DNA of 56,366 nucleotides. Source: Acidobacteriaceae bacterium (GTDB lineage Bacteria; Acidobacteriota; Terriglobia; Terriglobales; Acidobacteriaceae). The position numbers were made by a program, and so were the translations under genes. Below the pieces are notes generated by a model. It was not told where the DNA came from and searched no databases. It saw only the letters and a program-made list of their open reading frames with translations. Each line of letters starts with the position of its first letter. The stretch's first letter is position 1. Of the stretch, positions 1-56,366 are shown one piece after another. The DNA is taken from NCBI GenBank assembly GCA_025361625.1, contig JANYKL010000065.1, forward strand, positions 1-56,366. The letters run 5' to 3'.

Positions 1-807
1 CTTCCAAGACGCCAGCTGTTGCGACAGCATGCTCTCGGTGTAAGCCTTATCCTGTTGAGCCCGGCTCAGGGTTTGAGTGCTTGCGTCAAGCTGTGTGTTC
101 AGCGCCATCAACATGCGCATGTTGTTGTCGATGTCGGTCGGCAGTTGCCCCATGTACTGCTTTTTGAAGTTGGCGAGTTTTGAGTCCTGCTCGTCGAGTG
201 AGCGCTTGGCGTCTTCGACCTGGCGACCGAGAAACTCGGTGGTGCCTTGCGCAACGGCGGCGCGGGAGCGAAGGTTCTCATCCACGATCAGAGACGTCAT
301 GGCGTTGCAGATTTTCTCGGCGCGCGCGGCGTTCGCATCGGTATAACTGACGATGAATCCGGGCGCCGGCTCGTCGGACGAAGACGGCTTCTTTTTCTTA
401 GCTCCCGATAGGCCGGCCCCACCCCCGGCTCCGCTCATCGAAGTGACAACCGGCTCGACCTGCATGTTCTGCTGGATATCGGAGATCAGCTTGTTCTCAT
501 CGTCTGGTTTGCTGGCCAAACCTAAATTCTGAATCACTGGGCGAAGGCGGCTGGGGCTCAGCACTTCCTGGCTGAGAGTCTGCACGCGCTGCGTGAAGTC
601 GGCCGTGATAATCGACTGTACGTAGTTATCCGGCACTTTCTGCCTTTCCACCAACACGGTGGACTGCGAGGTGTACTTTGGCGAGAAGACGTAGGAGACG
701 AGAAAGCCGGCCAAGGGGGCAAGCAGTGCTGGAATCAGAATGACTTTCAGGCGCCGCCGCAGCATTGCCAGATAATCGTCCATGGTTAATTCGCGATTTT
801 CACTCAT
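1..807 (-). CDS. Polysaccharide chain-length determinant (GumC/Wzz family), C-terminus cut by window edge
   Basis: The visible N-terminal 269 residues begin MSENRELTMDDYLAMLRRR and are followed by one membrane segment (about residues 19-38) and a periplasmic stretch ending in a Q/K-rich helical region. This is the usual layout of Wzz/GumC polysaccharide co-polymerases, which set glycan chain length in the inner membrane. The C-terminal half, with the second membrane segment and any fused tyrosine kinase, lies outside the window. The start at 807 is preferred over an internal ATG at 783 because it keeps the cytoplasmic N-tail. It is the last visible gene of a minus-strand operon after the Wza-like exporter and a barrel protein, 41 bp downstream of the latter. 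It probably serves the EpsH-associated exopolysaccharide. Confidence 0.85.
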   Translation of the reverse strand, partial: MSENRELTMDDYLAMLRRRLKVILIPALLAPLAGFLVSYVFSPKYTSQSTVLVERQKVPDNYVQSIITADFTQRVQTLSQEVLSPSRLRPVIQNLGLASKPDDENKLISDIQQNMQVEPVVTSMSGAGGGAGLSGAKKKKPSSSDEPAPGFIVSYTDANAARAEKICNAMTSLIVDENLRSRAAVAQGTTEFLGRQVEDAKRSLDEQDSKLANFKKQYMGQLPTDIDNNMRMLMALNTQLDASTQTLSRAQQDKAYTESMLSQQLASWK

Positions 808-825
808 AATCTGTTTCACCAGTCT

Positions 826-842
826 GGCCGCGGTCGGCGGCC
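826..842. other. Small perfect hairpin between two exopolysaccharide genes
   Basis: A 6-bp G/C-only inverted repeat (GGCCGC, loop of 5, GCGGCC) lies between the stop of the barrel gene at 849 and the start of the chain-length gene at 807. On the minus strand the T-rich tract comes before rather than after the stem, so it is not a canonical terminator. It could be an intercistronic RNA hairpin; function is inferred only. Confidence 0.3.
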
Positions 843-848
843 AAAAAA

Positions 849-2261
849 TTAATCAATCCTTATTGGCGTCGGATGCCATTCCACTCCGACTGAAAATACG
901 TTCCGTCGATCAAGCCGGCCGCAGCTGCCGGTAATGCAGACTGGAACATCAAAGGCGACTTCACTGAAGCGATAGGCGCCAAAAAAGTCGTAGGTCCGCC
1001 CATAATGCTTGCGCACCACGATGCCGGCCGAGCCCTCGTCATAGTTCGAAGCAGACGCTCCAAACAGAACCAGGTTCTGCAGCTTCTTGTTATGCGAGTA
1101 ACCAAGATCGGAATAGAAATCCCAGGTGCGGCCAAAGGGATGGCGGTAGCCGAGACGGATGGCTTGCGTTTCCGCTCCGGCAAAAAACCCCGAACCCTGC
1201 GAGGTGAATTTAACGTACGTGAGCGCCAGCGATGACCGCGGCCATTTGTAATGCAACTGTAGCCGCCCGCTCGCCGACCATTTATTGGAATTCCCGCCGA
1301 CTTCGAGTTGCGTATACTGCGGGCCCGCTCCGGCAATAAAACTCAACCGGCCGGTGATGTTATGGCTGTAACGCAGGTTGACGGTCTGAATGTAGATCTG
1401 TCCCCCACTCTGCTGCGGGAATTGTAGAAGTTGGAATGCGTAGACGACGCCCAGCTGATCGTGCCGCGATAGTAAATGACTGTAACCGCCCTCCGCCGTG
1501 TACTCGTCGCTGTTAACCAGGAAGTGCGTCGGATCGTAAAAATGCGCGTTGCTGAATCCGCCGGCAAAGGTTAATGCTGACCGCGGGCTGAGCGCCTGAA
1601 TCACGTTCAGAATGGCGGTGTTTGCCAGGCGTGGAATATTGCCAACGGAACCCAGTTGATTGTTTCCAACGTTAGTGCCCGGGACGCCGCCGCCGAGTCC
1701 GCCGATTCCAACACTGCCGGCTGCAATGCCGAATCCCGGTACTCCACCATAAGTGCCAAGCTGAAACGACCCATCAGGAACGTAACTGAATGCGTCACGG
1801 AGAGTTGCCTGTCCCGTCCGCCAGCGCGTCACGTAGTCGAAGCCTAGCGACTCCAGTTGCTTGACCTGGAAAGGATGGGCATAGAATGCTCCGCCACCAA
1901 GGTATTCGATAAAGAGGTCACTCTTTGGGTAGAACTTCTGCAGATCGAAGGCGCCTAACACGCGGCTGACGGACTGCACCCTGGTGTGGCCGAGCTCATT
2001 GCCGGCGTTCGTGTCGACCGACTCGCTGACCTGAATTGCCGGAGAAATAAAACTGCGACTCGCAGTTGGAAGTTCGAGGCGAGGCGCGTCCAACCCCGTC
2101 ACTGGCGGATTGTCCGGACTCAGCACTGGCGCGGTCTGGCCGAAACCTGGAACAGGAGGCGCGGTGTTCTCGTTTCCGGTGGGGGGAGTATTCTGCGCGA
2201 GCGCAGCAAGGCACAAGGCCATCATCAGAAGGGTCAGCCGCATTGTTCGCATCATCACCAT
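849..2261 (-). CDS. Outer-membrane beta-barrel protein of the exopolysaccharide locus
   Basis: The 470-residue protein has an N-terminal signal peptide (about residues 1-22, cut after ALAQ), a Pro/Asn-rich linker, and then many alternating hydrophobic/polar strands rich in Tyr, Gly and Ser. It ends in a strand-like segment (VFSVGVEWHPTPIRID). This is the pattern of a large outer-membrane barrel. Its place between the Wza-like exporter (56 bp upstream) and the GumC/Wzz protein (41 bp downstream) suggests a role in getting polysaccharide across or anchored to the outer membrane. I cannot name a family with certainty. The start is not fixed by a clear ribosome-binding site; ATGs at 2261, 2255, 2252 and 2243 are all possible and change only the n-region. 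Confidence 0.7.
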   Translation of the reverse strand: MVMMRTMRLTLLMMALCLAALAQNTPPTGNENTAPPVPGFGQTAPVLSPDNPPVTGLDAPRLELPTASRSFISPAIQVSESVDTNAGNELGHTRVQSVSRVLGAFDLQKFYPKSDLFIEYLGGGAFYAHPFQVKQLESLGFDYVTRWRTGQATLRDAFSYVPDGSFQLGTYGGVPGFGIAAGSVGIGGLGGGVPGTNVGNNQLGSVGNIPRLANTAILNVIQALSPRSALTFAGGFSNAHFYDPTHFLVNSDEYTAEGGYSHLLSRHDQLGVVYAFQLLQFPQQSGGQIYIQTVNLRYSHNITGRLSFIAGAGPQYTQLEVGGNSNKWSASGRLQLHYKWPRSSLALTYVKFTSQGSGFFAGAETQAIRLGYRHPFGRTWDFYSDLGYSHNKKLQNLVLFGASASNYDEGSAGIVVRKHYGRTYDFFGAYRFSEVAFDVPVCITGSCGRLDRRNVFSVGVEWHPTPIRID

Positions 2262-2317
2262 ATTTTATTTTCTATCCGCCGCCTCGCGACGTAACTCAAT
2301 CGCTGACGGGACATCGC

Positions 2318-2998
2318 TTACGGGACAACGATCGTATCCCCCGGTTTCAAGATGTAATTTTGTTCGATCCGCTCACCTTTTACGATCTTCCGATAGTCGA
2401 CCGGCAACTTCTGCTGCCGTCCATTCTCCGTGCGCAACACGTAAATGCCCTTTGTCTTGGCAAACTGATTGAGCCCCGCGCTTGACAGAGCCTGAAGCAC
2501 CGTCATATTCGGAGACAACGGTGTCGCTCCGGTATGCAATACCTCTCCGACAAGGTAAATCCGCTTGCTGTTGATGGTAGTGACAACCACGGTCACGTGC
2601 GGGTCGGCGATATATTTTCTCAGCTTCTCGGTGAGCGAGGCCGCCAGTTGCTGCGGAGTCATGCCGGACGCCTGCACGTCATTTAGAAGGGGCAACGAAA
2701 TCTTGCCGTCGGGACGAACCGGCAAGGTTGCGGTGAGATCGTTTTCCTTCCAAACCGCGACGTGGAGCACATCCTCGGGCCCGATGCTGTATTCGGCGCC
2801 GCCCATGCTCGCTTGCGCGGCAGGACTTTGCGGGACGGTAGTCGACCGACTGGTCGAGTCCGAAGCTGACGTGTAGGCGCCGTTCGAAGTCGTTTCGTTT
2901 GAGCTTGCCGGCGGCGGAGGGGGCGGTACGGCCTGTGACAGCGCGAACGCGCTGCTTAAACTGAGCGCCGCAACCGCTGTTTTCGATCTCCAATTCAT
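2318..2998 (-). CDS. Wza-type polysaccharide export protein (Poly_export + SLBB)
   Basis: This 226-residue protein has a signal peptide (about 1-23), a Pro/Ser/Thr-rich linker to about residue 65, a polysaccharide-export domain (about 68-140, starting YSIGPEDVLHVAVW) and a single SLBB-type beta-grasp domain (about 145-226, with IYLVGEV). Proteins of this type form the periplasmic/outer-membrane conduit for exopolysaccharide. No lipobox cysteine follows the signal peptide, so it is probably not a lipoprotein, unlike E. coli Wza, and may rely on the neighbouring barrel for the outer-membrane step (inference). A good Shine-Dalgarno sequence, TGAGGAG, precedes the ATG at 2998. It is the second gene of the minus-strand operon behind the regulator. 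Confidence 0.88.
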   Translation of the reverse strand: MNWRSKTAVAALSLSSAFALSQAVPPPPPPASSNETTSNGAYTSASDSTSRSTTVPQSPAAQASMGGAEYSIGPEDVLHVAVWKENDLTATLPVRPDGKISLPLLNDVQASGMTPQQLAASLTEKLRKYIADPHVTVVVTTINSKRIYLVGEVLHTGATPLSPNMTVLQALSSAGLNQFAKTKGIYVLRTENGRQQKLPVDYRKIVKGERIEQNYILKPGDTIVVP

Positions 2999-3060
2999 AT
3001 CTTCTCCTCAACTTGCAATCGTTCCAGACGACTCGTTCTTCAACCCGCCTGCTCATCTTG

Positions 3061-3105
3061 TGCTGCGTAATGCGGTGCTGCGTGGTGCGGTCGCGCGTGG
3101 TGCAG
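3061..3105. repeat. Three tandem copies of a 15-bp unit
   Basis: The spacer between the regulator stop and the Wza gene holds TGCTGCGTAATGCGG, TGCTGCGTGGTGCGG and TCGCGCGTGGTGCAG head to tail. Copies 1 and 2 differ at two positions; copy 3 is more divergent. It resembles slipped-strand micro-duplication; no function is evident. Confidence 0.75.
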
Positions 3106-3112
3106 CACTAAT

Positions 3113-4120
3113 TTATGTACCGTATTCCTGATAGCCAATCTGCTTCAATTTATAAAGCAGTGCCTTATAGCTGATCTTTAACTGCTCCGCCGCGCGACGC
3201 CGGTTCCAGCGTGTCTTCGTCAGGACCTGCAGGATAATCTCCCGCTCGACCTGGCGAGAGGCGGCACGGGCCGCGTCTTTCAAGGATATTGATTCGCCGT
3301 TGCTGCCGTGGTTCAGTGTGGGCCGCAAAAGCGACCGCAGTCCGCCCATTGCAAGGGCGTCATCCCCGATTGCAACAATGGCGCGAGCCGTATCCTTTAA
3401 CTCCCGCATGTTCCCCGGCCAGCTGTATTCCATGAAAAAGCTTCGCGTCTCCGCACTGAGCACGGGTATTGGGCGTCCAAGGTCCTGTGCAGCTCCGGCG
3501 ATGAACCAGTCCCGCAGCACCGGGATATCTTCTTTACGCTGCCGCAAGGGTGGAAGACGGAGGCAAACGCCGCTGATCCGGTAGTAGAGGTCTTCGCGAA
3601 AATTTCCGGCCACGACTTCGGGCTGCAGCTCCCGCGAAGTGCCACAGATAAAGCGAGGGGCGCGGTCGGGTCCGGAATTGTTTAGCTCGATTTGTCGAAA
3701 GAGCTCTTTTTGCGCCGCCGCTGACAGCTCTTCGACATCTTGCAGATAGACGGTGCCGCTTTTGCCCGGGCATGCTTCCAAAATTTCAGGTGAGGCTTCA
3801 CGGCCAAGAAAAGCCTGGAATGGCTTCGATGCGCGTTGCGAGAGCTTGTGAATTCGCTCTGCAGCGGCTGCCTTCCCTACCCCTCGCTCCGCGACCACGA
3901 GTACCGGAACATCGTTCTGCGCGAGCTCCCGAATCACCGCTTCGACGGTGCGCATGCCGGCACTGATACTTTCGACCCAGGCGCGGGAATTCAAGGCGAT
4001 GGGCCCGCCTTTCTCTGCGTGACTGGTTGCCAGCTTAGATTTCCCGAGATCCATGCTTTCGCGCGAACGTGTGAAAGGTTCTGTCCTAAAAGGCAAAACT
4101 GCCTCGGAAAGAGGCTGCAC
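3113..4120 (-). CDS. Divergent sigma-54-type AAA+ regulator with Fis-type HTH, lacking the GAFTGA loop
   Basis: This 335-residue protein has no receiver domain. An AAA+ module (about 45-265) is recognisable from NFREDLYYRI (173-182), LPPLRQRKEDIP (189-200) and WPGNMREL (234-241). A Fis-type helix-turn-helix (about 290-330) closes it. The ATP-binding core is degenerate: Walker A reads AERGVGKA (77-84) and Walker B reads TVYLQDVEE (123-131), where family members have LFLDEIGE-like sequence. The spacing from the Walker A lysine to the Walker B acid is about 45 residues, roughly 20 shorter than in NtrC. The missing stretch is where GAFTGA, the sigma-54 contact loop, normally lies. It probably still binds DNA, but classical sigma-54 activation is doubtful. 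It heads the exopolysaccharide operon and is divergent from the exosortase gene, so it likely regulates the locus. Confidence 0.82.
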   Translation of the reverse strand: MQPLSEAVLPFRTEPFTRSRESMDLGKSKLATSHAEKGGPIALNSRAWVESISAGMRTVEAVIRELAQNDVPVLVVAERGVGKAAAAERIHKLSQRASKPFQAFLGREASPEILEACPGKSGTVYLQDVEELSAAAQKELFRQIELNNSGPDRAPRFICGTSRELQPEVVAGNFREDLYYRISGVCLRLPPLRQRKEDIPVLRDWFIAGAAQDLGRPIPVLSAETRSFFMEYSWPGNMRELKDTARAIVAIGDDALAMGGLRSLLRPTLNHGSNGESISLKDAARAASRQVEREIILQVLTKTRWNRRRAAEQLKISYKALLYKLKQIGYQEYGT

Positions 4121-4509
4121 TAGCTTAGAGCACCCTCGGTGCCAATTCTCTTGGGCTCAAAGAAATAAGTTGATGCGCTATGTCATTTGGTATCATCTAC
4201 TTGAAGAAGGCTAACGTCTTAGCCGCGACTATTAATTTAACACATTGCGGATTAATGGGAAATTAATTGCCCACATCTCCCGTAATCAACTGGTTCAACT
4301 GGCCGCGAGTCGGTATCGTTTCTCGGAAGGGTAAATTTAGGGAGGGCTGGCCTCAAAATACCCTGGTCTCCCCCACCCAACGGAAAGGTAAGTTGCGTGG
4401 TAAATGAGTAGGTTATCGCAAGTAGTAACGCACGAGCCCACTGCTTCTCAGCATTTGCTTTGCTCGACTTGCCGGTTTTCGCATATCCTCAAAACATTCC
4501 AAGCGGAAT
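4121..4509. promoter_or_regulatory. Divergent promoter region between regulator and exosortase
   Basis: This 389-bp gap separates two divergent transcription units and must hold both promoters. An inverted repeat GGCTAA-cgtc-TTAGCC lies at 4209-4224 and could be an operator or an RNA hairpin. I searched by eye for a -24/-12 element (TGGC...GC with 12-bp offset) and found none convincing. This fits the regulator's missing GAFTGA loop but does not prove it. No additional gene is apparent. Confidence 0.5.
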
Positions 4510-5421
4510 ATGGCTAACTCCGTCCAACTAGCTCGTCCCGCCTTTCCATTGATGCCGACGCATCTGGCTATCGGACTGCCGCTGTGGCAGGGAGTGACAC
4601 TCATTCTCCTTCTTGTCTGGCTCTACGCCGCTATTCTGGCAAAGCTCGTTTTGCAGTGGATCGGACCGAACGCCGACCCCAATTTTACACACGGCATTTT
4701 TGTCCCACTCTTTGTCTTGTTTGTCTTGTGGCAGGACCGCAAGCGATTGAAAACAATTCCGCTCGAACCTTCCTGGCTGGGCCTACCGATCCTTGTGGTA
4801 GGCCTTGTAATGCTGATGCTGGGGGTGCTCGGGGCGGAATTGTTTTTCTCACGCACTTCGCTCCTGGTTATCCTCGCCGGGCTGATCCTTCTTTTTGCGG
4901 GCTGGGAGTTCTTCCGCGCGGTTCTTTTTCCCTGGGCGGTCCTGATCCTGATGATCCCGATTCCTAATTTGCTTCTTCAGCAGGTCACTTTTCCCCTCCA
5001 GCAATTTGCCTCGAAATTAGCAACTGGAATGCTTGAAGCGGTCGGGGTTCCGGTATTGAGGCAAGGCAATATCATCCTGCTCGCGTTGTTGCCCCTGGAC
5101 GTGGCTGAAGCGTGTAGCGGAATCAGGTCGCTGCTTACCCTACTGACGCTTGCCATCATTTATGGCTACATGATGGAGCCTAGGACGTGGGTGCGAATCG
5201 CGCTCGCGATCTCGGCGATTCCTATCGCGGTCGCGGCCAACGGCTTCCGAATCTTCGGGACCGGGATGCTTGTGCAGTACTGGAACCCCGATAAGGCGGA
5301 AGGATTTTTTCATACTTTCTCGGGCTGGCTGATCTTCGTCGTTGCCCTGGTGTTGTTCTTCGGCGTTCACCGACTGATCACGTTCATCTGGAAAGACGAT
5401 CCCGGGGTGCAACCAGCATGA
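4510..5421 (+). CDS. Exosortase (EpsH family) transpeptidase
   Basis: Polytopic inner-membrane protein of 303 residues with about eight hydrophobic segments. The exosortase catalytic residues are all present: Cys202 in AEACSGIRS, Arg247 in AANGFRIFG, and His268 in GFFHTFSGW. Exosortases recognise C-terminal PEP-CTERM-like sorting tails and are thought to cleave and transfer them to a surface polysaccharide or lipid. Its stop overlaps the start of epsI (ATGA), so the two are translationally coupled. The start at 4510 is the longest option; ATG at 4552 (MPTHLAIG) would give a shorter cytoplasmic tail. Assignment to a named subtype (XrtA and so on) is not possible by eye. Confidence 0.93.
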   Translation: MANSVQLARPAFPLMPTHLAIGLPLWQGVTLILLLVWLYAAILAKLVLQWIGPNADPNFTHGIFVPLFVLFVLWQDRKRLKTIPLEPSWLGLPILVVGLVMLMLGVLGAELFFSRTSLLVILAGLILLFAGWEFFRAVLFPWAVLILMIPIPNLLLQQVTFPLQQFASKLATGMLEAVGVPVLRQGNIILLALLPLDVAEACSGIRSLLTLLTLAIIYGYMMEPRTWVRIALAISAIPIAVAANGFRIFGTGMLVQYWNPDKAEGFFHTFSGWLIFVVALVLFFGVHRLITFIWKDDPGVQPA

Positions 5422-6071
5422 AAACAAGTTCGCTACGCTTCGGGATTGCCGCCGTCCTCATGTTGACGGCCGCGGTCATTCTTCAGGCGCACTCTCGAGC
5501 CGAATATTTTCCTCCGCGCGCCTCGCTCGCCAATTTACCGGCGCAGATTGACGGATGGAGCGGAACTGACAATCCGCTCGATGCGGAGACTCGGAAGATA
5601 CTTGGTCCGGGCGAATTTCTTGTCCGCGACTATCAAAAAAGTGCACCGGGAGAAGATCCTTGGATTAACCTCTACATCGCCTATTTTCCTTCCCAGAAGG
5701 CTGGCGACACGATTCACTCGCCGAACCACTGCCTTCCAGGCGCGGGTTGGGTTCCTATTTCTCGTGAGATCGTGAAACTGCCCGGGGCCGATGGGACAGC
5801 GTTCCCGGCGAACCGTTACGTTGTCGTAAAAGGCGAGGACCGGATGCTGGTGCTTTACTGGTTTCAGGCTCATGGCCGGGCGCTGGCAAGCGAATACTCG
5901 GCCAAGTATTATCTGGTCTCTGATTCAATAAAAATGAACCGCAGCGATGGCGGCCTGGTCCGCTTGATGACGCCTATGGGCGAGCACGAGACAGCGGACG
6001 CTGCCGAGGCACGATTAATGACCCTTGGATCGCGCTTCATTCCCATGCTGGACACTTATATTCCGCGCTGA
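5418..6071 (+). CDS. epsI: EpsI family protein (DUF3485)
   Basis: This 217-residue protein has an N-terminal signal anchor (about 8-24) and a periplasmic domain with the EpsI hallmark GDTIHSPNHCLPGAGW (96-111), including His104 and Cys105. EpsI proteins occur next to or fused to exosortases and are required for exopolysaccharide production, but their reaction is unknown. The ATG overlaps the exosortase stop codon by 4 bp, so the two proteins are very likely made together and work together in the envelope. No further polysaccharide gene follows; the next gene is on the opposite strand. Confidence 0.9.
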   Translation: MKTSSLRFGIAAVLMLTAAVILQAHSRAEYFPPRASLANLPAQIDGWSGTDNPLDAETRKILGPGEFLVRDYQKSAPGEDPWINLYIAYFPSQKAGDTIHSPNHCLPGAGWVPISREIVKLPGADGTAFPANRYVVVKGEDRMLVLYWFQAHGRALASEYSAKYYLVSDSIKMNRSDGGLVRLMTPMGEHETADAAEARLMTLGSRFIPMLDTYIPR

Positions 6072-6149
6072 CGACTTAGGCCGGACGTGTTCGGTTGGAG
6101 ACGCGGGCAGACAGCGGCAAAAGTTATCGCGAGCCGCGTGACGCAACAA

Positions 6150-7790
6150 CTACGAGCCCTGAAGTCGAAATTCTTTTGCCTGCTCATTCCTGGCGCGGGC
6201 AAACGCTTGCGGAAGAAATGTAATCAGGTCGGTCGCGACGAGCGAACTTTCTCCGACAGAGTCTCGGGCAATATCGCCGGCCAGTCCGTGGAGATACACG
6301 GCGAGCGCCGTCGCTTCCGTCGCGTTTTGCGGGTGCTGCGCAACGAGACCTGCCACCATTCCAGTGAGCACATCGCCGGTCCCTCCCGTCGCCATTCCAG
6401 GGTTGCCGGACGGATTCACCCACACTGTTCCATCGGGCGTGGCAATCAAAGTGCGATGGCCTTTCAGCACGACAATTAATTCGTGCTCTCTGGCAAACTT
6501 TCGCGCCACCTCGAGCCGGTCTTTCTGAATCTGTGGAATAGTTAATCCGGTCAAGCGCGACATTTCCCCGGGGTGCGGAGTGATAATCAGTGTTCGCCCG
6601 CGGCCGTTCAGCATTTCGGCACGACCCTCGAATGCATTCAGTGCATCGGCATCCACCACAGCCGTTGAGTCTTTTTCGAGTTGCTGTAAGGTGGCGCGAA
6701 CAAATTCCGAAGTGACGGGATTGCGGGAAATACCGGGGCCTATGGCCAGAGTCTTCCGCTTCAGGAGCGAAGCAAAAGCTGCGGCATCATTCTGGCGCGC
6801 GATCGTTCCGTCTGGAGTTTCTGATAGAGCTTCGGTCATCAATTCGGGATGAAAGCCTGCGACCGTCGGCAGCACGCTTTTCGGAGTGGCTACCGTTGAG
6901 AGGCCGGCGCCCGCCCGGAGCGCGGCGAACCCCGCCATCGCCGCCGCTCCGGCCTTACCGAGCGAGCCGCCAATCACGAGAACGTGCCCGTAATTTCCTT
7001 TGTTACTGTCGCTGGCGCGAGGCTCCAGAAGAGAGGCAAAATCAGCGGGCGTGCTCAGCTCAATGCCGAGTTGCGAAACGACCGCCGCCTCGGGCGAGCC
7101 GATATCCGAGATCACGATTGGGCCTTTGGTCAGTCCGCCGAAAAGATGGGCGGGTCGGGGGGCCGTGAAGGTCACAACAGCATGGGCTCGAACCACGGGA
7201 GACGCCGAGCGAACCTCATTACCGGCTGGCTCGTCCCCGACTTGCGGATGCATGGAATCGGCATTCGCTCCCGAAGAAATATCGACCGCAACAACAGTCT
7301 TCGACGACTCGTTTATCCTTTGTATCGCGGCAGCATATAACGGATTGAGTGGAGGGCGAAATCCGGTGCCGAGGATAGCGTCAACCATGAGATCCGCGGC
7401 AAACACATCAGCAGATTCCGACGGTTTGAGATCGTCCGGCTGACGGGCGATGAACGGTAAAGGTCGCACGTGCTTGAGCGATTTGATTCGGTCGACCAAA
7501 CGTTGAAAGACGATCGCCGCGTCGCCGCGCAACTCTCCCGGGTCGCTCAGCAACAAAACTCGAACCTCATGGCCCGCTTCGATCAGCTTGCGGGCAGCGA
7601 CAAATCCATCTCCGCCGTTATTCCCTTTGCCGCAAACCACGCCAATGCACTTCGCCGCAGTATGATCGGACAGCACAAAGCGGGCGACAGCCGCCCCGGC
7701 GTTTTCCATCAAGGTAATGGAAGATACGTTGAAGCGCTGCGAAGTGAGACGGTCGATTTCGCGCATCTCGGCAGCGCTGACTGTTTTCAT
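6150..7790 (-). CDS. nnr: Bifunctional NAD(P)H-hydrate epimerase / ADP-dependent NAD(P)H-hydrate dehydratase
   Basis: The 546-residue protein joins an N-terminal YjeF_N epimerase domain (about 1-225) to a C-terminal ribokinase-like dehydratase domain (about 245-540). The epimerase shows GKGNNGGDG (54-62). The dehydratase shows the nucleotide-binding signature GNPGMATGGTGDVLTG (462-477). Together they repair the damaged hydrates NADHX and NADPHX: the first half interconverts R and S forms, the second dehydrates the S form using ADP. Length and domain order match bacterial Nnr fusions. It is a stand-alone minus-strand gene between epsI and the cupin, with no operon partner. Confidence 0.95.
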   Translation of the reverse strand: MKTVSAAEMREIDRLTSQRFNVSSITLMENAGAAVARFVLSDHTAAKCIGVVCGKGNNGGDGFVAARKLIEAGHEVRVLLLSDPGELRGDAAIVFQRLVDRIKSLKHVRPLPFIARQPDDLKPSESADVFAADLMVDAILGTGFRPPLNPLYAAAIQRINESSKTVVAVDISSGANADSMHPQVGDEPAGNEVRSASPVVRAHAVVTFTAPRPAHLFGGLTKGPIVISDIGSPEAAVVSQLGIELSTPADFASLLEPRASDSNKGNYGHVLVIGGSLGKAGAAAMAGFAALRAGAGLSTVATPKSVLPTVAGFHPELMTEALSETPDGTIARQNDAAAFASLLKRKTLAIGPGISRNPVTSEFVRATLQQLEKDSTAVVDADALNAFEGRAEMLNGRGRTLIITPHPGEMSRLTGLTIPQIQKDRLEVARKFAREHELIVVLKGHRTLIATPDGTVWVNPSGNPGMATGGTGDVLTGMVAGLVAQHPQNATEATALAVYLHGLAGDIARDSVGESSLVATDLITFLPQAFARARNEQAKEFRLQGS

Positions 7791-7957
7791 AGAAAATTCC
7801 CGTATTTATGAACAGTACTGTGACGACAGAGACAAAGTATATCTCTCGTCGTAGAGCACGAACTCGGGCGCCGGGTATTCGATAATCAGTCCGCTGCATA
7901 GAATTTCGTTTAGACAGAGTTTGTGCCGCGGCGCATGGATTGATACCATGCTTCACC

Positions 7958-8320
7958 ATGCCCACACTGATCCCGAAACCGACGCGTATTGCGCCTGCGG
8001 GAAACAAGCCCAAGGTGATCGACGAGTACGTTGGAAGAGTAAACACTTCGACGGAGGACGCAAGTGTCGCCCGTATGCAAAGCCCGGAAGGATGGGAAGA
8101 ACCGGGGCAGACGCCTGAATTCGACGAATACACTCTGGTGTTGCGCGGAACTTTGCGGGTGCACCACACATCTGGAGAATTGGATGTGCAGGCGGGGCAA
8201 GCGGTCATTGCGCATCGCGGAGAGTGGGTTCGCTATTCCACACCTTTGAATGGAGGGGCAGAGTATGTTGCCATTTGCCTTCCCGCTTTTTCTCCAGAGT
8301 CGGTGCACCGGGACAGTTAG
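7958..8320 (+). CDS. Small cupin-domain protein
   Basis: A 120-residue single-domain cupin. The centre carries the barrel motif PEFDEYTLVLRGTLRVH, then a second motif with GQAVIAHRGEWVRYSTP. The family binds a metal or small molecule in a beta-barrel and includes EutQ-like proteins and simple dioxygenases. Metal ligands are incomplete compared with a standard cupin (few His), so a binding or structural role is as likely as catalysis. ATG at 7958 is chosen; an in-frame TTG at 7940 would add MIPCFT and neither has a clear ribosome-binding site. Substrate unknown. Confidence 0.75.
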   Translation: MPTLIPKPTRIAPAGNKPKVIDEYVGRVNTSTEDASVARMQSPEGWEEPGQTPEFDEYTLVLRGTLRVHHTSGELDVQAGQAVIAHRGEWVRYSTPLNGGAEYVAICLPAFSPESVHRDS

Positions 8321-8399
8321 CCTCCCGGCAACGCGATTGCGGTCGAAGCGCGGTTTACAATCAGTAAGTCATTTAACAATTTAATTTCTTGTCCATCCC

Positions 8400-9149
8400 A
8401 TGAAGCTTTCGGTCGTCATGCCGGTGTATAACGAGCGCGCCACACTTCGAGAGGTGGTGGGGAAGGTGCTGTCTGTACCGATAGATATTGAATTGATTTG
8501 CGTCGATGACGGCTCGCGCGACGGTTCGCGGGAGATTCTTGCCGAGCTGCAAGCTCAGCATCCGCAAATTCGCGTCGTATTGCAGCCGCAAAACATGGGC
8601 AAAGGAGCCGCTCTGCGACGGGGCATTCAGGAAGCGACGGGTGACTTCGTAATTATTCAGGATGCTGATCTGGAGTACGACCCGGCGGAGTATCCGCTAA
8701 TGCTCGAACCGCTGATTCAGGGGAAGGCCGATGTAGTGTTTGGCTCTCGTTTTCTTGGCGGAGCACCCCATCGAGTGCTCTATTTTTGGCACTCCGTCGG
8801 CAACTGGCTGCTGACGTTGCTCTCCAACTGCCTTACTAACGTCAATCTCTCAGATATGGAAACCTGCTACAAGGTGTTTCGGCGGGAGATCATTCAGTCG
8901 ATTCCGATCGAAGAGGATCGCTTTGGTTTCGAGCCCGAGATTACGGTAAAGGTCGCAAGGCGCCACTTGCGGATCTATGAAGTGGGAATCAGCTACTGGG
9001 GGCGCACCTATGAAGAAGGCAAGAAAATCGGCTGGAAGGACGGATTCCGGGCTCTCTATTGCTTATTCAAGTACTCGATAAAAGAGCCCAAGATGCAAGC
9101 CTTGCCGCAATCCGTTCCTGCACCAGACCGGTCCCCGGCGCCGCGCTAG
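8400..9149 (+). CDS. Family 2 glycosyltransferase, DPM1-like
   Basis: This 249-residue GT-A enzyme begins [16 protein letters not shown] and shows DDGS (36-39) and the metal-binding DAD (88-90) in QDADLEYDP. The overall pattern is that of dolichyl/polyprenyl-phosphate sugar synthases, which transfer mannose or glucose from a nucleotide sugar to a polyprenyl phosphate at the cytoplasmic face of the membrane. No C-terminal membrane segments are present, as in eukaryotic-like DPM1 type III forms. A TACAAT hexamer lies at 8356-8361. It is 2.3 kb from the exosortase locus and could feed glycan assembly there, but this is inference. Confidence 0.88.
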
Positions 9150-9172
9150 AGAAACTGCTCGGTAATTCTCTA
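9147..9172. other. Inverted repeat between convergent genes
   Basis: TAGAGAA, a 12-nt loop and TTCTCTA form a perfect 7-bp stem that includes the stop codon of the glycosyltransferase. It is followed on the plus strand by an A-run, not a T-run, so it is not a standard plus-strand terminator. It sits between two convergent genes and may act weakly on either strand. Confidence 0.35.
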
Positions 9173-9183
9173 AAAAATGTGAG

Positions 9184-9211
9184 CGAAATATGAGGCTCGA
9201 AATATGAAGCT
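9184..9211. repeat. Two tandem copies of a 14-bp unit
   Basis: CGAAATATGAGGCT and CGAAATATGAAGCT sit head to tail with one mismatch. The second copy ends on the first base of the stop codon (read on the minus strand) of the neighbouring small secreted protein. Confidence 0.8.
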
Positions 9212-9609
9212 TAATGGCTGTGGCTTCCGGTGCTTTTCTGTTTCAGCCTACCCTTGTAAGGATCATTGGCCGTACGGTTCAACCCGCCGTTCGATTTCGG
9301 CGTACTGCCGTTGAAATTCATCGGAGGTGCGGGCTTGTCCCTTAATTGTGCTATTTTCATGGGCGGCTTTTTCTTTGCAGCAGCGTCCGGCTTGATGCCC
9401 CTGGCATTCTGACGCTCAACGAGTTGTAAGTCTTTGGCGTTGTTGCCAGCGGCGTTTGATCCTCCCACCGCCTTGCCTACTGGAACCGTGGCTGCACTCT
9501 TGGCCGGCCTGGAAGCGGTTTTTTTACCCTTGTAATAGGTAGTTTGTTGCGCCGGGGAAATAGCGCTCATTACGAGGATTAATGCTGCTGCTAGAGACAG
9601 TTTCATCAT
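9211..9609 (-). CDS. Small basic secreted protein, unknown function
   Basis: This 132-residue protein has a clear signal peptide (MMKLSLAAALILVMSAISPA) followed by a low-complexity, Lys/Ala/Asn-rich mature part with no cysteines and no predicted globular core, ending GSHSH. It looks intrinsically disordered and exported. I do not recognise a family. It is monocistronic, with the phosphopantetheinyl transferase on the same strand upstream (250-bp gap). The signal peptide and codon pattern make it a credible gene despite the lack of a domain. Confidence 0.6.
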   Translation of the reverse strand: MMKLSLAAALILVMSAISPAQQTTYYKGKKTASRPAKSAATVPVGKAVGGSNAAGNNAKDLQLVERQNARGIKPDAAAKKKPPMKIAQLRDKPAPPMNFNGSTPKSNGGLNRTANDPYKGRLKQKSTGSHSH

Positions 9610-9725
9610 TATTTTCCGCCCAAAGGCTCGAACCCGAGCCTGCTACTTACTTGATACTTGGATGCATGCACCGTGCCATTCTCTAACTTTTTCTAGTGGC
9701 GCGTGAAGCAAATCACTTCCTCGAT

Positions 9726-9761
9726 AGTAACCCGAAGATCGGAAGTAACCTGAAGATCGGA
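9726..9761. repeat. Two tandem copies of an 18-bp unit
   Basis: AGTAACCCGAAGATCGGA is followed directly by AGTAACCTGAAGATCGGA, with 17 of 18 bases identical. It lies in the noncoding spacer upstream of the small secreted protein. Function unknown. Confidence 0.8.
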
Positions 9762-9858
9762 ACCCAACGCTTTGTAAAAAGATGCGCAACTTCTTCAGTT
9801 TTATGACCAAAACTGTGCAAAAAGTGCCACGATCTGGTTTAAAAGGTCGTCCTTTGAT

Positions 9859-10644
9859 CTACAGGGGAAACGAAAAAGTGTGAATGGATAGATGCAACGA
9901 ATCCACCGCGACGGCGGCTCGATATTCAGTACCCACCGCCAAATCCGTCAGAGACCAACGCAGGCCCGCTTCAGCACTACCTTTGATGTCTTCGACCACC
10001 GGGCACCTTTCTGGATGGACGCTCACCGAAAACTCGTTCAATGGGAACGAGAGCCCCTCTCCAATGGCTTTGATGAAGGCTTCTTTGCGACACCAGCAGG
10101 CAAAAAACGCGGGCAGCTGCATCGCTTCCGGCAAAGCTCGAAGTTCCCCCAGTTCGCGCTTAGAAAAAAAACGTTCCGATAGAGATTTCGTATCCAGATC
10201 ACCACGTACTTTCTCAATGTCAATTCCCAGTTGATGCCCGCTGCCAAAAGCGATTAAAGCTTGATCGCCCGAGTGCGCCACGTTGAAGCTCAATCGGTGT
10301 GGATTGTCGCTTATTTTCAAGCCAGGTTTCCCGTACTCAGAATATTCAAAGCCTACTTGTCGCGGCGGAACAGCAAGATATTGGCCGAGCAGCCGACGGA
10401 GAGCAGAACGGCAAGTAACGAACCTGTGCTTGTCCTTTTGAAACCGAAAGCGGTTGGCCCGAACTAGTTCCTCTGGCGACAAAAGGGTTTCATCGCTTTC
10501 CAGGGTCGTGGCCGCTTCAAGATGCAGGCGCCATACGTCCAAGCGATCGAGCGGGAGTGAAACCGGCGCCGCGGTAAGGCGCCACAGTGACGATGGGTCT
10601 GAAGAGGTGCTCAATATGAAGGTTTCCGATTGCGATTCGTCCAA
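9859..10644 (-). CDS. Sfp-type 4'-phosphopantetheinyl transferase
   Basis: The 261-residue protein has the three family motifs: FNVAHSGD (120-127), GIDIEKV (140-146) with the Mg-binding acidic residues, and WCRKEAFIKAIGEG (184-197). These enzymes move the phosphopantetheine arm of CoA onto a serine of carrier proteins, for fatty-acid, polyketide or peptide synthesis. No carrier-protein or synthase gene lies nearby, so it may be the general enzyme of the cell. The only usable start is TTG at 10644, since no in-frame ATG precedes the first conserved block. It is a stand-alone minus-strand gene. Confidence 0.9.
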   Translation of the reverse strand: MDESQSETFILSTSSDPSSLWRLTAAPVSLPLDRLDVWRLHLEAATTLESDETLLSPEELVRANRFRFQKDKHRFVTCRSALRRLLGQYLAVPPRQVGFEYSEYGKPGLKISDNPHRLSFNVAHSGDQALIAFGSGHQLGIDIEKVRGDLDTKSLSERFFSKRELGELRALPEAMQLPAFFACWCRKEAFIKAIGEGLSFPLNEFSVSVHPERCPVVEDIKGSAEAGLRWSLTDLAVGTEYRAAVAVDSLHLSIHTFSFPL

Positions 10645-11053
10645 CCGTGCATGAGCGGTATCGATCCGCCAACTGCCTCAAATTTCTAAGGGAGATCGCA
10701 CGGTAATCCGCTCAAAAGCATATTTGGAGCGGGTGGGACGGAGTCGTCACCGCCGCTGTGACCCTGGTCGGGCCCATCGCCTACTTCACCCGCGTTATAG
10801 GAAAAAAGGTTCTGACCATGAACGCACCATCAGATTACCCTATTGGCGCGAAGAACGGAAAATCGGACGTAACCCGACTTAACCCTTGGTGGACCGAAAG
10901 TTGTCGGTGGCAAAATGATCTTGGAATTTGCGCAACCGGGGAAGACGGCGCGGTGAGTGAACCCTTGGGACTGGACCTTCCATCAGGCCCTGACCTTTAC
11001 TTCTCTTTTACTCTGGTACTAGGTCTCAATAACTTTACTCTGGTACTCAGGCA
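10645..11053. other. Intergenic stretch, no supported gene
   Basis: This is a 409-bp gap between two minus-strand genes. It contains a 27-bp-spaced direct repeat (annotated separately) and the likely promoter of the phosphopantetheinyl transferase. A plus-strand reading frame crosses it but runs antisense through the end of the pseudokinase gene and resembles no protein family. Confidence 0.5.
11007..11047. repeat. 14-bp direct repeat with 27-bp period
   Basis: TTTACTCTGGTACT occurs at 11007-11020 and again at 11034-11047. The bases after each copy (AGGTCTCAAT and CAGGCATCAAT) are also partly alike, suggesting a decayed 27-bp tandem duplication. It lies just beyond the stop codon of the pseudokinase gene. 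Confidence 0.75.
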
Positions 11054-12589
11054 TCAATTTTCGCGTGTCGCCGAAGCTTCGGTCCCGCCGCGGGTAAAAG
11101 CAAAGAGCAATTTCACGGATCGATTTCCGTTCTGCGCCGGAGAAAACTTCCAGTCACGTGCGGCGTCCATCGACAGCCTGGAAAAATATTTACTCGGTCC
11201 TGGGGACTCGAAGCGGGCATTCGACACGTTGCCCTCTTCATCGACGTTCACCCGGATGCGCACTTTGAGCGTGCCGTGAACCGTGCGCAGCGCACTCGGG
11301 GAAATTTGGGGCATCACGCGTTGCACGACTCCGGCATCCGAACCGCCTTTGGCAGCGTCGGCGACTGCCGTTCGCGATGAGTCGGCAGGCGAACTTGATG
11401 CGCGGCTCGATTGTCCACCCAATGATCCACCCGATGGGGCGCCCGATGAACGGCTCGCTGAAGAGCGACTCGTCGCCCCGATCGCTGCTCCCGCGCCAGC
11501 ACTCGAGTCTGGCTGCGAGTTTGGCGATTCCGATCCTGACTGCCTGGCCGATCCTGACTGCGATTCACTTACGGGCTGCTCCGTGGGTTGGGGGGTACGC
11601 TTAGAGCGGCCAAAAAGAATTAATGCGACGATGGCGATGGCCGCGACAGCCGCCCAGATTGGCCATTTTGGCTGGATCTTTCGGTGAGGGGTTGCCGGGA
11701 CAAGAGTCGGTCGCGGCAAGTCGCGTGAAATAGTTTGGCTTTTCACCGTTGCAGACACAGGAACCGTGGGGACAGCCGGCCGAGCGGGAGTGACTGGCGC
11801 AGTCGTTTGTGACTGAACAGTTGGACGACTCGCGATTCCCGGATTCGCAGCGATTCCCCGACGCAGCTGACCTACAGTCGAGCGTCGAGCCGGGTCCAGC
11901 GCCAGGCAATTTCTAACCAGCTCGCGAAATGTTTCCGGAACGCTCTCCGAAAGACTTTGACCGCTTTGTCCAGGACCGGGGCGACGTTGGGTCAGAGCCT
12001 CCACCAGCGTCACTCCGAATTGCCAGACGTCTGTGGCGACTGAGGGAGCAACTTTCCCAGCTTCGGGCGGGTCGTATACGCTTGCGACACTGGAGTCTAC
12101 CTGCTCACCCTGCCGCAAAAGACTATCGCTCGAAAGCTTTACGCGGTCTCCGATTGCCAGGATGTTGGTCGGCTTAATCCGGTTGTGAATAAAGCCCCTA
12201 CCGTGCGCGAAATCCAAACTTTCGAGAACGGATGGCATCGTGGCCCGAGCCTCTTCCGCGGTCAATGCGCGGTCGGCTAAAACCTGACCAAGATTTTCGT
12301 CAGCGTATTCCATCACGACATACAACATGCGCACGCCGTCGAGATCGCACTTACCGGAGTCGAGAATGCGAATGAGGCGGGGGTCGTCAAGATCGGATAT
12401 TTCCCGCCAGCGTGTAATCTGGGCATCGAACAATGAGGCGGCCGGCGCAGTCAACTTGATCGCAGCCTTCGTTCCATCCGGGGCGACCGTCAAGAAAACG
12501 GCGCTGTGGTCGGATCCGCCCAAAAAAGCCTGCAGTGGATATTGATTGTTGACAGTACGGCCTTGCCACTGCCTCCAGCCTTCACTCAT
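11054..12589 (-). CDS. Pseudokinase-transmembrane-TonB C-terminal fusion protein
   Basis: The chosen start (MSEGWRQWQGR) gives 511 residues. Residues 12-245 have the fold of a Ser/Thr protein kinase: GGSDHSAVF as the glycine loop, AIK with Lys45, and DVWQFGVTLVEAL for subdomain IX. The catalytic loop reads HNRIKPTN (135-142), with Arg where the catalytic Asp should be. The metal-binding DFG is replaced within LSSDS (152-156). Phosphotransfer is therefore unlikely. A Pro/Thr-rich linker, one membrane helix (310-327), a long Ser/Gly-rich periplasmic linker and a TonB C-terminal domain (about 430-500, with VDEEGNV and AARDWKFSPA) follow. It may relay a cytoplasmic signal to an outer-membrane partner. 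Longer in-frame starts exist at 12622 and 12754. Confidence 0.82.
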   Translation of the reverse strand: MSEGWRQWQGRTVNNQYPLQAFLGGSDHSAVFLTVAPDGTKAAIKLTAPAASLFDAQITRWREISDLDDPRLIRILDSGKCDLDGVRMLYVVMEYADENLGQVLADRALTAEEARATMPSVLESLDFAHGRGFIHNRIKPTNILAIGDRVKLSSDSLLRQGEQVDSSVASVYDPPEAGKVAPSVATDVWQFGVTLVEALTQRRPGPGQSGQSLSESVPETFRELVRNCLALDPARRSTVGQLRRGIAANPGIASRPTVQSQTTAPVTPARPAVPTVPVSATVKSQTISRDLPRPTLVPATPHRKIQPKWPIWAAVAAIAIVALILFGRSKRTPQPTEQPVSESQSGSARQSGSESPNSQPDSSAGAGAAIGATSRSSASRSSGAPSGGSLGGQSSRASSSPADSSRTAVADAAKGGSDAGVVQRVMPQISPSALRTVHGTLKVRIRVNVDEEGNVSNARFESPGPSKYFSRLSMDAARDWKFSPAQNGNRSVKLLFAFTRGGTEASATREN

Positions 12590-12827
12590 ATCTTCTGTCC
12601 GTCGTCTCGCTGTCGTATTCATGCGATCTATATTGTAAGTGAAAGCGCGGTAGAGGATCATTGAAGGGCTAAAAATCCTTGGGCCGCACTTCTGCATGCT
12701 AGCTAGTTGACCTGAACTAATATTCAGACGAAATGACCATTCTGACCCTCGCATGGCAGCGCTTTCCCCGTCGCTCCGGGCGTAACGTCACGTTTTTAAA
12801 TCCGTCAACATAGCCCGTGACACGACT

Positions 12828-12857
12828 GTGACGGGCTTCGGACTTGCGCTCTACAAT
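12828..12857 (+). promoter_or_regulatory. Putative sigma-70-type promoter for the PPOX gene
   Basis: GTGACG (12828-12833), an 18-bp spacer and TACAAT (12852-12857) give a plausible promoter 26 bp before the ATG at 12884. The -35 region overlaps the right arm of an inverted repeat, AGCCCGT (12812-12818) and ACGGGCT (12831-12837), which could be an operator. Confidence 0.4.
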
Positions 12858-12883
12858 ATCGATACCACCCTATTCGACATCCC

Positions 12884-13255
12884 ATGCCGCCCATTCCCTC
12901 TGAGATTCACGGCCAGCGTTATATTAGCCTGACAACTTATCGAATGGTGGGGACGCCGGTCCGCACGCCGGTATGGTTTGCCGAAGAGAATGACAAGCTC
13001 TACTTCATGGCGAACGCCAAGTCATGGAAGGTGAAACGACTGGGCAACGAAACGAAAGTCAGGATTGCTCCCTGCACAATCCGCGGCAAAATTACCGGTC
13101 CCGAGTTTTCTGCGACCGCGCGCTTTCTAGCGCCCGAGGAATATGCCCAGGCCCGGCGTGCGATCAATCAGAAATATTGGCTGGCGAGAATTCCATTTGT
13201 AAGGAGCAAGAACAACAAGTACGTCGAGCTCACAATGTCACAAGAACAAAGCTGA
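12884..13255 (+). CDS. PPOX-class flavin/F420-dependent oxidoreductase
   Basis: The 123-residue single-domain split-barrel protein carries the family pattern ISLTTYRMVGTPVRTPVWFA (residues 14-33), then KLYFMANAKSWKVKRL and VRIAPCTIRGKITG. These are typical of pyridoxamine-phosphate-oxidase-like proteins annotated as PPOX-class F420-dependent enzymes. They act on varied substrates using FMN or F420; the cofactor cannot be decided from this sequence. The gene is upstream of gap on the same strand, separated by about 150 bp, and probably has its own promoter. Confidence 0.82.
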   Translation: MPPIPSEIHGQRYISLTTYRMVGTPVRTPVWFAEENDKLYFMANAKSWKVKRLGNETKVRIAPCTIRGKITGPEFSATARFLAPEEYAQARRAINQKYWLARIPFVRSKNNKYVELTMSQEQS

Positions 13256-13402
13256 CGGAGTCGCAGATGTGGAGGCATACCGCTGGCTGTGGCCAAAGAG
13301 ATGGCTAATGTTTACGCCTCCCATTCAGCCCTGATACCATCGATGTCGGCACTGTCATAGGGGCTACCTTTCCGCGAACCGCAATCTCTTCTTGGAGGAT
13401 GA

Positions 13403-14413
13403 ATGGCAATAAAAGTTGGAATCAACGGGTTTGGCCGTATCGGACGAAACGTCTTTCGCACCGCGCTTGCCGACAAGAATCTGGAGTTCGTCGCGGTCAA
13501 CGACCTCACCGACCCGAAAACCCTTGCCCATCTGCTTAAATACGATTCCATCCTCGGCAATCTTCCACACCAGATAACGGCCGGAACCGACAGCATCTCG
13601 ATTGATGGCAGGGTAATCAAGGTGTTTAAAGAGAGGGACCCGGGCGCGCTGCCGTGGGATTCAGTTGGAGCTCAGGTTGTCGTCGAATCGACTGGGCACT
13701 TCACGGACGCTAACGATGCAAAAAAACATTTGCGCGGATCGGTGAAGAAAATCATCATCTCGGCGCCTGCAAAGAACGAAGATCTTACTGTCGTGCTTGG
13801 CGTCAACGATGAGAAGTACGACGCGGCAAAGCATCACGTCATCTCGAACGCATCCTGCACGACGAACTGCCTGGCGCCAATCGCCAAGGTGATCAACGAT
13901 AACTACAAGATTGTCAGCGGGACCATGACGACGATTCACTCTTACACCAATGACCAGGTGATCCTCGATTTCCCACACAAGGATTTGCGGCGCGCCCGGG
14001 CGGCGGCGATCAACATGATCCCGACTTCGACTGGAGCGGCGAAAGCATTGAAATTGGTAATTCCTGACCTCGCCGGCAAGCTTGACGGTTTCGCCATGCG
14101 CGTGCCGACTCCGAACGTATCGGTCGTCGATCTCGTCGCCTTTGTGGAAAAGAAAACATCCAAGGAAGAGGTCAATGCGGCTTTGAAGAAGGCCTCCGAG
14201 TCTGGTCCTCTCAAGGGATACCTTGGATTCGAAGAGAGCGAACTTGTCTCCTCCGACTTTAAAGGCGACTCCCGTTCCTCAATTGTCGATTCTCCAATGA
14301 CGCTCGTCGTTGGAGGAAATTGCGTGAAGGTCATCTCCTGGTATGACAACGAGTGGGGATATTCCTGCCGCGTGCGCGACCTGATCAATATGCTTGGCGC
14401 TAAGGGTCTTTAA
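13403..14413 (+). CDS. gap: Glyceraldehyde-3-phosphate dehydrogenase, type I
   Basis: The 336-residue enzyme has the N-terminal NAD-binding motif INGFGRIGR (7-15) and the active-site sequence [12 protein letters not shown] with catalytic Cys152. Length and motifs are standard. It oxidises glyceraldehyde 3-phosphate to 1,3-bisphosphoglycerate with NAD and phosphate. A strong Shine-Dalgarno sequence (TTGGAGGATGA) precedes the ATG. The stop codon is one base from the ATG of pgk, so the two consecutive glycolytic steps are made from one transcript. Confidence 0.98.
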
Positions 14414-14414
14414 A

Positions 14415-15626
14415 ATGTCGAAGCTTTCGATTCGCGATCTTTCGCTCAACGACCATCGCATCTTCATGCGTGTCGACTTTAACGTGCCGCTCGATAATGG
14501 GCGCGTGATGGACGACACCCGTATTCGGGAAACCTTGCCGAGCATCGAGTACGCGCTGCGGCATGGGGCGCGGCTCATCCTCGCCTCGCACCTGGGGCGG
14601 CCGAATGGGAAGGTTAATGCGAAGCTGAGTTTGAAGCCGGTGGCGCAACGCCTGCGTATGGTGCTCGACAAGGAACTATCGCGCGGCGAGAACGTGGGCT
14701 TCTGTCCCGATTGCGTCGGCGAAGAAGCGGAAGAGATGGCGCTCAAGCTCGAAAAGGGCCAGGTGTTGCTGCTCGAAAACCTGCGCTTTCATCCAGAAGA
14801 AGAAAAGAATGACGAAGCTTTCTCAAAGCAACTGGGAAAGCTGGCCGAGTTCTATGTGAACGATGCATTTGGAACCGCCCATCGCGCACACGCGTCAACC
14901 GTCGGCATCACTCATGCTGTGCAGAAGTCAGCGGCCGGATTGCTGATGCAAAAAGAACTTCAATACCTCGGGCAGGTCTTGCAAGATCCCGAACGTCCGT
15001 TTGTAGCGATTCTCGGTGGGGCTAAGGTCAGCGACAAAATTGGAGTCATTCAAAATTTGCTGAGCAAGGTCGATGTGCTGATCATTGGCGGCGGCATGGC
15101 GTACACCTTTCTGAAAGCGCAGGGCGAGTCGATCGGTAAAAGCCTTGTGGAAGAAGACAAGGTTGAACTGGCAAAAGAATTATTGAAACAAGCTAAGGCT
15201 CGGAACGTGAAATTGCTGCTTCCCACCGATCACGTGATTTCTGATCGCGTCGAGGCTGGCGCAGCGAGCAAGATTGTCAGCATGGGCGAGCCGATCCCGG
15301 CGAACATGATGGCACTCGACATCGGCCCGGAAACCATCGAGGCATTTTCCGAAGCGGTGGCTGTGGCCCGTACCATCGTCTGGAACGGCCCTATGGGAGT
15401 GTTTGAAATTCCGGCGTTCGCCAAGGGAACATTCAAAGTCGCAGAGGCTATTGCGGATAATCCGGGAGCGATTTCAATTGTGGGCGGCGGCGATTCCGTG
15501 GCCGCTGTGAAAGCGGCCGGAGTTGCTGACAAAATCACCCACATTTCGACTGGCGGCGGAGCGTCGCTGGAATTTCTCGAAGGCAAGAAACTTCCTGGGG
15601 TTGAAGCTTTGACGGACAAGGGGTGA
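14415..15626 (+). CDS. pgk: Phosphoglycerate kinase
   Basis: The protein is 403 residues from ATG 14415 ([20 protein letters not shown]), with the PGK signature [13 protein letters not shown] near the N-terminus, [10 protein letters not shown], and the C-terminal nucleotide-binding glycine run [12 protein letters not shown]. It transfers phosphate from 1,3-bisphosphoglycerate to ADP. An upstream in-frame TTG at 14394 lies inside gap and is not needed. The gene follows gap directly and is closed by a hairpin terminator 3 bp after the stop. Confidence 0.98.
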
Positions 15627-15628
15627 CT

Positions 15629-15653
15629 TCCCCGGGCAATATGGTCCCCGGGA
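15629..15653 (+). terminator. Hairpin terminator of the gap-pgk operon
   Basis: TCCCCGGG and CCCCGGGA form a perfect 8-bp stem with a 9-nt loop directly after the pgk stop codon. There is no strong T-tract after it, so termination may be partial or Rho-assisted. Confidence 0.6.
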
Positions 15654-15678
15654 GTGCTCGTTAATTCACGGCTCAAGT

Positions 15679-15722
15679 TTGTGTGCTCTAACATTGTGTG
15701 TGTCTAACCTTGTGTGCTCTAA
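15679..15722. repeat. Three tandem near-copies of a 13-14 bp motif
   Basis: TTGTGTGCTCTAA (15679), TTGTGTGTGTCTAA (15694) and TTGTGTGCTCTAA (15710) recur with a 15-16 bp period in the spacer between pgk and the M28 peptidase. The first and third copies are identical. No function is evident. Confidence 0.8.
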
Positions 15723-15797
15723 GTTTGTCAGCTGGAACCTGCTGCTGCGCTCTCTCGGTGCCGTTTCCAAACAAATCGTGAGAGTGATAGGAAACTT

Positions 15798-17408
15798 ATG
15801 AAATTAAAGTCTGTAGTTTTTCTGTTCACCCTCATCTTTGCCGCTTCCGCGGTAGCTCAAAACGCACCTCATTTCGATGGTCAGAGCTGGTGGAATTACG
15901 TCAAGGTACTCGCCGATGACAAGCTTGAAGGTCGAGACACAGGCAGTCGTGGCGAACACGAAGCCCAAGCCTACGCTGTCGAACAACTGAAGGCGTCGGG
16001 CGCGGAACCGGCGGGCACAGACGGGTTTTATCAGCCGGTTAAATTTGTCTCCCGCAAAATCGACGAGGCGAATTGCAGTCTCGCGCTAATGCGCGATGGC
16101 AAACGTGAACCTCTCACACTGGGCGAAGATGCCATCATTGGCCTCCGCGTCATGCCGGCCCCAGAAGTGAACGCGCCCCTCGTTTTTGTTGGATACGGAC
16201 TGAAAGTTCCCGAGAAAAACTACGATGACTTTGCGGGAATCGATGTGCGAGGCAAGATTGTAGTTATTTTCTCGGGATCACCATCCGACGTTCCGGGTTC
16301 GCTCGCCTCGCATTATCAAACTGCTCTGGAACGCTGGAAGGTTCTGCGAGCCGCGGGAGCGATCGGCATCGTGAGCCTGATCAATCCAGCGTCGATGGAT
16401 ATTCCGTGGTCACGCATTGCGCTCAATCGCGCTCATCCGACGATGGATCTGGACTATCCCGAATTTGACGAGACCCAAGGCGCGAAACTCACTGTCACCG
16501 TCAACCCGGCTAGTGCGGATAAACTTTTTGCCGGCTCGGGACACAGCTTCGAAGAAATCGCCGCGCTTGGAAAAGACCGCAAGCCCATGCCGCACTTCCC
16601 TCTCGCCGTATCTCTCGCGGCGAAGACAAAAGTTGAGGTTACGGAGGTAAAGTCTGCAAATCTGGTGGCCAAAATTCCCGGGACTGATGCCACCCTTAAG
16701 AATGAGTATGTGGTGCTGTCAGCGCATCTCGATCACATCGGAGTAGGAGAGCCCATCAACGGCGATCGCATCTACAACGGCGCGATGGACAACGGATCAG
16801 GCAGCGCACTGGCGCTGGACATGGCAGCGAGCTTCAAAAAGAATCCGGAGAAACTTCGCCGTTCCATTCTGCTGGTGCTGGTGACAGGAGAAGAAAAAGG
16901 ATTGCTGGGCTCAAAATATTTCGCCGCCCATCCCACGGTTGCGCCCAAGTCGATCGTAGCGGACATCAATGTGGACATGTTCCTGCCGATCGTTCCGTTA
17001 AGGCTGTTGACAGTGCTTGGGCTCGAGGACTCCGATTTAGGCAGTCGCGCCCGCGAAGCAGCGGAAGCACTGAATGTGAAAGTGCAGCCCGATCCCGAAC
17101 CTCTCCGCAATCTTTTCGTGCGTAGTGATCAATACAATTTCATTCGTCATGGCGTGCCGTCTCTGGCGATGAGCGTGGCTCCCGAACCGGGTACGCCGGA
17201 AGTAAAGCTATTCAAAGATTGGCTGACGCAGCGTTACCACGCGCCATCGGATGATTTGAACCAGCCAGTTGAACTGGCGGCTGCCGCGAAGTACGAAGAG
17301 ATTGTAAGGAGCCTGCTGATCAATGTCGCAAACGGCGATCGTCGGCCCGCGTGGAATACAGATAGTTTCTTCCGCCGCTACGCCGAACCTGCTAAGACTG
17401 GAGAGTAG
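15798..17408 (+). CDS. Secreted M28-family zinc aminopeptidase with PA domain
   Basis: A 536-residue exported protein. It has a signal peptide (about 1-20, AASAVAQ), an inserted protease-associated domain (about 120-250, with YDDFAGIDVRGKIVV), and the M28 catalytic core. Zinc and catalytic sites are visible as SAHLDHIG (near 310), NGAMDNGSGSA (near 330), the catalytic Glu in GEEKGLLGS (near 366), and the late His in RYHAPSDD. Members release N-terminal amino acids from peptides in the periplasm or outside the cell. AGGA precedes the ATG. It stands alone ahead of uppP with an 80-bp gap; no functional link is clear. Confidence 0.92.
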   Translation: MKLKSVVFLFTLIFAASAVAQNAPHFDGQSWWNYVKVLADDKLEGRDTGSRGEHEAQAYAVEQLKASGAEPAGTDGFYQPVKFVSRKIDEANCSLALMRDGKREPLTLGEDAIIGLRVMPAPEVNAPLVFVGYGLKVPEKNYDDFAGIDVRGKIVVIFSGSPSDVPGSLASHYQTALERWKVLRAAGAIGIVSLINPASMDIPWSRIALNRAHPTMDLDYPEFDETQGAKLTVTVNPASADKLFAGSGHSFEEIAALGKDRKPMPHFPLAVSLAAKTKVEVTEVKSANLVAKIPGTDATLKNEYVVLSAHLDHIGVGEPINGDRIYNGAMDNGSGSALALDMAASFKKNPEKLRRSILLVLVTGEEKGLLGSKYFAAHPTVAPKSIVADINVDMFLPIVPLRLLTVLGLEDSDLGSRAREAAEALNVKVQPDPEPLRNLFVRSDQYNFIRHGVPSLAMSVAPEPGTPEVKLFKDWLTQRYHAPSDDLNQPVELAAAAKYEEIVRSLLINVANGDRRPAWNTDSFFRRYAEPAKTGE

Positions 17409-17488
17409 GCGAACTGTAGAGATACTCTGGCCCCGTCTCACTGCGTCCCAACAAGGCGCCCGCAACTGACGTCTCCACTGGAGAATTA

Positions 17489-18385
17489 TTGAACGACTAC
17501 CTGATATCTGTACTCCTCGGCATCGTCGAAGGCCTTACCGAATTTCTGCCGGTGAGTTCGACCGCTCACTTGCGAATTTCTGAAGCCTTGTTGCATGTCC
17601 CGCTGTCGAGCGGGTACTGGAAGATGTATTCGATCGTGATTCAGCTCGGGGCGATACTGACGCTGCCCGTCTATTTTCGCGCCCACATCGCGAAACTTGT
17701 CTCAACTTTCCCGCATGGCGAGAAGCGTGACTGCACCTATCTCACGCACCCGCTGAGCCTGGTCATGATCGCGTTCGTCGTTACTGCAATTCCCTCCTTT
17801 CTGCTGACTAAGATGATTGGCAAAAATCTGGAAAGCCTCTATGTAATGGGCGCGTCGCTATTGATTGGAGGCATCGTGATGTGGATCATCGACGCCATGA
17901 AAGCACCGTGGGAGTTGGCTGGGCCCGGGACTTCTGGCTCGCCAATTCATACCTGGAAGATGGACAATATTCATGGTGGTCAAGCGATTTGGATTGGCGC
18001 CTGCCAGATTCTCTCCGCAGTTTTCCCCGGAACATCACGCTCCATGTCGACGATCGCCGCAGGCCAAGTGTTAGGGATGTCGCGCGCCGCAGCGCTGGAG
18101 TTCTCGTTTTTTCTATCGATACCAACCATGGCAGTCGCCACTCTTTACACGTTGCTAAAGTCGCTTCGCGGCCACGACGAAAACCCCATTGGAGTTGGGG
18201 AGATCAGTTCGCATGAATGGGTGATCCTTGCCATTGGCTTCATCGTCTCTTTCATCGTCGCGTACGGAGCGGTGGCCTGGTTCATGGGATGGGTACGAAA
18301 GCGCGGCTTTGCTCCATTTGCGATTTATCGAATTGTGGTCGGTATTGTAGTGCTCGCGTGGGCGGCAGGAAAAATCGGTTCATAG
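17489..18385 (+). CDS. uppP: Undecaprenyl-diphosphatase
   Basis: The 298-residue polytopic membrane protein has both family motifs: the N-terminal GIVEGLTEFLPVSSTAHL (11-28) with the acidic and Ser/Thr active-site residues, and FPGTSRSMSTIA (179-190) with Arg184. It converts undecaprenyl diphosphate to the monophosphate, recycling the lipid carrier for peptidoglycan and polysaccharides and giving bacitracin tolerance. The start is a TTG at 17489, supported by GGAGAATTA just before it and by the motif lying close to the N-terminus. There is an insert of about 20 residues around 140-160 between membrane segments. Confidence 0.95.
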   Translation: MNDYLISVLLGIVEGLTEFLPVSSTAHLRISEALLHVPLSSGYWKMYSIVIQLGAILTLPVYFRAHIAKLVSTFPHGEKRDCTYLTHPLSLVMIAFVVTAIPSFLLTKMIGKNLESLYVMGASLLIGGIVMWIIDAMKAPWELAGPGTSGSPIHTWKMDNIHGGQAIWIGACQILSAVFPGTSRSMSTIAAGQVLGMSRAAALEFSFFLSIPTMAVATLYTLLKSLRGHDENPIGVGEISSHEWVILAIGFIVSFIVAYGAVAWFMGWVRKRGFAPFAIYRIVVGIVVLAWAAGKIGS

Positions 18386-18533
18386 AGGCTTTAAGCGTGC
18401 GTGAGAGCGGTTGCTCGACGTTTGACTCGATTAGTATCAAGACATTGCTCGGCGATCCGAATACGGTTGCAGGCGTGCTGACACGAGAACCCCATCCCCG
18501 AAAGCGACTCACGAACTACAATCTTAAAAAGCG

Positions 18534-20711
18534 ATGCCACCCATGACGAACTTAAATCACTCTAAATTCCGGAAAATTGTCTTTCTTATGAGTAATCTAA
18601 TTACAACCGCAGCCTTTGTCTCTACGAACCCGAAGCTCGCGGCGGCTGCCGACTTTGGCCCATCAAATCCTTTTTACGCGAGCAGCTCGCTTCCCTTCGA
18701 GGCGCCGCCTTTCGACAAAATAAAAGATGAGGACTATCAGCCCGCGATCGAAGCAGGCATGGCTCAACAGCAGGCCGAGATTCAGGCGATTGCCGACAAC
18801 CCAGAGCCTCCAACTTTCGAGAACACGATCGTCGCCATGGAAAAGAGCGGCCGGTTGTTTGATCGCGTAATGTCGGCTTTCTTCGGAGTCACGGGCGCTA
18901 ATACGAATGACGAATTACAAAAGATCAAGACGATCGAGGCTCCGAAGATTGCGGCTCACGGGGACTTCATCTTTCTAAACGCCAAGCTTTTCGCGCGTGT
19001 CTCCGCCATCTACAAGCAACGGGCCTCGCTAAAACTCAGCCCGGAAGCGTTGCGGCTCGTGGAGCACGATTACGATCAATTCGTGCATGCCGGAGCGAAC
19101 CTCTCCGAAATTGACAAGACTCAATTGAAGAAGCTGAACGAAGAAATTTCGACTCTTTCTAACACATTCAACACCAAGTTGCTCGATGCCACGAAGGCCG
19201 CCGCCTTCATTACGACGGACAAAGCCGCGCTCGCAGGACTTTCGGAGGCTAAAATTGCCGCCGCTGCACAGGATGCGAAAGACCGAAAGGTTGAGGGCTA
19301 CGTAATCTCCCTGCAAAACACCACGCAGCAGCCCGACCTGCAGTCGCTCACAAATCGCGAGACGCGTAAGGCGCTCTTCGAACATTCATGGAACCGCGCC
19401 GAACGCGGCGATGGCAACGACACTCGCGACACGATCGCGCGCCTTGCTCAACTTCGCGCCCAGAAGGCAAAGCTGCTGGGCTTCTCGAGTTTTGCGGCCT
19501 GGAAGCTCGAAGATCAGATGGCAAAGAAACCGGAAGCGGCCCTTAAATTTATGGATGCAATCGTCCCCGCAGCCACTGCAAAAGCAGCCCGCGAGGCCGC
19601 GGACAATCAGGCTGTAATTGACTCCCAAAAGGGCGGATTCAAGATCGAGGCTTACGATTGGCAGTTCTATTCGGAACAAGTTCGCAAGGCGCGATATGAC
19701 ATCGACGACGCGCAGGTAAAGCCATATTTCGAGATCGATAACGTTTTGCAAAATGGAGTCTTCTACGCAGCGAACCAGCTTTACGGGCTGACGTTCAAAG
19801 AGCGCCACGACATTCCGGTCTACCAACCTGATGTACGCGTTTTCGAGGTCTTCGACGCCGACGGCAAGCACCTCGCCCTCTTCTACGTTGATTACTTCAA
19901 GCGCGATAATAAGAATGGCGGCGCATGGATGTCCGATTTCGTTGGGCAATCGCGGCTTCTCAACAAAACTCCGGTGGTGATCAACGTAGCGAACCTGCCA
20001 AAACCGGCGGCGGGGGAGCCCGCGCTGATCACGTTCACCGACGTCGTCACCATGTTCCACGAGTTCGGGCACGCCTTGCACGGCATGTTCTCCGACGCCG
20101 AGTATCCGACGCTTGCCGGCACTTCAACGGCGCGGGACTTCGTCGAATTCCCTTCGCAGTTCAACGAGCATTGGGCTTTGTATCCTTCGACCTTCGCCCA
20201 CTACGCCCGGCACTATAAGACGGGAGTGCCCATGCCTGAAGCTCTCGCCGCGCGCATCCGCAAGGCCGATACCTTCAACAAGGGCTACTCCATGACCGAA
20301 CTGCTCGCCGCCGCCGAGCTCGATATGCAGTGGCATGCCTTGCCCGCCGATGCTCCGTTGCAGGATCCCGATGAATTCGAGCAGAAGGCGCTCACGAAAA
20401 CAAAATTGAACGTCAGCTATGTGCCTCCGCGATATCGCTCAAGCTATTTCAGCCACATTTTTGAGGGCGGCTACAGCGCTGGATACTACGCTTATCTCTG
20501 GACCGAGATGCTGGCTGACGACGCCTATCAGGGCTTCGTAGAGCAGGGCGGCCTGAGCCGGGCCAACGGAGATCGGTTCCGCAAGATGATCTTGTCTCGC
20601 GGCAATACTGAAGATCTGGCGAAAATGTATGAGAACTGGCGCGGCCACGCTCCAACCAGCAAGGCGATGCTGAAGAATCGCGGGCTTGTGGATGACGGGC
20701 AGTCGAAGTAG
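18534..20711 (+). CDS. dcp: Peptidyl-dipeptidase Dcp (M3 family), secreted
   Basis: The 725-residue M3 metallopeptidase carries the zinc motif HEFGH (509-513), with the third ligand expected in RDFVEFPSQFNEHW downstream. Length and the C-terminal alpha-helical domain (about 560-720) match Dcp rather than the shorter oligopeptidase F. It removes dipeptides from peptide C-termini. An N-terminal hydrophobic stretch (about 13-38) looks like a signal peptide, so a periplasmic site is likely. ATGs at 18534 and 18543 are both possible. A TACAAT hexamer sits 11 bp upstream of the first. Confidence 0.93.
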   Translation: MPPMTNLNHSKFRKIVFLMSNLITTAAFVSTNPKLAAAADFGPSNPFYASSSLPFEAPPFDKIKDEDYQPAIEAGMAQQQAEIQAIADNPEPPTFENTIVAMEKSGRLFDRVMSAFFGVTGANTNDELQKIKTIEAPKIAAHGDFIFLNAKLFARVSAIYKQRASLKLSPEALRLVEHDYDQFVHAGANLSEIDKTQLKKLNEEISTLSNTFNTKLLDATKAAAFITTDKAALAGLSEAKIAAAAQDAKDRKVEGYVISLQNTTQQPDLQSLTNRETRKALFEHSWNRAERGDGNDTRDTIARLAQLRAQKAKLLGFSSFAAWKLEDQMAKKPEAALKFMDAIVPAATAKAAREAADNQAVIDSQKGGFKIEAYDWQFYSEQVRKARYDIDDAQVKPYFEIDNVLQNGVFYAANQLYGLTFKERHDIPVYQPDVRVFEVFDADGKHLALFYVDYFKRDNKNGGAWMSDFVGQSRLLNKTPVVINVANLPKPAAGEPALITFTDVVTMFHEFGHALHGMFSDAEYPTLAGTSTARDFVEFPSQFNEHWALYPSTFAHYARHYKTGVPMPEALAARIRKADTFNKGYSMTELLAAAELDMQWHALPADAPLQDPDEFEQKALTKTKLNVSYVPPRYRSSYFSHIFEGGYSAGYYAYLWTEMLADDAYQGFVEQGGLSRANGDRFRKMILSRGNTEDLAKMYENWRGHAPTSKAMLKNRGLVDDGQSK

Positions 20712-20796
20712 GCATTGACCCTAGTTCGGACTTACGCCCTGCTCGACTCTTTGGTAACTGGAGCCAAAATTCCTCCTGCGAGAAAATGAGTCTTCC

Positions 20797-21513
20797 ATGG
20801 AATCTGGGAAGATATCGCAGACTCGCGCCCAATCGACCTCGTTTTACGGACGCTGCCGTAATCGGTTCGCTCGGACATCGTTCACTACCCGCATCCTGTT
20901 GGGGCTGTTCGGCCTCGCTGCACTCATGATGGGCCTGCACACCGCTCTCGCCCCTAAGAATTCGAGTCTACATATCACGGTGCAGCACAGCTTTCGCAGT
21001 GCGAATATTTCGGTTTGGGTAGATGGTAATTTGGCCTACTCCGGCACGCTTTCAGGGTTGGCTAAAAAGAAATTTGGATTGATCGCAGGCTCGCTCCAAG
21101 GAAGTTTATCGGAGAGCGTGCCGGTGACTGCGGGCATCCACCAGGTCCGGGTGCGAGTTGAGACCGATAGCGGCTCGACTCAGCAAAGCTCGATCGACGG
21201 CGAGTTTGCCGCCAACAGTGAGCGGAAGCTTTCTATCTCCGCCCGACCGGGCAACGTTGCGTTGGCGTGGCAAGGGGTGAGCACTGTAGCGCCGTCAGTT
21301 CCCGATTCGAGCAGTTGGCTCGCGCGCTATGCGAGTACTTTGGCGCTTACGATTGGTGGATCAATCGTTTCGGCACTGACGGGCTTCGCTTTACGGGAAT
21401 TGCCCGCTCACTTTCAACCGAGGCGCCAAGAGCAAAAGGAAAAGATCGAAGTGAAAGATTTCGAAGTGAAGGATCTCGAAGTGAAAGTTCAGTCCACGGC
21501 CGCCGGCCAATAG
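20797..21513 (+). CDS. Bitopic membrane protein with EVKD-repeat tail, unknown function
   Basis: This 238-residue protein has two membrane helices (about 32-50 and 178-198) flanking a 125-residue domain with beta-rich sequence (HITVQHSFRSANISVWVDG, later HQVRVRVETD) that should lie in the periplasm. The C-terminus is a charged cytoplasmic tail with a five-residue repeat, KIEVKDFEVKDLEVKVQ (216-232), encoded by near-identical codons. I do not recognise a family; the beta-rich part is reminiscent of PEGA-like or carbohydrate-binding folds but this is weak. It is downstream of dcp by about 85 bp and could be co-transcribed. Confidence 0.6.
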   Translation: MESGKISQTRAQSTSFYGRCRNRFARTSFTTRILLGLFGLAALMMGLHTALAPKNSSLHITVQHSFRSANISVWVDGNLAYSGTLSGLAKKKFGLIAGSLQGSLSESVPVTAGIHQVRVRVETDSGSTQQSSIDGEFAANSERKLSISARPGNVALAWQGVSTVAPSVPDSSSWLARYASTLALTIGGSIVSALTGFALRELPAHFQPRRQEQKEKIEVKDFEVKDLEVKVQSTAAGQ

Positions 21514-21556
21514 AAGATTCCTTATCAGCCGGCAGCCAGTGAAGAGACGTGCTTGC

Positions 21557-22000
21557 CTAGACTTTTGTCATGGTGAAAGTGCCGTTGGCCGCGCAGTTTG
21601 TTGTGCCTGTTACCGTCCACGTTCCACTGATTGTGTTTCCGTTCACTTTTCCGGTGAGGGTCAGTGTGTCGTTTGAAGAGCCGCCGGAGGCTATGGCCAA
21701 CTGAAAGCTTCCGGTCACGCTGCCGTTGAAGTTGCCGCTCAAGACAAATGATGCCGTCTCAGTAGCTGCGCTGAAAGAGCACGAGTTGGTCGTAAAATTG
21801 AGGTTGCTGACAGTCACTGCCGAGCCGTTGCCGGTTGCGGCCAGGTTGGTAGTAAAAGCAAAGACTGGAATGCCGTTCGCATCCTGCAGGGCGGCGGTCC
21901 AATTGCCGTTCACGTTCCCGCCATTCTGGCTGCTCGAACCGCAGCCCACCAAGGCCATCCCCGCCACCAGTAACATCGCTATCGCAAACTTTCTTGTCAT
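21557..22000 (-). CDS. Outer-membrane or periplasmic lipoprotein, unknown function
   Basis: This 147-residue protein has a lipoprotein signal ending in the lipobox LVGC (Cys20). A Gly/Ser/Asn linker and a Thr/Asn/Ser-rich beta-strand domain (GNWTAALQD, GTWTVTGTTNCAANGTFTM) follow. The pattern resembles lipocalin-like lipoproteins common in Acidobacteriota. Two further cysteines near residues 74 and 138 may pair. A good Shine-Dalgarno AGGAG precedes the ATG. It is a single-gene unit. Ligand or role cannot be inferred. Confidence 0.7.
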   Translation of the reverse strand: MTRKFAIAMLLVAGMALVGCGSSSQNGGNVNGNWTAALQDANGIPVFAFTTNLAATGNGSAVTVSNLNFTTNSCSFSAATETASFVLSGNFNGSVTGSFQLAIASGGSSNDTLTLTGKVNGNTISGTWTVTGTTNCAANGTFTMTKV

Positions 22001-22370
22001 TCAATTTCTCCTAAAAAATCTTTTTTCGGGGGAAGGCGCTTCGTCTGACCTACCTCCAATTCCAGCCGTTTCAATTTTCCTCAGGTCAGATGCCGGTGTT
22101 GCGGCTTATGGATGGCGTGCCTGGTCGTCGGCGATTACCTAGGGAGAATCCTGAGCCTTTAGAACACCAGCAAACGGCAAATGTTCCGGGCCTAAGGCGA
22201 TTTCTCTCAATCGCTTGTGAGCGGTGGTTAGATTGTGTTTGGAGCAAAGGTATCCAGATCGCTACCCCTTATACTTTCGAAGATTGTGCGAGTTCGATCT
22301 TCTTGTCATAATCAAGTGGCTCTGGCCTCGTTACGGTTTCGCCTTCGGGGGCGTTCCCGTCGCTGCCTAA
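22001..22370. other. Intergenic region upstream of ftsK and the lipoprotein
   Basis: A 370-bp divergent gap. It holds an inverted repeat TCTGACC/GGTCAGA about 40-90 bp upstream of the lipoprotein start and a longer imperfect hairpin at 22156-22197. In the hairpin, GAACA pairs with TGTTC and CCTTTAG pairs imperfectly with CTAAGG. These could be operator or RNA elements. No convincing reading frame or tRNA was seen. Confidence 0.4.
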
Positions 22371-24803
22371 ATGACAATTTTTACGAAAGTCTTCGCACCT
22401 ACCCGCAACCGGCGTCTGAACGAGCTTGTCGGGTTTCTGGTCGGCATTTCCGCGCTCCTCCTTTTTCTTGCACTCTGTTCCTATTCACCGCTTGATCCTT
22501 CGTTTAATAGCGCGTCCGTTTTGGACGCCTCTCATGCCGCGCGCAACTGGGTGGGTATAGTCGGAGCTTACCTTTCGGACGTCATTTTGCAATTCTGGGG
22601 AGCGGGCTCCTTTCTCTTACCCGTTTTCATGGGATTGCTAGCCCTCCGTTGGTTTCGTTCGCGCCCAGTGCAAAATCCGATCGCCAAAACGCTAGGCGGA
22701 GTTTGGCTTTTAGTCTTTTTGCCCGCGCTGCTCGCGCTATTGCCTGCTCACATTCTTTGGATGGGCACGATTCCGATTGAGGGTCTGGCTGGCCGCATTG
22801 TCGGCGACTTCCTGATCCGGTACCTGAATGTCGCAGGCGCCTACATCGTCTGCACTACCGTCCTGGCCGTCGCTCTTTATTTCACGACGGCGTTTTCGTT
22901 CTCCGCCATTCAGGTCTGGGCGCCCACGCGCTTTGCTTTTGTCATTGCGTTAAGAGATCGCTGGAAAGACTGGCAGAAAGAGCGAGAGCGTAAGCGCCAA
23001 CAGAAGGAACTCGACAAACGGCGTGCCGTCCGGCCGCAAGTGACCGCGCAACTCGTCCCCGGGCGTGCTGCTGCAGCGCGTGCCGAAAATTCGAAATTTG
23101 AGGACGAAGCAAGGCGACGGGAGGTTCCTGGCCGTGAAGCGGAGCTACGCGAGGTTGTCGATTCAAAGGAGCCCGCCAAGCGTACGGGCATCGAGCGCAT
23201 GATGGTCGAGGAGCCGGAAGCCTCGCCTGCCGCCCCGCTCTCCGTACCGCTCGACATTGAAGTCACCGAGCGTGCCGATAGTGAGATCAAGGCGAAGACG
23301 ACGCTTCCGAAAATTGCAGGCAGTTACAAACTTCCGCCATCGAGCTTGCTCCATCGACCTGACGAGCAGCAATCCATTAATGAAGAAGAACTGAAGGTGG
23401 TCGCTCAAGTTCTGACCGCAAAATACGCGGAGTTCGACGTGCACGGCACGGTAACCCAGATTAATCCCGGGCCAGTTGTGACCACGTTTGAATTCAAGCC
23501 AGAGGCTGGGATCAAGTACAGCCGCATCATCGGCCTCACTGACGACCTTTGCCTGGCTTTACGCGCGGAAAGCATTCTCGTAGAACGTATGCCTGGCAAG
23601 AGCACGGTCGGCATTCAGGTGCCGAACCGCGAGCGGGAGATTATCTGGCTGCGCGAGAACATCGAGTCGCAGGAATTTCTGGGTACGAAGTCGAAGCTCA
23701 CGATCGCGATGGGCAAAGACATCAATGGGCGCATCGCGGCCGCCGATCTGGCGAGCATGCCACACTTACTGATTGCGGGATCGACGGGGACGGGCAAGAG
23801 CGTGGCCGTCAACTCCATGATTATGTCGATTCTTTACAAGTCGACGCCGGACGAAGTGCGACTTGTGCTGGTCGATCCAAAGCGTCTCGAACTCGGAAAC
23901 TACGAAGGCGTCCCTCATCTATATACCCCAATCATCACTGAGCCTAAGTTGGCAGCCAACGCGCTACGGAATGCGGTGCGTGAGATGGAGCGTCGCCTGA
24001 AATTGCTGGCCGCCAAAGGCGTGCGAAATATCGATAGCTACAATCGCCTGTTCGACGATACGCCAAGTCTCTTCACCGAGCAGGCGGAGAATCCGGAAGA
24101 CGGTCCGCTACCGAAGATCGTGATTATCATCGACGAATTGGCCGACTTGATGATGCTCGATGGCAACAACGTCGAAGAGTCGATCACGCGACTGGCGCAA
24201 ATGGCGCGCGCCGTCGGCATTCACCTCGTTCTCGCTACGCAGCGTCCGTCGGTTGATGTCATCACCGGCTTGATCAAAGCTAACTTTCCAGCTCGAGTCT
24301 CATTCCGCGTGGCGTCAAAAGTAGACTCCCGCACGATTCTTGACGCCAACGGCGCCGAGTGTCTCTTAGGTCGCGGCGACATGCTTTATCTGCCGGCCGG
24401 ATCGGCACGGGTTCACCGGCTACACGCTCCTTATGTGACAGAGAAAGAAATCGCGGCAGTTGTTGAATTCTGGAAGGCGCAGGGCAAGGCGCAATATCAG
24501 GAGAAGTTTCTCGAGGTGCCAAAAGAAGACCGCGACGCCGCCGGTGGTGGAGGCGAATCCGGAGAGGTTTCCGCCGATGACAACGATCCACTCTTCAACG
24601 ACGCGGTGCGGCTGGTTCTGGAATTCGGCAAGGCCTCAACTTCGCTGCTGCAGCGCCGTTTGCGAATCGGCTACGGTCGTGCCGCCCACCTGATCGACCT
24701 TATGGAGCGCGATGGAATCGTAGGCGCCCCCGATGGTCCGAAACCCCGCGAGATATTGAAGCGGCCGGATTGGATTTCAGAAATCGAAGAGTCAATGCGA
24801 TAG
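22371..24803 (+). CDS. ftsK: DNA translocase FtsK/SpoIIIE
   Basis: The 810-residue protein has four N-terminal membrane segments (about 20-38, 60-92, 110-130, 150-175), a charged coiled linker (195-310), and the motor. Within the motor are the alpha domain (335-440), Walker A GSTGTGKS (470-477), Walker B VIIIDEL (584-590), and [14 protein letters not shown]-terminal winged-helix gamma domain (about 738-800) reads KOPS-type sequences. It pumps chromosomal DNA through the closing septum and activates Xer recombination. The linker is short compared with E. coli FtsK and near SpoIIIE length. It is 40 bp upstream of yjbQ. Confidence 0.97.
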
Positions 24804-24843
24804 TGCGGAGCGGACAGAGTTCTCTGCCCTGCACGAGGATGAA

Positions 24844-25257
24844 ATGAAGTTTCACACCGAGTACATCACGCTCCACACGAAAACTAAGCGCGCGTACGTT
24901 CACATCACGCCGCAGGTCCAGTCTGCGCTGAAGACATCCGCGATTAAGGATGGAATGATTCTCGTCTCCGCCATGCACATTACGGCAGGCGTTTATGTGA
25001 ACGATAACGAGAGCGGACTGATCAAAGATATCGATCAATGGCTGGAGACGCTTGCCCCGTTCCGACAGGATTACAAGCATCATCAGACCGGAGAAGATAA
25101 CGGAGATGCACACTTAAAGGCGCTGATCATTCATCACGAGGTTATCGTCCCGGTAACGAACGGCAAACTTGATTTCGGCACCTGGCAGCAAATTTTCTAT
25201 GCGGAATTTGACGGCCAACGCGACAAGCGCGTGCTTATAAAAGTAATGGGTGAGTGA
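24844..25257 (+). CDS. yjbQ: YjbQ family protein (secondary thiamine-phosphate synthase)
   Basis: The 137-residue single-domain UPF0047/YjbQ protein shows the diagnostic blocks [35 protein letters not shown] and [19 protein letters not shown]. The conserved His and Glu/Asp residues form a metal site. YjbQ proteins have weak thiamine-phosphate synthase activity, but their main role is unsettled. GAGGATGAA before the ATG is a good ribosome-binding site. A short imperfect hairpin (24812-24829) separates it from ftsK, with which it may be co-transcribed. Confidence 0.93.
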
Positions 25258-25332
25258 CGCGTAGAATTTTTGCGGAATGAAAGCATGGAACGTCGCAGCT
25301 AATAACACAACACTACACAGAGGACTGATCTT

Positions 25333-25875
25333 ATGAGCGAAGAATTAGGTGAATTGCAGGAACATGCTGAACACGGCAGAGAGCATCGCGAACTCGCCCC
25401 CGTGAGCCTGACCATGGCGGTGCTCGCGGTACTTGTAGCTGTCGTTTCGCTGCTCGGGCACCGCACGCACACTGAAGAGATCATCCTGCAAAATAAAGTT
25501 ACCGATCAGTGGGGCTACTACCAGGCAAAAAATATTCGCCGACACAATGACGAACTATTTGCTGACCTGACCGGAGTGATCGCCACGAAAGACGCGGAAT
25601 CCGCGGCCAAGCTCAAAGAAAAATATACGGCGGAAGCGGATCGTTACAAGGAAGATCAAAAAGAACTGGACGCCAAGGCGCGTGAACTTGAAAAAGAGGG
25701 AGAGGAAACCAGGCATCGAGCAGACCGTTTCGACCTCGCCGAAGTATTTTTGGAAATTGCTCTCGTCATCAGCTCCATCACATTGCTTTCTGGCCGCCGG
25801 CTCTTCTGGCATCTTGGACTAGTGGTCGCAGCGGCGGGCATACTAATTACTGCCTCCGTCTGGCTGATGCACTAA
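25333..25875 (+). CDS. DUF4337-like membrane protein
   Basis: The 180-residue protein has a soluble acidic/His N-tail, one membrane helix (about 25-42) followed by THTEEIILQNKVTDQWGYYQ, an alpha-helical coiled coil (about 95-130, Lys/Glu-rich), and two closely spaced membrane helices (138-153 and 159-177). This matches DUF4337, a family of unknown function found in many environmental bacteria. A good Shine-Dalgarno sequence (AGAGGA) precedes the ATG. It follows yjbQ by 75 bp on the same strand. Confidence 0.8.
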   Translation: MSEELGELQEHAEHGREHRELAPVSLTMAVLAVLVAVVSLLGHRTHTEEIILQNKVTDQWGYYQAKNIRRHNDELFADLTGVIATKDAESAAKLKEKYTAEADRYKEDQKELDAKARELEKEGEETRHRADRFDLAEVFLEIALVISSITLLSGRRLFWHLGLVVAAAGILITASVWLMH

Positions 25876-26173
25876 TCGGTCGATAAATTATTGATACTTG
25901 TGTTGGTTGGACCAGAAGAGCAGCCTGAATATATCCGAAGGGCTTGATTAGTACCCCACAGACCGTAGCGGAGCCGTTGTGACGGCCCGCCGTCGCTCGC
26001 GACTAACCTCCGGCGTGTGCCATTTTGGACTTGCCTCCAATCTTGTGCAACTCATAGCAACTGCATAATAAAGCACCTTACTTTGCGACGATGGCGTTGG
26101 TCCCTCACATGCACTGGTTATCGAATCTCTGATAGTCAGCTCGTAAAAAAAGAGAAGACTGGACGACCAGCTC
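25876..26173. other. Intergenic spacer before two small Cys-rich genes
   Basis: This is a 298-bp stretch with no recognisable gene, tRNA or strong hairpin. A minus-strand frame through it has no family resemblance and no ribosome-binding site. The promoter for the next plus-strand pair should lie here. Confidence 0.4.
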
Positions 26174-26446
26174 ATGCTTCACAAATGCGCCAACCCTGTT
26201 TGTTACGTCCCCTTCCGATCGATGCACGAAGGCAAGCTGTTTCTGGCCGAAACTTTTCCTCCCGACAATAAGGAAGCATTTACTGCTCCTCGACGAAAGC
26301 TTCGTCACCGCGAGCATTTTTGGCTTTGCGACGCCTGCGCGGCTCATTTCACGCTGCGCCTCGATACCGCGCTGCGATTGATCACGGTACCTCTTGAAAA
26401 GCGCACGCCCGCTTCGTTTCTCAAACGCGCAGCGGCGCTCAATTAA
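26174..26446 (+). CDS. Small zinc-ribbon-like protein, unknown function
   Basis: The 90-residue protein has two Cys pairs, C5-x4-C10 (MLHKCANPVC) and C52-x2-C55 (WLCDAC), with His58 nearby. This is the usual arrangement of a small zinc-binding knuckle. The remainder is basic. Proteins with this start recur in soil Acidobacteriota from memory, but no role is known. It is 22 bp upstream of another Cys-rich small gene and probably forms a two-gene unit with it. A DNA-, RNA- or protein-binding role is possible but not shown. Confidence 0.6.
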   Translation: MLHKCANPVCYVPFRSMHEGKLFLAETFPPDNKEAFTAPRRKLRHREHFWLCDACAAHFTLRLDTALRLITVPLEKRTPASFLKRAAALN

Positions 26447-26468
26447 TCAAAACGAGATCTCGATAACT

Positions 26469-26957
26469 ATGGATTACGCAACGCTAAAGCGCTCATGCTG
26501 TTCTGTCTGCGGACTCGACACGCTCCGTCATAAAGGATGGTATGTCGTAGTAGAAAACCGGTGGTTGGATCGTTTAAAGATCCTCTCCTGGCATCCAGCC
26601 CTGGCCTCACAGCCAAATATGCAGAGTGTGTGTTGCCGGCTGCATTTGAAGACCATCATCGCGCATTGGCTGACGCAAGCCAGTCTGCGTGTGGCGCCAA
26701 ATTACGCCAGTCCGCCGCCCATCGGCAGCGACGCAACGATGATGGAGCCTGATCTCGGCCCCGACGCAGTCGGTCGGCTCGTCGGCGAACTAGCGGTTCA
26801 CCGCGAGAGTTTTTCCCGGGTCTGGTCAGGTTCGCCAGCGGCCCTGGAATGTATTTTGGACGCGCTTTTAACCATCGGAGCTGAGAATAAACCTCAAGCC
26901 TTGGAGTTTCGGCTCTTCGACCCACCTGAGTCCTCGCACGGACTTTCACTCCAATAA
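26469..26957 (+). CDS. Cys-rich small protein, unknown function
   Basis: This 162-residue protein has two cysteine clusters, C10-C11-x2-C14 (KRSCCSVC) and C55-C56-x2-H59 (SVCCRLHL), suggesting one metal site. The rest is helical with no further motif. The ATG at 26469 is chosen because it gives a start just before the first cluster; an in-frame TTG further upstream overlaps the previous gene. It follows the small zinc-ribbon gene by 22 bp. No family recognised. Confidence 0.55.
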   Translation: MDYATLKRSCCSVCGLDTLRHKGWYVVVENRWLDRLKILSWHPALASQPNMQSVCCRLHLKTIIAHWLTQASLRVAPNYASPPPIGSDATMMEPDLGPDAVGRLVGELAVHRESFSRVWSGSPAALECILDALLTIGAENKPQALEFRLFDPPESSHGLSLQ

Positions 26958-27082
26958 AGCGCTGGCAGAAGTCTAACTCTGTCAGCGCTCTCTCCACACT
27001 TTCCAGTCCTTTTCCCGGGCATTGTCAGTGGCCTCGGCCGGCTTCGAGGGCCGGAGTCCGGCGCTTGCCCAGGTTTGGAATG

Positions 27083-27108
27083 ATATGATTTGCGCCAAAT
27101 ATGATTTG
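27083..27108 (+). repeat. 10-bp direct repeat spanning the CocE promoter and start
   Basis: ATATGATTTG occurs at 27083-27092 and again at 27099-27108, 16 bp apart. The second copy contains the start codon of the CocE-family gene and the first contains TATGAT, which could serve as a -10 element. This appears to be another micro-duplication. Confidence 0.6.
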
Positions 27109-29176
27109 TCTACTTAAGTTGAAACATCTTCTCTTTCTCTCCGCACTCGCTCTGCTCTTCATCTTTCCGTTATCGCGAATTGCACAGGCAGAGTTGTCTG
27201 TGCCCCCAGCAAAATACCCGGTTCATTTGCAAAAGCAGTGGATTCCGATGCCGGATGGTGTTCACTTGGCGGCTACGCTCTACATGCCGGAGAACGTCAA
27301 GGCCGACGAGAAATTTCCGGCGCTCCTCGAATATCTCCCCTACCGTAAAGACGATTCGACCGCTGGCCGCGACTACCCGATTCACACCTGGTTCGCGGCG
27401 CGCGGGTACGTGAGCGTTCGCGTTGACATTCGCGGCTTTGGGGCGAGCGAAGGAGTTCCCACAAACCGCGAGTATTCGGAGCAAGAGCAGCTTGATGGAG
27501 AGCGAGTCATCGCGTGGCTCGCCTCTCAGCCATGGTCGAACGGCAACGTGGGAATGTTTGGAATTTCTTGGGGAGGCTTCAACTCGATTCAAATGGCGAT
27601 GCGCCGCCCGCCCGCATTAAAAGCCATCCTCGCAGTCGATGCCACCGATCAGCTCTTTCATGAAGACATTCATTACATTGACGGCATGATGCACTTCGAT
27701 GAGTTCGAATTAAATATGGATCTCGCGCCCTCGATGCCGGGGGGTCCCGATTATTCACTCGACGAACAAATGCTGGGACCGCGATTCGAATCGGAGCCCT
27801 GGTCACTGCAATACTTCAAGCATCAGCGGGACGGCCAATTCTGGCATGCCCCTGTTCGCCCACTAAGCGAAATTAAGATTCCTTGCTTTTTGATCGGCGG
27901 TCTGCTTGACGGATATCGGGACTCGATCCCGCGAATGTTCGAACAAGTAAAAGCTCCGCTCAAAGCAATTGTTGGACCGTGGAATCACACCTTCCCGAAC
28001 GACGCGGAACCGGGTCCGCAGATCGAATGGCGCGATCAAGCGCTGCGCTGGTGGGACCATTGGTTAAAAGGCCGCAATAACGGAATTACAGAGGAGGTTC
28101 CGCTCGCGATCTACATGCAGGATTGGCATCCACCCGATTCAAAGCTGAAAAATGTTCCTGGTAAATGGCGTGGAGAGATAAGCTGGCCGCCGCGCAACGC
28201 ATTGCAGTCAACTTTGTATCTCTACGACGCGCATCTGTTGTCGACAGTGCCTGCTAAACCCGCTGAGCATCAACTGAAATGCATTCCAAGCGTCGGAGTC
28301 GAAGCAGGATTCTGGTGGGGCGAACTGCTTACCGACCAGCGGCCTGTGGATGCCTTCAGTCTCACTTATGACTCCGCTGCGTTGAAAAACAACTTAACCA
28401 TTCTCGGCCGGCCGCACGCGATGTTGCGAGCAGGTTCCTCCGCGCCGCTTGCGGACTGGTTCGCCCGGCTCTCCGATGTGGCCCCTGACGGCTCCGTAAC
28501 TCAAGTTACAGGCGCCGGCATGAATGGGGCGCAGCGCGAGTCTGCCAGCGATCCCAAGGATTTAGAACCTGGCCAAACCTATTCGCTTGACATCGAAATG
28601 CATTTGGCGACCTGGACCTTTGCTAAAGGCCATAAGATTCGCCTTTCTGTTTCGAATGCGTTGTGGCCGATGGTATGGCCAACTCCCTATGCAATGACGA
28701 CGCAACTTCAGCTCGGCGGCGAGAACGGCTCGCGCGTTATTCTGCCGCTCGTGGCGCCCTCGCTTTATGAGGAACCTAAATTTTCGCCATCGATGCCTTC
28801 CGAGGAGAGTAGGGAGATCCAATCTCTTGGCTTTCCCTGGCCCGGCGATTGGAAGACGGAACGCGACGAAGTGAACGCGAAGACGAAGGTGACGTGGTCG
28901 GGCAAATCGGAAGAGAAATATCCATGGGGGGATGAAATCGATCTCGAGCGCATCACCTATGCGACGGATGATCATCATCCGGAAACAAGTTCCGCCGATG
29001 GCGAATGCGAAATCACGCTGAAGTTGAAGGAACGCAAGTTAGTCTGGAAGGGCCATCTCACGTTGAGCAGCGACGCAAAGAACTTCTACTACAAGTACAC
29101 ACGAGAGCTTTACAAAGATGACCAGTCAATCCGACATAGAACCTGGGAGGAGACGATCCCCAGGGATCACCAATAG
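27101..29176 (+). CDS. CocE/NonD family hydrolase (X-Pro dipeptidyl-peptidase-like), secreted
   Basis: The 691-residue protein has a signal peptide (about 1-30, ending RIAQA), an alpha/beta-hydrolase domain (about 45-370) and a C-terminal jelly-roll domain (about 400-690). The nucleophile is Ser156 in GMFGISWGG. The Asp is expected in GGLLDGYRDS and the His in GPWNHTFP. The family contains cocaine esterase, cephalosporin acylases and X-prolyl dipeptidyl peptidases, so the substrate (ester, amide or peptide) is open. It is convergent with the Rieske gene 55 bp away and probably unrelated to that cluster. Confidence 0.9.
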   Translation: MICLLKLKHLLFLSALALLFIFPLSRIAQAELSVPPAKYPVHLQKQWIPMPDGVHLAATLYMPENVKADEKFPALLEYLPYRKDDSTAGRDYPIHTWFAARGYVSVRVDIRGFGASEGVPTNREYSEQEQLDGERVIAWLASQPWSNGNVGMFGISWGGFNSIQMAMRRPPALKAILAVDATDQLFHEDIHYIDGMMHFDEFELNMDLAPSMPGGPDYSLDEQMLGPRFESEPWSLQYFKHQRDGQFWHAPVRPLSEIKIPCFLIGGLLDGYRDSIPRMFEQVKAPLKAIVGPWNHTFPNDAEPGPQIEWRDQALRWWDHWLKGRNNGITEEVPLAIYMQDWHPPDSKLKNVPGKWRGEISWPPRNALQSTLYLYDAHLLSTVPAKPAEHQLKCIPSVGVEAGFWWGELLTDQRPVDAFSLTYDSAALKNNLTILGRPHAMLRAGSSAPLADWFARLSDVAPDGSVTQVTGAGMNGAQRESASDPKDLEPGQTYSLDIEMHLATWTFAKGHKIRLSVSNALWPMVWPTPYAMTTQLQLGGENGSRVILPLVAPSLYEEPKFSPSMPSEESREIQSLGFPWPGDWKTERDEVNAKTKVTWSGKSEEKYPWGDEIDLERITYATDDHHPETSSADGECEITLKLKERKLVWKGHLTLSSDAKNFYYKYTRELYKDDQSIRHRTWEETIPRDHQ

Positions 29177-29231
29177 CACCATGGGAATGTTGTTCTGAGC
29201 GCCATGCTCCTTACCTTAGTTACGCGAGAGG

Positions 29232-30377
29232 CTAATAAGCCGACTGGCCGAGTCCAGTCTTGAGATCCGCAGCCAGCAGCTGATGAAAAAGCTGTTCGCC
29301 CGCTTCCCGCCGCGCCGACAGCCTGCCAGCGCCGTACGCGCGTGATTTTAGCCCGCGCTGCACCGCTTCGCAGATTCCCAGGTCTTCATCTTGAACTTTG
29401 TTGCCGACTGCAACACTCTGTTCGTTGTACGCGCGGGCGTTCTCGCCAATGTCGCTGAAATAAAAATCAAACACTACGCGGCAGTGATCAACGTCGATTG
29501 GGATCACGAGATTCGTATCGAGATATCCTTCGTAACAATTAAACATGAAATTCGGATGCAGCCAGAAATACCATGCTCGATCTCCGCGACGCGTGGTGCC
29601 CGTGGCCTTGTCTTCGTCCGAACTCACCATCGGACTGGATTGCAGGCAGTAGCGGTCTTCGTTTTCGATCGTGTACTGCTTGTAGTCAAGTACCGAATTC
29701 AAGCCTTTGTGAAGATGCGGAACGTGATAACCGCCGTCCAAATAGTTATCGACGAAGACCTTCCAGTTGCAGTGAATGTCGTAAGTCTGGCTGGCGAAAT
29801 AGTGCAACTTGGTCAGATTGAGGGGCGCAACGCGTTTTACCAGGCCACCTAGATACTCTGCAAGCGTAGGCGCTTCCTGGTCCAAATTCACGAAGACAAA
29901 TTTTTCCCAGGTCTCGACCCGAACCGGAACGAGGCCGTTATCCTTGCGGTCAAAATTCTTCACACCATCGAACTCCGGCATGCCCTTAAGAGAGCCATCG
30001 AGGCCATAGTTCCAGCCGTGATAGGGGCAGTGAAGAATCGAAGCGATGCCGCATTTTTCGGTGACGACAGCGGCCGCATGATGGCGGCAAACATTGTAGA
30101 AGGCACGCAGGACGCCATCCTGCCCCCGAACTGCAACCAGGGGTTCGCCCGCCACGGTCGCAGTTACAAACTGTCCCGGTTTTTCTACCTGGTCGACGCG
30201 ACCCAGAACCTGCCACGTACGCGAGAACACAGTTTGGCGCTCCAGTTCAGCGATTCGCGAGTCGATGTACCAAGGCGCCGGAATCGTCGAAGCCTCAGTT
30301 AATGGCGCGGTCTGGTCATAACTCGAAATGATCTGTTCGAGGCTTTGGCCGTTTAGCGTTGCAGTTGCAAAAGTCAT
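29232..30377 (-). CDS. Rieske non-heme iron oxygenase, choline/quaternary-amine monooxygenase-like
   Basis: This 381-residue oxygenase alpha subunit has a Rieske cluster site C97-R-H99 and C117-PY-H120. Its mononuclear iron site is DNYLDGGYHVPHLH (His218, His223), with the late acidic ligand expected in QDEDLGICEAVQRGL. The closest families by motif are choline monooxygenase, carnitine oxygenase and glycine-betaine demethylase (GbcA). No reductase gene is adjacent, so electrons must come from elsewhere. Its ATG overlaps the TetR stop by 4 bp (ATGA), giving translational coupling. With a betaine-homocysteine methyltransferase homologue nearby, demethylation or hydroxylation of a methylated amine is the favoured inference. 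Confidence 0.9.
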   Translation of the reverse strand: MTFATATLNGQSLEQIISSYDQTAPLTEASTIPAPWYIDSRIAELERQTVFSRTWQVLGRVDQVEKPGQFVTATVAGEPLVAVRGQDGVLRAFYNVCRHHAAAVVTEKCGIASILHCPYHGWNYGLDGSLKGMPEFDGVKNFDRKDNGLVPVRVETWEKFVFVNLDQEAPTLAEYLGGLVKRVAPLNLTKLHYFASQTYDIHCNWKVFVDNYLDGGYHVPHLHKGLNSVLDYKQYTIENEDRYCLQSSPMVSSDEDKATGTTRRGDRAWYFWLHPNFMFNCYEGYLDTNLVIPIDVDHCRVVFDFYFSDIGENARAYNEQSVAVGNKVQDEDLGICEAVQRGLKSRAYGAGRLSARREAGEQLFHQLLAADLKTGLGQSAY

Positions 30378-31081
30378 GCTTTCTTCCTCGATTGTGCTTT
30401 ATCGGATCCGATGGCTCGTCGCAGCAATTCGACAAATTGTTCAATGCGCGCTTCTTTTTCCTGCGGAACCGGACCCGACTTGCGAAACAGTCCTGGATCC
30501 AATTCTTCAGTAAGAAGGGCATCCTGAAAGCGATCCATCGTCCATTCCAGAATCGATCCCGTCATGTCGATGTCCAAGTCGGAGCGGAGCTCTCCACGCT
30601 CGACGCCAAAGTTCACAAAGTCGCGCCACCCGTAAGGATCTTCAGATACGAGAAAACGATTAATTTCCCGTCGCAGCGCGAGGTCTGTGCCGTAATTACC
30701 GACTAAATAAATTCGATAGGACGACCAGTTGTCGCGCACCATGTCTTCAGTGCGAGCGAGCCAATAGCGCAGAAGGTCAAAAAACCCGCTCGCCACAACT
30801 GCCGGCGGAGCCTGCATGTATTTCGGAAATGACTGTACCGCTTTTTTATAAGCTTCAAAAAATAAGCCATCCTTACTCTTGAAATGCTGAAAGACGGAAC
30901 CTTTCGCGATTCCCAACTGCGCCGCAATGTCCTCGACTCGAGCCGCACTGTAGCCGCGCTCCGCAAAATGCCGGATCGCAACCTCAACAATTCGACTTCG
31001 TTTCGCTTCTGAACGTGGACGAGGTTTAACATCCCGCCGCATTTGTGTCGGCTTAGCAAGACTGTTTGCAATACCTTCCAT
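30374..31081 (-). CDS. TetR-family transcriptional regulator
   Basis: The 235-residue protein has a TetR N-terminal helix-turn-helix (about 28-75): EVAIRHFAERGYSAARVEDI then GIAKGSVFQHFKSKDGLF. The C-terminal ligand domain is divergent, rich in aromatic residues. AGGGGA precedes the ATG. It is the first gene of a minus-strand unit with the Rieske oxygenase and diverges from the FAD oxidoreductase. Palindromes TTGAC-N5-GTCAA and TTGAC-N5-GTCAG lie in the 144-bp divergent spacer, the nearer one 22 bp from its start codon. Autoregulation and control of both arms by a substrate or product are likely but inferred. Confidence 0.92.
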   Translation of the reverse strand: MEGIANSLAKPTQMRRDVKPRPRSEAKRSRIVEVAIRHFAERGYSAARVEDIAAQLGIAKGSVFQHFKSKDGLFFEAYKKAVQSFPKYMQAPPAVVASGFFDLLRYWLARTEDMVRDNWSSYRIYLVGNYGTDLALRREINRFLVSEDPYGWRDFVNFGVERGELRSDLDIDMTGSILEWTMDRFQDALLTEELDPGLFRKSGPVPQEKEARIEQFVELLRRAIGSDKAQSRKKA

Positions 31082-31102
31082 GGCCCAATTCCCCTGAGAT
31101 CA

Positions 31103-31117
31103 TTGACCTGAAGTCAA
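31103..31117. promoter_or_regulatory. Putative TetR operator, copy 1
   Basis: TTGAC-CTGAA-GTCAA is a perfect 5-bp inverted repeat with a 5-bp centre, 22 bp upstream of the TetR start codon. Its arms also overlap potential -35 elements (TTGACC on plus, TTGACT on minus). A second copy lies 101 bp away. Confidence 0.6.
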
Positions 31118-31203
31118 CGAACAGTATCGTACTATCAAACCATTTTTCAATGGCTTTTTTTCAAGCTTTTCGGTAGTTTGTTCAACCTCAGTCCTTTTGT
31201 TTT

Positions 31204-31218
31204 TTGACCGCGAGTCAG
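31204..31218. promoter_or_regulatory. Putative TetR operator, copy 2
   Basis: TTGAC-CGCGA-GTCAG matches copy 1 in both arms except for one base. It ends 7 bp before the start codon of the FAD oxidoreductase, where bound repressor would block transcription or initiation. Confidence 0.55.
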
Positions 31219-31225
31219 ATTTATC

Positions 31226-32854
31226 TTGGCAGCAGCCGCAAGCGCAATTTTCGACGTGATAATCATCGGCGCGGGTCACAACGGACTCACCGCTGCCTCG
31301 TATCTCGCTCGGGCCGGCTATTCCACACTCGTCCTCGAGCGCCGCGAAATTGTTGGCGGATGCTGCGTCACGGAAGAGATCGCGCCTGGTTGCCGGGCGT
31401 CGACGACATCGTATATAGCCAGCATGCTGCGGCCGGAGGTAATTCGCGACCTCAGCCTCGCTAAGTGCGGTCTACGTATGGTTCCTTGCGATCCTGCATT
31501 GCAGGTTCCGTTTCCCGACGGCCAACTCGTCTCGTGGTGGGCCAATCGCGAAAAAGTTGTAAACGAACTGCGGAAGATTTCTCCAAAAGACGCCGATACA
31601 TTTGTTCGAGTTGATGATCGCCTGAAAAAACTTGCTCGCTATCTGCAGCCGTTTTTTCTTGAGCCGCCGCCAGAAGCGGGCACAACGTCGTTTAACGAGT
31701 GGTCAGATTTGTTTCGGGTGGGCAGACGCTTTCACGGAATTTCAAGGTCCGAGATTTCGGAGCTGGTCTCTTTTCTAACCGGCAGCCTCGGAGAATTTCT
31801 CGACCGCAACTACGAGTCAGAAAAAGTTAAGACGCTTTTTCTCGCCAACAATGTCTATGGAAAGCATGGCGGGCCTTACCAGCCAGGAACCGCTCTGGGA
31901 TTGCTCTTTCACCTACTAAGCGGGGGAGAGCATGAGCAGCAGGGCTTCTACGGACACGTTATGGGCGGCATGGGTTCGATCACCAGCGCCATGGCGAAGG
32001 CGGCGGAGGCATTCGGAGCAGAAATTCGTACCAATTCTCCGGTGAGGCAGATCGACTCGCGCAACGGCCGAGTGCGGTCCGTAGTTCTTGAGGACGGCTC
32101 CGAGATTCGCGCTCGTGTCGTGCTCTCGAATGCCGACCCTAAGCGAACATTTCTTGGACTCATTCCAGAGAGCGACCTGCAGGATGATTTTCTTCACGCG
32201 ATTCGTGGGATCAAGATGAACGGCCCGTGCGCAAAGGTGAACATGGTATTGGGGGAAGAGCCGCGATTCACGGGAACTCCTTCTACATTTGACGCGCAGC
32301 AACGGTCACTCTTCACGCTCGTTCCCTCCCTCGAATTTGCGGAGCGCTGCTACGACATTGCAAAGTTTGGAGAAATTCCGGAAGAACTCTGGGTCGATTG
32401 CGTGATCGCATCAAACGCCGACCCTTCGCTCGCGCCGCCGGGCAAACACGTGATGACCTGTTTCGTTCAGTACGTTCCTTACACGCTCCGCCAAGGCACG
32501 TGGGACGACAATCGCCAACTGCTGGGTGATCGAGTGGTAAAGAAAATTGCAGAATATGCCCCTAATGTCCCTGCCTCAATCATCGCCCGCCAGGTTCTGA
32601 CGCCGCTCGATCTCGAGCGTACCTATGGCCTCACAGAAGGAAATATCTTTCATGGTGATCTGACTCTCGAGCAGTTGTTTTTCAATCGCCCGGTAGCAGG
32701 ATGGTCGCAGTACCGGACGCCGATCGACGGCTTATACCTGTGCGGAGCTGGAGCGCACCCCGGCGGGGGCGTCACCGGAGCGCCCGGGCACAACTGCGCG
32801 CAGCAGGTCATTCGCGATTTGAAGAAGGGTAAGTTCAAGAGGGCTGCGGCATGA
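31226..32854 (+). CDS. FAD-dependent NAD(P)/FAD oxidoreductase, PYROXD2/phytoene-dehydrogenase-like
   Basis: The 542-residue flavoprotein has an N-terminal Rossmann motif DVIIIGAGHNGLTAASYLAR (10-29) and a C-terminal FAD-binding end with GLYLCGAGAHPGGGVTGAPG (residues 506-525), as in the PYROXD2/CrtI superfamily. These enzymes remove hydrogen from C-C or C-N bonds; no substrate is known for this subgroup. The start appears to be a TTG at 31226, seven bases after a putative TetR site. No better start is seen without trimming the Rossmann strand. It leads the plus arm of the TetR cluster, with the DinB-like gene 31 bp downstream. Confidence 0.88.
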   Translation: MAAAASAIFDVIIIGAGHNGLTAASYLARAGYSTLVLERREIVGGCCVTEEIAPGCRASTTSYIASMLRPEVIRDLSLAKCGLRMVPCDPALQVPFPDGQLVSWWANREKVVNELRKISPKDADTFVRVDDRLKKLARYLQPFFLEPPPEAGTTSFNEWSDLFRVGRRFHGISRSEISELVSFLTGSLGEFLDRNYESEKVKTLFLANNVYGKHGGPYQPGTALGLLFHLLSGGEHEQQGFYGHVMGGMGSITSAMAKAAEAFGAEIRTNSPVRQIDSRNGRVRSVVLEDGSEIRARVVLSNADPKRTFLGLIPESDLQDDFLHAIRGIKMNGPCAKVNMVLGEEPRFTGTPSTFDAQQRSLFTLVPSLEFAERCYDIAKFGEIPEELWVDCVIASNADPSLAPPGKHVMTCFVQYVPYTLRQGTWDDNRQLLGDRVVKKIAEYAPNVPASIIARQVLTPLDLERTYGLTEGNIFHGDLTLEQLFFNRPVAGWSQYRTPIDGLYLCGAGAHPGGGVTGAPGHNCAQQVIRDLKKGKFKRAAA

Positions 32855-32885
32855 GACCCTTGATGAGGAACTGCGCAAAGCATGA

Positions 32886-33410
32886 ATGGAGAATTCGGTG
32901 ACGGAAACAATAGAGCAGTACTCGAAACGTATTCGGTCCTACGTGGAAGGAAAAGACCTGGTTAAAGTCTTGTCGCAGACCGATAAGATTTCGGAGCAAT
33001 TGATTGAAGGGGTCTCCGTCGCCAGACTACGCGATCGTCCGGCGCCTGAGAGTTGGTCGGTCTCCGAGATTCTGGCGCATCTCGCGGACGTGGAGATAGT
33101 GATCAGTTGGCGGATTCGATCGATCCTTGGCAATCCGGGCACAACGATTCAGGCTTACGACCAGAATTCATGGGTGGCCTCGGGCTATTACGAAAAGCGC
33201 GACCCTGCGAAGTCGCTAGAACTCCACCGGGTCTTGCGGGAAGCAAACCTCGCGCTTCTACGATGTCTCACTCCAGAGCAGTGGAAGCAGTTCGGCCAGC
33301 ACTCCGAGCGTGGTCAAGAGTCAGTCGAACGCACGGTTGAGATGTTGGCTGGCCACGATATCAATCATATTCAACAGATCGAACGCATTCTGAAATCAGA
33401 CAAGTCCTAA
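32886..33410 (+). CDS. DinB-like (DinB_2) family protein
   Basis: The 174-residue four-helix-bundle protein has a metal-site pattern of the DinB/YfiT superfamily: His in ILAHLADVE (about residue 63) and HDINHIQQIE near the C-terminus. Members are often thiol-dependent S-transferases (bacillithiol, mycothiol or glutathione) or of unknown function. It is 31 bp after the FAD oxidoreductase and 40 bp before the BHMT-like gene, so it is likely part of the same operon; its role there is unknown. The ATG at 32886 is used. Confidence 0.82.
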   Translation: MENSVTETIEQYSKRIRSYVEGKDLVKVLSQTDKISEQLIEGVSVARLRDRPAPESWSVSEILAHLADVEIVISWRIRSILGNPGTTIQAYDQNSWVASGYYEKRDPAKSLELHRVLREANLALLRCLTPEQWKQFGQHSERGQESVERTVEMLAGHDINHIQQIERILKSDKS

Positions 33411-33450
33411 AGGGCTTTTAAGAAGCATTCATCACTTGTAAGGAGCAACT

Positions 33451-34443
33451 ATGGCCAAGCTAGGAATTCTCGAACGCCTTAAGCAAGGCCCCGTCCTAGG
33501 CGACGGCGGTTACTTACTCGAACTCGAAAAACGCGGCTGGGTTCGGCCCGGCCCATTCACTCCCGAAGTAGCGATCGTTTATCCGGAAGCGCTGCGCGAG
33601 TTGCACATTGAAATGCGCGAGGCGGGAGCGGAGGTCTTACAGGCGCTGACCTTCTACGCCAGCCGCGACAAACTGGCAACGGTTGGGCTCGAAGATCGAG
33701 TGGAAGACATCAACCGCAATGCCGTGCGGGTGGCAAAAGACGTGGCGGGCGACCAATGCCTGGTGGCAGGCAATCTCAGCCTCACATGGATGTACGAACC
33801 GAACAGCCAAGCATCAGCGGACCGAGTTAGAGAGACGTTTGATGAACAGCTACGAGTGCAATGCGACGAAGGTATCGACTTCATCATCGGCGAAACCTTC
33901 TCATGGCTCGGTGAAGCGCTGCTCTGCGTGGAACGCGCCAAAAAGACCGGCCTTCCCACGATGGTGACGATCTGCTTCGAAAATAAAGATGAAACGGCCG
34001 AAGGCACGGATGCGGCCAGCGCAGCCAAAATACTGCTCGATGCCGGCGCCGACATCGTGGGCATGAATTGTCTGCGCCCGCCGCAGCACATTCTTAAGCC
34101 TATGGAAGAGATGCGCAGGGCAGTTGACGGCTATCTCGCCTGTCAACCGGTCGCCTACAACACGCCGAGCGACAGGCCGGACTTCACGAGCCTCCCCGAA
34201 TTTCCGTATGCTCTCGACCCGTTGCAATTAACCCGCAAGCAGATGGGAGATTACGCGAAGCAGGCGAAAGAAATCGGCATCAACTACATCGGCTCCTGCT
34301 GTGGATCAGTCGCGATGCACGTACGGGAGATGGCGAAAGCACTCGGGAAACTTCCGGCCGAAAGCAACATCTGGAAGAAAGGCGGAGCAAAACCTATGTC
34401 CGCCTACGAGTACTACGATCACGACCACATCAGCGTGAAGTAA
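33451..34443 (+). CDS. Betaine-homocysteine S-methyltransferase homologue (zinc-dependent)
   Basis: The 330-residue TIM-barrel protein has the three zinc cysteines of the family: Cys207 in VGMNCLRPP and Cys283-Cys284 in IGSCCGS. LTFYASRDKLATVG and the block PVAYNTP plus SLPEFPYALDP are closer to animal and plant-type BHMT sequences than to the MetH N-domain. BHMT moves a methyl group from glycine betaine to homocysteine, forming dimethylglycine and methionine. AAGGAG precedes the ATG. It ends a three-gene plus-strand unit and, with the Rieske oxygenase, points to methylated-amine use. A different methyl donor, such as S-methylmethionine or dimethylsulfoniopropionate, is possible. Confidence 0.88.
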   Translation: MAKLGILERLKQGPVLGDGGYLLELEKRGWVRPGPFTPEVAIVYPEALRELHIEMREAGAEVLQALTFYASRDKLATVGLEDRVEDINRNAVRVAKDVAGDQCLVAGNLSLTWMYEPNSQASADRVRETFDEQLRVQCDEGIDFIIGETFSWLGEALLCVERAKKTGLPTMVTICFENKDETAEGTDAASAAKILLDAGADIVGMNCLRPPQHILKPMEEMRRAVDGYLACQPVAYNTPSDRPDFTSLPEFPYALDPLQLTRKQMGDYAKQAKEIGINYIGSCCGSVAMHVREMAKALGKLPAESNIWKKGGAKPMSAYEYYDHDHISVK

Positions 34444-34449
34444 TTGGCG

Positions 34450-34471
34450 GGGCGGACATTTCTCGACGCCC
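34450..34471. terminator. Weak hairpin between convergent genes
   Basis: GGGCG and CGCCC form a 5-bp stem 6 bp after the BHMT-like stop; an outer pair AATTGGC/GCCAATT (34442-34448 and 34494-34500) also exists. It may end transcription of both convergent genes. There is no strong T-tract. Confidence 0.3.
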
Positions 34472-34483
34472 AGTTTGATCGCT

Positions 34484-35440
34484 CTATTCGCTTGCCAATT
34501 GACGGACGGGGACCGGTGCGTTCTCGGGCTGGAGCTTGTTCGTGCCCGATGTAGTGATCACCGCAACGCTGATGAGCACCAGTAGCGACCCGAGCAGGGT
34601 TCTCGCCCCTACCGCTTCTCCGCCTAAAAAGTAGCCAATGATCACCGCCACAACTGGATTCACATATGCGTAGGTCCCTACTTTAGTCGGAGACTCGTGG
34701 TGAATCAGCCAGACGTAAGCGGTGAATCCGACGATGGAGCCGGCCAGGATCAGGTAGATGAGCGCGAACCACGCTCCCCTAGAGACGCTGTCGATATGAA
34801 AGTCACGGAACTCGCCAAACGCGAGAGCCGCTACGGCGAGCATTGCCCCGCCCGACATCATCTGTGCACCAGAACTCATCACCTTCGATTCGGGCTGCGT
34901 CATTTTGCGAGATAGGATGGAGGCGACCGACCAGCTAATTGACGCGATGACGAGGGCGACGGCACCCGCAGGATCGATCGCCTTTTCTGCCAAGCCCACG
35001 GAACGACTTACCAAAACCAGCACGCCTCCGATGCCGACCAGCAATGCAAAAGAGAGCCGCGCTGTGAGACGCTGGGTCCGCAAGAACAAGATCTCGGAAA
35101 GCGTCATGAAAACTGGAATCATAGCCAGCATGACCGCCGCCACCCCAGAGGGAACACGCTGCTCCGCCCAAAAAAGTAATCCGTAGTCCAGAACGAAAAT
35201 GCAGAGAGCGAGAAGGGTAACTGTCCGCCACTCACGCTTCGTTGGAGCTGGCGTGCCCTTGACTCGCATCCAAATGTAGAGAACTGCACCAGCAGTGAAG
35301 AAGCGCATGCTCGCAAGAACCAGCGGCGGGACTTCGCGCACGCCTACGCGAATGGCCAGAAAAGTCGAGCCCCAGACGAAATAAATGATCGCGAAGGCGA
35401 GCAAAGTTTTCCAACGCGGCTGGCGGACCAAATCTTCCAT
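34484..35440 (-). CDS. EamA-family (DMT) metabolite exporter
   Basis: The 318-residue polytopic protein has ten hydrophobic segments in two EamA repeats. The first is around residues 13-145, beginning FAIIYFVWGSTFLAIRVGV; the second runs from about 160 to 300. The family exports amino acids, nucleosides or drugs by proton antiport; the substrate is not readable. The sequence resembles YedA-type members. The minus-strand gene is convergent with the BHMT-like gene (40 bp) and divergent from the Old Yellow Enzyme. Confidence 0.92.
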   Translation of the reverse strand: MEDLVRQPRWKTLLAFAIIYFVWGSTFLAIRVGVREVPPLVLASMRFFTAGAVLYIWMRVKGTPAPTKREWRTVTLLALCIFVLDYGLLFWAEQRVPSGVAAVMLAMIPVFMTLSEILFLRTQRLTARLSFALLVGIGGVLVLVSRSVGLAEKAIDPAGAVALVIASISWSVASILSRKMTQPESKVMSSGAQMMSGGAMLAVAALAFGEFRDFHIDSVSRGAWFALIYLILAGSIVGFTAYVWLIHHESPTKVGTYAYVNPVVAVIIGYFLGGEAVGARTLLGSLLVLISVAVITTSGTNKLQPENAPVPVRQLASE

Positions 35441-35610
35441 GCAATAACCTTACGCGACGTTGTCCCCCAAATGCACATCTAACGCTTGAACAATCTTGCT
35501 TTCGATTCGCAGGAATACGAATAAGAAAGCCGCGAACAACCAGCCTATTTGTTGAATGCACGCTGCAGGTTCCCAACTGAATAGTTTGGAACAAAAGAAA
35601 GGTTTATTTC

Positions 35611-36768
35611 ATGAGCAATGTTCCCCACCTTTTTGCGCCGCTTTTATTGCGCGGCGTGAACCTGCCTCATCGCATCGTGGTCTCTTCCATGTGCCAGTAT
35701 TCTTCTGAAGATGGATTCGCGTCTGATTGGCACTTGGTACACCTCGGCAGTCGCGCAGTTGGCGGAGCGGCGCTCGTGATGACCGAGGCGACAGCCGTCA
35801 CGCCAGAAGGCCGCATTTCGCCGCAAGATCTCGGCATCTATAAAGACGCCCACGTCGACAAACTGCGAAGCATCACCGACTTTCTTCATCAGCAAGGAAG
35901 CTATGCTGGGATGCAGCTCGCACACGCGGGACGAAAGAGTAGCACTGCGCGTCCGTGGGAAGGCGGAAAGGCACTGTCCGCCGCTGCGGGCGGCTGGAAA
36001 GATGTGCTTGCCCCAAGCGCCCTCGCGTTCTCGGCGGATTATCCTCATCCCGTTGAACTTGATCTCAAAGGCATTCAGCGCATCAAGGATTCATTCGTGA
36101 CGGCAACCGAACGAGCGCTTGCCGCGGGCTTCGACGTCATCGAGTTGCATGCGGCGCATGGCTATCTGCTACACGAGTTTCTCTCTCCAATAAGTAATCT
36201 TCGCACCGACCGATATGGCGGGACCTTTGAGAATCGGGTTTGCTTGTTGCTCGAGATCGCCAAGCAAGTTCGTAAAACTTGGCCCGAGGAGCGCGCGTTG
36301 TTTGTGCGCATATCGGCGACCGATTGGATCGAAGATCCGACGACCGGCAAGGCCGCGAATGGGACGTCTGCTGGGGGTGAACTGGGCTGGACTGTTGAGC
36401 AATCGATCAAGCTCGCAACAAAACTTCGCGAAGTCGGAGTGGACCTGATTGACGTTTCATCTGGCGGCAATCTCGCAACCGCCCGAATTCCGACCGGCCC
36501 CGGCTACCAGACGCACTTCGCGGAACGCATTCGGCGCGAGGCGAATATTGCCACGGGAGCCGTGGGAATGATTACAGATCCGGTGCAAGCGGACCATATC
36601 GTGCGCAGTGGACAGGCAGATCTGGTTTTCATGGCGAGGGAGATGCTGCGCGATCCATATTTTCCGCTCACCGCCGCACGGGCATTGAAGCAGGAGATTG
36701 CCTGGCCCGTGCAGTATACGAGGGCCGCCGATGGGAAGCCGCCAGTGCGAAAGCAACTTCCATCTTAA
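35611..36768 (+). CDS. NADH:flavin oxidoreductase, Old Yellow Enzyme of the YqjM class
   Basis: The 385-residue TIM-barrel flavoprotein has the YqjM-class cysteine Cys28 (SSMCQYSS), the substrate-binding histidine pair His174/His177 in ELHAAHGYLLHEF, and the downstream FMN site in LVFMAREMLRDPYFP. Members reduce activated C=C bonds using NADPH and are linked to detoxification and oxidative stress. At 385 residues it is longer than B. subtilis YqjM (338); part of the difference is an insert near DPTTGKAANGTSAG. It is a single-gene unit divergent from the EamA exporter. Confidence 0.93.
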   Translation: MSNVPHLFAPLLLRGVNLPHRIVVSSMCQYSSEDGFASDWHLVHLGSRAVGGAALVMTEATAVTPEGRISPQDLGIYKDAHVDKLRSITDFLHQQGSYAGMQLAHAGRKSSTARPWEGGKALSAAAGGWKDVLAPSALAFSADYPHPVELDLKGIQRIKDSFVTATERALAAGFDVIELHAAHGYLLHEFLSPISNLRTDRYGGTFENRVCLLLEIAKQVRKTWPEERALFVRISATDWIEDPTTGKAANGTSAGGELGWTVEQSIKLATKLREVGVDLIDVSSGGNLATARIPTGPGYQTHFAERIRREANIATGAVGMITDPVQADHIVRSGQADLVFMAREMLRDPYFPLTAARALKQEIAWPVQYTRAADGKPPVRKQLPS

Positions 36769-36780
36769 ATTCATTTCTGT

Positions 36781-37737
36781 TCAGGCGCTTCCGATCAGGA
36801 TACCAACGACAAAGACTAGAACTCCGCCCACGACGACTTGAAACGCGGCCGAAAGCAGTGGTGTATCCATATAGCGATTGCGAATCCAGGCGATAATCGC
36901 GAGCTCGATCGCCACGATGACGACGGCTGCGGTAAAGGCCAGGTGAAAGTCTTTCAGCAAAAAAGGCAGCGTGTGCCCGATGCCGCCGGCGGCCGTCATC
37001 AGTCCCGTCACGGCGCCTCGCAGCATCGGACGTCCCCGGCCTGTCATTGATCCGTCATCAGACAAGGCCTCGGCGAAGGCCATGGATATCCCCGCGCCTA
37101 TTGAGGCTGCGAGCCCGACCAGGAGCGCGTCGTGACTGCTCTTAGTGGCGAATGCAGCTGCGAATACGGGAGCGAGAGTCGACACCGATCCATCCATCAA
37201 GCCCGCTAACCCAGGCTGCACAATCTGCAGGACGAAGAGGCGGCGCTGGGCTTCGTCTTCGTTTTTTTTCACGTTCTGCGGCATGTTCTCCTGCATCGCG
37301 CCGGCGGTGACCTGGTGTTTGCGTTCGATTTCTTCGAGTTCTCCAAGTAACTTTCTAATCCCGGCGTCCGTGACCTGCTCGATAGCTTTCTGGTAGAACT
37401 GGCGCGTCTCGAGTTCCATCAGCTCAGCTTGCCGTCGCACGTCGGCGATCTTCAGGGGTCGCGAGAACCAATAGGGCCGTCGCGGCGCGAATCCTTTTAC
37501 ATCGTCGCGGCGGATCAACGGGATGTGTTCTCCGAATCTGGAACGGTAGGTTTCGATCAGCATGTTGCGATGTTCAAACTCCTCCGCCCTCATGTCGTCG
37601 AATAACTGTGCCGTGGCAGGATAGGTCTCGCGCAAACCTTCGGCGAAATCGGCGAAAATCCGGCCATCTTCTTCTTCTAGGGTCACTGCCAGCGCCAGGA
37701 TTTCACGCTCCGTTAAGTCTTTGAATTTTCGTGCCAT
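36781..37737 (-). CDS. mbfA: MbfA-like ferritin-domain/VIT1 iron exporter
   Basis: The 318-residue protein fuses an N-terminal ferritin/rubrerythrin-like four-helix domain (about 1-160) to a C-terminal VIT1/CCC1-type membrane domain (about 170-318). Di-iron ligands are visible as the Glu run at 20-23, E53-x-x-H56, E108/E110 and E138-x-x-H141. The membrane part contains [18 protein letters not shown]. MbfA exports iron in alphaproteobacteria and is repressed by Irr; here no Irr-like operator was seen. It should protect against iron overload and peroxide stress. It is convergent with the Old Yellow Enzyme, 12 bp apart. Confidence 0.88.
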
Positions 37738-37971
37738 GCGGATAAGTGTACTAATTCTTTTGCAGGTTTCACCATGTGGGAAAGACGGCTCTTGGCAAAG
37801 CCAACGGTGAAGGCCGTATACGAGCGCCAGGACAGCAAAGTTTGCCTTTAAAGACGCGGCAAAAATTGCCGGTCCGCCAGTGAACGTCGTCGTACAGCTC
37901 GAAAGTTGCTTGAAAGCAATACGGCTTCAGCTCGGATCGAATTGGAAGCACTCGTGCTTAACGCTTACTGG

Positions 37972-37985
37972 TCATCCTAGGATGA
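37972..37985. promoter_or_regulatory. Perfect 14-bp palindrome upstream of the repeat protein
   Basis: TCATCCTAGGATGA is a perfect palindrome 38 bp upstream of the ATG at 38024. Such a compact symmetric site suits a dimeric repressor or activator. The Crp/Fnr-like regulator encoded just downstream is a candidate only by proximity; the sequence does not match the TGTGA-N6-TCACA Crp consensus. Confidence 0.45.
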
Positions 37986-38023
37986 TGCGGGTTGGGCGTG
38001 ATTGTCCGGAAAGGGGTGTAACG

Positions 38024-38626
38024 ATGTCAGTCGCAGGAATTTTAAGCAGTATAGGTGCCCTTCACCTAGGCGGATCGAGCGCCACGAAACAAGGGCTCCA
38101 GCATCTTAAGCAGGATTTACAGTCAGGAGATTTAGACGCAGCGCAATCATCTTTTGCGGCGGTGCAGAAAGCTTTCGCTACGGGCACGAACTATTCGGCC
38201 TCGAAGGCTGCGCCGAGCCAGACGGCTCAGTCGACCAAAGGCAATTCCGTTTCTCAAGTTCTTCGCCTGTTCACATCGGGAGTCAGCGCAGCCATCGGCG
38301 CTCCGTCACAGCCGTTGTCGCAGTCGTCTTCCGGCCTCAGGCAAGATCCTACCCCCGGCAACTCAGCGGCAACGAACCACCTGCGGCATCACCTTGGAAG
38401 TTTTAGCGCTTCAGGCTCTTCGGGCACTTTGATGAGCGATAGCGGCAATGCCGCGTTGCAGACTTCGCTGTTAACGCAAATCGGAAAGGCGCTCGCTGCT
38501 GACGACTTGTCTTCGGCTCAGCAAGCGTCGGCACAGCTGGCCTACTCCGTTGCGCAAACTCAGCCATTGAATGCTTTGAGTGGAACGACGGTGGCTGCGG
38601 AGTCGCCCGTCTCTATGCTCGCTTGA
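38024..38626 (+). CDS. Repeat-containing protein with two DL-x2-AQ helices, unknown function
   Basis: The 200-residue protein starts at ATG 38024, supported by AAGGGGTG just upstream; a frame extending further back has no ribosome-binding site. It is Ser/Ala/Gln-rich with two related segments, LQHLKQDLQSGDLDAAQSSF (25-44) and LTQIGKALAADDLSSAQQAS (150-169), each followed by a hydrophobic helix. Between them is a low-complexity Ser/Gly linker. No signal peptide is evident. Similar helical repeats occur in uncharacterised soil-bacterial proteins. Function unknown. Confidence 0.65.
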   Translation: MSVAGILSSIGALHLGGSSATKQGLQHLKQDLQSGDLDAAQSSFAAVQKAFATGTNYSASKAAPSQTAQSTKGNSVSQVLRLFTSGVSAAIGAPSQPLSQSSSGLRQDPTPGNSAATNHLRHHLGSFSASGSSGTLMSDSGNAALQTSLLTQIGKALAADDLSSAQQASAQLAYSVAQTQPLNALSGTTVAAESPVSMLA

Positions 38627-38663
38627 GTACGATGTCGTCCAGTGAGTCGCAAAACGGACTATT

Positions 38664-39467
38664 TCATGGCTGCGACGATTCGCTCTGCCATTGAGCAAGC
38701 TGGTCGCGCATCATCTGGTAGCACTCGCACGCAGCCTTTTCCAGTCGCGTGCGATCGAGGATATCGACCCTGCCGCGCGAATTTTTGATAAGACCGGCGG
38801 TTTCAAGCATTCCGGCTGCGACCGTTACGCTTGAGCGTCGAGTCCCCAGCATGTTCGCTAAAAACTCCTGGGTCAGCGGAACATAATTCGACTCGACCCG
38901 ATCCGCGCTCATCAAGAGCCAGCGCGCCAGACGCTCGTTTACCTCGTGGAGACGGTTGCACGCGGCTACTTGTGTGACTTCCATGGCCAGTGTCTGCGAG
39001 AACTGCTGCAGGCGACGGTCGAGCGCTCTATTCTGTAGCAACATTGTTGTGAGGACGTCCGCATCAATCCTGAAGGCGGAAGCCTCGATTTGAATAATGG
39101 CTCGTGTGTTCGCCGTACGGAAGCCAGCAACCAATGGCAGGCCAACGAAGCCTTCCTTACCGACTAGCCCTACTTCGACGCATTTTCCGTCTGGAAACAC
39201 GCTCAGAATCGAGACCAAACCGCTGTTGGGAAAGTAAGCCGACTTCAAGCTATCGCCCGGCTCGTGCAGCACATGATGGACTTTCAAGCGCACGAATTCC
39301 AACTTTGGATGCAACATCTGAGCTTCTTTGGGAGGCAGCCCTAACAAAAGCTTATTGTGAATGGTGTTTCCATCGCCGTCGTGCACCTGAGATCCGGGCA
39401 ATTCCAGAGAAAGTTCGGATACTACAGACGTACGAGATAGTTGTACGACACGCGCCTTATCAACCAT
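38664..39467 (-). CDS. Crp/Fnr-family transcriptional regulator
   Basis: The 267-residue protein has a cyclic-nucleotide-binding-type beta-roll (about 55-165: GDSLKSAYFPNSGLVSILSV, then VEVGLVGKEGFVGLPLVAG), a dimerisation helix, and a C-terminal winged helix-turn-helix (about 200-245: LTQEFLANMLGTRRSSVTVA). The cAMP-binding Arg-Ser pair of E. coli Crp is not evident, nor are Fnr cysteines for an iron-sulfur cluster. The effector is therefore unknown. AGGAG precedes the ATG. It lies convergent with the repeat protein. Confidence 0.88.
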   Translation of the reverse strand: MVDKARVVQLSRTSVVSELSLELPGSQVHDGDGNTIHNKLLLGLPPKEAQMLHPKLEFVRLKVHHVLHEPGDSLKSAYFPNSGLVSILSVFPDGKCVEVGLVGKEGFVGLPLVAGFRTANTRAIIQIEASAFRIDADVLTTMLLQNRALDRRLQQFSQTLAMEVTQVAACNRLHEVNERLARWLLMSADRVESNYVPLTQEFLANMLGTRRSSVTVAAGMLETAGLIKNSRGRVDILDRTRLEKAACECYQMMRDQLAQWQSESSQP

Positions 39468-39694
39468 GACGGCTCCTTTGCACAGCGAAAAATCGTCTGA
39501 TTTCGCTCAGTGCTGTCGCCGAGGCGCGGCGGTAATTGTTGCTAAATGAGACAATTCAATGTACGCCTATCTCATTCAAAACATCGTCTGTTATTACACA
39601 CTCTTTTGTCCTGGCGTACCGGTTTCGATGAATTTTTGATTTTCGAAGGGAGAAAGCCCTTCCGCAACCCCGATTCGCGATGAAACCACACGGG

Positions 39695-42600
39695 TTAGAC
39701 CATAAAATATTTTGCTGCCGGGTGATGCACCACGAGGGCAGACGTGCTTTGCTCCGGTTCAAGCAAAAATCCCGAAGTGAGTCGAACGCCAACGTTCTCT
39801 TCCGGATGTAGAAGTTCGAATAGCTTGGTTTGGTCTTCCAGATGTGGGCAGGCTGGGTATCCGAACGAGTAGCGCGATCCACGATATTTTTGATGGAAAA
39901 GATCACGCGTGTTTGGAGAATCTTCTCCCGCGATCCCTAGCTCCTCGCGCATTTTCTTGTGATGCAGTTCCGCGAGTGCCTCCGCCGTCTCGACGCTCAG
40001 GCCATGGAGGTAGAGATACCGTGTGTATTCTCCGGCTTCGAATAGGCGTTGGGTCTCGATTGAAGCTTTTGGCCCGATTGTCACCAGGGACATTCCGATA
40101 ACGTCCATTTTCCCGGATGAACGCGGAGCGAAGAAGTCGGAGATGCAGAGGCGACGCCCTTCGCGCTGGCGGGGGAAGGTGAAGCGCAGTAGTTCCTTCG
40201 ATGGCTGCCGCTGAGCGTCACTGGCCTGGGGCGGCCCGGGTTGCCGGCCGTCACACTGGGTGCCTCCACAGTTGCCGTCAGCACATTTGCACGGATCGTA
40301 AAGGACCACGTCGTTGCCCTCCGCCTGGGCGGGGAAATATCCGTAAACCACCTTGGGTTCGAACCATCCAGCCGCGATCACGTCCTCTTCCAATTTCTTT
40401 TTTATGGGCCGATATTTTTCTTGTACCAGGCGCGCATAATCTTCTTGTGAAGCGGTCTTCAATTGCCACTGGTTTTTGAACAGAGCGGTGTCGTTGATGT
40501 AATTAAAAACTTCATGCAGATCGTAATCTTTCACCACCCGGACTCCCCAGAATCGGGGGGTAGGAATGTTGGGGGCGTCAGTGACGACCGCACTACGCTC
40601 CGAAAATACCGGGCCTAATTCTTCGTCGACGGCGATGGCTTTGACGTATTCCTTTATGGTTCGGCCGTCTTTCAAGCGCTGGTCGCGCTTGCCACCTTCG
40701 GAGACCAGATCCTCCATCACGTGGAGTCCGCCGAATGCGTCTTCTCCATAAAACACGGCATTCGAATATTCGCGGCGCAGGTCATCTTCGACATATTTGC
40801 GGGTAAGAGCAGCGCCGCCGCAGATTACCGGATAGTCGAGTTTCTGGCGCTCCAGTTCTTGAATGACGTACTTCATCTCGAGCGTCGACTTCACCAGCAG
40901 CCCGCTGAGACCAATCGCATCGGCCTTGTGTTCTTGAGCAGAACGAATAATGACGTCGCCCGGTTGCTTGATGCCGAGGTTCACAACCTTATAGCCATTG
41001 TTTGCAAGGATGATGTCGACGAGATTTTTTCCGATGTCATGCACGTCGCCCTTTACGGTCGCAAGAATGATGGTTCCTTTCTGCTGCGAGCCAGATTTTT
41101 TCTCCATCTTCGGCTCGAGGTAAGCAACGGCAGCCTTCATTACTCCGGCGGAATCAAGCACGGAGGGAAGCTGCATCTTGCGCGCGCCGAACAGGTCACC
41201 AACAGTTTTCATACCATCCAGCAGGACGGTATTGATGAGATCGAGCGGAGTGTAGGCAGCCAGCGCTACTTCCAATAAATCTTCCAGAGTTTTTTTATTG
41301 CTGCCTTCGCCAACCGATTTTTCTCCATTGATGATGGCGTACTTGAGCTTGTCTTCGATGGCGAGAGTCTCAACGTGCGCTGTTGTCTGCGCCTGGGCCT
41401 TCCCTTTCGTTCCGGCGAAGTGCTGCATGTAAAGCTGGAGCGGGTCGCCGTTTGAGCGGTCCTGATGGATCAACTTGCGCGCTAATTCGACTTCTTCCTG
41501 AGGGATTTTGTAGAGCGGATAGATTTTTGTGTAATTAACGATAGCCACATCAAGGCCATTCTCGACCGCCTCATGGAGGAATACCGAGTTGAGAACCCGA
41601 CGCGGATAGGCATCAAGGCCGAAGCTGATGTTGCTTACGCCGAGAACCGTCTTCACTTCCGGCAGTTCGTCGTGGATGCGCTTGACCGCTTTCAGTGTCT
41701 CCATCCCGGCCGAGCGATATTCCTCCTGGCCGGTTGAAATCGGAAGCGTCAGGGTATCGAAAAGCAGATCTACGGGACGAATGCCGTATTTCTTCGTCGC
41801 CAATTCGAAGATACGGTGTGCGATCGCAACTTTTCGGTCGGCGGTGAGCGCCATTCCCTCTTCGTCAATGGTTAGGGCAATCACACCTGCGCCGTAGCGC
41901 TTCGCCATCGGTAAAACTTTGGAGGTTCGCTTCTCGCCGTCTTCAAGGTTGATCGAGTTGATGATGGCCTTGCCGGGTATGCGCTTTAAAGCTTCTTCGA
42001 CAACATCCGCTTCAGTACTGTCGATCAGAATCGGCGCCGGAACGCGGGTCGCGATCTTTTCAAGGATCGCCGAGATGTATCCTTTCTCGTCCTCGCCGAC
42101 GATGGCGCAGCAGAGGTCGAGCATGTGCGAGCCTTCGTTTGCCAATTTCTTTGCCAGCGTCAGAATGTCGTCGTATTTCTTCGCTTGAACCAGTTTGCGA
42201 AAGTGCTCGACGCGTGTAGTGGTGTTCATCTCCTCCGCAACAATTAAAGGTTTGGGTTCCAGATCGAGCGGTACAGAAGTGTAAGCGCTCGATGCCGCGC
42301 CTACCGGCTTCACATCACGCTGTGCCGGCTCAACTCCAGTCACCGCGTCGACCACAGCCTGAAGATGCTCAGGCGTTGTGCCGCAGCATCCACCCACGAC
42401 TCGAACTCCGTAGTCTTTGACAAAATGCTTGTGGAACTCAGCCAGTTCTTTCGGTGCTAGTTTGTAGACCGCCTGGCCGCCAACGTTTTGCGGCATGCCC
42501 GCGTTCGGAAGAACCGAGATGTGTTTGGTCGAGTTCAGTCCGAGATAGCGCACGGCCTCATTCATCTCCGCCGGACCGGTCGCACAATTCAGGCCAATGA

Positions 42601-43249
42601 TGTCGATGTCGTAGGGTTCGAGGGCGGTCAGCGCTGCACCGATTTCGGTTCCCAAAAGCATCGTGCCAGAGTCCTGCAGCGTCACCTGAACCTGAAGCGG
42701 CAAGCGCTTCCCTGCCTGACGCATGGCTTCGAGGACGGCGACGGTTGCAATCTTTGCCTGCAGCAGGTCCTGACAGGTTTCGATCAGCATGACGTCAACG
42801 CCGCCTTCGATCAGAGCAAGCGCCTGCTCTATATACGACGCCTCCATCGCATCCCAGCCGATGTGACCGAGCGAGGGCAACTTGGTGGTCGGGCCCATCG
42901 ATCCAGCGACAAAACGCGGCCGATCGCTTGTCGAAAACTGGGCGGCGACTTCGCGTGCGAGTTGCGCCGCTTTCAAATTGATCTCGTGGACCTTGTCGCG
43001 AAGTTCAAACTCGGCGAGCACCAGGCTGGTTCCACCGAAGGTGTTTGTCTCCACGATGTCGCAGCCCACGCGAAAGAAATCCGCGTGAATATCGCGAATG
43101 ATATCGGGGCGGCTCAAGACCAGAACCTCGCTGCAATTTTCCTTGCCCCAGTAATCGTCCAGGGTAGGGTTGCGCTTCTGGATGTTGGTCCCCATCGCGC
43201 CGTCGTAGATCACGACGCGCTGCTTCACGGCCTGAAGGAATTCCGACAT
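39695..43249 (-). CDS. metH: Cobalamin-dependent methionine synthase with a Cys-rich insertion
   Basis: The 1184-residue four-module enzyme comprises a homocysteine-binding domain (1-305; zinc ligands Cys222 in GLNCATGP and Cys288-Cys289 in GGCCGTTPEH) and a methyltetrahydrofolate domain (335-600). These are followed by a cobalamin cap and binding domain (635-860; DVHDIG at 735-740, His737 as axial ligand) and an AdoMet reactivation domain (890-1184; RYSFGYPACPHLEDQ). It makes methionine from homocysteine. The reactivation domain has an unusual insertion around 986-1018, with four cysteines in PCKCADGNCGGTQCDG. No B12 riboswitch was found upstream. Confidence 0.97.
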   Translation of the reverse strand: MSEFLQAVKQRVVIYDGAMGTNIQKRNPTLDDYWGKENCSEVLVLSRPDIIRDIHADFFRVGCDIVETNTFGGTSLVLAEFELRDKVHEINLKAAQLAREVAAQFSTSDRPRFVAGSMGPTTKLPSLGHIGWDAMEASYIEQALALIEGGVDVMLIETCQDLLQAKIATVAVLEAMRQAGKRLPLQVQVTLQDSGTMLLGTEIGAALTALEPYDIDIIGLNCATGPAEMNEAVRYLGLNSTKHISVLPNAGMPQNVGGQAVYKLAPKELAEFHKHFVKDYGVRVVGGCCGTTPEHLQAVVDAVTGVEPAQRDVKPVGAASSAYTSVPLDLEPKPLIVAEEMNTTTRVEHFRKLVQAKKYDDILTLAKKLANEGSHMLDLCCAIVGEDEKGYISAILEKIATRVPAPILIDSTEADVVEEALKRIPGKAIINSINLEDGEKRTSKVLPMAKRYGAGVIALTIDEEGMALTADRKVAIAHRIFELATKKYGIRPVDLLFDTLTLPISTGQEEYRSAGMETLKAVKRIHDELPEVKTVLGVSNISFGLDAYPRRVLNSVFLHEAVENGLDVAIVNYTKIYPLYKIPQEEVELARKLIHQDRSNGDPLQLYMQHFAGTKGKAQAQTTAHVETLAIEDKLKYAIINGEKSVGEGSNKKTLEDLLEVALAAYTPLDLINTVLLDGMKTVGDLFGARKMQLPSVLDSAGVMKAAVAYLEPKMEKKSGSQQKGTIILATVKGDVHDIGKNLVDIILANNGYKVVNLGIKQPGDVIIRSAQEHKADAIGLSGLLVKSTLEMKYVIQELERQKLDYPVICGGAALTRKYVEDDLRREYSNAVFYGEDAFGGLHVMEDLVSEGGKRDQRLKDGRTIKEYVKAIAVDEELGPVFSERSAVVTDAPNIPTPRFWGVRVVKDYDLHEVFNYINDTALFKNQWQLKTASQEDYARLVQEKYRPIKKKLEEDVIAAGWFEPKVVYGYFPAQAEGNDVVLYDPCKCADGNCGGTQCDGRQPGPPQASDAQRQPSKELLRFTFPRQREGRRLCISDFFAPRSSGKMDVIGMSLVTIGPKASIETQRLFEAGEYTRYLYLHGLSVETAEALAELHHKKMREELGIAGEDSPNTRDLFHQKYRGSRYSFGYPACPHLEDQTKLFELLHPEENVGVRLTSGFLLEPEQSTSALVVHHPAAKYFMV

Positions 43250-43333
43250 TTTATTTGTTAAAAACCTGGCTTGCCCCGTTTCAAGTTCAACTCTACAGGT
43301 AATTCAATGGCAAACTTAAAGTCCACATACAAC

Positions 43334-43360
43334 AACGCCGGTCCTCGCGGGACCGGCGTT
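43334..43360 (-). terminator. Strong hairpin terminator after nuoI
   Basis: AACGCCGGTCC, a 5-nt loop and GGACCGGCGTT form a perfect 11-bp stem 20 bp after the nuoI stop. On the minus strand it is followed by a T/G-rich stretch. It should separate nuoI from metH. Confidence 0.7.
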
Positions 43361-43379
43361 CGGCGCAATTCGAATCGGT

Positions 43380-43895
43380 CTAGCTTTGTTTCAATCCCGC
43401 ATCCAGTTCTGATTGCGCGAACACCTGATTGGCTCCCATGTGAGCCGGGGCCGGCGCCAGCATCTGTTCTTTGCGGTAGACGAGACTGCCGGCATTGAAA
43501 GTTGCCAGCTCAAACCCGTGGCCGTGGGTGATCGCGTCGGTCGGGCACGCTTCGACGCAATATCCGCAAAAGATGCAGCGGTTGTAGTCGATGTTATAAA
43601 CCTGCGCGTAGCGCTCCGCCCCTGAGACTCGCTTTTCTGCTGTGTTCTCGGCCGCCTCGATATAAATGCAATTTGCAGGGCAGGCCGCCGCACACAAAAA
43701 GCAGGCAACGCATTTCTCCAACCCGTTCTCATCGCGCTGCAGGACGTGCATGCCGCGAAAGCGCTCCTGAAATTTTGCGCCTTTCGTGGGGCCGGGGCCG
43801 TCAGGATAGTTCTCAACGATGGTGGGCTGAAACATTTCCCGAAAAGTAATGCCCATCCCGTGGGCGATGGCTCCGATGTTCTTGATGACGGACAT
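43380..43895 (-). CDS. nuoI: NADH-quinone oxidoreductase subunit I (NuoI), solitary copy
   Basis: A 171-residue ferredoxin-like subunit with two [4Fe-4S] motifs, CVACFLCAAACP and CIFCGYCVEACP, as in complex I subunit I (clusters N6a/N6b). It passes electrons from the peripheral arm to the quinone site. ATG at 43895 is chosen because it gives the standard N-terminus (MSVIKNIGAIAHGMGITF) and because a TATACT hexamer sits 8 nt before it. A longer frame back to 43997 adds an unrelated leader. No other nuo gene is adjacent: metH follows and a divergent secreted protein precedes it. Confidence 0.92.
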   Translation of the reverse strand: MSVIKNIGAIAHGMGITFREMFQPTIVENYPDGPGPTKGAKFQERFRGMHVLQRDENGLEKCVACFLCAAACPANCIYIEAAENTAEKRVSGAERYAQVYNIDYNRCIFCGYCVEACPTDAITHGHGFELATFNAGSLVYRKEQMLAPAPAHMGANQVFAQSELDAGLKQS

Positions 43896-43903
43896 ACGTG
43901 AAT

Positions 43904-43909
43904 AGTATA
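43904..43909 (-). promoter_or_regulatory. Putative -10 element for leaderless nuoI
   Basis: TATACT on the minus strand ends 8 nt before the nuoI ATG, with no Shine-Dalgarno sequence between. Transcription from it would begin at or near the start codon. No good -35 match was found. Confidence 0.4.
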
Positions 43910-43972
43910 TCGGATACCAAGCGGACAAGGTTCTAAGCTCGGTATCAAAATCATTTTGAAATCTGTCCACCA

Positions 43973-46900
43973 ATGGGGGTTCACCTTTCGAGGACATTTA
44001 AATCTGCCAGAAATTGTCGAGACTGTAGTGCGCGCAATGTGCGGGAGTTGATCGTCATCAAAACCGGAACCAGAATTTCCAGACTGCATTTCACTTTGAT
44101 CTTTGCGTGGCTGCTGCTCTTAAGTGGAGCGGGGATGTCAGCTTTTTCCCAGTCGCCTGCGGCTCGGTTGAGCCGTGAACGCGAAGTAAATCCGCCTTAC
44201 CGTCGCGACAACCTCGAATCGAACTGGACTCGCCGTGGTAGACAGGTGGCCTCGGGGTCCGCTGCCGAACTTCGATTAGCAGCTTACAGAAGCAAATTGA
44301 GGATGCGTGCGGTTCGCGCTGCAGCATTTAAATCGGGGTCATTTGGCAGCAGTGACTCTTCTTCTAGCCCGGCATTTTGGACCCCGATCGGTCCTGCACC
44401 GCTAGCCTCAGACGCAACCGGCTCAGGAATGCAGGACTACAACTGGGTCTCAGGCCGCGCCTCTTCGGTCGTAATCGGTCCAGCGGACTCAACCGGGAAC
44501 ACCTTCCTCGTCGGCGGAGCTTATGGGGGAGTATGGCGATCAGCTAACGCAGGAAGCTTAAGTCAACTGCCAGGCTCCGTCACATGGACGCCCTTAATCG
44601 ACGATCAACCCTCGCTGGCGGTGGGTGCCATCGCTCTGCAACCAGTAGCCGCGGGAAGCCCGAGCAACGTCATATTAGTGGGAACGGGAGAGACGAACAG
44701 TTCCGGAGACTCTTACTATGGACTGGGAATACTGCGTTCGTCCGATGGCGGTTCAACATGGAAACAAATCGAGGGCATCGGATCGTCTCAACCTCCAGAT
44801 ACCACTTTTGTCGGAGTCGGATTTAGCAAGATCGCATTCAGCACCGCAAACCCTAACCTAGTTGTAGCCGCGACCGCCGGAAACAATGGGCTGGAGCTTG
44901 GCCTGGAAGAGGACGGCAATTCGAGCGCTCGCGGGCTCTATTTTTCGGCCGACGCCGGCCTTACATGGAGTTGCGCAATACTCTCCGACGGCGCTGTTGC
45001 CGCGTCGGCGACTTCAGTCGTCTACAACCCCAGCCAAGGAGCACTTGGAACTTTCTACGCCTTCGTTCGCCGCCATGGACTCTACTCCTCGGCGGACGGC
45101 CAACATTTCACCCGTTCGCTACAGCCGACTTCAGGTCTCGCATCGGCAAATTGCCCTGCCGGATCAAACAGCTCGTCCTGTTTGATCTACCGCGGAGAAT
45201 TTGCGCTGGTGCCGGAGCGAAATGAGATGTATGCGTGGATCGTCGATCTCCAGCCCGACGTGGATGGCAATCAACAGCCGGCAGACGAAGGCATCTGGCG
45301 GTCGCTTAACGGCGGGACGAGTTGGACGCAGATCCTGGACAACGGAATCACGAACTGCGGCGACAGCGCCTTCGGACCGAGCGACAGCGGTTGCGGAGTC
45401 GAACAGAGTTACTACAATCTCGCTCTCGCGGCTGTCTCGTCTGGTACCGCCACTGATTTGTATGCAGGAGCCGTCAACCTCTACAAGTGCACCATCGCTG
45501 GTGGCACGGTTTGCCTGCAAGGCGACTGGATCAACCTGACCCATGTCTATGGTTGCAATCCCGGGCCACTTGGAGAGCCCGCGCACGTCCATCCCGACCA
45601 GCACGGGATTGCGTTCATGGTGGCGAACGGCAAGGCGATGGGATATTTCGCGCATGATGGCGGAGTGAGCAGGACGCTAGACGGCTACGCCGGGCTGCCC
45701 TCGGGAAACTGCTTCGGAGCCAATCAATTCGACAGCTTAAGCCAAACGCTGGGGTCCATGACAGAGTTCGTATCGATTTCAGTTCATCCGACCAATCCGG
45801 ACATTCTGCTCGGCGGCACGCAGGATAATGGTTCGCCGAAGACTTCGACCGCAACAAGCAGCGCCACCTGGCAGAATGCGCTCGGCGGCGATGGCGGGTT
45901 CAATGCCATTAATCCTTCGAGCACGAACCAGTGGTTTGCCGCGAATCCCTACCTCAACATTCTCAAATGCGAGGCGGGAGCGGCTTGTAATGATACGGAC
46001 TTTAGCCCGTTGATCGGTTCTTCTACGCTCGGAGGAGACCAAGGGGGCTTTTACACCCCGTACATTCTTGATCCGAAAAATGGCAGCGAACTTCTGGTAG
46101 GTACTTGCCGAGTCTGGCGTGTTAGTACATCTGGGACGGCTCCGCTGGAATTGAGCGACGATTTCGAAACCCTCGGGACCGGTGTTTGCACCGGAAGTGA
46201 AACTAATTTAGTGACTGCGCTTGCCGCCGGCGGCCCGGTGTTCGCTAACCACTCTTCGGTCGTTTATGCCACAACCAATGGATTTGGTCCGCTAGCGGGT
46301 ATTCCAGGAGGCGAAATTTGGGTCACGACAAATGCTGGCGTCAAAAAAATGGGGAACGTCACGGGACCCATAAATCCGGCTGGGTACGCGCTTGGAGCCG
46401 TTGCCCTTGATTCTTCCGACGTCAGCGGTAACACCGCCTACGTTGGCATCATGGGTTTCAGCACTTTGTCGCATCCGACGTCACACCTTTGGAAGACGTC
46501 AACCGCGGGTGGAAGCTGGGCAGATTGGACGGGTGCCGGGGCTACCGCGATACCCAATGCTCCTGTTAACGCTTTGCTTGTCGATTCGGCGACCGGCCTG
46601 GTTTATGCGGGGAACGACGTAGGCGTGTTTGTCAGCCCAACCTTGGGCCCAAGTTGGACGGAGATCGGGCCGGCGCCGGGATCCACCACATCCGGCTTTT
46701 TGCCCAATGCTCCCGTATCAGCGTTGAGAATTTTTAATGACGGCGCGGGCACGAAAAGTTTAGTGGCTTCCACGTACGGACGAGGCGTCTGGACTTTCCC
46801 GCTCTCCCCTAACTACAGCAACGCAATCTCGAATTCTTCGAAAACAGTTTTTGCGGGACAGAGTGCAATTTTCAATGGCGCTTTGGCAGCCGAGGCTAAT

Positions 46901-48634
46901 TATGCGAGCACGGTCAACTTAACGTGTGCCAATGAAGTTCCGGCGTTAACAACCTGCTTGTTGGTTCCGAGCCAGGCAAACCTGGCCGCGAGCTCCAGTG
47001 TGCCTTATACCGTCAATGCCAGCGGAATGGTCGGCGACTACACTTTCACGGCGCATGCCTCAGGTACCGACTCTAGCGCTCTCAAGCACGATGTCTCTCT
47101 CGCGCTCCACGTCGTGGACTTCGCCTTGACCGCACCAAGTCCGAATTCGATTGTGGTATCACAAGGCGGAATGTCGGCGGCAAGCACGTTTCAGGTCACA
47201 GCCGCCGGCAGTTTCTCGGGTAGCGTTACACTGACCTGTTCGTCGGGATTGCCAAGCGGAGCATCGTGTTCGTTTTCGCCGTCAAGCACGGTCAATCCTA
47301 CGGCCTCAAATTCAGTCCTTGTCTCGCTGATCGTATCGGGATCGACTGGCATCGCCACGGGAGGCCCCACGATGGTTACGGTAGCCGCGACGTCTGCTGG
47401 CGCGCCATCGGCAAAATTACAGACTTTTGGGCTGACGGTTACCCCACCGTTTCCAGACTTTGCCATTGCTGTCACACCCTCCCCGTCGACGACGGCAATC
47501 AATCAGAATGGGAGTTGGAGCGGAACCCTGACATCAATCGATGGCTATAGCGGCTTGGTTACGCTGTCGTGCTCCGCTGGCGCTCCGGCCACGTGCAGCG
47601 CCAATCCTCGAACGATTTCCCCCACGGGCCTGGGCTCTCCATTCACGGTCACGCTTGGCAACGCCACCGCCGCAACTTTCAACTTCACAATTCAAGGGAC
47701 CGACGGAACGATCACTCGTGCCACGCCTACCGAAACACTTTCGGTCACAGGCATTGGAGAAAACGTTACGTGGATGAATACGGGCAATTCCTCCGTATCG
47801 GTGTTAGCCGGTCAAGTTGCAAGCTATACTTTCTCGGCGGCTCCTGTGGGCGGACTAACGTTCACATCGCCAATAAATTTTGCTTGCAGCAACTTGCCTG
47901 CGTTGACCAGTTGCGTATTTAGTCCACCTTCCATTCAGACTGGGGCCGCCGCAAGAAGCGTCACGCTTTCGATCTCAACCGCCGGTCCTAATTTCGGCAT
48001 ACGCTCGCAACTCAGTGACAATTCCGTCTCGACGCCCAGCAATACCCGTTTCCCCCGGACCGGGTTTGAGTCCACAATTTTGTCGCTATTCGCTTTTGGG
48101 TGTGCCTTCGCCGCCGGAATCGTCGTATTTTCAGGACGAAACAAGAAACAGCAGCTCGGCGCTGGGTTGTTGGGAATTTTCCTGACGCTCGGATCCATGT
48201 CAGAAGTGTCGTGTGGCGGCTTGGCCGGCAGCTCGAGCACGACGCCACCGCCGCCAACCGTGACCGTAACTGTCAATCCCGGCTTGGCGACCCTGTTTGC
48301 GAATGAGGCGGGGAACGCTTGGCCGGCAATTGTGAAGCAACAACAATTTGCAGCCACCGTTAGCGGAAGCACGAATCAGGCTGTCACGTGGAGCGTGCAA
48401 GGCGGAAGCGGTAGTGGCGCCATCGATTCAACCGGACTTTTTACGAGTCCCGCGCTCGTTCCGAACCCTTCAACTGTAACCGTACAGGCAACCTCGACGC
48501 TCACCTCGGTCCCGGCCTCGTCGTTCGTCACCATTTCTCCGGCCACAGCGCTTGGATCTTCACAGATCACAGTGACGGCCGCTCCCTCGGATGGGACGTC
48601 GCAAAGTGCGGTTGTGACGCTGATTGTTCAGTAG
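43973..48634 (+). CDS. Giant secreted protein: Asp-box beta-propeller, Ig-like repeats, internal hydrophobic-Cys module
   Basis: This 1553-residue protein has a hydrophobic export signal around residues 38-55. A sortilin/BNR-type propeller (about 115-950) shows repeated Asp-boxes such as SSDGGSTWKQI, SADAGLTWSC and SLNGGTSWTQI. Several Ig-like repeats (about 955-1350) follow, with LTCSSGLPSGASCSFSPSS and similar Cys pairs. Two hydrophobic segments (about 1367-1388 and 1396-1410) flank RNKKQQ and are followed by SCGG (Cys1414), a Pro/Thr linker and a Big2-like domain to the end. It probably acts at the cell surface; substrate unknown. The first ATG gives a long n-region, and GTG 44039 or TTG 44048 are alternatives. 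Confidence 0.85.
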   Translation: MGVHLSRTFKSARNCRDCSARNVRELIVIKTGTRISRLHFTLIFAWLLLLSGAGMSAFSQSPAARLSREREVNPPYRRDNLESNWTRRGRQVASGSAAELRLAAYRSKLRMRAVRAAAFKSGSFGSSDSSSSPAFWTPIGPAPLASDATGSGMQDYNWVSGRASSVVIGPADSTGNTFLVGGAYGGVWRSANAGSLSQLPGSVTWTPLIDDQPSLAVGAIALQPVAAGSPSNVILVGTGETNSSGDSYYGLGILRSSDGGSTWKQIEGIGSSQPPDTTFVGVGFSKIAFSTANPNLVVAATAGNNGLELGLEEDGNSSARGLYFSADAGLTWSCAILSDGAVAASATSVVYNPSQGALGTFYAFVRRHGLYSSADGQHFTRSLQPTSGLASANCPAGSNSSSCLIYRGEFALVPERNEMYAWIVDLQPDVDGNQQPADEGIWRSLNGGTSWTQILDNGITNCGDSAFGPSDSGCGVEQSYYNLALAAVSSGTATDLYAGAVNLYKCTIAGGTVCLQGDWINLTHVYGCNPGPLGEPAHVHPDQHGIAFMVANGKAMGYFAHDGGVSRTLDGYAGLPSGNCFGANQFDSLSQTLGSMTEFVSISVHPTNPDILLGGTQDNGSPKTSTATSSATWQNALGGDGGFNAINPSSTNQWFAANPYLNILKCEAGAACNDTDFSPLIGSSTLGGDQGGFYTPYILDPKNGSELLVGTCRVWRVSTSGTAPLELSDDFETLGTGVCTGSETNLVTALAAGGPVFANHSSVVYATTNGFGPLAGIPGGEIWVTTNAGVKKMGNVTGPINPAGYALGAVALDSSDVSGNTAYVGIMGFSTLSHPTSHLWKTSTAGGSWADWTGAGATAIPNAPVNALLVDSATGLVYAGNDVGVFVSPTLGPSWTEIGPAPGSTTSGFLPNAPVSALRIFNDGAGTKSLVASTYGRGVWTFPLSPNYSNAISNSSKTVFAGQSAIFNGALAAEANYASTVNLTCANEVPALTTCLLVPSQANLAASSSVPYTVNASGMVGDYTFTAHASGTDSSALKHDVSLALHVVDFALTAPSPNSIVVSQGGMSAASTFQVTAAGSFSGSVTLTCSSGLPSGASCSFSPSSTVNPTASNSVLVSLIVSGSTGIATGGPTMVTVAATSAGAPSAKLQTFGLTVTPPFPDFAIAVTPSPSTTAINQNGSWSGTLTSIDGYSGLVTLSCSAGAPATCSANPRTISPTGLGSPFTVTLGNATAATFNFTIQGTDGTITRATPTETLSVTGIGENVTWMNTGNSSVSVLAGQVASYTFSAAPVGGLTFTSPINFACSNLPALTSCVFSPPSIQTGAAARSVTLSISTAGPNFGIRSQLSDNSVSTPSNTRFPRTGFESTILSLFAFGCAFAAGIVVFSGRNKKQQLGAGLLGIFLTLGSMSEVSCGGLAGSSSTTPPPPTVTVTVNPGLATLFANEAGNAWPAIVKQQQFAATVSGSTNQAVTWSVQGGSGSGAIDSTGLFTSPALVPNPSTVTVQATSTLTSVPASSFVTISPATALGSSQITVTAAPSDGTSQSAVVTLIVQ

Positions 48635-48695
48635 CTCAACGTTGGGGCTAGGCGATGTGATCAGATAATTCAGAACCGTTGATAACGCGCAGCGC

Positions 48696-49298
48696 TCATT
48701 TCTTCACAAAAAACTTTCCTAACCCAAGCCGCACCTGAATTGTGTTCACGCCAGGATTCGGCACGGTCAATCCCGCATTGGAAATGTGCACGTAGCGCAG
48801 ATCGAGGGACCACGCTCGCTCACCTAGAAAGTGAGCGCCGAGCGCAGCCCCACTGGTGAAATTGATGGTTGATGTGCCGCTTGGAACTTCGTGCGTTGTA
48901 AAAAGAGTTCCCCCATTTAGTTCGAGGTAGGGAGCAAGGTGCCCGCGCGAAGCAAAGAGCCATTTGAAAACGACGGGATTGACTCCCGCGCCGAAGGCCG
49001 TGTTCGCTGGCTGAAAAACAGCGAAGGCGGGCACTGCCTCGAGCGCTACTTCGAAGCGGCCGTTCAAAAAAGAGGGGCCGTGCGGAGCCGTCAGGATCCA
49101 ACCGTAGCGGACGCCCGCGTTCCACACGCTGGTGTTCTGTGTGCCGCCCGCTACCGAGTGGCCGCCTCCCGTCCAAACCTGGAGTTCGCGACCGCCCTCT
49201 TCGGGGCGGTCTTGGGCTTGGGCAAAATTCGTGGTGAAGGATGCGACTATTAAGAGAAGGGGCCAAAACCAGCACGGCTTCAGGTGCGATCGCGTCAC
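48696..49298 (-). CDS. PagL-like lipid A 3-O-deacylase
   Basis: From the GTG at 49298 the protein is 200 residues: a signal peptide (about 1-28, ending NFAQA) and an eight-strand-like barrel. The PagL motif HISNAGL gives His171 and Ser173. PagL removes the 3-O acyl chain of lipid A in the outer membrane. The family's third catalytic residue, Glu at His+14, is Asn185 here. This start is preferred over the upstream TTG at 49334 because the extra 12 codons coincide with a near-consensus promoter. The gene is convergent with the giant secreted protein. Confidence 0.82.
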   Translation of the reverse strand: MTRSHLKPCWFWPLLLIVASFTTNFAQAQDRPEEGGRELQVWTGGGHSVAGGTQNTSVWNAGVRYGWILTAPHGPSFLNGRFEVALEAVPAFAVFQPANTAFGAGVNPVVFKWLFASRGHLAPYLELNGGTLFTTHEVPSGTSTINFTSGAALGAHFLGERAWSLDLRYVHISNAGLTVPNPGVNTIQVRLGLGKFFVKK

Positions 49299-49305
49299 AC
49301 GTCGA

Positions 49306-49334
49306 GTTATAGTTCGAGTCAAGGGTAGAGTCAA
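49306..49334 (-). promoter_or_regulatory. Promoter of the PagL-like gene, probably leaderless
   Basis: TTGACT (49334-49329), a 17-bp spacer and TATAAC (49311-49306) lie on the minus strand. The -10 ends 7 nt before the GTG at 49298, so the expected transcription start falls on the start codon. Confidence 0.65.
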
Positions 49335-49446
49335 CTTCGAAGAAGATACTCCAAACTAAACGAATAGTTCCTGGCGTTGGCGTAGTGCTGATTTCTTTCT
49401 TGTCTAGATAAGGATGTGTTTGCCTGGCGATGTCTGACCAGCCGGG

Positions 49447-50202
49447 CTAGAGGCCCAGGCCGCCGTCGACAGCCAGCAATTGCCCGGTGATGAAATGTGG
49501 GGCAGTGGCGAAGAACAAGACGGCAGACACAATGTCGGCGGCCGAACCGTTGCGTCGCATGGGCGTCTGCTTGGACATTTTCTTCATAAAAGCGGTGGAC
49601 TTTTCTGCTAGTCCGATCATTCCGGGAGCCACGGTATTGACCGCGATCGCGGGAGCCAGTGCTTTTGCCATCACTTCAGTAAGCATGTGCAGCGCCGCTT
49701 TTGAAGAACAGTAATGCGCGTGCGTTGGCCAGGGGCGAAGGCCCCCGAGCGAGCCCATGTTGATGATTCGGCCGCGCTGCTTTTTCAGGTAAGGGAGAGC
49801 TTCGCGCGATACGAGAAAGGGTCCGCGCGTATTCGAAGCGAAGATGGCGTCCCATTGCGCGACTGTCAGGTTCGCGAAATCGACGGTCTCGTAATTTGCG
49901 GCGTTGTTGACGAGGACGTCAATCTTGCCGAACTCTGCGGCGACTTCCTTTACCATCTCGCGCACGCTGCGCTCGTCCGTGACATCGGTGCGCAAGGCGA
50001 GCGCCTGAACGCCGCAGTCTGACAATTCTTCCACCAAGCGCTGTGCCTCGCGCTGGGAATTGAGATAGGTAAAGGCGACGTCTGCACCCTTCTTTGCGGC
50101 AGCGATGGCGATGGCACACCCCAAGCGTTTCGCGCCTCCGGTGATAACGAATGTTTTGCCGGAAAGCTCAAGTTGATCGTTGAGGTCACGGGACTTTGGC
50201 AT
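49447..50202 (-). CDS. Short-chain dehydrogenase, pteridine-reductase-like
   Basis: The 251-residue SDR has the cofactor motif TGGAKRLG (21-28), in which the Arg after the glycine run is typical of NADPH-using pteridine reductases and FolM. It also has NNAA at 99-102, catalytic Ser151, and Tyr164-x3-Lys168 (YCSSK). Likely substrates are dihydrobiopterin, dihydromonapterin or dihydrofolate, but other keto substrates cannot be excluded. TAGAAT (50214-50209) ends 6 nt before the ATG with no ribosome-binding site, fitting a leaderless transcript. It is divergent from the glutaredoxin-like gene. Confidence 0.87.
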   Translation of the reverse strand: MPKSRDLNDQLELSGKTFVITGGAKRLGCAIAIAAAKKGADVAFTYLNSQREAQRLVEELSDCGVQALALRTDVTDERSVREMVKEVAAEFGKIDVLVNNAANYETVDFANLTVAQWDAIFASNTRGPFLVSREALPYLKKQRGRIINMGSLGGLRPWPTHAHYCSSKAALHMLTEVMAKALAPAIAVNTVAPGMIGLAEKSTAFMKKMSKQTPMRRNGSAADIVSAVLFFATAPHFITGQLLAVDGGLGL

Positions 50203-50275
50203 TTCGAGATTCTACGCTTCGTTTTTGTCTGTTCGATATAGAGCCAGTCGCGGATTACATGTAATGCGTTTCGGA

Positions 50276-50304
50276 TTGTGGGGGGAAAACGTTACTGTTA
50301 CACT
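50276..50304 (+). promoter_or_regulatory. Promoter of the glutaredoxin-like gene, probably leaderless
   Basis: TTGTGG (50276-50281), a 17-bp spacer and TACACT (50299-50304) are followed after 7 nt by the ATG at 50312. There is no Shine-Dalgarno sequence in the gap. Confidence 0.5.
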
Positions 50305-50311
50305 CCGCGGC

Positions 50312-50557
50312 ATGACACAGGTCGGAGAGGTCATCGTTTATTCCCGCAAGGGATGTCATCTCTGCGAAATAGTTAAGGAGAGCCTGGCCAAGCTCCACAA
50401 GCGTGGGGGTTTCACTTGGCGTGAAGTTGATGTTGATTGCGATCTTGAAACGCGGCGGCTGTACGGTGACGAGGTCCCCGTGGTCTTCATCAATGGTCGG
50501 AAAGCCTTCAAGTACCGCATGGATGAACAGGAATTTTTGCGGAAGTTACACGCTTGA
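50312..50557 (+). CDS. Small glutaredoxin-like thiol oxidoreductase
   Basis: The 81-residue thioredoxin-fold protein has the active site CHLC (Cys15 and Cys18), the cis-Pro region EVPVVFINGRKAFKYRMD, and the DUF836/glutaredoxin length. It should catalyse dithiol-disulfide exchange in the cytoplasm. ATG at 50312 is chosen because the frame extended upstream has no sensible sequence and because a promoter ends 7 nt before it. It is 209 bp before the acyl-CoA ligase. Confidence 0.88.
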   Translation: MTQVGEVIVYSRKGCHLCEIVKESLAKLHKRGGFTWREVDVDCDLETRRLYGDEVPVVFINGRKAFKYRMDEQEFLRKLHA

Positions 50558-50752
50558 GTGAAAGTCAAGCGGCATAACGGTTCAAAACGGCAAGGGCGGG
50601 CACTTCTTTACTTGAAATTGCTGAGCGAATCTCTGATTTGAATTTTCCGTCTAGTACTTCGTTGTGCTCAGCGGCGGTCAGCGTCGCTGGACGGTTTGCT
50701 CTTTACAATGCCGTCTCGCCTTGCTTCGCTTCTCACTTCTTCACAATGCATT

Positions 50753-50758
50753 TACAAT
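50753..50758 (+). promoter_or_regulatory. Putative -10 element of the acyl-CoA ligase
   Basis: TACAAT ends 8 nt before the ATG at 50767, with TTCTCA 17 bp further upstream. A second TTTACAAT lies at 50702-50709. No ribosome-binding site separates it from the start. Confidence 0.4.
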
Positions 50759-50766
50759 CAGCGCCG

Positions 50767-52335
50767 ATGCTTCGCACCCATCTCTACGCAGACCCCTCGG
50801 GCCTCAACGTTCATGACATTGTTTTGCGAAGTTGTGTGGAATTTTCCGGGAAGACTGCTCTGGTCGATGCGTCGTGCGGGCGCCGCATCAGTTTTGGTGA
50901 ATACGGCACGCTGGTTGAATCCCTTGCCCGTGGCCTTGTATCGGCTGGCCTGCGCCCCGGGGAAATCATTGCGATTCTACTTCCTAACTCCTGGGAGTTT
51001 GCAGTCACTTATCACGCCGCAACCTTGGCTGGAGCAGTTCCAACCCTTCTCAATCCGTCCTATCGAGAACGGGAGATTCGCTATCAACTGGAAAATTCCG
51101 GAGCAACCTTTCTCATCACCGACGCTCCGCTCTTAGACAACGTAAATCTTTCGGGGCTTCCTTTGCGCCGTGTATATACCACGCGCACGAGGGGCACGAG
51201 TTGCGAGGATTTTTCGGGGTTACTTCGATTCAACTCGGCAACGCTTCCCCAATCTGCAAATGATCCGCAAAAGTTGCTCGCTGCTCTTCCGTACTCGAGC
51301 GGCACGACCGGCATGCCCAAGGGAGTGATGCTGTCGCACTACAATCTGGTCGCGAATGTGTATCAAGTTCTGGGACCGAACGCCGCGTCCCTAATCGCGA
51401 GCGACGTGATGCTCTGCTTCCTGCCGCTCTACCACATTTATGGTTTGACGGTGGCTCTCACGCTTTCGCTGACCCTCGGGTCAACCCTCGTGCTCATGCC
51501 GCGCTTTGATATAGTAAAGTTGTGCTCGCTGATTACTCAAGAGGGTGTGACCATGATGCCGGTCGTTCCTCCGGCTATTAACGCCATGTGTCAGTCGGCG
51601 GAGGAGGGTACTTTTCCCAAAGAACATCGCATTCGCTGGATTAAAAGCGGGGCTGCCCCGCTCGCTCCCGAACTCGCGCGGAGACTGACCGAGCTCACCG
51701 GAATTGCCGTCAACCAGGGCTACGGCATGACGGAAGCGTCGCCAGTCACTCACGTCGGATTTTGTGAGCCGCCCGAGATGAATCGACCAGCTTCAATCGG
51801 GCGACCGCTTGCCATGACCGAATGCAGAATTCTTGACGCAGAAGGCAACGAAGTCTTGCCAGGCGAATCAGGAGAACTGGTGATGCGCGGCCCGCAATTC
51901 ATGGTCGGCTACTGGAAGGAGCCCGAGGCAACGGCTGCAGTGTTGCGCGATGGCTGGTATTTTTCCGGCGACATTGTGCGGCGCGATGATGAAGGTTTTT
52001 TTTATGTGCTCGATCGCAGCAAAGAAATGATCAAGTACAAGGGGTTTCCGGTGGCGCCTGCGGAGGTGGAGGCTGTGCTGCTCGAACATCCGGCGGTTCG
52101 CGATTGCGGCGTGGTTGCGAAACCGGATGTTGCGGCCGGAGAAATTCCCTGTGCCTTCATTGTGCTCCGCGACAATTATGCCGGGTCGCCTGCGCTCGAC
52201 CAGGAACTTAGAAATTTCGTAGCCGAACGACTTTCTCGACACAAGCAGCCGCGCGAGATTCACTTTGTAAATCAAGTACCGCGAACACCGTCGGGAAAAA
52301 TTTTGCGGCGCGAGTTGCGGAAGGCCTTGCTATAG
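50767..52335 (+). CDS. AMP-forming acyl-CoA ligase (ANL superfamily)
   Basis: The 522-residue protein from ATG 50767 (MLRTHLYADPSGLNVHDIVL) has the P-loop YSSGTTGMPKGVM, the A5 motif GYGMTEAS, the hinge region SGDIVRRDDEGFFYVLDRSK and the catalytic lysine motif PRTPSGKILRREL. It adenylates a carboxylate and links it to CoA. It resembles 4-coumarate-CoA and medium/long-chain fatty acyl-CoA ligases; the acid cannot be predicted. Upstream in-frame starts (50746 ATG, 50638 TTG) add a non-conserved leader. It is transcribed alone as far as can be seen. Confidence 0.92.
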   Translation: MLRTHLYADPSGLNVHDIVLRSCVEFSGKTALVDASCGRRISFGEYGTLVESLARGLVSAGLRPGEIIAILLPNSWEFAVTYHAATLAGAVPTLLNPSYREREIRYQLENSGATFLITDAPLLDNVNLSGLPLRRVYTTRTRGTSCEDFSGLLRFNSATLPQSANDPQKLLAALPYSSGTTGMPKGVMLSHYNLVANVYQVLGPNAASLIASDVMLCFLPLYHIYGLTVALTLSLTLGSTLVLMPRFDIVKLCSLITQEGVTMMPVVPPAINAMCQSAEEGTFPKEHRIRWIKSGAAPLAPELARRLTELTGIAVNQGYGMTEASPVTHVGFCEPPEMNRPASIGRPLAMTECRILDAEGNEVLPGESGELVMRGPQFMVGYWKEPEATAAVLRDGWYFSGDIVRRDDEGFFYVLDRSKEMIKYKGFPVAPAEVEAVLLEHPAVRDCGVVAKPDVAAGEIPCAFIVLRDNYAGSPALDQELRNFVAERLSRHKQPREIHFVNQVPRTPSGKILRRELRKALL

Positions 52336-52417
52336 GCCGCGCTGAATCGAAGCCGGTGTTGATTCTGATGGGCCCCCAGGCTGTTGGCAACTGCTCAGAT
52401 GCTAAACTCGCTTTCGC

Positions 52418-52726
52418 ATGCGGATGGACATCTTACCCTTGTGTGATCAGCATTTCCGCACCATGGAGCCCGCACTTGCTCCCTATAATTCCGACTACTC
52501 TGTCGAATTTTTTCGTTGTACTGATAAATTCTGCCACCGCTGCTTTGGCGAACGCGTCGGCTACATTACGCCGAAACGAGGAGATGCACCCGTATTGACG
52601 CCTAACCAACCTAACTGCGACCGCCACGGTCGCCCGATGTTCATAGTTAGTCATGATCGGCAGCGTAATCACGTAACCTACGCCTGCCCCGAATCGGGCT
52701 GTCCCGAACGAATTTTGCGGCCTTAG
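52418..52726 (+). CDS. Small Cys/His-rich protein with two metal-knuckle pairs, unknown function
   Basis: The 102-residue protein has Cys9-x2-His12, Cys34-x4-Cys39-x2-Cys42, Cys67-x2-His70 and Cys90-x4-Cys95. This spacing suggests two treble-clef or zinc-ribbon sites. No other domain is seen. TAAACT (52403-52408) lies 9 nt before the ATG at 52418 and may be the -10 of a leaderless transcript; ATG 52424 is an alternative. I do not recognise the family. Confidence 0.65.
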   Translation: MRMDILPLCDQHFRTMEPALAPYNSDYSVEFFRCTDKFCHRCFGERVGYITPKRGDAPVLTPNQPNCDRHGRPMFIVSHDRQRNHVTYACPESGCPERILRP

Positions 52727-52756
52727 CCCCGTCCGCTTGCGTAGTTCACCCCTGAA

Positions 52757-53137
52757 TTAGTCGCTCACAATCCAAGCCAGCTGTGCCGCCGTTAGAGGCA
52801 CTACGCTCAAGCGGCCTTGCCGCACCAGAGGCGACTCGACAAATAATTTATTCGCTTTGATCTCTGCCAGTGTCTTCGGCTTACGGATCTCTTTACCGAC
52901 CTTAATCTTGACCTCCGGCGACTTCGTGTCGCTCCCATCGATCGCGACCACCGACGCGGTTCCGACGGCGCTCTTCTCGTCGCCAGTGTGGTAGACGACA
53001 AGATGGTCCCCTGGCTTCATCGCGCGTAGATGCTTCACCGCTGTTGGATTGGTAACACCGTCCCAGATTGTGCTTTTTTCGCGCTCAAGGTCGGCAAAGG
53101 AATAAACCGAGGGTTCCGTTTTAAGAAGGTAGTCCAT
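52757..53137 (-). CDS. EVE-domain protein
   Basis: The 126-residue protein opens MDYLLKTEPSVYSFADLERE, then WDGVTNPTAVKHLRAMKPGD and VYHTGDEKSAVGTASV, matching the EVE/PUA-like fold. EVE proteins bind modified bases (methylated DNA or RNA, such as 5-methylcytosine or N6-methyladenine). It is shorter than many members (about 150) because the C-terminal strand region is trimmed, but the binding core is complete. TACAAT (53151-53146) ends 8 nt before the ATG. It is divergent from the transglutaminase gene. Confidence 0.88.
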   Translation of the reverse strand: MDYLLKTEPSVYSFADLEREKSTIWDGVTNPTAVKHLRAMKPGDHLVVYHTGDEKSAVGTASVVAIDGSDTKSPEVKIKVGKEIRKPKTLAEIKANKLFVESPLVRQGRLSVVPLTAAQLAWIVSD

Positions 53138-53145
53138 GGGGAGGT

Positions 53146-53151
53146 ATTGTA
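53146..53151 (-). promoter_or_regulatory. Putative -10 element of the EVE gene
   Basis: TACAAT on the minus strand ends 8 nt before the ATG, with only ACCTCCCC between. The -35 (TTCTTC) is weak. Confidence 0.4.
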
Positions 53152-53258
53152 AACGGACGTACTGTAGAGAAGAACGAGTGAGTCCGAGGGACCTCGCGTC
53201 CTACGTTACCTGAGACACTTCCCTTTCGGCCCTTTTCCGCCAACAATAGAAAGTTACC

Positions 53259-55472
53259 GTGAAAATTCTTGCCACAAGCGACGGCAGCACCACTGCGAAG
53301 GCGATTGACCGATATTTTAACGTATCGCTCTATGTGTTGGTACTAACCGGGTTTGGCGCCCTGGCGTCAACCAGCGGAATCGATTTGCCGGCCGTGCTGA
53401 TCGTTGGAGCGGCGCTGCTGGTTCGTGGATACCAACTCATCGCTCGCCGCGAATTCGTCATCCCCGAGCGCTGGACGAACTCGCTAACCCTCATATACAT
53501 CTTCGTTTATCTTGCCGACTATTTTTTTGTCTCCCGGAGTTTTCTGGGTGCTAGCGTTCACCTCGTTCTCTTTACGATGGTGGTGCGACTTTTCTCCCTA
53601 CAAAAAACTCGCGATCACTACGCCCTGGCAGTGCTTGCGTTCCTAATGGTCTTGTCGGCGGCGGTCCTTACGGTTGGAACTATCTTTCTTTTTTCGTTCG
53701 CACTTTTTTTGCTAGTGGCGATCATCACATTCGTGCTCATGGAGATGCAGCATTCAGTCACCGAGCAGGCGTGCCTTGCGGATAGAAACATCGCTGACCC
53801 GTCGGCGGCGGTACCAAGCAGTCGAATGGCGCAAGGATTACTTGCAGTCGCTCCCGCATTGATGATGATGATTCTCGCGGGCAGTTTCCTGATCTTCTTT
53901 CTGCTGCCCCGTGTTTCTTCCCGATATCTGAGCGCCTATTCGCCGACCAGCGACGTTTCGACGGGCTTCACCGATCGCGTTCAACTCGGGCGTATCGGGC
54001 AGATCCAACAATCGAGCGCTGTCGTCATGCATGTTCAGATCGAAAACGATTTACAAGGCGCGTATGACCTTAAATGGCGCGGAGTCGCTTTAAGCTCGTT
54101 CGACGGCCATGTGTGGGCAAACTCGTACACCCAAACGGCCCTGCGAGCGGGACTGGACGGAAGCTATCACTTAGTTCCGCCGCAGCGAGGCGTGGCGCCT
54201 GGAAAGTCGCTTCATTACCGCGTCATGATGGAGCCGCTCGGCACTAACGTTTTCTTTCTTGCCGAGCGACCACAGCGGATGACCGGAAATTTTCGACAGA
54301 TCGCGGTTGATGCGGGCGGAGGCGTCTACGACATTGATACAGACCACCCGGTCAGCCAGTACGAGGCGGAATCCCTGCTCCCCGCAGTCAACGCTGACGA
54401 GCTTCGGGTCGCGGCAAATACTGTGCCGGATGGAATGGATAAATACCTAGCCTTGCCGCCGCTCGATTCGCGAATTGAAACGTTGGCTGATGATATCGCC
54501 GGAGCGTCTCCGAGCAATTTCGACAAGGCGCTCGCCATGGAACATTATTTATCCACGCACTTTGGCTACACGCTGGAACTCCCGCGCAATTTCTCTCAGG
54601 ATCCTGTCGCAAATTTTTTGTTTGAAAGAAAGAAGGGGCATTGTGAATATTTCGCCAGCGCGATGGCGATCATGTTGCGTTCGCAGCATATTCCGTCGCG
54701 GATCGTCACCGGATTTCGGGGCGGGGAATATAACGACCTTACCGGCCAGTATGTTGTGCGCGCCAGCGACGCCCACTCGTGGGTAGAGGCCTACTTCCCG
54801 GGATCCGGTTGGATCAGCTTCGATCCCACTCCCGCTGGTGGCTCGCCGAGCCGAAGCGGATGGTCGCGCATGCGCCTTTATCTGGACGCGGCAACATCAT
54901 TCTGGCGCGAGTGGATCATCAACTACGACGCTGGCCATCAACGGGCGCTGGGCCGGGATGCAGCAGTCGGCAGTCGGCATTTTTTCGATGACGCCAGGCG
55001 ATGGGTCGCGCGCCAGCATCAAGCTATGTTGCGTTCGGCTCGCCGCGTGCACCAACATATGTCTGCGTTCCCCATGCGCTCCGTGGTTGGACTCATCGCC
55101 TTATTCATGGCCTTGATCGCGGGGACCAGGATCCGGAGCATGGTGGCGTGGATTCGAAAGCTGAAATTGGGAATGCATCCCGAGCGAGCTCCACGCGAAG
55201 CGGCGGCTCTCTGGTATGAACGCATGGTGGTCCGGGTGGGTAGGCTCGGATGGCGCAAAACACCATCGCAGACGCCGGTTGATTTTGTTAGTTCGATTCA
55301 GGAAGCGGTGCTTCAGCGGAAGGTCGAAACTTTCACCAAAGCTTATGAGTCGGCCCGATTCGGCAATTCAGCGGAAAATGCTAAGAGCCTGCCAGATCTT
55401 TTTAAAGATCTCGCGGGCGAAACCTCACACGCATGTTCTCCCAAAGATCACGAGCATGCCAGCGTAAATTAA
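53259..55472 (+). CDS. TgpA-like membrane transglutaminase
   Basis: The 737-residue protein has about six N-terminal membrane helices (to residue 215, DUF3488 region), an extracytoplasmic transglutaminase-like domain with Cys462 (KKGHCEYFAS), His506 (SDAHSWVEAYF) and Asp522 (ISFDPTP), a further membrane helix around 603-625, and a cytoplasmic C-terminus. This matches the TgpA/DUF3488 family. The transglutaminase triad suggests peptide cross-linking or protease activity at the envelope; in Pseudomonas TgpA is essential. The GTG start at 53259 is the only option covering the first helix. It is convergent with the barrel gene, 3 bp apart. Confidence 0.92.
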   Translation: MKILATSDGSTTAKAIDRYFNVSLYVLVLTGFGALASTSGIDLPAVLIVGAALLVRGYQLIARREFVIPERWTNSLTLIYIFVYLADYFFVSRSFLGASVHLVLFTMVVRLFSLQKTRDHYALAVLAFLMVLSAAVLTVGTIFLFSFALFLLVAIITFVLMEMQHSVTEQACLADRNIADPSAAVPSSRMAQGLLAVAPALMMMILAGSFLIFFLLPRVSSRYLSAYSPTSDVSTGFTDRVQLGRIGQIQQSSAVVMHVQIENDLQGAYDLKWRGVALSSFDGHVWANSYTQTALRAGLDGSYHLVPPQRGVAPGKSLHYRVMMEPLGTNVFFLAERPQRMTGNFRQIAVDAGGGVYDIDTDHPVSQYEAESLLPAVNADELRVAANTVPDGMDKYLALPPLDSRIETLADDIAGASPSNFDKALAMEHYLSTHFGYTLELPRNFSQDPVANFLFERKKGHCEYFASAMAIMLRSQHIPSRIVTGFRGGEYNDLTGQYVVRASDAHSWVEAYFPGSGWISFDPTPAGGSPSRSGWSRMRLYLDAATSFWREWIINYDAGHQRALGRDAAVGSRHFFDDARRWVARQHQAMLRSARRVHQHMSAFPMRSVVGLIALFMALIAGTRIRSMVAWIRKLKLGMHPERAPREAAALWYERMVVRVGRLGWRKTPSQTPVDFVSSIQEAVLQRKVETFTKAYESARFGNSAENAKSLPDLFKDLAGETSHACSPKDHEHASVN

Positions 55473-55475
55473 ATT

Positions 55476-56084
55476 TTAGAAGCGGTGAATCACTCCAACT
55501 CCTACGTAAAAGTTGTGCTGGCGGCTGCGGTTTGTTTCAACATTCAAGTTGGGAACGCCAGAATAAAAGTCGCGAGCCTCAACTCGTGCGCCCCAGCGCT
55601 CCCAAGGCCAAACATCCAATCCAATTCCTATCTGCAAGGCCGCCGTATTGCTGCTCGATCCGGGATTGACGCCGTTGTAGAGCGTGCTCGAAGCAGTACG
55701 AAAATGGCCATACCCTCCCCCCAAGCTGACCCAGGGTGTCACGCTCTCAGTCGGAAAAATGTTAACTCTTGCGGAGGGAGTTATGAAAATTGAGCCAATG
55801 TCCTTAGGAGTGGTACCGAAATAGTAATTCACATCCGCGCGAGGAGAAATAGCGATTGGAAGTTCGGCGGTAATGCTAAATAGTCTGCGCGCCAATAGTA
55901 ATCGCCCGTAATTGAACTGGACCGTCTCCTCGTTGCCGAAGTGAACCGGCAAGCCCGTGCTCCGTACCGTCTGCGTACTGATGAACGTTCTCCCGACGGT
56001 GAGCGCGACATCATTGATCTGAGCCCAACCGCTGGCCGACAAAAGTACGAGCACAATTAGAACTGCGAGGCGCTTAGCCGCCAT
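55476..56084 (-). CDS. Outer-membrane beta-barrel protein (OmpA/OmpW-like)
   Basis: The 202-residue protein has a signal peptide (about 1-22, SGWAQ) and alternating strands ending in aromatic HNFYVGVGVIHRF, a C-terminal Phe typical of barrel proteins recognised by BamA. It resembles small 8-strand barrel families with unknown ligands. GGAGG precedes the ATG, a strong ribosome-binding site. Convergent with the transglutaminase. Confidence 0.82.
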   Translation of the reverse strand: MAAKRLAVLIVLVLLSASGWAQINDVALTVGRTFISTQTVRSTGLPVHFGNEETVQFNYGRLLLARRLFSITAELPIAISPRADVNYYFGTTPKDIGSIFITPSARVNIFPTESVTPWVSLGGGYGHFRTASSTLYNGVNPGSSSNTAALQIGIGLDVWPWERWGARVEARDFYSGVPNLNVETNRSRQHNFYVGVGVIHRF

Positions 56085-56286
56085 CGATCCTCCGGAGTGT
56101 TGTGGCGTAAGGTGTTATTTCCCACAAGATTAGCATGGGCTTGGGCGAATTCTATAGACATAACGCTTACCAGGAACCTCGTTGGAACACGCGCCGGATC
56201 AACTGATCACGAGACGCCGTTTTGCAGATGTTAGAATTGACAGATGCACTTTCCCCCGCCGATGTTCTGCGAAGATTGAATGACCT

Positions 56287-56366
56287 GTGCCGTTTAACGA
56301 AAATACATCCGCGATTTCTGGGCTGAAAACGCCTGCCAAGGTCGGTTTCGTGAGCCTGGGGTGCCC
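56287..56366 (+). CDS. rimO: Ribosomal protein S12 methylthiotransferase RimO, N-terminus only
   Basis: The frame opens with a GTG at 56287 and after 17 codons gives KVGFVSLGC at the window edge. This is the N-terminal motif of RimO, whose first cysteine binds the auxiliary [4Fe-4S] cluster. RimO adds a methylthio group to Asp88 of ribosomal protein S12. The MiaB paralogue has a different motif here, so RimO is favoured. Most of the gene lies beyond the window, so the start is provisional. Confidence 0.72.
   Translation, partial: MPFNENTSAISGLKTPAKVGFVSLGC

Follow-up and report, generated by a model that had tools for sequence, protein, structure and literature searches.

A conserved Acidobacteriota pseudokinase joined through a membrane helix to a TonB-type C-terminal domain, with a SPOR-like end in relatives

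The minus strand of contig JANYKL010000065.1 from an Acidobacteriaceae bacterium, of which the stretch of 56,366 nucleotides analysed here is called the window, carries one gene (11054-12589; 511 aa plus stop) for a protein that consists of a pseudokinase, a membrane helix, a linker, and a TonB C-terminal domain. In silico, we observed both folds and their order, the loss of catalytic residues, the conservation of the family, a helix without the TonB motor motif, and a SPOR-like domain at the same place in relatives. Because these features recur in 70 further loci, a chance origin is excluded. Our preferred reading, which we think probable, is a pseudokinase scaffold that crosses the inner membrane once and has a periplasmic head for sensing or holding on to the envelope, without being driven by ExbBD.

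The gene, for which the initial annotation named no strand, starts with the ATG at 12589, the same start as in its orthologues; a longer, mechanically called start at 12754 was set aside, as the orthologues begin at the position matching 12589. The host is a soil bacterium. The protein was modelled with AlphaFold2 from an alignment of 63 rows (A2), which left out L060, L070, L075, L098, and L105 (tail missing), L084 and L085 (head missing), and L065 (contains X). The model has two well-predicted domains, aa 1-248 (11846-12589) and aa 421-510 (11060-11329), one helix between them (aa 311-326 in the model, aa ~309-326 as the membrane helix; 11612-11665), and disordered linkers; the block-mean pLDDT is 80-98 for aa 1-250, 86-97 for aa 421-510, and 39-54 for the linkers. 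The membrane helix that the initial annotation had placed between the kinase-like part and the TonB domain is thus present in the model. Behind it lies a Ser/Gly-rich linker (aa 327-420; 11330-11611; pLDDT 39-54 from aa 331), which would be periplasmic and which in the family has a median length of 72.5 aa (range 33-135).

A Pfam search placed a Pkinase domain at aa 23-242 (E = 3.1e-17; 63.3 bits against a cut-off of 31.7), and the kinase part matched Aurora A and PknB with VIA Z scores of about 25. Its motifs are those that had been read from the DNA. HNRIKPTN (H135 to N142; 12164-12187) stands in place of HRDxKxxN, with Arg137 at the position of the catalytic Asp and Asn142 kept; S154-D155-S156, part of the sequence SSDS (aa 153-156; 12122-12133), replaces DFG, with Ser154 at the Asp position and Asp155 at the Phe position; and the ATP-binding beta-3 Lys45 (12455-12457) is retained. 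Across the 71 family members, the beta-3 residue is Lys in 68, Arg in one, and a gap in two. Position 137 is His in 33, Arg in 32, another residue in five, and Asp in one (L091), so that the HRD Asp is absent from 70/71. None of the 71 has an Asp in register with that of DFG, and every one has it one residue later (Asp155) and keeps Asn142. We also mapped 49 pseudokinase rows (32 of the TonB type and 17 of the SPOR type described below) against 30 active Acidobacteriota kinases. In the Gly-loop, the second Gly is altered in 29/32 TonB-type and 17/17 SPOR-type rows and the third in 27/32 TonB-type rows; by this alignment, the alpha-C Glu falls inside a 4-residue deletion in all 49 rows and in the active relative L126. 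Thus, among the hallmarks of an active Ser/Thr kinase, the beta-3 Lys is present, and the HRD Asp, the in-register DFG Asp, and the alpha-C Glu are gone. Close homologues with intact HRD and DFG were sought, and there were none among the 71 members (L091 has HxD only). The pseudokinase assignment was therefore borne out.

The SPOR-type relatives have Arg for the beta-3 Lys (17/17), have lost the Asn in 4/17, and keep the shifted Asp (17/17). Since Asp155 is kept despite these changes, it is more likely structural. In models of the DYD pseudokinases, a salt bridge links an Arg to the second Asp of the motif and may replace the alpha-C Glu (excerpts of PMC12599244). By analogy, we propose that the beta-3 Lys/Arg and the shifted Asp could form a salt bridge that stands in for it here.

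The C-terminal domain (aa 421-510) was examined by sequence and structure. Pfam TonB_C scored 22.3 bits (E = 1.9e-4), below the cut-off of 24.6, and 24.7 bits with neighbours in the whole-genome search, just above the same cut-off; the NCBIfam model for the TonB C-terminal domain, TIGR01352, was passed (33.9 bits against 27.1). A profile of 64 rows (alignment A4, which includes L108, a non-member of the pseudokinase family) found TonB2 (2k9k) by sequence as the best of the TonB structures (E = 1.8e-7). When the last 101 residues were modelled separately (pLDDT 88), TonB C-terminal domains filled the top nine rows of the VIA comparison with Z scores of 10.0-8.1, and the first unrelated row had 6.1. 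Foldseek matched the same model to TonB domains with a probability of 1.00 and a best E value of only 1.2e-3, none reaching 0.001. The domain has the conserved motifs S-K-Y-F, W480, and F482, and a Pfam search of the window protein found no SPOR match. The VIA and Foldseek results bear out a TonB fold at residues 430-500, as had been claimed.

The kinase part would lie in the cytoplasm and the tail in the periplasm, as the nature of the domains and the biases in Cys and charge fit this orientation in part. Among the 71 family rows, a few of which are tail-less, Cys occurs 1.07 times per 100 aa on the kinase side and not at all on the C-terminal side, where low-complexity linkers rarely contain Cys in any case; the values in 17 SPOR-type rows are 0.61 and 0. 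The net charge is +2.4 ahead of the helix and +1.2 behind it, that is, positive on both sides. The idea that a cytoplasmic module is tied to an envelope module thus holds for the joining through a membrane helix, and the cytoplasmic location of the kinase part is probable from the Cys and charge biases.

A protein search found a relative in 19 of 23 genomes of the same genus, with best segments 43-55% identical, and only ordinary kinase matches in 17 genomes outside the genus when the single protein was used as query. Sixteen relatives that align over the full length have 38-50% identity with the window protein. Two same-genus relatives are truncated by contig ends, and another (L024) has a frame of only 261 aa, behind which we found no tail. 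Among the four same-genus genomes that have no detectable copy, three are 71-76% complete and one is 98% complete. Scanning genome contigs with the single protein found no relative, and scanning them with an alignment (A1) found 74 loci, 70 of which have a family ORF over 300 bits; with the window, the family counts 71. The excluded loci are L107 (two ORFs of about 207 bits each), L108, L109, and L113, and the second pieces of interrupted genes (L070, L075, L085, L105) were left uncounted. Nearly all family loci are titled Acidobacteriota (Acidobacteriaceae, Terriglobia, Candidatus Sulfotelmatobacter, Candidatus Acidiferrum, Acidobacteria gp1/gp2, Bryobacterales, and similar); the sole bin titled Xanthobacteraceae (L060) may be mis-binned.

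We also drew 297 genomes evenly from the phylum; 245 of them have a match at E <= 1e-20, nearly all of them to kinases at large. The full TonB type (over 400 bits) is present in at least three of the 297 (the window's genome, G047, and G114), a lower bound because scoring covered the top five candidates of each genome, and one more genome (G301) has a divergent form with a TonB-type end (L120). The family thus appears to be narrow within Acidobacteriota. In 13 hand-chosen close pairs, omega is 0.03-0.29 for the kinase part, 0.05-0.72 for the C-terminal domain, and 0.20-0.68 for the linker, a pattern of purifying selection. Because the residue losses are shared, the sequences are conserved, and omega in the kinase part is well under 1, we regard this as a maintained pseudokinase family and no decaying gene.

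Seventeen proteins of sister genera (L117-L119, L121-L125, L127-L135) have both the N-terminal motif and the pseudokinase but differ in what follows the helix. Their last 80 residues resemble SPOR, with a Pfam SPOR match in 15/17 at E <= 0.1. When ten of the 17 tail domains were scanned alone, SPOR was the best match for all ten (best E 1.4e-6), and six were above the cut-off; with 4/10 below it, the calls are weak. A PDB sequence search with the SPOR-type tail profile gave nothing at E <= 1, so the assignment rests on Pfam. A full SPOR-type profile was run against 25 further genomes. Five of them, all of one genus, matched over positions 1-447 of 448; the other 20, including the four genomes of the window's genus without a TonB-type copy, gave nothing at E <= 1e-15. 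Counted by hand from the even draw and this profile search, the 36 same-family genomes of the draw comprise three with the TonB type, 22 with the SPOR type, and 11 with no clear member.

We then placed 32 TonB-type rows (29 of the 71 family rows plus L114, L116, and L120) and the 17 SPOR-type rows in a kinase tree, made by a quick search with SH-aLRT supports and without bootstraps. Both types together form one clade (SH-aLRT 99), within which the SPOR type is one clade (100) and the TonB type as a single clade has a support of 0. The next relative is the active kinase L126 (support 98), which has the same alpha-C deletion. The TonB type is also found in Bryobacterales and in L120, which belongs to another family group; on the simplest reading, therefore, the SPOR-like tail would have replaced the TonB-type domain later.

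Other proteins combine similar parts. The profile of the TonB-type domain matches in 32 of 119 genomes, and a kinase domain is present in five of the 28 ORFs read from the matched loci. Two Acidobacteriota proteins with the order kinase, helix, TonB_C (L169 and L184, the N-lobe of the latter lying outside the locus) have intact HRD and DFG, and three others of this order (L172, L181, L186) have degenerate kinases. As all five fall outside the pseudokinase family in the tree, the order kinase-helix-TonB_C seems to have arisen more than once. The window's genome also encodes a protein (L155) in which PilZ, a helix, and TonB_C follow each other, without the motor motif.

Upstream of the gene, on the plus strand, are a divergent PNPOx-like ORF (12884-13255) and gapA (13403-14413), given here as context only. 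The pair gapA-pgk is beside the gene in 12/71 loci and tpiA in eight; other lineage-specific neighbours are a SpoU methylase (nine loci), a response regulator (11), a histidine kinase (nine), and dnaX (seven). The identities of gapA, SpoU, the response regulator, and the histidine kinase come from Pfam on one example each, and pgk, tpiA, dnaX, and the other neighbours are presumed from reading their sequences. Clustering of the neighbour ORFs of the 71 loci, 46 of them with at least 3 kb on both sides, found no conserved operon partner, as the neighbours vary by lineage, and no further ORF matching the TonB-type profile was found in these flanks. Other Ser/Thr kinase ORFs are present in the flanks of 5/71 loci (L064, L090, L098, L103, L104), a raw count, background included. 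A promoter scan gave no more hits than shuffled sequences, and a terminator scan gave nothing.

The initial annotation suggested that the protein acts on an outer-membrane or energy-coupling partner. Taken in the energy-coupling direction, it would be a true TonB-type energy transducer, with the pseudokinase gating the force applied to an outer-membrane receptor. The TonB fold agrees with this idea, a linker of the observed median length could extend some way into the periplasm, and ORFs resembling TonB-dependent receptors are found in the flanks of 5/71 loci (L052, L089, L094, L100, L102); this is a raw count, background included, and the one in L089 follows the gene immediately in the same orientation. 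The TonB motor motif has the spacing Ser-x3-His. TonB binds its motor through this Ser/His motif in the helix, SHLS (excerpts of PMC12204202). Even the relaxed pattern S-x3-[HQ] is absent from all 68 family helices that could be scored among the 71 rows, in contrast to its presence in 8/13 other TonB_C ORFs of the window's genome (six with His), a set that includes L151, which is truncated at the start, and L152, whose helix is poor. That genome has 16 TonB_C ORFs, among which the pseudokinase ORF is the lowest-scoring; 13 of the other 15 were read, and L148 and L153 were not recovered whole. Its second-strongest TonB lies on contig C159 near two exbD genes, so exbD is accompanied by a separate TonB. 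We sought exbD alone and found no exbD-like ORF in flanks of up to 9 kb at any of the 71 loci, of which 46 have at least 3 kb on both sides. As a general point, TonB need not be linked to exbBD. With a SPOR-like domain taking the place of the TonB type in sister genera as well, the proposed energy-coupling role is unsupported; helix motif, linkage, and genome content led us to reject TonB coupling as the leading reading, and we regard it as very unlikely.

A version that dispenses with the motor is that the domain is a non-energised dummy TonB, which uses strand addition to bind the TonB boxes of receptors, or other outer-membrane proteins, and signals to the cytoplasm whether these are occupied. 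Docking requires no motor, the fold has kept S-K-Y-F, W480, and F482, and TonB/TolA C-terminal domains bind targets by beta-strand addition (excerpts of PMC12204202). However, the link to receptor genes is inconsistent (5/71), and the SPOR-like domain of the relatives suggests a wall ligand, so that we consider this version unlikely. The kinase part, in turn, might be an unorthodox but active enzyme, in which Lys45, Asn142, and the shifted Asp155 bind a metal-nucleotide and phosphate or AMP is transferred. Such an enzyme would account for the purifying selection and for the persistence of K45 (68/69 rows, gaps aside) and of N142 and D155 (71/71), and other bacterial pseudokinases, SidJ and SelO, have gained new activities (excerpts of PMC12599244). 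It fits poorly with the His or Arg at the HRD Asp position in 65/71, the degenerate Gly-loop, the missing alpha-C Glu, and the SPOR type, where D155 is kept with Arg for Lys in 17/17 and the Asn lost in 4/17; we judge it improbable. That the protein is a functionless, decaying relic is hardly credible: the multiple motif losses, the four of 23 same-genus genomes with no detectable copy, and the tail-less frame of L024 could be read in this way, but the family spans 71 loci in several lineages, the omega of the kinase part is well under 1, and both folded domains are intact in most loci.

We therefore return to the envelope-sensing or -anchoring pseudokinase scaffold. Its topology, ligand, partner, and output are what we infer. 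The N-terminal kinase fold would sit in the cytoplasm without the requirements of ordinary phosphotransfer and would serve as a platform for docking or allostery; its most likely partner would be one of the cell's active Ser/Thr kinases or another cytoplasmic protein. The TonB-fold domain would be held in the periplasm on a flexible tether, where its ligand would be peptidoglycan or a protein of the envelope, and this binding would report the state of the envelope or fix the protein's position; the ExbBD motor would not drive it. Since some relatives have an outer domain of a kind that binds the cell wall, the protein looks more like a sensor or anchor in the envelope than like a part of nutrient uptake. 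SPOR domains bind denuded peptidoglycan glycans, i.e., those stripped of peptides (excerpts of PMC6895207), and the E. coli SPOR proteins DedD and DamX interact with and stimulate wall synthases (excerpts of PMC7642682). By analogy with SPOR, the ligand of the TonB-type head may be peptidoglycan or a protein of the envelope. The putative SPOR tail of the relatives shows that this site can hold an envelope-binding domain, which is no proof that the TonB type binds peptidoglycan; a literature search on whether TonB has affinity for peptidoglycan gave no paper, and peptidoglycan binding is reported for ExbD in a Ton study (excerpts of PMC10771500). The TonB type may bind nucleotide: its kept beta-3 Lys and Asn142 would allow this, and a pure scaffold would not need them. 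Scaffolding on the cytoplasmic side has precedents: EssB/YukC, a pseudokinase in the membrane, is a scaffold for a secretion system, and the pseudokinase MviN is phosphorylated by PknB, recruits FhaA, and restrains peptidoglycan synthesis (excerpts of PMC12599244).

A bolder form of the scaffold proposal, which we put forward only tentatively, is that the family is a Gram-negative counterpart of the PASTA kinases. It would be a family of pseudokinase receptors with interchangeable wall-reading periplasmic heads, TonB-fold or SPOR, that signal to active cytoplasmic Ser/Thr kinases; the bridge between the beta-3 Lys/Arg and the shifted Asp would hold the kinase fold, and the TonB fold would serve as a wall or envelope sensor without energy coupling. 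PASTA-type receptor kinases have an N-terminal kinase fold, a single membrane helix, and a small extracytoplasmic domain, and the order of parts in PknB and StkP is like that of the pseudokinase-TonB protein. StkP is its best PDB sequence match and PknB its best Foldseek match. In contrast to these kinases, the window family lacks the catalytic residues and carries a TonB-fold or SPOR-like outer domain, and a Pfam search of the window protein gave no match to PASTA repeats at E <= 1.

Other known systems share one part or another. DedD, DamX, and FtsN consist of a cytoplasmic part, one helix, a linker, and SPOR, an order that matches the SPOR type of the sister genera; however, the cytoplasmic part of the latter is a pseudokinase, and the window protein carries TonB_C instead of SPOR. 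The TonB/TolA force transducers have the same C-terminal fold, whereas the window protein has about 300 residues ahead of its helix and neither the motor motif nor an exbD link. EssB/YukC is likewise a single-pass membrane pseudokinase and a non-catalytic scaffold, but belongs to the type VII secretion system; its relation to the window protein was compared by domain searches only (excerpts of PMC12599244). The families ActPs1-3 (among them MviN of ActPs3, which controls peptidoglycan synthesis), GLW, CP1, DYD, and DLHK also have a degenerate kinase fold, several with a C-terminal membrane region, and the motif sets compared differ from that of the window family (excerpts of PMC12599244). DYD has a beta-3 Arg and the DYD motif and occurs in actinobacteria and firmicutes, whereas the window protein has Lys and SSDS and its relatives are Acidobacteriota; ActPs2 has a beta-3 Arg and HRN, as against Lys45 and HNR; and CP1, which is linked to COG3899, has no membrane helix, which sets the window protein apart (excerpts of PMC12599244).

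The combination had been called poorly described, and this agrees with our search, in which none of the matches listed in the open-access literature described a membrane protein with a kinase and either TonB or SPOR. The words TonB, SPOR, periplasm, and Acidobacteri are missing from the main text of a 2025 review of bacterial pseudokinases, proteins that have received little experimental study (PMC12599244). The pseudokinase-TonB combination may be listed in domain-architecture databases; what appears to be new is that a pseudokinase family is conserved while its outer domain can be exchanged. Such a family, in which a single pseudokinase stem carries either of two outer domains, is a natural experiment, and mutating its invariant shifted Asp would be a clear way to test what maintains a kinase fold that lacks the usual catalytic residues. 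The family also makes testable the idea that TonB-type C-terminal domains (16 in this genome) may serve as plain envelope sensors too.

In the tree, the active kinase closest to the pseudokinase clade is L126:1477-3555, which has the four-residue alpha-C deletion in common with that clade and whose C-terminus, judged by eye, resembles beta-helix repeats. The kinase-membrane helix-TonB C-terminal domain (TonB_C) architecture also occurs outside the family. Two such proteins from other Acidobacteriota families, L169 and L184, retain both HRD and DFG intact, and the tree places them apart from the window pseudokinase family. A second group of degenerate kinases (L172, L181, and L186, all from one family group) carries a charged stretch between the helix and TonB_C, which looks coiled-coil-like by eye, and these three proteins sit on a long branch in the tree.

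Within the pseudokinase family, L091 is the sole member with HxD in the catalytic loop (HGDLRPAN); despite this loop, its DFG is missing. The family member L060 sits on a contig titled Xanthobacteraceae, probably through a binning error. In L024, a relative from the same genus, the frame ends after 261 aa, and none of the matches in its genome is a TonB-type tail.

The neighbours of the pseudokinase gene were also inspected. In two Bryobacterales loci, L103 and L104, the same strand encodes, shortly upstream, a Ser/Thr kinase whose motifs are of the HRD/DFG type; in L103 this kinase is broken into two orfs. A TonB-dependent-receptor-like orf is found directly downstream and on the same strand in L089 (10140-13334), and on the opposite strand in the other four loci that have one in their flanks. 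The window also holds a small orf of 132 aa (9211-9609, minus strand) that had no Pfam match at E ≤ 1e-4 and whose start, judged by eye, resembles a signal peptide.

The window's genome also encodes TonB_C tails on other N-terminal parts. On contig C24, L149:1489-2859 combines a membrane helix and TonB_C with an N-terminus that appears receiver-like by eye only and gave no Pfam match at E ≤ 0.01. On contig C21, L155:817-1728 consists of a PilZ domain, a membrane helix that lacks the motor motif (S-x3-[HQ]), and TonB_C. It is possible that this PilZ protein is a c-di-GMP receptor whose tail follows the same logic as that of the window pseudokinase.
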